Shown piece after piece: positions 1-21,711 of a stretch of DNA of 21,711 bases (the first letter of the stretch is position 1; every line of letters begins with the position of its first letter). Source of the DNA: a virus; the IMG/VR virus record IMGVR_UViG_3300023109_000170, positions 1-21,711 of that record. One strand, written 5' to 3'. The notes under the pieces were generated by a model that worked only from the letters and a program-made list of their open reading frames with translations, did no database searches and was not told where the DNA came from. A program made the position numbers and the translations under genes.

Positions 1-1374
1 CAAGCGCCGAACAAGAAAGGCATTCGTCGTTCTCGTTGGGTTATCATTCGCAACACCGGACCAGAGCTTAAAACCACCACAATTAAGACATGGTTGGATT
101 GGTTGCCGGAAGATGTGTGGGGCAGGTTCCAGTGGTCGCCTCCCTACACACACCACATAAAGCGTGGCCGGTTGGACTGCGAAGTTATTTTTTTAGCGCT
201 AGATCGCCCAGAAGATGTGAAGAAGCTACTCAGCCTTGAGCTTACTGGCGGCTACATTAACGAAGCGCGTGAGGTTCCAAAGGCAATCTTTGATGGGCTA
301 ACCAGTCGTGTGCGTCGGTATCCTTCGATGCGTGACGGTGGGCCAACATGGTCTGGTGTTATTGCAGACACGAACGCCATGTCAGAAGATCACTGGATGG
401 CAATCATGGCTGGGTGGGCACCACCGCCAAGCGGTATGACAAAGCGCGAGCGTGATGCGCTTATCAAGCCAGCGGAGTGGTCGTTCTATGAACAGCCCCC
501 GGCTATGCACGAGCGGCGCGATTCCGAAGAGCGTGTTATTGGGCATGAGATTAACCCTAATGCAGACAATATGCAGAACTTGCACGAGGATTATTATCCG
601 CAGTTGGTGCTAGGCAAGTCGCCCGATTGGGTTGATGTGTATGTGTTCAATCGAATTGGCCGCGTTGTCGAGGGCCGCCCCGTGTACCGCGACTTTGTTC
701 GTGATGTTCACGTTGCCAAAGAACCCCTTATGCCTATGTCTGGCAAGCCAATCTTAATTGGAATGGACTTTGGCTTAACCCCTGCCGCTGTCTTTGGGCA
801 GAAGATTGGCAGACGCTGGTTAATTCTGCGAGAGCTTGTGGCTACTGACATGGGTACAGTCGGGTTTGCTGATGAGCTAAAAGAAGCTATGTCAAATTAC
901 CCAGGCTTTAACTTTAAGCTAACGGGCGATCCGGCGGGAGACTTCCGCGCACAGACTGACGAGACTACACCCTTTATGATTTTGCGCGCTGCTGGCTTGC
1001 CAGCCGTTCCCGCATCTAGTAATGACGTTGCCTTGCGGTTGGATTCAGTCCACGCCCCTCTGCAAAGAATGGTAGACGGCCAGCCAGGTATGTTAATAGA
1101 TCAGTCTTGCACGACAATCATTGCCGGCTTTGAAGGCGGCTATCAATACAAACGATTAAAAGTAAGCGGAGAGCGCTACACAGATTCGCCTAGCAAGAAT
1201 GAATACAGCCACCCGCACGATGCCTTGCAGTACCTAATGTTGTCAGGCGGAGAAGGCAGAGCTATTACAAGTTCGCCCATGACTGTAAAACCTTTTATTG
1301 CAAAGCGATCTGTTTCGCCGTATGAGGGGCGGAGAACAACCGTTCGTCGTCACACAATTTCGGGACGCGTCTAA
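1..1374 (+). CDS. terL: Terminase large subunit (5' partial)
   Basis: The reading frame is open from base 1, so the true start lies upstream; the TTG at 94 is internal. This is the ATP-driven DNA packaging motor and nuclease that docks on the portal. Visible residues begin in the ATPase domain: 'RNTGPELKTTTIKTW' (about residues 17-31) and 'ELTGGYINEAREVPKAI', the Walker B-like segment typical of this terminase group. The C-terminal RNase H-like nuclease follows: 'LIGMDFGLTPAA' with the first acidic residue, 'GDPAGDFRAQTDET', and 'HPHDALQYL' with the last acidic residue. The Walker A loop is not in the window. About 457 codons are visible; a full protein would probably be 530-560 aa. The stop overlaps the next start as TAATG. 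The assignment is firm; the packaging mechanism (cos, pac or terminal repeats) cannot be told from here. Confidence 0.95.
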   Translation, partial: QAPNKKGIRRSRWVIIRNTGPELKTTTIKTWLDWLPEDVWGRFQWSPPYTHHIKRGRLDCEVIFLALDRPEDVKKLLSLELTGGYINEAREVPKAIFDGLTSRVRRYPSMRDGGPTWSGVIADTNAMSEDHWMAIMAGWAPPPSGMTKRERDALIKPAEWSFYEQPPAMHERRDSEERVIGHEINPNADNMQNLHEDYYPQLVLGKSPDWVDVYVFNRIGRVVEGRPVYRDFVRDVHVAKEPLMPMSGKPILIGMDFGLTPAAVFGQKIGRRWLILRELVATDMGTVGFADELKEAMSNYPGFNFKLTGDPAGDFRAQTDETTPFMILRAAGLPAVPASSNDVALRLDSVHAPLQRMVDGQPGMLIDQSCTTIIAGFEGGYQYKRLKVSGERYTDSPSKNEYSHPHDALQYLMLSGGEGRAITSSPMTVKPFIAKRSVSPYEGRRTTVRRHTISGRV

Positions 1375-1580
1375 TGTGTTTTAAACCTAAAGTTCCAAAA
1401 GAATCCGCCGACTCTATTGCACAGCGCACTCGCGCCAAAGAACAAGCACAGGCTGAGACAAGCAGGCTTAAACGAGAGGGCCTTGAAGGGACAAAGCGCA
1501 CGGGCAGCGGGTCGATAGTCCGCAGCCTTTTGGCTTCACAAAACACCGGCGCTGGTTTTGGGCGTAATTACTTTGGCTGA
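1374..1580 (+). CDS. Small conserved phage protein between terminase and portal
   Basis: This encodes 68 aa starting at the ATG that overlaps the terminase stop by one base. The middle is charged and probably helical ('RTRAKEQAQAETSRLKREG', about residues 18-36). The tail is glycine-rich and ends 'GAGFGRNYFG'. Small proteins with a basic helix and a Gly/Phe-rich end are common beside terminase and portal genes in podoviruses, but I know of no assigned function. Position suggests a minor head or packaging accessory; that is inference. It has no signal peptide or membrane segment. The coupled TAATG start and the tight fit before the portal gene make a real gene likely. It overlaps the portal gene only if the portal uses an upstream TTG. 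Confidence 0.75.
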   Translation: MCFKPKVPKESADSIAQRTRAKEQAQAETSRLKREGLEGTKRTGSGSIVRSLLASQNTGAGFGRNYFG

Positions 1581-1590
1581 GTCATACCCA

Positions 1591-3153
1591 ATGCAGGGGC
1601 AAACTGCACCATCAGGTGAATCTGATCAGTCAATTCTTAGGGCGCGGAAAGCATTCGGCGCTAAAGAGAATAACTGGAACACACTCTTTGATGAGTGCTT
1701 TGATTATACAATGCCGGGTCGCACCGGCTTTTATGATGAAAGCCCTGGCCAACGACGCACGGCAGAAATCTTTGATGATACCGCCGTCGGTGGTGTGCAA
1801 GAGTTTGCAAGCAGAATCCAATCTGGATTGACGCCGGGGCATGTTCGTTGGGCTTCATTTGCCCCTGGACACACTGTGCCCGCAGAGCAAAAGCGAGAAA
1901 TGCTACAGCCGCTTGAAGATTTAAGCGGCCTTGTTTTTGATATTCTGCAACAAACAAACATCTCTGCCGAGCTACATGAATCTTATTTAGATTTGTCTGT
2001 TGGCACTGGCGTAATGCGTATCGACCAAGGCAATGCGCTAGAACTAATCCGATTCCGCTCTGTCCCAATGCCGTATGTTGCATTGGACGAGGGGCCGGAT
2101 GGGCGGATTGATGGTGTCTTTGTTAAGCACTTTCTTGAATACAATAAGATCGACAAGGTTTTTCCAGACGCAAAAAACCTTACGGAAGCCGATGCGCAAA
2201 ACAATAAGCGCTGTCAGCTAGTCGAGTCGTGTTATCGCGACTGGTCTAAAACCAATGAGTTTGTTTACACACATTGCTTGCATGATATGCGAACCGGCAA
2301 GCAGCTTATGAAAAAGACATTGAAGGGCATTGGCTCTTCACCGTTTATCGTATTCCGATGGGCTAAAGCAGCGGGCGAAGTTTGGGGTCGCGGCCCCGTG
2401 ATCAACTCACTGTCCAGCATTAAGACGGTCAATCTGGTAAGCCAATTGATTTTGGAAAACGCTGACCTTGCAGTTAGCGGAATGTGGCAGGTCGATGATG
2501 ACGGCTCGATCAACCCTGATACAATCAGGATTGCACCCGGTGCCGTTATTCCTGTAGCGCCAAATACCAGAGGTTTGCAGCCGCTGCCTTCTGCTGGCCG
2601 CTTTGATCTAAGCGGTATTGTGCTTGAGGATTTAAGATCGGCTATACGCCGATCTCTATTTAACGAACAGATGGGTTCGCCTAACCTATCTCCCAAAACA
2701 GCAACAGAAATTGCAGAGCGGATGGCAGACTTAAGCCGCCGCCTTGCTGGAACTTACTCGCGCCTTCAAAACGAACTCGTTGTTCCTTTGATGCAGCGCA
2801 CAATATTTATATTGCGACAGCGAGGACTGGTTGAAACTCCGCCTATTAACGGAGTGGATATTCGAGTTATCGCTTCCGCTCCACTATCGCAGGCACAGCG
2901 CTTCCAAGATATTGAAAACTTCTCGCGCTTTATGCAGCTATTGGGTGGACTGTTCGGGCCGCAGATTTCGAACCTTATGGTCGATCAGGCAAAAGCAACA
3001 GACTATCTTGCGGATAATCTGGCCGTTCCACAAACCTTAATACGAACACCGGAAGAAAGAGAAACTCTAATGCAACAGCTTATGGCTACGCAAAATCCAC
3101 AAATGGGAGAAGAGAGTGAAGCCCCCCAGCAACCCAGCGCACCTATCGGCTGA
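1591..3153 (+). CDS. Portal (head-to-tail connecting) protein
   Basis: The portal forms the dodecameric ring at the capsid vertex through which DNA enters and leaves, and on which the terminase and tail assemble. The protein is about 520 aa, close to T7 gp8 (536 aa). The N-terminal part carries the style of the podovirus head-tail connector family: 'NNWNTLFDECFDYTMPGR', 'RRTAEIFDDTAVGGVQEFAS' and 'LTPGHVRWASFAPG'. Later come 'EVWGRGPVINSLSSIKTVN' and 'NLSPKTATEIAERM', the crown/stem side. I chose ATG 1591, 11 bases after the previous stop, with a weak GAG upstream. TTG at 1558 or 1573 in the same frame would add 11 or 6 residues and overlap the 68-aa gene. The C-terminus is Gln/Pro-rich. Identity is firm, the start less so. 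Confidence 0.93.
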   Translation: MQGQTAPSGESDQSILRARKAFGAKENNWNTLFDECFDYTMPGRTGFYDESPGQRRTAEIFDDTAVGGVQEFASRIQSGLTPGHVRWASFAPGHTVPAEQKREMLQPLEDLSGLVFDILQQTNISAELHESYLDLSVGTGVMRIDQGNALELIRFRSVPMPYVALDEGPDGRIDGVFVKHFLEYNKIDKVFPDAKNLTEADAQNNKRCQLVESCYRDWSKTNEFVYTHCLHDMRTGKQLMKKTLKGIGSSPFIVFRWAKAAGEVWGRGPVINSLSSIKTVNLVSQLILENADLAVSGMWQVDDDGSINPDTIRIAPGAVIPVAPNTRGLQPLPSAGRFDLSGIVLEDLRSAIRRSLFNEQMGSPNLSPKTATEIAERMADLSRRLAGTYSRLQNELVVPLMQRTIFILRQRGLVETPPINGVDIRVIASAPLSQAQRFQDIENFSRFMQLLGGLFGPQISNLMVDQAKATDYLADNLAVPQTLIRTPEERETLMQQLMATQNPQMGEESEAPQQPSAPIG

Positions 3154-3406
3154 TGGGTTTGTAAGAACCCAAGAATCAGATGCGCGAATAAATCAAATCA
3201 TTGCTGCTACATTTAAGACTGGCACAGGGAAAGAAACGCTGGCTTATCTTCGCAGCATCACACAGCAAGTAGTTTGCACACCAGATCACAGCGATGCGTA
3301 TGTCCGCCACATGGAGGGCAAGCGTGATCTTGTGGCAATTATTATGAAGCGGATAGAGGAACACGACAATGCTGAACGACAGAGAATCAGAAAATCCAGA
3401 ACCTGA
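3116..3406 (+). CDS. Bbp19-like small head-region protein
   Basis: This encodes 96 aa and begins with GTG at 3116 inside the portal gene, behind a purine-rich GGGAGAAGA stretch. It overlaps the portal end by 38 nt. The core 'GTGKETLAYLRSITQQV' and 'MEGKRDLVAIIMKRIEE' resembles the small Bbp19-type proteins found between portal and scaffold genes in Bordetella BPP-1-like and many marine podoviruses; this is pattern recognition, not a search result. Such proteins are small, helical and of unknown function. Position between portal and scaffold suggests a role in procapsid assembly. No membrane segment is seen. Its 3' end overlaps the scaffold gene, also by 38 nt, so translation of the three genes is probably coupled. 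Confidence 0.8.
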   Translation: MKPPSNPAHLSADGFVRTQESDARINQIIAATFKTGTGKETLAYLRSITQQVVCTPDHSDAYVRHMEGKRDLVAIIMKRIEEHDNAERQRIRKSRT

Positions 3407-4097
3407 AGAGGGGGCTGAGTTTACAGAAGAGCAAGCTGTAGACAGGCCAGAGTGGCTGCCAGAAAAGTTTACTTCTCCAGAAGCGTTAGCTCAAAGTTAT
3501 TCTGAACTTGAGAAAGCGTTCCATGGAAAAAAAGAAGAGATTGAGGCAGCAGTTCGAGAGCAAATTGCATCCGAAGTCCCTGAAGGCGTTCCAGAAACCC
3601 CTGGAGATTATGCATTTCCTGAAACCCTTGAGGTTGATGAAGACGCATTTAATGAAAGCGAACTTGCAACATGGTGGAGAGAAACCTGTCATGCAGCCCG
3701 TTTGCCACAAGAAGCATTTAATGAAGGACTTGAAACCTATGCTCGCGCAATGATGGGGCCAGACCCTGCTGTTGAAATGCAAGCACTGGGCGAGAATGCG
3801 CAAGCACGTATTTCTGCTGTCGCAGCTTGGGCCGACACAAATGTTTCTGATGAGGGAGAGTACGCCGCTTTACAGCGGATGGCACAAACCGCTTCTGGCA
3901 TTCAGCTTTTGGAAAAAATGATGGGCGGCTCAACAACAGGTGCATCTATTTCTTCTAGTGATGGTCAGCCAACACTAACAGTAGAAGAGTTGATTGAAGC
4001 ACAAAATGACGAGCGTTATTGGAACCCCAATAAACGCGATCCTTCCTTTGTGGCAAAAGTGGATGAGATGAATGCGAGGTACTATAAAAACCGTTAA
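3369..4097 (+). CDS. Capsid scaffolding / assembly protein
   Basis: This encodes 242 aa, very acidic at the N-terminus ('EPEEGAEFTEEQ'), followed by 'RPEWLPEKFTSPEALAQSY', the 'PEWLPEKF...A..Y..LE' signature of T7 gp9-type scaffolds, then a charged helix ('KAFHGKKEEIEAAVREQI'). The C-terminal part is helical and ends 'RDPSFVAKVDEMNARYYKN', a likely capsid-binding helix. T7 gp9 is 307 aa, so this one is shorter. Scaffolds guide capsid protein into a procapsid and are later released. It sits downstream of the portal as expected; the acetyltransferase gene then separates it from the capsid gene. ATG 3369 lies within the previous gene's end, and its own end overlaps the next gene by 26 nt. Identity rests on composition, order and the N-terminal signature. 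Confidence 0.85.
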   Translation: MLNDRESENPEPEEGAEFTEEQAVDRPEWLPEKFTSPEALAQSYSELEKAFHGKKEEIEAAVREQIASEVPEGVPETPGDYAFPETLEVDEDAFNESELATWWRETCHAARLPQEAFNEGLETYARAMMGPDPAVEMQALGENAQARISAVAAWADTNVSDEGEYAALQRMAQTASGIQLLEKMMGGSTTGASISSSDGQPTLTVEELIEAQNDERYWNPNKRDPSFVAKVDEMNARYYKNR

Positions 4098-4533
4098 GCC
4101 AAGCGACATTGATAATGTAATGGCAATGGGTCGAGCGCTCCATCTGGAGTCTCGATACCGGCATATTCCATTTGATGAATCGGTTGTTGCGGAAACTTTT
4201 TTAAACTTGCATCATCAAGACGATGTTTTGTTTTCTGTCTTTGCCTGCATTGCAGACAAGCCAGTTGGGATTATGTGCGCAATAAAAACCAACCTGTATT
4301 TTTCTAGCAAGAAATTTACATCGGATTTATTGTTCTACGTTAAACCAGAAGCGCGTGGCGGAACGTCTGCTCTTAACTTAATCCGAAGCTACACAAGCTG
4401 GGCACAAAAAGACCCCGATGTCGCAGAGATTCAGCTTGGCGTGACAACCGGCATAGCGGAAGACAAGACAGCAGGGTTCTTAAAAAAACTAGGATATAGC
4501 AAAAGTGGGGAACAGTTTGTTTTTATGGATTGA
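4072..4533 (+). CDS. GNAT-family N-acetyltransferase
   Basis: This encodes 153 aa, the size of a single GNAT domain, which moves an acetyl group from acetyl-CoA to an amine. Visible elements: N-terminal 'TIKTVKPSDIDNVMAMG' (beta1-alpha1), 'VFACIADKPVGIMCA' (beta2-beta3), 'LLFYVKPEARGGTSALNLI' (beta4 and the acetyl-CoA-binding loop, with a degenerate R-G-G version of the usual RxxGxG/A), 'AEIQLGVTTGI' (beta5) and 'GFLKKLGYSKSGEQFVF' (typical C-terminal GNAT end). ATG 4072 lies in the scaffold 3' end (26-nt overlap). It sits between scaffold and capsid genes, an unexpected place for an enzyme. The substrate is unknown: capsid, scaffold or a host protein are all possible. The fold call is confident, the role open. 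Confidence 0.87.
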   Translation: MRGTIKTVKPSDIDNVMAMGRALHLESRYRHIPFDESVVAETFLNLHHQDDVLFSVFACIADKPVGIMCAIKTNLYFSSKKFTSDLLFYVKPEARGGTSALNLIRSYTSWAQKDPDVAEIQLGVTTGIAEDKTAGFLKKLGYSKSGEQFVFMD

Positions 4534-4558
4534 CAAAATCTGCTTAATCTGTAATTAA
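4530..4558 (+). promoter_or_regulatory. Weak candidate sigma70-type promoter before the capsid leader
   Basis: A perfect TTGACA occurs at 4530-4535, straddling the acetyltransferase stop codon. At 17-nt spacing the -10 position reads AATTAA (4553-4558), a poor match. A better -10 match, TGTAAT (4550-4555, five of six), is only 14 nt away, which is short. The hexamer alone could be chance. If active, it would give the capsid gene its own transcript starting within the structured leader. Confidence 0.25.
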
Positions 4559-4673
4559 GCGATCAGGTCCATATCAAGACGATGAGCCATTAACTTGGGA
4601 ACTCATGCCGGTCTGAGGTTGGGAAACCGACAGCCAACCAGTTGCATACGCAACATTTAGATCGGAGACTCTT
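4534..4673 (+). promoter_or_regulatory. Structured 5' leader of the major capsid gene
   Basis: This is the longest gap in the window (140 nt) and it directly precedes the most highly expressed structural gene. It contains several inverted repeats: GCTTAAT/ATTAAGC (4542-4548/4554-4560, loop CTGTA); ATGAG/CTCAT (4582-4586/4602-4606) enclosing CCA/TGG (4587-4589/4596-4598); GG, CTG and GGTT (4610-4620) pairing with AACC, CAG and CC (4625-4635) around a GGGA tetraloop; and GTTGC/GCAAC (4641-4645/4650-4654, loop ATAC) just before the Shine-Dalgarno GGAG (about 4664-4667). GGTTGG (4617-4622) can instead pair with CCAACC (4634-4639), excluding the GGGA hairpin. A role in mRNA stability or translation control is inference. 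It matches no riboswitch or ribozyme class that I recognise. Confidence 0.5.
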
Positions 4674-5492
4674 ATGAGCGATACCATTACACAAGCTTTT
4701 ATCACGCAGTTTGAGCGTGATGTTCATCTCGTATACCAACGCCAGGGTTCGAAGTTCCGTGGCACCGTTCGCACGAAAACGGTTGTTGGTAACACTGTCC
4801 GTTTTCAAAAGCTCGCCAAGGGCGTTGCAACGACTAAAGGTCGCCATGCGGACATCGTCCCAATGGACCTTGAGCACAGCAATGTTGAAGCCACAATGGC
4901 TGATTATTATGCTGGCGATTATGTTGATGTTCTTGACGAACTGAAAACCAACATTGATGAGCGTATGATCGTTGCTCAGTCTGGCGCTTATGCGCTTGGC
5001 CGCACGACGGATGACATCATTATTGCCGCCGCAGAAACCACGGGCAGCACCATTGCTAATGGCGGTACGGGCCTCACCAAAACAAAAGTCCTTGAAGTCT
5101 TTGAGACTTTCAATGCGAACGATGTTCCGGATGACGGCCAGCGTTGGATGGCGATTTCTCCAAAGGCATGGACTGATCTTCTTTCTGAAGATTCCTTCGC
5201 CTCGGCTGACTTCATCGGCCTTGACGAACTGCCGTACAAAGGCGGAATGACCGCTAAACGGTGGCTTGGATTCAACATCTTTACGCACTCGGGTTTGACT
5301 GTAGCGGCGAACATTCGCAACTGCATTGCCTACCATATGTCTTCTTTGGGTCACGGCATCAACTCTGAAGTCCAGACGCGGATTGATTACGTTCCGCAGA
5401 AAGCGTCCAATCTGATCAACTCAAGCCTGTCTATGGGGTCTGTTTTGATTGATGGCGCTGGTTGCCTGGTTGTCGAAGTTGACGAATCCTAA
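4674..5492 (+). CDS. Major capsid protein
   Basis: This encodes 272 aa that build the icosahedral shell. The N-terminus 'ITQAFITQFERDVHLVYQRQ' with 'GSKFRGTVRTKTVVGNTVRF' and 'DYVDVLDELKTNIDERM' is characteristic of the HK97-fold capsid proteins of BPP-1-like and marine podoviruses. 'QRWMAISPKAWTDLL', 'FNIFTHSGL' and 'RIDYVPQKASNLINSSLSMG' match the later P- and A-domain strands of that group. The start is fixed by GGAG six to seven bases upstream of ATG 4674. Tandem stops TAATAG end the gene, as often seen in highly expressed genes. The long structured leader and the terminator after the next gene suggest expression as a strong two-gene unit. It is preceded by scaffold and GNAT genes and followed by a small head protein. 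Confidence 0.92.
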   Translation: MSDTITQAFITQFERDVHLVYQRQGSKFRGTVRTKTVVGNTVRFQKLAKGVATTKGRHADIVPMDLEHSNVEATMADYYAGDYVDVLDELKTNIDERMIVAQSGAYALGRTTDDIIIAAAETTGSTIANGGTGLTKTKVLEVFETFNANDVPDDGQRWMAISPKAWTDLLSEDSFASADFIGLDELPYKGGMTAKRWLGFNIFTHSGLTVAANIRNCIAYHMSSLGHGINSEVQTRIDYVPQKASNLINSSLSMGSVLIDGAGCLVVEVDES

Positions 5493-5515
5493 TAGCTGCT
5501 TAAAGGAGAAATATC

Positions 5516-5752
5516 ATGGCGTTTGATGCAACTGAAATGAAGCGTATCGCGGGCGCTTCCGAAAGTTTCTACACCTACCGCACGGCTGACGCTATTGCGA
5601 CTGTTGGGGCTTCAGGTTATTTCAATAACCACGCCGACAGCATTCGTTATGGCGATATCATCAAGGCGTTCGATACGAACAACAACACCCTTGGTGAGTT
5701 GGTTGTTACCTCGGCAAACCTTGCCACTCCGGTAACGACCGCCACGACGTAA
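5516..5752 (+). CDS. Small head protein, candidate capsid decoration / head fibre base
   Basis: This encodes 78 aa, with a strong Shine-Dalgarno (AAAGGAG) eight bases before ATG 5516. The sequence 'SFYTYRTADAIATVGASGYF' followed by 'IRYGDIIKAFD' and 'GELVVTSAN' has the pattern T-x-D-x-x-A-T-V-x-x-x-G-Y-F that I associate with small beta-rich proteins encoded directly after capsid genes in many podoviruses and some siphoviruses. They are often annotated as head fibre or decoration proteins. No signal peptide or membrane segment is present. It lies 23 bases after the capsid gene and before a strong terminator, so it is likely made in large amounts with capsid protein. Binding to the capsid surface is inference. 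Confidence 0.75.
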   Translation: MAFDATEMKRIAGASESFYTYRTADAIATVGASGYFNNHADSIRYGDIIKAFDTNNNTLGELVVTSANLATPVTTATT

Positions 5753-5790
5753 CAATAGGGCCTTATTAGGCATATTGTTTTGTGTTACGA

Positions 5791-5823
5791 GAGGGGGGTA
5801 GGCGGTGGCCTGCCCCTCTTTTG
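5791..5823 (+). terminator. Rho-independent terminator after the capsid unit
   Basis: A 13-bp GC-rich stem is formed by GAGGGGGGTAGGC (5791-5803) and GCCTGCCCCTCTT (5808-5820) with three G-T wobbles and a GGTG loop, followed by a short T run (the stretch reads CTCTTTTGCTTT). It lies between the small head protein and the tail genes on the coding strand. It would end or thin transcripts carrying the capsid genes while allowing some read-through into the tail operon. No clear promoter follows it before 5845. Confidence 0.85.
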
Positions 5824-5844
5824 CTTTAAAGACTGGAGTTACAG

Positions 5845-6411
5845 ATGGCAACCAAAGTTGAGCTTTGTAGTCGTGCGTTGGTTTTGATCGGTGCAAACCC
5901 AATCAATTCCTTTAACGATAATACTACAGAGTCAGATTCTGCCAGCCATCTCTATGATGAGGTTGTTGAAAACGAACTGTCATCTTACCCATGGTCTTTT
6001 GCAAAAAAGCAGGAACAGCTATCACGATTAACTACCGATCCAATTGCAAACTATAATTCTGCCTATCAGGTTCCGGCAGATTGTTTTCGCATAGATCAAA
6101 TTACAAGCGGGAATACGACCCAAGACTTTCGCAGGATTGGCGATGTAATCCATACCAATGCTGGTGAATCAGATAAACTTTTTGCTGACTACACAGCAAG
6201 CATTGCCATTGAAGAGTGGCCTCCATATTTCCGCAAAATGATTTTGTATAAGCTGGCATCAATCTTTGCTCTTTCTGTCGCGCAGCAGGTTGATCTTGCG
6301 GACTACATGTCCAAAACTGCAATGAGCCAAATGCGAGTTGCAAAGCAAGCAGACGCAAGCGCACAAACTAATCGTCGAGTTCGCCCACGGAATCTTTATG
6401 CTGCCCGTTAA
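5845..6411 (+). CDS. T7 gp11-like tail tube / head-tail adaptor protein
   Basis: This encodes 188 aa, similar in length to T7 gp11 (196 aa). The N-terminus 'VELCSRALVLIGANPINSF' followed by 'DEVVENELSSYPWSFAKKQ' is the hallmark of tail tubular protein A: a helix, the L-x-x-I-G-x-x-P-I motif and the Y-P-W-x-F-A segment. 'YQVPADCFRIDQI' and 'WPPYFRKMILYKLASIFAL' also match the family. Such proteins form the ring joining portal to nozzle. GGAG lies a few bases before ATG 5845, which begins just downstream of the terminator. The gp12-like gene follows 16 bases later, preceded by the same TTACAG ATG start context. Confident from motif and order. Confidence 0.9.
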   Translation: MATKVELCSRALVLIGANPINSFNDNTTESDSASHLYDEVVENELSSYPWSFAKKQEQLSRLTTDPIANYNSAYQVPADCFRIDQITSGNTTQDFRRIGDVIHTNAGESDKLFADYTASIAIEEWPPYFRKMILYKLASIFALSVAQQVDLADYMSKTAMSQMRVAKQADASAQTNRRVRPRNLYAAR

Positions 6412-6427
6412 GGTTTAAGGATTACAG

Positions 6428-8608
6428 ATGAAAGACCTTCGATTATTAAAAACAAATTTTTCTGGGGGTGAACTTGACCCGCAGATGTTTGGCCGAATCA
6501 ACGAAAAGATTTATGCCAATGGTGCAGCTCGCCTTCAAAATGTTTTAACCTTAAACACTGGCGGTGCTCAAAGTCGTCCTGGCACTAAGCGTTTAACCGC
6601 ACTCCCATCAAAAATGCGGATTGTTTCATTTGAATTTTCAGCAGATGAAAAGTACATCATCGCTTTTGGCGATAGGTCTTTGTTTATCTATGATCCGATA
6701 GGAACCTTGCTTCAGTCTTTTGGCGCGGTTGATTGTCCATGGACTTCCGGTCAGATTCCGCAGCTAACGTATGCGCAAATTGCAGACACAATGTTCATTG
6801 CGCATATGAACTTTGCCCCAATAAAATTGTTAAGAACATCCTTAACAACATTCGAGCTAAATGTTTTTGCGTTTGATCAAAGCACAAACAATCGGCAATC
6901 GTTTCAGCCGTTTGCAAAATTCAGTACCAATAATGCAACACTGTCTCCAAGCGGAAACACAGGATCAATCACACTTACTTGTTCTGAAAACTTATTTGTT
7001 TCTGATCACATTGGTACGCGATTCACCCTTCGAGGGAATCAGCTAGAAATAACCGGCATTAACTCTGCGGTTGAGGCAACAGCAGATGTTAAATCAGAAA
7101 AGCTAATAGGTAACTATGAACTTAATCCCTTCCGCACGACAAAGGGTTCTGCCGTTGTTGAAATTACTGAAGCAAATCATGGCCTAAGCACTGGCGCATC
7201 AATTACGATTGAGGGCTCTAATGGCGTTGGCGGGATAACTGCTGCTCAGTTAGATAGCACTTTTTCTATTACAGTGATTGATGAAGATCACTATGAGGTC
7301 ACGACTGCCGGCACGGCGACCGACAGTGAAGACGGCGGCGGCCCGTCTGTAACCTATGACCCAACCAATGTGCCGACTAGATTGTTTAAAGAACAATCGT
7401 TTAGCAATGTCCGTGGCTGGCCCGGTGCTGTTTCCTTACACCAGAATAGACTTTGGTTTGGCGGTAGCTCAAGCCAACCCGCTGGCCTGTGGTCTAGTCG
7501 TGTAGGTGCTTACGCTAACTTTGATCTGGCCAATGGAGAAGATGATGCCTCCATTCAAATTGAGGTTGGCGTTTCAAATGTATCTAACATAAGGCACATT
7601 GTCTCCAATCGAGACATGCAGGTTTTTTCAGAAACGTCCGAGTTTTTTCTTCCGCAAGGAAATTCTGGGTTAACTCCCTCATCTGTATCCGTTCAAAGAC
7701 AAACTTCTTTTGGCTCTTCTTTTGTAACGCCGATCCCATTTGATGGGGCTACAATCTTTGCGCAACAAAATAGCCGAACGGTTCGAGAGTTTTTGTTTTC
7801 GGATGGTGAAGCAGCCTATCGCTCTGTCAACCTAAACATTGCGGCTTCGCACGTAGTTAACGATGTTCAAGATATTGCTGCGCTGCAAGGCAATCAAATA
7901 GCAACAGAGCAGTATGCTTTGATTGTAAATGGAGATGGAACTCTAGCTGTATTTGTTTCTGCTCGAGATGAAAAGTTTGCCGCCTGGGTTCAATGGGAAA
8001 CCAAAAACGGTTCTTTCGATAGTGTGTGTGTTCTCGATACCATTGCTTATGTAAGCGTTCTGCGTGATGGCATTTATTATCTGGAACAGTTTAGCCAAGA
8101 CTCATACGAAAACATGCTCGATAGCCAGTCATCGTTTACTTCTTCTGGCGGCAAATCTGTATGGCAACTTGGACCAGGGTATGCAAATCAAACGCTAGAT
8201 GTTTCTGGTAATGGATACTACTACGGTCAGTTTACGGCAGACACTAGTGGCCAGATTGATTTGGGGGCATCATATACTCCGACTCAGATTGAAGTTGGGT
8301 TTGCCTATCCGTTTGAAATCAAAACCCTGCCGATTGATGCGGCTTTTTCATTTGGCTCTTTGGCCGGAGAGCCGCGCCGACTAAGCCGAATTACTTTAAT
8401 TTTGAACAAAACAATTGGCATCAGTGTTGATGGACAGCGCATTTCCCTGTATCGGAGTAGCGATGACATCTCGCAACCGCCAGCACAAGTAACTGGCATT
8501 CGCCAAGTTTATCTAAGGGGTTGGGATAGAAACCCTCAGATTACAATAACTCAAACGCAACCCTTCCCTGTAACTTTGCTTGGCATGAATATGGAGTTCA
8601 CAATCTAA
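6428..8608 (+). CDS. T7 gp12-like tail nozzle (tubular protein B)
   Basis: This encodes 726 aa, against 794 in T7 gp12. The N-terminus 'LKTNFSGGELDPQMFGR' and 'NVLTLNTGGAQSRPGTKRL' is the classical start of this family (F-x-G-G-E-x-S/D-P and the R-P-G-T motif). 'GWPGAVSLHQNRLWFGG' and 'PAGLWSSRVGAYANFD' match the central propeller-like domain. 'SNRDMQVFSETSEFFLP' and 'VREFLFSDGEAAYRSVNLN' also fit. Around residues 240-310 sits what looks like an inserted module, 'ITEANHGLSTGASITIEG' to 'TFSITVIDEDHYEVT', resembling the small H-G-L-x-x-G-D/A beta domain seen in many phage structural proteins. The protein forms the distal tail tip. The end overlaps the next start as TAATG. Confidence 0.92.
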   Translation: MKDLRLLKTNFSGGELDPQMFGRINEKIYANGAARLQNVLTLNTGGAQSRPGTKRLTALPSKMRIVSFEFSADEKYIIAFGDRSLFIYDPIGTLLQSFGAVDCPWTSGQIPQLTYAQIADTMFIAHMNFAPIKLLRTSLTTFELNVFAFDQSTNNRQSFQPFAKFSTNNATLSPSGNTGSITLTCSENLFVSDHIGTRFTLRGNQLEITGINSAVEATADVKSEKLIGNYELNPFRTTKGSAVVEITEANHGLSTGASITIEGSNGVGGITAAQLDSTFSITVIDEDHYEVTTAGTATDSEDGGGPSVTYDPTNVPTRLFKEQSFSNVRGWPGAVSLHQNRLWFGGSSSQPAGLWSSRVGAYANFDLANGEDDASIQIEVGVSNVSNIRHIVSNRDMQVFSETSEFFLPQGNSGLTPSSVSVQRQTSFGSSFVTPIPFDGATIFAQQNSRTVREFLFSDGEAAYRSVNLNIAASHVVNDVQDIAALQGNQIATEQYALIVNGDGTLAVFVSARDEKFAAWVQWETKNGSFDSVCVLDTIAYVSVLRDGIYYLEQFSQDSYENMLDSQSSFTSSGGKSVWQLGPGYANQTLDVSGNGYYYGQFTADTSGQIDLGASYTPTQIEVGFAYPFEIKTLPIDAAFSFGSLAGEPRRLSRITLILNKTIGISVDGQRISLYRSSDDISQPPAQVTGIRQVYLRGWDRNPQITITQTQPFPVTLLGMNMEFTI

Positions 8609-9159
8609 TGTGCGTAAGTATGGCAACCGCTGCTTTAATCAGCGCTGGTTTGTCCGCAGCAACAAGCGTTGTTGGCGGCCTATCTGCGGCTGGCGCTGCA
8701 AGTGCAGAGGCAAAAGCAGCACAGGCAGACGCCGCACGCAAAAGAGATATTGCGGAAATACAAGCGAAAGAGCAGGCGAACCTTGCAGAACAGGAAAGGC
8801 AGGAGAGGCTTGCACGAAATCGCGCCATTGCTGGCATGGCGGACATTGGAGACAGCGCTTCGTTTAATAGGATTCAAGCGGGAATAACCGAAGATACTAT
8901 GGATGATATTGCTGCAATCCAGTTTAACCAATCTCAAAAAAGCGAAACAGATCGATTAACTGCAGCGCGGATAGCTTCTAATGCGCGGGCTAAAAAAACA
9001 AGTGCGTTGGTTACCGGCGCTCTTGGCGCTGCATCGGCTGCCCTTACTGGGTACACAAACTATCAAAAGCTAACGGTCCCGGGCAGTTCTGGCCTAACTG
9101 ACGCAGAGCGCTACAACAAATTGGATAGCGGTCCCCGCAACCGTTTTTACGCAACCTAA
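8608..9159 (+). CDS. gp14-like internal virion protein
   Basis: This encodes 183 aa, close to T7 gp14 (196 aa). The N-terminus is small, hydrophobic and Ala/Gly-rich ('ALISAGLSAATSVVGGLSAAGAAS', shown here in part as residues about 9-25), followed by a long charged coiled-coil-like helix rich in Ala, Glu and Arg ('KRDIAEIQAKEQANLAEQER'). That is the usual layout of internal core protein B, thought to insert into the outer membrane during genome ejection. The C-terminus ends 'LDSGPRNRFYAT'. ATG 8608 overlaps the gp12 stop; an in-frame ATG at 8620 is an alternative (four residues shorter). GGAG at 8593-8596 is placed for 8608. Identity rests on size, composition and order. Confidence 0.8.
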   Translation: MCVSMATAALISAGLSAATSVVGGLSAAGAASAEAKAAQADAARKRDIAEIQAKEQANLAEQERQERLARNRAIAGMADIGDSASFNRIQAGITEDTMDDIAAIQFNQSQKSETDRLTAARIASNARAKKTSALVTGALGAASAALTGYTNYQKLTVPGSSGLTDAERYNKLDSGPRNRFYAT

Positions 9160-9177
9160 AAACATACGGGTATTTAG

Positions 9178-11856
9178 ATGGCACGACGCCCAGCACCTCT
9201 CGAGACATCTCAACGGCAAGTAGGCATTAGCGCAAGAACCGCTGATACTCCAAGGTTTGTCCCAGCAGATTCTTCTGCGGGGTTTAGCCGTGCGGCCAGT
9301 AGCTTGCTGCAAATGTCTGAAGGCTTTGCAAGAGAGGCTGCGATTGAAGCGCAAGTAGCAGGTCAGAAAGCTGCGACCAGTCAAAAAGTCTCTGTTGATA
9401 AAGCAGGGACGCCACGGCCATTAGATCGCCCAGAGGGCGGTGGTCAATTTTATAATGACGCCTTTAACAAGGTAGCAGACAAACGATATGGCGATGCTCT
9501 AATCAACAGCACAAGTGCGCAGCTTGCGGAGTTAGCCTTAGACCCAGAGCTTATTGCTAATCCAGATGCCTATAGCCAAGCGGCCGAAAAGATAGCGTCT
9601 ACTATGGCAATGTCCATGCCTGAAGACTACTCGCTTGCGGGTTCAGTTCTGGATGGTATTGCGAGCGCTCGCGTTCAAAACGAAGCTAAGATACGCGTCA
9701 ATGCCTTTAACCTTGAAATGAAACAAGGAGAGGACCAATACAAAACCGAAGTTGAAGCGGCCACCCAAGAAATTTATGACTTGTACGCTAGTGGTCAGAG
9801 TTTGCCTCAAGAACGAATTGATGCGCTTAATACGATGGCACAAGATGCTTTGGCTTTTGGTGTTCAATTTAATCCTCAGAAGACAATAGACATAGGCAAA
9901 AAAGTTTATGCTCCTGTTCGCAATCTCAGAAAGTCGCTAGGTCCAGTAGGGTTGCAATCTACAGCAGCGAACCTGCAAAACGGAGACACGACAGGAACGG
10001 GTATTGATTCTGCAACCTGGGCCAGACTTCCAACATCACAAAGAAATCAAATCACTTCCGCTTTAAGGGCAGAGGCAGTTGCGAAAAACGCCAGAGCTGC
10101 TGCTGCTACTGGCACAATTACAGGCGCAGGCAGTTCTCCTGCGGCAATACTACAGGATCCTAAAGCTATTAAGAATTTAAGAGCAACTCAGTTTGATAAC
10201 CCCGACCGTATAATAAATTATGGGCTTATTGCCAAAGGTGTTGTTGCGCGCATGGTGCAAGAATCCAGCAGCCCCGAAACAAATCTTGATCGACAGTTGA
10301 AAGCCATTTCTCAAGTCTATGTAAATGCCGCTTCAACTGCTGCTATGGGTGACTTGTCTGCAAGCGAAAGAAATCAAATCAACTACTTAGGCACGAATGG
10401 CTTTACGCGAGCCAATCTTAACAAGATGAATAACGCAGAAAACAAAGCACAAACAAATAATAGTGATACGTTTGCTGCATGGAGCGGTAGCAATAAAAAA
10501 GAAATCGAAAAAGCTATTGAGGGATTTGATAGCAATGAACAAGAGATAATAAATTCTAACTTAGACAACTTTAAACGAGCCACTTGGTATGAAATGGTTG
10601 GCGGCGCAGATTCAAGTAGAGATTTGGATAAGGCTTTAACGGATCAAAAAGATCGCTTTGTAGCTGAATATAGTAAGCCGTTTGTGTCCACAGTCGCACA
10701 AAGATTTATTGATGATGCGGGAGGGCAACAAGCCATAGGTCGCAACATAATGGCTCGCTATGATGAATTTGCTTTAAGCCCGGATTTAGACATTGAAGAG
10801 CTTAAAGAAAAGGGTTCTGTTAGAGTTGCCTATGATGACGCAAAAAATACAGCGGAGCTTTCTATTTTTTTAGAGTATCGCCCTAATCTCGGATCAACGT
10901 CGGGTGCATATGAGCCAATTACGAGACCAATTACTGTTCGTGAATATAATAAAATGATTCCGCCTCAAGCTGATAAACTTGAAGATGAAGCAACTAACGA
11001 GTTTCTTAATGAACTTTATACCGATGTCGTAAACAAAGTGTCTGCTAAAACAATAGGAGAAAAAATTGTTGCTCAGGTAAGGCCGGGCAACACTCTTGAT
11101 GCAGAAACCGTTGGTTCTTTGTTTGTAAAATATAACGAAGAGCCACTCGAGAGCTGGGCGATAAGAGAAAACAGCATTGAAGATATGACTCAGGAAGAAA
11201 AAGTTGCTTATCAATTTTCTAAGTCAACACGTTTAGACAATGATAATCTTGTGTCTTCTGCTAATCTATCAACCGTTCAGCCAGACAATCGAAACATAGT
11301 AAACATTAGCCAATCTCAAAATCGTTTTGCTGGTTATGACGGCACTGCATATACGATTAGCAATCCAAATACCAAAGATGGCTCTTGGATGTCTGTGAAG
11401 CCAAAACAAGCCGATCGAATGCTGCGTGCAGCAAACCGAAAATATAAAACAAGCCCAACGGCATTTTTGAAAAGACAAATCCAAGAGCTTGGTCTTGTCG
11501 TGCAGCATTATAATGCTGGTGGAGATTTAATCTTAAACGATGATCTTTTAAAAACGACTGTTGAAGGGTTGGCGCGAACCTCGTCTGCAAATGATCCAAT
11601 GGCAGTAAATGTTTTGCGTCCAGAGTATGTGCCTCTGTTCCAGAATCTTGTTTCACTTAAGTCAATTGCTCCTGGGCGACTGTCTATTGGGGAGCAAGAA
11701 ACTGTTAGGCTTTATAATTTGTATCTCCGCAAAGAACTGGCCGTTCGTGGCCCCGCAAAGTCAGCGTCAGATTATCTAGAAAGACTTGGCAATCCAGAAA
11801 TACCGCAAGCCGCAATTGATTTTGTTGCGCGCATAAAGGCTAACACTGATGGCTGA
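9178..11856 (+). CDS. gp15-like internal virion protein
   Basis: This encodes 892 aa, longer than T7 gp15 (747 aa). The N-terminal region ('SAGFSRAASSLLQMSEGFAR') has the basic, Ala-rich start of internal core protein C. The rest is largely alpha-helical and charged, with repeated Asn/Gln-rich stretches such as 'SERNQINYLGTNGFTRANLN' and a C-terminal 'RLGNPEIPQAAIDFVARIKA'. No lysozyme or transglycosylase motif, signal peptide or clear membrane helix is evident. In T7, gp15 builds part of the core that becomes a trans-envelope conduit. The gene ends inside the start of the gp16-like gene (8-nt overlap), so the two are coupled. The family call relies on position between gp14- and gp16-like genes and general sequence style. 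Confidence 0.82.
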   Translation: MARRPAPLETSQRQVGISARTADTPRFVPADSSAGFSRAASSLLQMSEGFAREAAIEAQVAGQKAATSQKVSVDKAGTPRPLDRPEGGGQFYNDAFNKVADKRYGDALINSTSAQLAELALDPELIANPDAYSQAAEKIASTMAMSMPEDYSLAGSVLDGIASARVQNEAKIRVNAFNLEMKQGEDQYKTEVEAATQEIYDLYASGQSLPQERIDALNTMAQDALAFGVQFNPQKTIDIGKKVYAPVRNLRKSLGPVGLQSTAANLQNGDTTGTGIDSATWARLPTSQRNQITSALRAEAVAKNARAAAATGTITGAGSSPAAILQDPKAIKNLRATQFDNPDRIINYGLIAKGVVARMVQESSSPETNLDRQLKAISQVYVNAASTAAMGDLSASERNQINYLGTNGFTRANLNKMNNAENKAQTNNSDTFAAWSGSNKKEIEKAIEGFDSNEQEIINSNLDNFKRATWYEMVGGADSSRDLDKALTDQKDRFVAEYSKPFVSTVAQRFIDDAGGQQAIGRNIMARYDEFALSPDLDIEELKEKGSVRVAYDDAKNTAELSIFLEYRPNLGSTSGAYEPITRPITVREYNKMIPPQADKLEDEATNEFLNELYTDVVNKVSAKTIGEKIVAQVRPGNTLDAETVGSLFVKYNEEPLESWAIRENSIEDMTQEEKVAYQFSKSTRLDNDNLVSSANLSTVQPDNRNIVNISQSQNRFAGYDGTAYTISNPNTKDGSWMSVKPKQADRMLRAANRKYKTSPTAFLKRQIQELGLVVQHYNAGGDLILNDDLLKTTVEGLARTSSANDPMAVNVLRPEYVPLFQNLVSLKSIAPGRLSIGEQETVRLYNLYLRKELAVRGPAKSASDYLERLGNPEIPQAAIDFVARIKANTDG

Positions 11857-14800
11857 ACGTCGTGAAATCTATGGCGAAAGAATTATTTCGCCTGAGTTAA
11901 ACCTACGTCAGCAGGGCATAGGTGCAGACTTATCCGACGCTTGGGGCGAAAGCCTTCCGGCATATGGCATTAGATGGGCTGATAGCTTACTCGATCCCAC
12001 GCCAGATTATATTGACCCCGACTATTTGGGTGGCGGGTGGGAAGCTTTTGTTCAGTCGCCCGATGACCGTAATCTGTTTCGCGTCCTTAACAACGCAGAG
12101 CAAGCGGAAAAACTGAGGTCTGATCTTGATGCAAGAATATTAAGGCAAAAAGGCCAGAGCTATGACGGGGCTATTTATAATTTTTCAATCTCTCTCGTTC
12201 CAGAATTATTAAACCCAGTTAACTATATTGGTGGCGCAGCGTTTACTGTTGGCCGACGAGCGGCTACCACATTAGCCAGCACGGCGACTGCAAACCTTCG
12301 TGTTGCTGGCTTAACCTCCGCTGTTGAAGTTGGGGCGCTATCACAGTTTGCTCCATACATTGAGAACGAAGAACTTGTTAGCATGTTCTTTGCATCTACG
12401 ATTGCTGGTGGCGCTATTGGAACTGGGCTGTCGGCTGGTATTCGTGGCGTTTCGAGGGGTATCAATGTTGCCTCGCCTGCTGCTCAACAGCTTGGCGGTT
12501 GGCTGCGAAACGCTGCAACTCCCAGGCAGTATGCTGACAGCATTATTGACTACGAAGGGTCCGAAGTTTTTCGTGGTGTAGGCGACACAGTAGATGTAAA
12601 TGTTTATCCTATTAACTCTAAGGTTCGGGAGTCTACAAGCACCGGCCAACGGGTTGGTTGGGTGTATTTTGATGCTATCGGGCAATGGGTAAAGAGTGCC
12701 GCAGATAGCTATGCCCTGCGTTTGCACCATCAGTTCCCCCTGGACGTTAACAGTGCCGCTGCAAAAAACATTAACATTGTTGACGCGTCTGGAGCATCGG
12801 TAGGCAAGCTACTGTTTGATGTGCCTACTTCCCGAGGCAACAAGGTTGTTAGCGAGTATGAGTTATCGGATGTTGTTCGGCTTACTGACCAGCAAATTCT
12901 AAACTCTAGAATTGAAAAGATAGACGATAACAGCGCCAAACTTACATACACAGTTGATGGTGAGCTTAAGTCTTTCACGATCAGGAAAACTCGCAAAGCA
13001 GAAGGCGAGGCGCAGGTTGGCAAAATCGACAATGTTTTTGTTGATGCGCCAAAAACTTTAGATCAAGTTAATGTTAATCGCATTGCTGCACTTCGGAAAG
13101 TTCCATCAGAGATTGGTTTGGAGGACAGTGGTCGCTCACTGATAAACTTCCTAATTGAAAAACAAAGGGCGCTAGAACTTGATGAGGTAAAAGCCTTACC
13201 TGTTAATGAGAGAGAGGCTCGGGCAGTAGCAATTGCAAAAGACAGAGTTATTGCCTCTAAGGAATCTAGGGATTACCTCAGAAATAATTTAATCTCTAGC
13301 TTGGCTGTAGTGTTCCAACCAATTAGCCGTTTGCCCAAAGCGGTTCGTGATGACAACTACTATATGAATGTCCTTATGAAGTTGGTTGGGCAATTCGAAT
13401 CTATGTCTGCTGCTGCTAAAGCGGGAATAGAAACTGGCCCTTCTGTCTTAATGAAAAGAGAGCGGCATATTGGGAAGATTGGCCCGCTTATTCAAAAGCG
13501 GTCTGCTCTTTATCGCCAATATACAACTGGTCGACAGGCCCAAATTGGCAGCTTATCGTCTAGTGCGGTTAATGCTGCCGCAAACGCAGCGACTGCTGCT
13601 CGTCAATACTTTGGTGGCACTCGTCCTCTTGAGCTTACAGAAGAAGAGTTTGGTCGCGCAGCACTTGAGGTTTATGCTGGCAACCTTGCTCCAGGTGTGC
13701 CGCACCCTATCTATGGCACACTACCCAAAGAAGTGTTTGAGTTAGCTGCTGAGATCAAGCCGTTGTTTGATGGCATGGAAAAGGAGCTTCGCGAATCTGG
13801 CGCTATTAAATCAACGGGTGATTTGCAAAGGCAGATTGCTCAACTCCGCAGAGAAATATCGTTTGAAGAAAAGCGTCCATCTACATCCCCATTTGTAGGG
13901 GTTGAAGATAAAATTGCTGAAGTGACAAGGCTGGAGGCAGAGCTTGCTGCGGCAAAAGAACGTCCGATTAACCCAGCTGAGTTTTTTGGAAATCGTTATC
14001 TGCCCCACAATTATCGTAAAGACGTTATTAGCGACCACTACGATGACTTTCATGCTTTGGTCCGCGACGATCATTTCATGGCGTTTATGGGAATGCCGAA
14101 ACCAGAAGCTGATGCTGCTGCACACAAATTTTTAAGGGCTTGGTTGTCTGATCCAGACATTAGTATCAATCCCTCTAGTTTATTGCCATCTGTGTCTGCA
14201 ACATATGGCCGTGGTTTAAATCTCGACACCAAAAAGCTGTTGGCGGTTAATGCTAATCGTCAGGTTAGCTTTATCGAAGATGACATGTCTTCTGTGATGC
14301 TTACTTATTTCCAGAAGACCGGAACGCAGATTGAAATGCGCCGCACATTTGGCAGCAACGATGCTACCAATGTCATTGAAGATGTGCGCAAGCATCTCAG
14401 TGATAAAGGACTAAGCGAAAAAGAAGTCTTAGAAGCAGAGTCTGTATTGCTTCTGATGCGGGATCGTTTGATGGGCGCGCAACATTCATTGCCTTCAGAT
14501 CACTGGGCTAGGAATGCAAGGCGCACCGTAGGCAACTGGGTTAACACTGCTGTGTTAGGCGCTGGTATCCTTAGTCAGTTTGTTGATGGAGCGCAGCTTG
14601 TTGCCCGCGTTGGAGGGCAAGATGTAGCGAAGTATCTTACAGAATATGTAACTGGCAATATGCCTAAAATAGCTAATGAAGCAGACAAATCTCAGATTGC
14701 AGAAATCTTCCAATGGGAAATGTCTACTGCAATGAACGCCTTTTCTGAAGGCGATAAAACAAATATGAGCCGAATGTCTAGGATTAGCGGCTGGTCGGAG

Positions 14801-15919
14801 AGAATGACCGACAAGTTTTTCAAAGCAAATCTTATGACGCCATTTAACCAAGTGATGAAGAGAACTGCGATTAGGTTTTCAAACCATCAAATCCTAAAAG
14901 ATGCTCACTCTAATACAAAAGCAGCAAGGGGTAGGCTCGCCCGTCTTGGCTTTTCTCCAAGAGATATTGAGCAACTTAGAAAGCAAGACCATACAGTTAG
15001 TCTGAATGGCGTTTACTATCCTAACACGGACAATTGGACTGACGCTGACGGTATACGCCTAAAGGAAAAAGTGTTTAACGCTGCTTATGCTGAAGCAACA
15101 AACATGATTGTTACTCCTGGTCCGCTAAATCGTTGGCAGGTAAGTGAAGGCGTGTTGGCTTCAACGTCAAAGCTGGCAAAAGAACGGGCAAAACTACAGG
15201 CTGCTATTGACGCAGAAGATGCAACGCGAGAACTGCTTTTTCAAAAAATGAAAGAGCAACGAAAAAACGGAACCTTTAATGAGCCAGCATCTGAATCCAT
15301 AAGAAATGGTTTGAGAGAGGATCTTAAAGAAGCTTCTGCAAAGCGCGCTCAAATACATCAAGGACTGGGCAAAAATAGCAGGACGCAAAATGCTTCAACG
15401 CTTTTGCTTTCTATGTCTACAATGCTTTTGACATTCCCAATTACGTCCATGGCAAAAATTACACATGCTATGGCATCGGGCGCAAGTCCATATCCTGTTC
15501 AGGGCGTTGCTGCTTTTATGGTTATGGGTTTCCTTGCCGATTATCTCAAAACTCCCGGCTACGCCTGGGAGGAAAAAGAACCTGAAGAGCATTTGATCCG
15601 GTCACTCGAGCTATCTGGCTTGCTTGGTATGTTTGAACAAGTGCATGGTATCTTTGACAAGGCAGGATTTGGCGCTCGAAGCTCTTTGGGTCTAGATATT
15701 CCGTTTACAGAAAGCGGAGAAGAGGGCGCTGAGATCGCTCAAGATGTGGCGGGTGTTGGTTGGTCTTTGGCCTATGGTCTAGTCGATACATTAACTGATG
15801 GTTCATCGACTACTTATGAACAAGCCCGTGCGATACAAAGGGTTGTGCCTGGCGCTGGATTGATCTGGTGGCGCGATGGATTAAAAGATATAACTTGGGC
15901 GCTTACAGGAGAAGAATAA
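11849..15919 (+). CDS. gp16-like large internal virion protein
   Basis: This encodes 1356 aa, similar to T7 gp16 (1318 aa). In T7 this core protein is ejected first, carries a transglycosylase domain at its N-terminus and spans the cytoplasmic membrane. Here the N-terminus ('SDAWGESLPAYGIRWADSLL') shows no E-S-x-x-N or G-x-M-Q-type lytic transglycosylase motif. Hydrophobic or amphipathic stretches occur near residues 160-205 ('EELVSMFFASTIAGGAIGTG'), about 895-920 ('NWVNTAVLGAGILSQFVDGA') and about 1185-1235 ('LLSMSTMLLTFPITSMAKI', 'GVAAFMVMGFLADYL'). Long charged helices fill the middle. AAAGG precedes ATG 11849. The end 'VVPGAGLIWWRDGLKDIT' resembles other large core proteins. The position before the fibre gene supports the call. 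Confidence 0.85.
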   Translation: MAERREIYGERIISPELNLRQQGIGADLSDAWGESLPAYGIRWADSLLDPTPDYIDPDYLGGGWEAFVQSPDDRNLFRVLNNAEQAEKLRSDLDARILRQKGQSYDGAIYNFSISLVPELLNPVNYIGGAAFTVGRRAATTLASTATANLRVAGLTSAVEVGALSQFAPYIENEELVSMFFASTIAGGAIGTGLSAGIRGVSRGINVASPAAQQLGGWLRNAATPRQYADSIIDYEGSEVFRGVGDTVDVNVYPINSKVRESTSTGQRVGWVYFDAIGQWVKSAADSYALRLHHQFPLDVNSAAAKNINIVDASGASVGKLLFDVPTSRGNKVVSEYELSDVVRLTDQQILNSRIEKIDDNSAKLTYTVDGELKSFTIRKTRKAEGEAQVGKIDNVFVDAPKTLDQVNVNRIAALRKVPSEIGLEDSGRSLINFLIEKQRALELDEVKALPVNEREARAVAIAKDRVIASKESRDYLRNNLISSLAVVFQPISRLPKAVRDDNYYMNVLMKLVGQFESMSAAAKAGIETGPSVLMKRERHIGKIGPLIQKRSALYRQYTTGRQAQIGSLSSSAVNAAANAATAARQYFGGTRPLELTEEEFGRAALEVYAGNLAPGVPHPIYGTLPKEVFELAAEIKPLFDGMEKELRESGAIKSTGDLQRQIAQLRREISFEEKRPSTSPFVGVEDKIAEVTRLEAELAAAKERPINPAEFFGNRYLPHNYRKDVISDHYDDFHALVRDDHFMAFMGMPKPEADAAAHKFLRAWLSDPDISINPSSLLPSVSATYGRGLNLDTKKLLAVNANRQVSFIEDDMSSVMLTYFQKTGTQIEMRRTFGSNDATNVIEDVRKHLSDKGLSEKEVLEAESVLLLMRDRLMGAQHSLPSDHWARNARRTVGNWVNTAVLGAGILSQFVDGAQLVARVGGQDVAKYLTEYVTGNMPKIANEADKSQIAEIFQWEMSTAMNAFSEGDKTNMSRMSRISGWSERMTDKFFKANLMTPFNQVMKRTAIRFSNHQILKDAHSNTKAARGRLARLGFSPRDIEQLRKQDHTVSLNGVYYPNTDNWTDADGIRLKEKVFNAAYAEATNMIVTPGPLNRWQVSEGVLASTSKLAKERAKLQAAIDAEDATRELLFQKMKEQRKNGTFNEPASESIRNGLREDLKEASAKRAQIHQGLGKNSRTQNASTLLLSMSTMLLTFPITSMAKITHAMASGASPYPVQGVAAFMVMGFLADYLKTPGYAWEEKEPEEHLIRSLELSGLLGMFEQVHGIFDKAGFGARSSLGLDIPFTESGEEGAEIAQDVAGVGWSLAYGLVDTLTDGSSTTYEQARAIQRVVPGAGLIWWRDGLKDITWALTGEE

Positions 15920-16644
15920 TGATCGTTAATGATGTTGCTCCACGCGTACAATACACTGCTACGGCAGGACAAACCGCGTTCTCCATCCCGTTTGAGTTCC
16001 TTGAAAACGATGATGTAACTGTTTTGCGCAATGGCGCTGTTATTACACGAGTGGCATCTCCATCAACGGCTGACGAATACAGCCTGATTGGGGTTGGCAG
16101 TTCTGGTGGCGGCTCTTGTTTGCTAGGTTCTGGCGCAACTCTTGCTGATGTCATTACGATCTACCGAACTATGGATTTTGCTCGAGCAACAGACTTTCCT
16201 GTTGGTGGCCCATTCTCTGTTGCTGCTCTCAATGAAGAGTTTGATAGCAACATGCTGCTGATGCGGCAGCTTGAAGAAGACTTTGTTCGCTCAATGCGAG
16301 TGCCAGTTACAGACCTATCTTCTGATCTGGTGATTCCAGATGTTAATACGCGTAAGAGCAAGTGGCTTGCTTTTGACATTAACGGTACGCCAATGGCTGT
16401 TGCTGAAAATGGACAAAGCGTTATCACTGGAATGGCTCGAGCGGTAACGCAATCAGATGTTACAGCCATTGAAGCTCAGACTGTTTTTACAATTAGCTAT
16501 GAAGTGGGCACTATTTTTGTGTCCGTTAATGGTTTAATTGTTCCTAAGTCTGACTATGCAGCTACAAATGGAAGCCAAGTTATTTTTACATATGGCTTAT
16601 CTGCTGGCGACACTGTATCTGTTATTCAACTGTCTGCATCGTAG
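15919..16644 (+). CDS. T7 gp17-type tail fibre adaptor (N-terminal domain protein)
   Basis: This encodes 241 aa from ATG 15919, which overlaps the previous stop as TAATG with AGGAGAAG upstream; the same frame is open further upstream but only inside the gp16-like gene. Residues 9-140 match the T7 tail-fibre N-terminal domain: 'QYTATAGQTAFSIPFEFL', 'VTVLRNGAVITR', 'ITIYRTMDFARATDFPVGG' and 'LNEEFDSNMLLMRQLEEDF'. That domain docks fibres to the tail. There is no long shaft or receptor-binding tip. The C-terminus (about 190-241) holds a second beta module, 'TVFTISYEVGTIFVSVNGLI' to 'SDYAATNGSQVIFTYG', a common phage fibre repeat. It probably links the tail to the separate spike encoded next. A firm family call; the adaptor role is inference. 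Confidence 0.9.
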   Translation: MIVNDVAPRVQYTATAGQTAFSIPFEFLENDDVTVLRNGAVITRVASPSTADEYSLIGVGSSGGGSCLLGSGATLADVITIYRTMDFARATDFPVGGPFSVAALNEEFDSNMLLMRQLEEDFVRSMRVPVTDLSSDLVIPDVNTRKSKWLAFDINGTPMAVAENGQSVITGMARAVTQSDVTAIEAQTVFTISYEVGTIFVSVNGLIVPKSDYAATNGSQVIFTYGLSAGDTVSVIQLSAS

Positions 16645-16653
16645 GGGTAATCT

Positions 16654-19329
16654 ATGACTTATTCGCAGAACCGAGCATTCGCTGAAAGCGGTACGGGCTT
16701 TCTTACTTGGAAACAGTACGGTGCGGTGGGCGATGGAACCACAGATGACACTGCCGCAATCAACGCCTGTCATGCGGCGGCTCACGGTGCTGGTTTGGCT
16801 GTTGAAATAGGCATTCCAAGTGTTAGCTATCGCATTACCAGCCCCATTAAAATCTATGATGGGTTTACTTTGCGTGGTTCTGGTCCTGATCAAAGCAAGA
16901 TATTTGCTGACAGGACAAATGGCTTTGTTATGGAAGACTCTCTGCCAAGCATGGATGGGCTTACTGGCGACTTTAATCTTGGCGGGTTTCTTCTGTTGGG
17001 CAACGATGATACGTCAACAGATGGCAATGATTATATTGGCATTCCGCTAGTTAGGACCACACGGTATTCTTTAACTCGCATTAACGTTCGCAAGTTTACT
17101 CAGTGTGTAACCGTTGATGGCAGTAGAAACACCGCCGGAACGTGGTACGGGAATGCACAGGGTTTAATACAGAACTGTGAGTTCACGACTGACAATGCTG
17201 CGCAGCAACAAAACCCCACCAACAACTATCCTGGCAAACTTGTTGAGGTTATTGCAGAAGCAAATGGCACTGGTGGTGCTGATGGCGTTTTGTTTTTAAG
17301 CAACAGAATTTATGCAGAAATTTTGGCGGCGACTGGATTGGATACTGGCAATGGTAGCACAACTACGTTTGCTCCGTTTACGGCATTACCAGCAAGTAAG
17401 TATGTAACTGCTGATAATCACGTTCTCGTTCAGTATGTATCGTCTGCCGGTGGCTCATTGCAGTCTTTAACCGCCGGTGTTGATTATACGATTGATCGTA
17501 CAACGAACCCGAACAATCCATCTTTTGATTTTTCTGCTGGCACAAGTCCATTAGGCGCGCCTGTTTCTGTATCATTGCTTTCGGATACTGGCGATGCGTC
17601 AACAAAATCATTCCGGCTTTCTGCTCGTCCAACCTTTCCTTCGGCTGATGGTGGTCGTGCTGTTGATGTTACCGTTGCTGGTTCTCCAAAGGTTGGCGGA
17701 ACAGATTATTCGGTTGTTGATTCAAACAATCGGACATTTACGTTTTTGCCCGCCGCAGTAACAACGGCGACAGATAAGGTTGCTTTGGTAGCAGGCGACA
17801 TTTCTTCTCTCAACTACGCAACTGATATTAGTTCACAAGGCACGGGTCGCTTGTGTCGGTTGTCTACGACAGGGACGCTGCCTGCTGGTTTGGCTGCCGC
17901 TACTGATTACTACATGGTGGTGGATGCTACGAACAATACGGTTCAGTTTGCATCTAGCTACAGCAATGCAACTGCTGGAACTCCAGTTGTCATTAACATT
18001 ACTGACCAGGGAACCGGTACACACACACTCGCAGTTCAAGATGCTGTAGAGTTTCTGTCCGCTCCGGCCGCTGCTGCTGCTATCGTTATTCTTAATACTA
18101 ATCTGCGATTCCGTTGGATTGATCCTAACGCTGAATCTTGCGTTACGCTCTGCCTTGGTGCGCAGCGTGTGAGTTTTATTTCAAACGTAATCGGCGGTGG
18201 TATCTATGGTATTGATTTTAATCAGGCGCGACGTTGCGTTGGCGTAGATAACTATTTCCAGCTTGGTGAGTATGCTGTTCGCTTTGGTCCTAACGCTGAA
18301 GAGAACACATTGTTAGGCTTTAGCTCACGAACGGACGCAACATTTATCTATGGCTTTGCTTTGGATGAAGCAGTTACTCCTACAAATGCTTATGATGAGT
18401 TTATTGCTCAAGCCTCTGCTGTCAGAGACTTTATGTATCTGAAAGAAAGCTACACAGAAGCAGATTCAGACGCATCTCGCATTCGCAAAAACAATGGCCA
18501 GCTACAATTAGATGCACTTAATGCTTCTGATAGCGTTCGGCTTGGTGTCGGCGGAGTGTCTCGCTATCTTGCATCAGGCAGTCCTGATCGTCATATGTTC
18601 TTCAATCAATCGGGCAGTGAGATTGCTCGGTTCAATGCCACTGGGTCTTTGATGATTGGCGCAACTGCGCTGACAGGAAGTGAAAAGCTTCACGTTAATG
18701 GTGATGTTGATATTACTGGCACGTTAACCGCTGCTACATTTACTCCGGTGCTTGGCAACATAACCATCGCTGGCAACACAATATCATCGACCAATACAAA
18801 CGGTGACATTATTCTTGACCCGAATGGAACGGGTGAAGTTCAGATCGATTCCAATGCTGTAGTAGAGGGAACCACAAATCTAAAAGGACACATTGATCTA
18901 GGCGAAAGCGGGTCTGCAATGCAGATTGAACACGCTGTTAACGATCAAAATGTTTTCATCTCTGGTGGCTCTAACTTTAATGCGGGTGCTGCGTTCTGGC
19001 TTTATGGCGGCACATCAGCTCAATTATCTCGAATGATCTTGGCTCAAGACGGCACGACTCGCCAGCGATTTGATTCTGATATTATGTTTTATAATGCGTC
19101 AGGCAGTGAGATTGCTCGGTTTGACGAGAGCGCAGCGGCATTGTTAGTTGGCGCGACATCGCCAATAGCAAGTGAAAAGCTAAGGGTAGATGGCGCTGTT
19201 GCTCTTGGCCTGGGTACACAAAATCTAGAAATCCTTGATGCTGGTACTGTCGGCGCTTCGCATGCAGGCTGGATTGAAGTTGAGATTGGTGGAGTGGTAC
19301 AGTATATCCAGACGTATACGAGTAAATAA
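16654..19329 (+). CDS. Tailspike with pectate-lyase-like beta-helix
   Basis: This encodes 891 aa. Residues about 15-60 carry 'LTWKQYGAVGDGTTDDTAAI', the standard opening of right-handed parallel beta-helix (pectate lyase 3-like) tailspikes, followed by 'YRITSPIKIYDGFTLRGSG'. Helix rungs resume near residues 480-550 ('RVSFISNVIGGGIYGIDFN'). Between them, about residues 229-462, lie beta-rich inserted modules, including 'CRLSTTGTLPAGLAAATDYY' to 'NITDQGTGTHTL', a known repeat style of phage fibres. The C-terminal half has two copies of an 'SGSEIARF...GSEKLHV' unit (about 648-689 and 811-851) and ends in 'GASHAGWIEVEIGGVVQYI', a frequent fibre terminus. It likely binds and may cut surface polysaccharide; catalytic residues cannot be assigned. 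AGGGG precedes ATG 16654, 9 bases after the adaptor. Confidence 0.9.
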   Translation: MTYSQNRAFAESGTGFLTWKQYGAVGDGTTDDTAAINACHAAAHGAGLAVEIGIPSVSYRITSPIKIYDGFTLRGSGPDQSKIFADRTNGFVMEDSLPSMDGLTGDFNLGGFLLLGNDDTSTDGNDYIGIPLVRTTRYSLTRINVRKFTQCVTVDGSRNTAGTWYGNAQGLIQNCEFTTDNAAQQQNPTNNYPGKLVEVIAEANGTGGADGVLFLSNRIYAEILAATGLDTGNGSTTTFAPFTALPASKYVTADNHVLVQYVSSAGGSLQSLTAGVDYTIDRTTNPNNPSFDFSAGTSPLGAPVSVSLLSDTGDASTKSFRLSARPTFPSADGGRAVDVTVAGSPKVGGTDYSVVDSNNRTFTFLPAAVTTATDKVALVAGDISSLNYATDISSQGTGRLCRLSTTGTLPAGLAAATDYYMVVDATNNTVQFASSYSNATAGTPVVINITDQGTGTHTLAVQDAVEFLSAPAAAAAIVILNTNLRFRWIDPNAESCVTLCLGAQRVSFISNVIGGGIYGIDFNQARRCVGVDNYFQLGEYAVRFGPNAEENTLLGFSSRTDATFIYGFALDEAVTPTNAYDEFIAQASAVRDFMYLKESYTEADSDASRIRKNNGQLQLDALNASDSVRLGVGGVSRYLASGSPDRHMFFNQSGSEIARFNATGSLMIGATALTGSEKLHVNGDVDITGTLTAATFTPVLGNITIAGNTISSTNTNGDIILDPNGTGEVQIDSNAVVEGTTNLKGHIDLGESGSAMQIEHAVNDQNVFISGGSNFNAGAAFWLYGGTSAQLSRMILAQDGTTRQRFDSDIMFYNASGSEIARFDESAAALLVGATSPIASEKLRVDGAVALGLGTQNLEILDAGTVGASHAGWIEVEIGGVVQYIQTYTSK
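18613..18632 (+). repeat. 20-bp direct repeat, copy 1 (spike C-terminal module)
   Basis: GGCAGTGAGATTGCTCGGTT is repeated exactly at 19102-19121. It encodes the GSEIARF core of a duplicated spike module, in the same reading frame in both copies. Perfect nucleotide identity within diverged flanks suggests recent duplication, recombination or local conversion. Confidence 0.85.
19102..19121 (+). repeat. 20-bp direct repeat, copy 2 (spike C-terminal module)
   Basis: This is the second exact copy of the repeat at 18613-18632, 489 bases downstream, a multiple of three, so recombination between copies would keep the frame and delete 163 residues. The surrounding module is alike in protein ('IMFYNASGSEIARF' against 'MFFNQSGSEIARF') but diverged in DNA. 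Confidence 0.85.
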
Positions 19330-19338
19330 GGAACGGCA

Positions 19339-19521
19339 ATGGCGCAGCTTACTGAGTCTGAGCTAGAAGAAATACGGCTTCTTATAGAGCAAGATAAAAA
19401 AGCACGGTATGCTGCTGCGTATGTAAGGCAGATTCTTCTTTATATTGCTGGCGTCATTGGCGCAATTGGTATTATATGGGCGGCATTCCGCGACCTTGTG
19501 AGAGTGTCCGGTTCTTCATAA
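19339..19521 (+). CDS. Single-helix membrane protein, candidate holin
   Basis: This encodes 60 aa with AAGGA six bases before ATG 19339. An acidic amphipathic N-terminus ('TESELEEIRLLIEQDKKARY') is followed by one transmembrane helix at about residues 28-49 ('QILLYIAGVIGAIGIIWAAF') and a short basic tail. Small proteins of this layout are common directly after fibre genes in podoviruses, in the place where T7 carries its holin gene 17.5 (67 aa, one helix). A holin or holin partner is plausible. A second holin-like gene lies at 20863, so which one times lysis is unresolved. It ends 12 bases before thyX, with the thyX Shine-Dalgarno in the gap. Confidence 0.7.
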   Translation: MAQLTESELEEIRLLIEQDKKARYAAAYVRQILLYIAGVIGAIGIIWAAFRDLVRVSGSS

Positions 19522-19533
19522 TGGAGGAAAGCC

Positions 19534-20184
19534 GTGTATGTATCAGTGCAGAGTTACTCACGCAGAGTAGGTGCCGCGCCGGGGAACACACTGGGCGATG
19601 ATATATGTTACTTTGCTAGGGTTTCTAATCCTACTTCTCAGGTCAGCGCCCTAAACAACGACAAGCTTCTTAATTATCTTCTTAAGCACAAGCATTTTTC
19701 GCCATTTGAAATGGCTACCATTTGCTGTCAGGTAGATACGACTCGGGATATAGCCCGCCAGATGCTAAGGCATCGGTCGTTTTCTTTCCAAGAGTTTAGC
19801 CAGCGTTATTCCGCCACCGAAACTAATGGGGATCGTCGCGAGGCGCGATTGCAAGACCACGTTAATCGTCAGAACAGTTTGGATACGGACGACGACAGCC
19901 TCATTGGATGGTGGAATGATGTTCAAGACAGCTTAATGGCATCGACCTTTGATGCTTATGATGCTGCTTTGAAAAAAGGTTTGGCCAAGGAAGTCGCTCG
20001 ATCAATCTTGCCAGAGGGCCTGACTTGGACCCGACTCTATATGAGTGGCTCTGTAAGATCATGGCTGCATTACATTGAGCTTCGAACTGATCCATCTACT
20101 CAAAAAGAACATCGGCAGTTGGCTCAAACAATAGCGCTTGCTATCGAGCCTGTGTTTCCCATGATTAGGGAGTTTGTTCAATGA
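19534..20184 (+). CDS. thyX: FAD-dependent thymidylate synthase ThyX
   Basis: This encodes 216 aa starting at GTG 19534 with GGAGG a few bases upstream. ThyX converts dUMP to dTMP using methylenetetrahydrofolate and NAD(P)H through FAD, and releases tetrahydrofolate rather than dihydrofolate. The defining RHRX7S motif is intact: R79-H80-R81 and S89, continuing 'QRYS'. 'KHFSPFEM' (residues 53-60) is the conserved H-x-S-P-F-E block. 'LTWTRLYMSGSVRSWLHY' (about 163-180) and 'IELRTD' supply the substrate-binding arginine region. Nothing key is missing, so the enzyme should be active. It lies between a membrane protein and lysis genes rather than with replication genes, and its TGA overlaps the next ATG by four bases. 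Confidence 0.97.
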   Translation: MYVSVQSYSRRVGAAPGNTLGDDICYFARVSNPTSQVSALNNDKLLNYLLKHKHFSPFEMATICCQVDTTRDIARQMLRHRSFSFQEFSQRYSATETNGDRREARLQDHVNRQNSLDTDDDSLIGWWNDVQDSLMASTFDAYDAALKKGLAKEVARSILPEGLTWTRLYMSGSVRSWLHYIELRTDPSTQKEHRQLAQTIALAIEPVFPMIREFVQ

Positions 20185-20420
20185 ACGTCGAGGTGGAGTC
20201 AGTAGATGATCGTCCGGGTCATGTAAAAATAACTATTCGCAATGCCCAGACCAATGGGATTAACGGAGCGACGATCCTGCAAGACGCGTCAATCATGCTG
20301 CCGTGGGCTATTGCTTCTCTTGTCATCCCGCAGATACATAGCGCCAGTGCGGTTGCACACCGGGCTGAAAATGAGGCGAAGGATGCCGAGATTTTAGCGA
20401 TGAAGGGATCTAAAATATGA
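20181..20420 (+). CDS. 79-aa hypothetical protein between thyX and endolysin
   Basis: The ATG overlaps the thyX stop (ATGA) and its own stop overlaps the endolysin start in the same way, so it is translated as part of a tightly coupled chain. The N-terminal half looks beta ('VEVESVDDRPGHVKITIRNA'). A moderately hydrophobic stretch 'ASIMLPWAIASLVIPQI' (about residues 36-52) could be a buried helix or a weak membrane segment, and a charged helix ends the protein ('ENEAKDAEILAM'). I do not recognise a family. Position suggests a lysis accessory, but ThyX-linked functions cannot be excluded. Confidence 0.75.
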   Translation: MNVEVESVDDRPGHVKITIRNAQTNGINGATILQDASIMLPWAIASLVIPQIHSASAVAHRAENEAKDAEILAMKGSKI

Positions 20421-20866
20421 GGTGGAAGTACAGTTCAACCTCTATGTTTAAGTTAAAAAGTTGTGACGCTCGTTTGCAGATGGTTGCTCATGTAGCTTTG
20501 CTTTTGTCTGAGGTAGATATCACCGTAGTGGAAGGGCATAGGTCTTCTCTTGAACAGCAAAAGTTATTTGCTCAAGGTCGGTCTGAGCCTGGAAACATTG
20601 TGACTTATGCCGACGGCGCAAATGTCAAAAGCAAACACAATTACAAACCATCTCAAGCGATAGACCTTGCTCCCTATGTTACCGGCAAAGGCATTGTCTG
20701 GGACTTGTCGGAAAACCTTGATAAATGGATAGCATTGAATGATGCTGTTCAAGAAGCCGCAAAGATTACTGCTGTTCCCATTGAGTGGGGCGGCGACTGG
20801 AAGTCTTTCAAAGACTATCCGCACTATCAATTAGCAGAGGATAACCACCAATGGATAAAGAAATGA
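20417..20866 (+). CDS. Endolysin: M15/VanY-type L-alanyl-D-glutamate-like peptidase
   Basis: This encodes 149 aa. Zinc-peptidase motifs are visible: 'SKHNYKPSQAIDLAPY' gives the S-x-H-x-x-x-x-x-A-x-D pattern with ligands H74 and D83, and 'EWGGDWKSFKDYPHYQL' gives the W-G-G-D-W block with D133 and the third ligand H136. This is the peptidase M15C type of phage endolysin that cuts peptide bonds in peptidoglycan stem peptides. No signal sequence or wall-binding domain is seen, so export would depend on a holin. Start and stop overlap the neighbours by four bases (ATGA). It precedes the holin-like and spanin-like genes, completing a lysis cassette. Confidence 0.9.
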   Translation: MRWKYSSTSMFKLKSCDARLQMVAHVALLLSEVDITVVEGHRSSLEQQKLFAQGRSEPGNIVTYADGANVKSKHNYKPSQAIDLAPYVTGKGIVWDLSENLDKWIALNDAVQEAAKITAVPIEWGGDWKSFKDYPHYQLAEDNHQWIKK

Positions 20867-21048
20867 AACTATTCTGGGCCAGCAAAACCCTTTGGGTAAA
20901 TGTTATCGCGGTTATTGCATCTATTACCGGTGCGTTGGGGCTGTTTGATCTGACCCCAGAACTGCAAGCAACAATCATTGGCGTGGTTATGGGCATCGTC
21001 AACATTGCCCTACGTTTTGTTACGGATAAAAAAGTTTCGTTAACATGA
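20863..21048 (+). CDS. Two-helix holin-like membrane protein
   Basis: Two membrane helices, 'LWVNVIAVIASITGALGLF' and 'TIIGVVMGIVNIALRFV', are separated by a short acidic turn ('DLTPELQA'), with charged ends ('TDKKVSLT'). This W-V-N...L-T-P-E-x-Q-A pattern is familiar from small phage holin-like proteins. I chose ATG 20863 (61 aa), whose ATGA overlap with the endolysin stop matches the other junctions here; an in-frame ATG at 20851 would give 65 aa but has no Shine-Dalgarno. Holins form lesions in the inner membrane that release endolysin. It may instead act as an antiholin to, or partner of, the one-helix protein at 19339. Confidence 0.8.
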   Translation: MKLFWASKTLWVNVIAVIASITGALGLFDLTPELQATIIGVVMGIVNIALRFVTDKKVSLT

Positions 21049-21278
21049 CTACCGCCTTCGTGATGTCTGTGATTACGGCACTATTAAAGATTAGTTTTTC
21101 CTGGGTAAATTATGCTAGGAATAAGAAGCTAATTGATATGGGTGAGGCAGCTTCTATGGCAAAGGGTTTGTCTAATGCTATTGGCGCAATGCAGCGCGCT
21201 CAGAAAATCCGTAATGGCATTTCTGTTATGCCTCGCAGTAGTGTCGATAACATCTTGCGCCCGCCATCAAAGCGATAG
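21045..21278 (+). CDS. i-spanin-like (Rz-type) protein
   Basis: This encodes 77 aa; the ATG overlaps the holin stop (ATGA). An N-terminal hydrophobic segment ('AFVMSVITALLKISFSWV', about residues 4-21) could anchor it in the inner membrane. A helical region follows ('MGEAASMAKGLSNAIGAM') and the basic end is 'VDNILRPPSKR', like the C-terminal R-P-P tails of many phage i-spanins. i-Spanins bridge to an outer-membrane lipoprotein partner to fuse membranes at lysis. The next gene, a lipoprotein, starts inside this one in another frame, which is the Rz/Rz1 arrangement. It is short for an Rz, so the call depends strongly on context. Confidence 0.65.
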   Translation: MTTAFVMSVITALLKISFSWVNYARNKKLIDMGEAASMAKGLSNAIGAMQRAQKIRNGISVMPRSSVDNILRPPSKR

Positions 21279-21432
21279 GAATGAAGATGCTCAAGCAAAA
21301 GCTGCTTGCTACATTTACCAGCCTATCTATCTTTTTGATGCTGACATTTCTTCGTTAAGTGATGCAGCAGCAAAGCAAATTGCAGCCCATAATTCTATTT
21401 GGGAAACGCTGTGCGGTGAAGGGAGCCTGTGA
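21175..21432 (+). CDS. o-spanin-like (Rz1-type) lipoprotein overlapping the i-spanin gene
   Basis: This encodes 85 aa from ATG 21175, with AAAGGG ending eight bases upstream. It overlaps the preceding gene by 104 nt in the +1 frame. Basic residues R10-K11, a hydrophobic stretch ('MAFLLCLAVVSITSC', residues 14-28) and the lipobox I-T-S-C28 predict a signal peptidase II lipoprotein. The mature part has 'ACYIYQPIYLFDADISSL' and 'AAAKQIAAHNSIWETLC', a Cys...P-I...L-(S/T)...T/A-x-x-Q-I-x-x-H-N...Cys pattern seen in Rz1-like prophage proteins. ATG 21133 and ATG 21214 are alternative starts; 21214 lacks positive charge before the hydrophobic core and lacks a Shine-Dalgarno. Probable outer-membrane spanin partner. 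Confidence 0.72.
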   Translation: MLLAQCSALRKSVMAFLLCLAVVSITSCARHQSDRNEDAQAKAACYIYQPIYLFDADISSLSDAAAKQIAAHNSIWETLCGEGSL

Positions 21433-21707
21433 TGGCAGCAAAAGCTAACAAGGCAAAGATGAAATGCAACGCGCCCAAGCGTACGCCAAGTCATCCAAAA
21501 AAATCACACATCGTTAAGGCTTGCTCTGGCGGCAAGGAAAAGATTATTCGCTTTGGCGAGCAGGGCGCTAAGACAGCAGGCAAACCAAAGGCTGGTGAGT
21601 CTAATAAGATGAAAAAAAAGCGGGCATCTTTTAAAGCCAGGCATAGAAAGAACATTGCCAAAGGCAAACTGTCTGCGGCCTACTGGGCAGACAAGGTGAA
21701 GTGGTAA
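21432..21707 (+). CDS. Lysine-rich conserved marine-phage protein (DUF6321-like)
   Basis: This encodes about 91 aa, extremely basic. Conserved-looking blocks are 'RTPSHPKKSHIVKACSGG', 'KEKIIRFGEQGAKTAGKP', 'MKKKRASFKARHRKNIAKG' and the end 'SAAYWADKVKW'. I recognise this sequence style from many marine phages of different tail types, where it is listed as a domain of unknown function. Nucleic-acid binding is suggested by charge only. I prefer ATG 21432, six bases after GGGAG, over GTG 21429; either overlaps the previous stop. Its TAA overlaps an ATG at 21707 (TAATG), so a further gene probably begins at the window edge. Confidence 0.85.
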   Translation: MAAKANKAKMKCNAPKRTPSHPKKSHIVKACSGGKEKIIRFGEQGAKTAGKPKAGESNKMKKKRASFKARHRKNIAKGKLSAAYWADKVKW

Positions 21708-21711
21708 TGGC

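Follow-up and report, generated by a model that had tools for sequence, protein, structure and literature searches.

The closest described relatives of a structured capsid leader come from several quarters. The capsid mRNA of phage T7 carries a 5′ stem-loop in its gene 10 leader, and the coat-protein operators of the RNA phages MS2, PP7, and Q-beta are single hairpins located at the replicase start. Major capsid protein makes up the bulk of what an infection produces, and to our knowledge the post-transcriptional setting of its amount in tailed phages is poorly known. Among leader RNAs of ribosomal-protein genes, 20 further candidates have been put forward (PMC7247131), and comparative genomics has identified the cyanophage cis-RNAs manA, wcaG, and PhotoRC-II in 5′ untranslated regions of marine phages (PMC2864571).

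The locus considered here lies in a 21.7-kb virus record with podovirus-type late genes, the whole of which is referred to as the window. Tail genes follow its capsid gene, and its capsid protein is 51% identical to that of Pelagibacter phage Hodr. The intergenic gap does adjoin the major capsid gene, as the original prediction of a capsid-gene leader RNA had it, and the surrounding features are as follows.

1-1374, terminase, a late gene
1558-3153, head-tail adaptor, a late gene
3369-4097, weak head-assembly match
4072-4533, acetyltransferase-like gene (phrog_1249), flanked by the weak head-assembly match and the capsid gene
4664-4667, + strand, Shine-Dalgarno sequence GGAG, 6 nt ahead of the ATG at 4674
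4674-5492, + strand, major capsid protein gene, 272 aa (phrog_3437, E = 2.7e-60)

A TTGACA at 4531-4536 overlaps the acetyltransferase stop codon and is kept in five related leaders (L002 to L006). It is a possible −35 element, in which case the transcript would start near the first helix of the leader, P1.

The family sample comprised 326 capsid leaders from loci retrieved by capsid homology, and a structure-blind alignment of 55 non-redundant leaders was the source of the fold. The aligned pattern reads ACGG-C-CCGT ... GG-AYAM-CC ... ACGG-AYAM-CCGT, with the elements in the order P1a, loop A, P1b, P2, P3, loop B, and P4. An outer helix, P1 (P1a and P1b), thus encloses an inner hairpin, P3/P4, with a variable P2 between them. 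Both P1 and P3/P4 are broken by the same asymmetric internal loop, in which one C faces 4 to 5 nucleotides; the single C is found in nearly all well-parsed leaders, and the facing strand is usually AYAA or AYAC. The 3′ end of the conserved fold lies a median of 35 nt before the capsid ATG, leaving the Shine-Dalgarno sequence outside.

Several lines of evidence bear on this fold. Across 39 cleanly aligned leaders, 90.3% of cells were paired, compared with 80.2% after shuffling and 32 to 47% with slid partners, and double changes were seen in 70 cells versus 19.7 in shuffled data. For 77 leaders and all 17 pairs together the corresponding figures were 238 and 78.5, in an alignment fitted with the model and thus tilted in its favor. 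On an independent capsid-protein tree of 76 leaders, we counted 101 compensatory branch-by-pair double changes over the 17 pairs, against 0 to 5 for slid partners and 1 to 7 for randomly re-paired columns. P1a contributed 14 of these events and P1b 17, and P3 is the strongest covarying helix in the family. RNAalifold recovered P1b, P3, and P4 unaided. Because the compensatory events so exceed the 0 to 7 of the controls, and with the pairing and covariation tests alongside, the twin-loop fold is established for the family by comparative sequence analysis.

The fold is also tied to its location. A covariance model (R1) searched against 80 loci gave 42 matches at E ≤ 1, every one of them in sense orientation directly ahead of the capsid ATG, and in a search of whole records it matched 29 of 50 phage records exactly once each. 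The 21 records with no match include divergent pelagiphage-type leaders lost by the fast first look. A second model, built from 77 leaders (R2), matched extra pelagiphage-type leaders, again all within the capsid leader. Judged from these alignments, the fold is shared by the capsid leaders of many related marine viruses, including the cultured SAR11 phage Hodr. A host origin was considered and tentatively rejected: about 330 genomes from the two bacterial classes to which L330 and L328 belong, searched with strict filters and with a first set lacking a positive control, gave as their sole match a contig of the L328 metagenome-assembled genome, and this contig encodes the phage capsid gene.

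The two internal loops behave as a pair. Loops A and B are of one class in 82 of 84 leaders (with hand assignment of the loops in nine leaders), the classes being AYAA/AYAA, AYAC/AYAC, and, in the window lineage, GGRA/GGRA; pairs of five-nucleotide loops occur in L080, L034, L167, L242, and L245. On the tree, both loops changed on seven branches and a single loop on four, whereas about 0.5 joint changes would be expected if the loops were independent. Because their classes match and mostly change together, the loops point to one partner, which could be a protein with two sites or, if the loops bind each other, the opposite loop.

Between the loops, the best-aligned main clades carry an exact kink-turn (k-turn) consensus at the P2/P3 junction. 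Here P3 serves as the C helix and is followed by a three-nucleotide bulge and a G and an A on each strand; both A residues are invariant, both G residues reach at least 90%, and the 3b.3n position is variable. The C-G pair at 4b-4n shows eight compensatory branch events. The remainder of P2 is weak (72% paired). Several pelagiphage-like leaders do not conserve the k-turn, though both of their loops are kept.

The window leader can be parsed into the same elements, all on the + strand.

4566-4628, + strand, twin-loop leader RNA core, P1 through P4, the only twin-loop element in the 21.7 kb
4566-4568, + strand, 5′ strand of P1a, GGT, pairing with ACC 4626-4628
4569, + strand, single C of internal loop A, opposite GGAA 4622-4625
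4570-4571, + strand, 5′ strand of P1b, CA, pairing with TG 4620-4621
4577-4580, + strand, 5′ strand of P2, AGAC, pairing with GTCT 4611-4614; aligned by R2 to the family P2 and invariant in L001 to L006
4582-4586, + strand, 5′ strand of P3, ATGAG, pairing with CTCAT 4602-4606
4587, + strand, single C of internal loop B, opposite GGAA 4598-4601
4588-4597, + strand, P4 (CA 4588-4589 with TG 4596-4597) and hairpin loop TTAACT
4598-4601, + strand, internal loop B, GGAA, of the same class as loop A
4602-4606, + strand, 3′ strand of P3, CTCAT
4611-4614, + strand, 3′ strand of P2, GTCT, aligned by R2
4620-4628, + strand, 3′ strand of P1b (TG), internal loop A (GGAA, 4622-4625), and 3′ strand of P1a (ACC)
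4634-4654, + strand, CCAACC and the GTTGC-ATAC-GCAAC hairpin, lineage-specific and outside the conserved element

The core sits on the sense strand, no more than about 110 nt ahead of the major capsid ATG, and its junctions (J5 of 10 nt, J3 of 13 nt) fall within the family ranges of about 8 to 13 and 10 to 16, with GGAA in both loops. We searched both strands of the window for the architecture itself, i.e., one C in each loop, 4-nt loops of identical sequence, and family spacings; these rules were derived from the family but put to use only once the window parse was known. The only site was 4566-4628, and none of 2,000 shuffled leaders reached its score, while a looser score with the identical-loop rule removed was reached by 4 of 150 shuffles. 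Model R1 gave no match in register on the window. R2 gave a weak one (4.1 bits), which was full length, spanned 4558-4635, and was the best match of the stretch.

Comparison with L002 to L006 is informative as well. Positions 4565-4628 are identical to L002 at 55 of 64 nt, and the flanks hardly align. All nine differing core columns are compensatory or wobble-keeping changes in P3 or P4, or fall in the hairpin loop or loop A. The former include, in L002 to L006, A-T to G-C double changes at 4582/4606 in P3 and 4589/4596 in P4, and a T-A to T-G change at 4583/4605 in P3. Loop A is GGGA in L002 to L006 and in L335. A pattern scan for this GGRA-type lineage yielded eight contigs. The window differs from the majority in two respects, with GGAA/GGRA in place of AYAM in both loops and AGAC/GTCT in place of tandem GA at the P2/P3 junction, where there is no k-turn. 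Because loop class differs between lineages, we treated the GGAA/GGRA loops as a variant that does not exclude the window from the family. On this sequence comparison, the window leader is very probably a divergent family member.

The conserved object lies upstream of the elements on which the original prediction was built. That prediction had proposed a translational switch beside the ribosome site, in which a GGTT-GGGA-AACC hairpin competes with a GGTTGG/CCAACC pairing, with a further hairpin just above the Shine-Dalgarno sequence; it listed neither the conserved hairpin 4582-4606 nor the long-range helix 4566-4571/4620-4628. All of the named repeats are indeed present (GGTT 4617-4620 with AACC 4625-4628, GGTTGG 4617-4622 with CCAACC 4634-4639, and GTTGC-ATAC-GCAAC at 4641-4654). 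The leader also folds better than dinucleotide shuffles (−43.3 versus −32.5 kcal/mol, z of −2.73, 2 of 200), and the window minimum-energy fold includes both GGTTGG/CCAACC and the 4641-4654 hairpin. However, neither of these is conserved. Both CCAACC and the 4641-4654 hairpin are absent from L002 to L006, the nearest distinct relatives, whose capsid proteins are 78 to 79% identical to that of the window, and the two pairings are confined to the near-identical contigs L001, L335, and L336. Stems that are not conserved in relatives were what the original prediction had itself named as its refutation, and this was the outcome for both GGTTGG/CCAACC and the 4641-4654 hairpin. Nor does the family counterpart of the GGTT-GGGA-AACC hairpin, a local CGG-AYAM-CCG hairpin, covary: it pairs in 76.3% of cases, exactly as in shuffled columns. 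With no sign of selection for a switch that uses the window minimum-energy fold, we find the proposed switch very hard to credit. What stands is a structured capsid leader near the ribosome site and under selection; the two mutually exclusive folds, whose stems are unconserved, do not. A selected structure in this position is most naturally read as regulating capsid output in cis.

How such regulation might work is suggested by the energetics. The helices are only 2 to 5 bp long, and the conserved fold lies 0 to 14.7 kcal/mol above the minimum. Since most members have a different minimum-energy fold, the conserved one is probably held by a partner or by tertiary contacts. Simple occlusion of the ribosome site found little favor, as predicted Shine-Dalgarno accessibility was 0.41 in the free ensemble and 0.49 in the conserved fold (p = 0.049), a weak effect only. 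A pseudoknot between TTGAAGT after P3 and ACTTCAA before the Shine-Dalgarno sequence is striking in a few leaders, and was rejected for the family (permutation p of 0.01 to 0.44, with reversed tails scoring equally high).

Taken together, we favor a protein-binding cis-regulatory leader, with a passive 5′ stabilizer of the T7 gene 10 type as the main rival. Specifically, we give a probability of roughly 55% to the reading that this is a new cis-regulatory capsid leader of marine podovirus-like phages, divergent in the window, whose twin loops bind one regulatory partner. That partner would most likely be a dimeric RNA-binding protein present during infection, for which the twin loops would be the recognition sites; bound just upstream of the ribosome footprint, it would modulate the translation of the capsid mRNA or its stability. 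A more specific proposal, which we advance tentatively and think rather unlikely, is that the dimer consists of the capsid protein or of some other protein of the virion. If true, the leader would be an RNA operator through which a tailed double-stranded DNA phage controls its capsid gene autogenously, co-evolving with its binder across marine phages.

The stabilizer reading holds that a structural 5′ end guards the capsid mRNA from decay and aids translation with no specific regulator. It is consistent with an element that occurs at the capsid leader only, stops about 35 nt short of the ATG with the ribosome site outside, and serves the most needed product. Yet a protecting hairpin requires neither conserved unpaired residues nor a pair of loops changing in concert, and these helices are short and weak. 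Moreover, a family-wide sigma-70 −10 element just upstream of P1 was not enriched (25 versus 21 in shuffled data), so that a 5′ end at the base of the structure is only putative. We consider this account rather unlikely. A different explanation for the concerted loop changes would be contact between the loops themselves: a k-turn could bend P3 over and bring loops A and B into contact or into one shared pocket, as in intramolecular docking or a small-molecule riboswitch. The position of the main-clade k-turn between the loops fits this idea, and so does a conserved fold that is not the thermodynamic minimum. Against it, the window and several pelagiphage-like leaders keep both loops with no k-turn, the loops vary by lineage (AYAA, AYAC, five-nucleotide, GGRA) unlike a ligand pocket, no Rfam riboswitch matches, and a single structural gene is controlled, all of which makes docking or ligand binding quite improbable.

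Irregular helices in an intergenic gap amid late genes could, in principle, also mark a processing or stability site, such as an irregular hairpin of the RNase III type. RNase III sites are longer helices with no conserved loop sequence, whereas the helices here span only a few base pairs, and we regard processing as highly unlikely.

A number of other leaders deserve mention. The twin-loop fold does not fit the capsid leaders of HTVC010P, HTVC034P, HTVC203P, Lederberg, and Skadi. The leaders of HTVC010P, Lederberg, HTVC203P, Skadi-1, and HTVC034P (L341 to L343, L345, and L346) are strongly conserved with one another about 100 nt before the capsid ATG, and this group possibly has another structured leader. 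In Vibrio phage CKB-S2 (L348), positions 485-545 hold two separate capsid-leader hairpins with the same ATAA/C internal loop in each; one is motif A with permuted strand order and the other an exact motif B. As a conserved feature the twin hairpins were rejected, since they are absent from an 83%-identical relative (L349). Lone motif-B-like hairpins, with C opposite ATAA, ACAA, or CATA, were seen by eye before the more distant capsid genes of Baldr (L344), Manatee Spring (L347), MEP301 (L083), and L350.

Two upstream signals were also observed. The sequence TTTGTGCGTTGC recurs ahead of the leader, about 130 to 150 nt before the capsid ATG, in L007, L018, L030, L054, L067, and others. Because its reading frame in L030 apparently differs from that elsewhere, the string may act at the DNA level, for example as a promoter, and not reflect coding conservation. 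In L063, L065, L068, and L072, a terminator-like hairpin and T run (GTCCC..GGGGCGG..TTTTTT) immediately precedes the leader, about 160 to 190 nt ahead of the capsid ATG, and suggests a separate capsid transcript.

With respect to known RNAs, no Rfam 15 family was matched at the gathering threshold, and a permissive scan was empty in the leaders. None of the accessible full texts described this leader. Structured leaders are a known kind of element; the present family, with its twin-loop design, appears to be new. The manA, wcaG, and PhotoRC-II RNAs differ in being Rfam families, none of them matched here, that are tied to metabolic, exopolysaccharide, or photosynthesis genes. Ribosomal-protein leaders are similar in being structured, upstream of a gene for an assembly-forming protein, and often autogenous; the gene here is instead a phage capsid gene, and the RNA has no Rfam match. 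The main clades share with the kink-turn motif an NNN bulge, tandem G.A/A.G pairs, and a covarying C-G at 4b-4n, but the motif is absent in the window lineage and is only one element of a larger fold.

A conserved RNA at the capsid gene of marine podoviruses supplies a concrete, testable point of control, together with a possible new motif for RNA-protein recognition, with the co-evolving paired loops predicting one partner with two sites. The T7 gene 10 leader, likened here by description and not by sequence, is comparable in that it, too, is structured, lies at the 5′ end ahead of the major capsid gene of a podovirus, and leaves the ribosome site free; the present family differs in its twin internal loops, main-clade k-turn, and strong covariation. 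The MS2, PP7, and Q-beta operators provide a possible analogy of function, the common point being a small helix of phage RNA in which conserved unpaired residues could be read by a protein of the virion, whereas the leader described here presents twin internal loops and belongs to double-stranded DNA phages.
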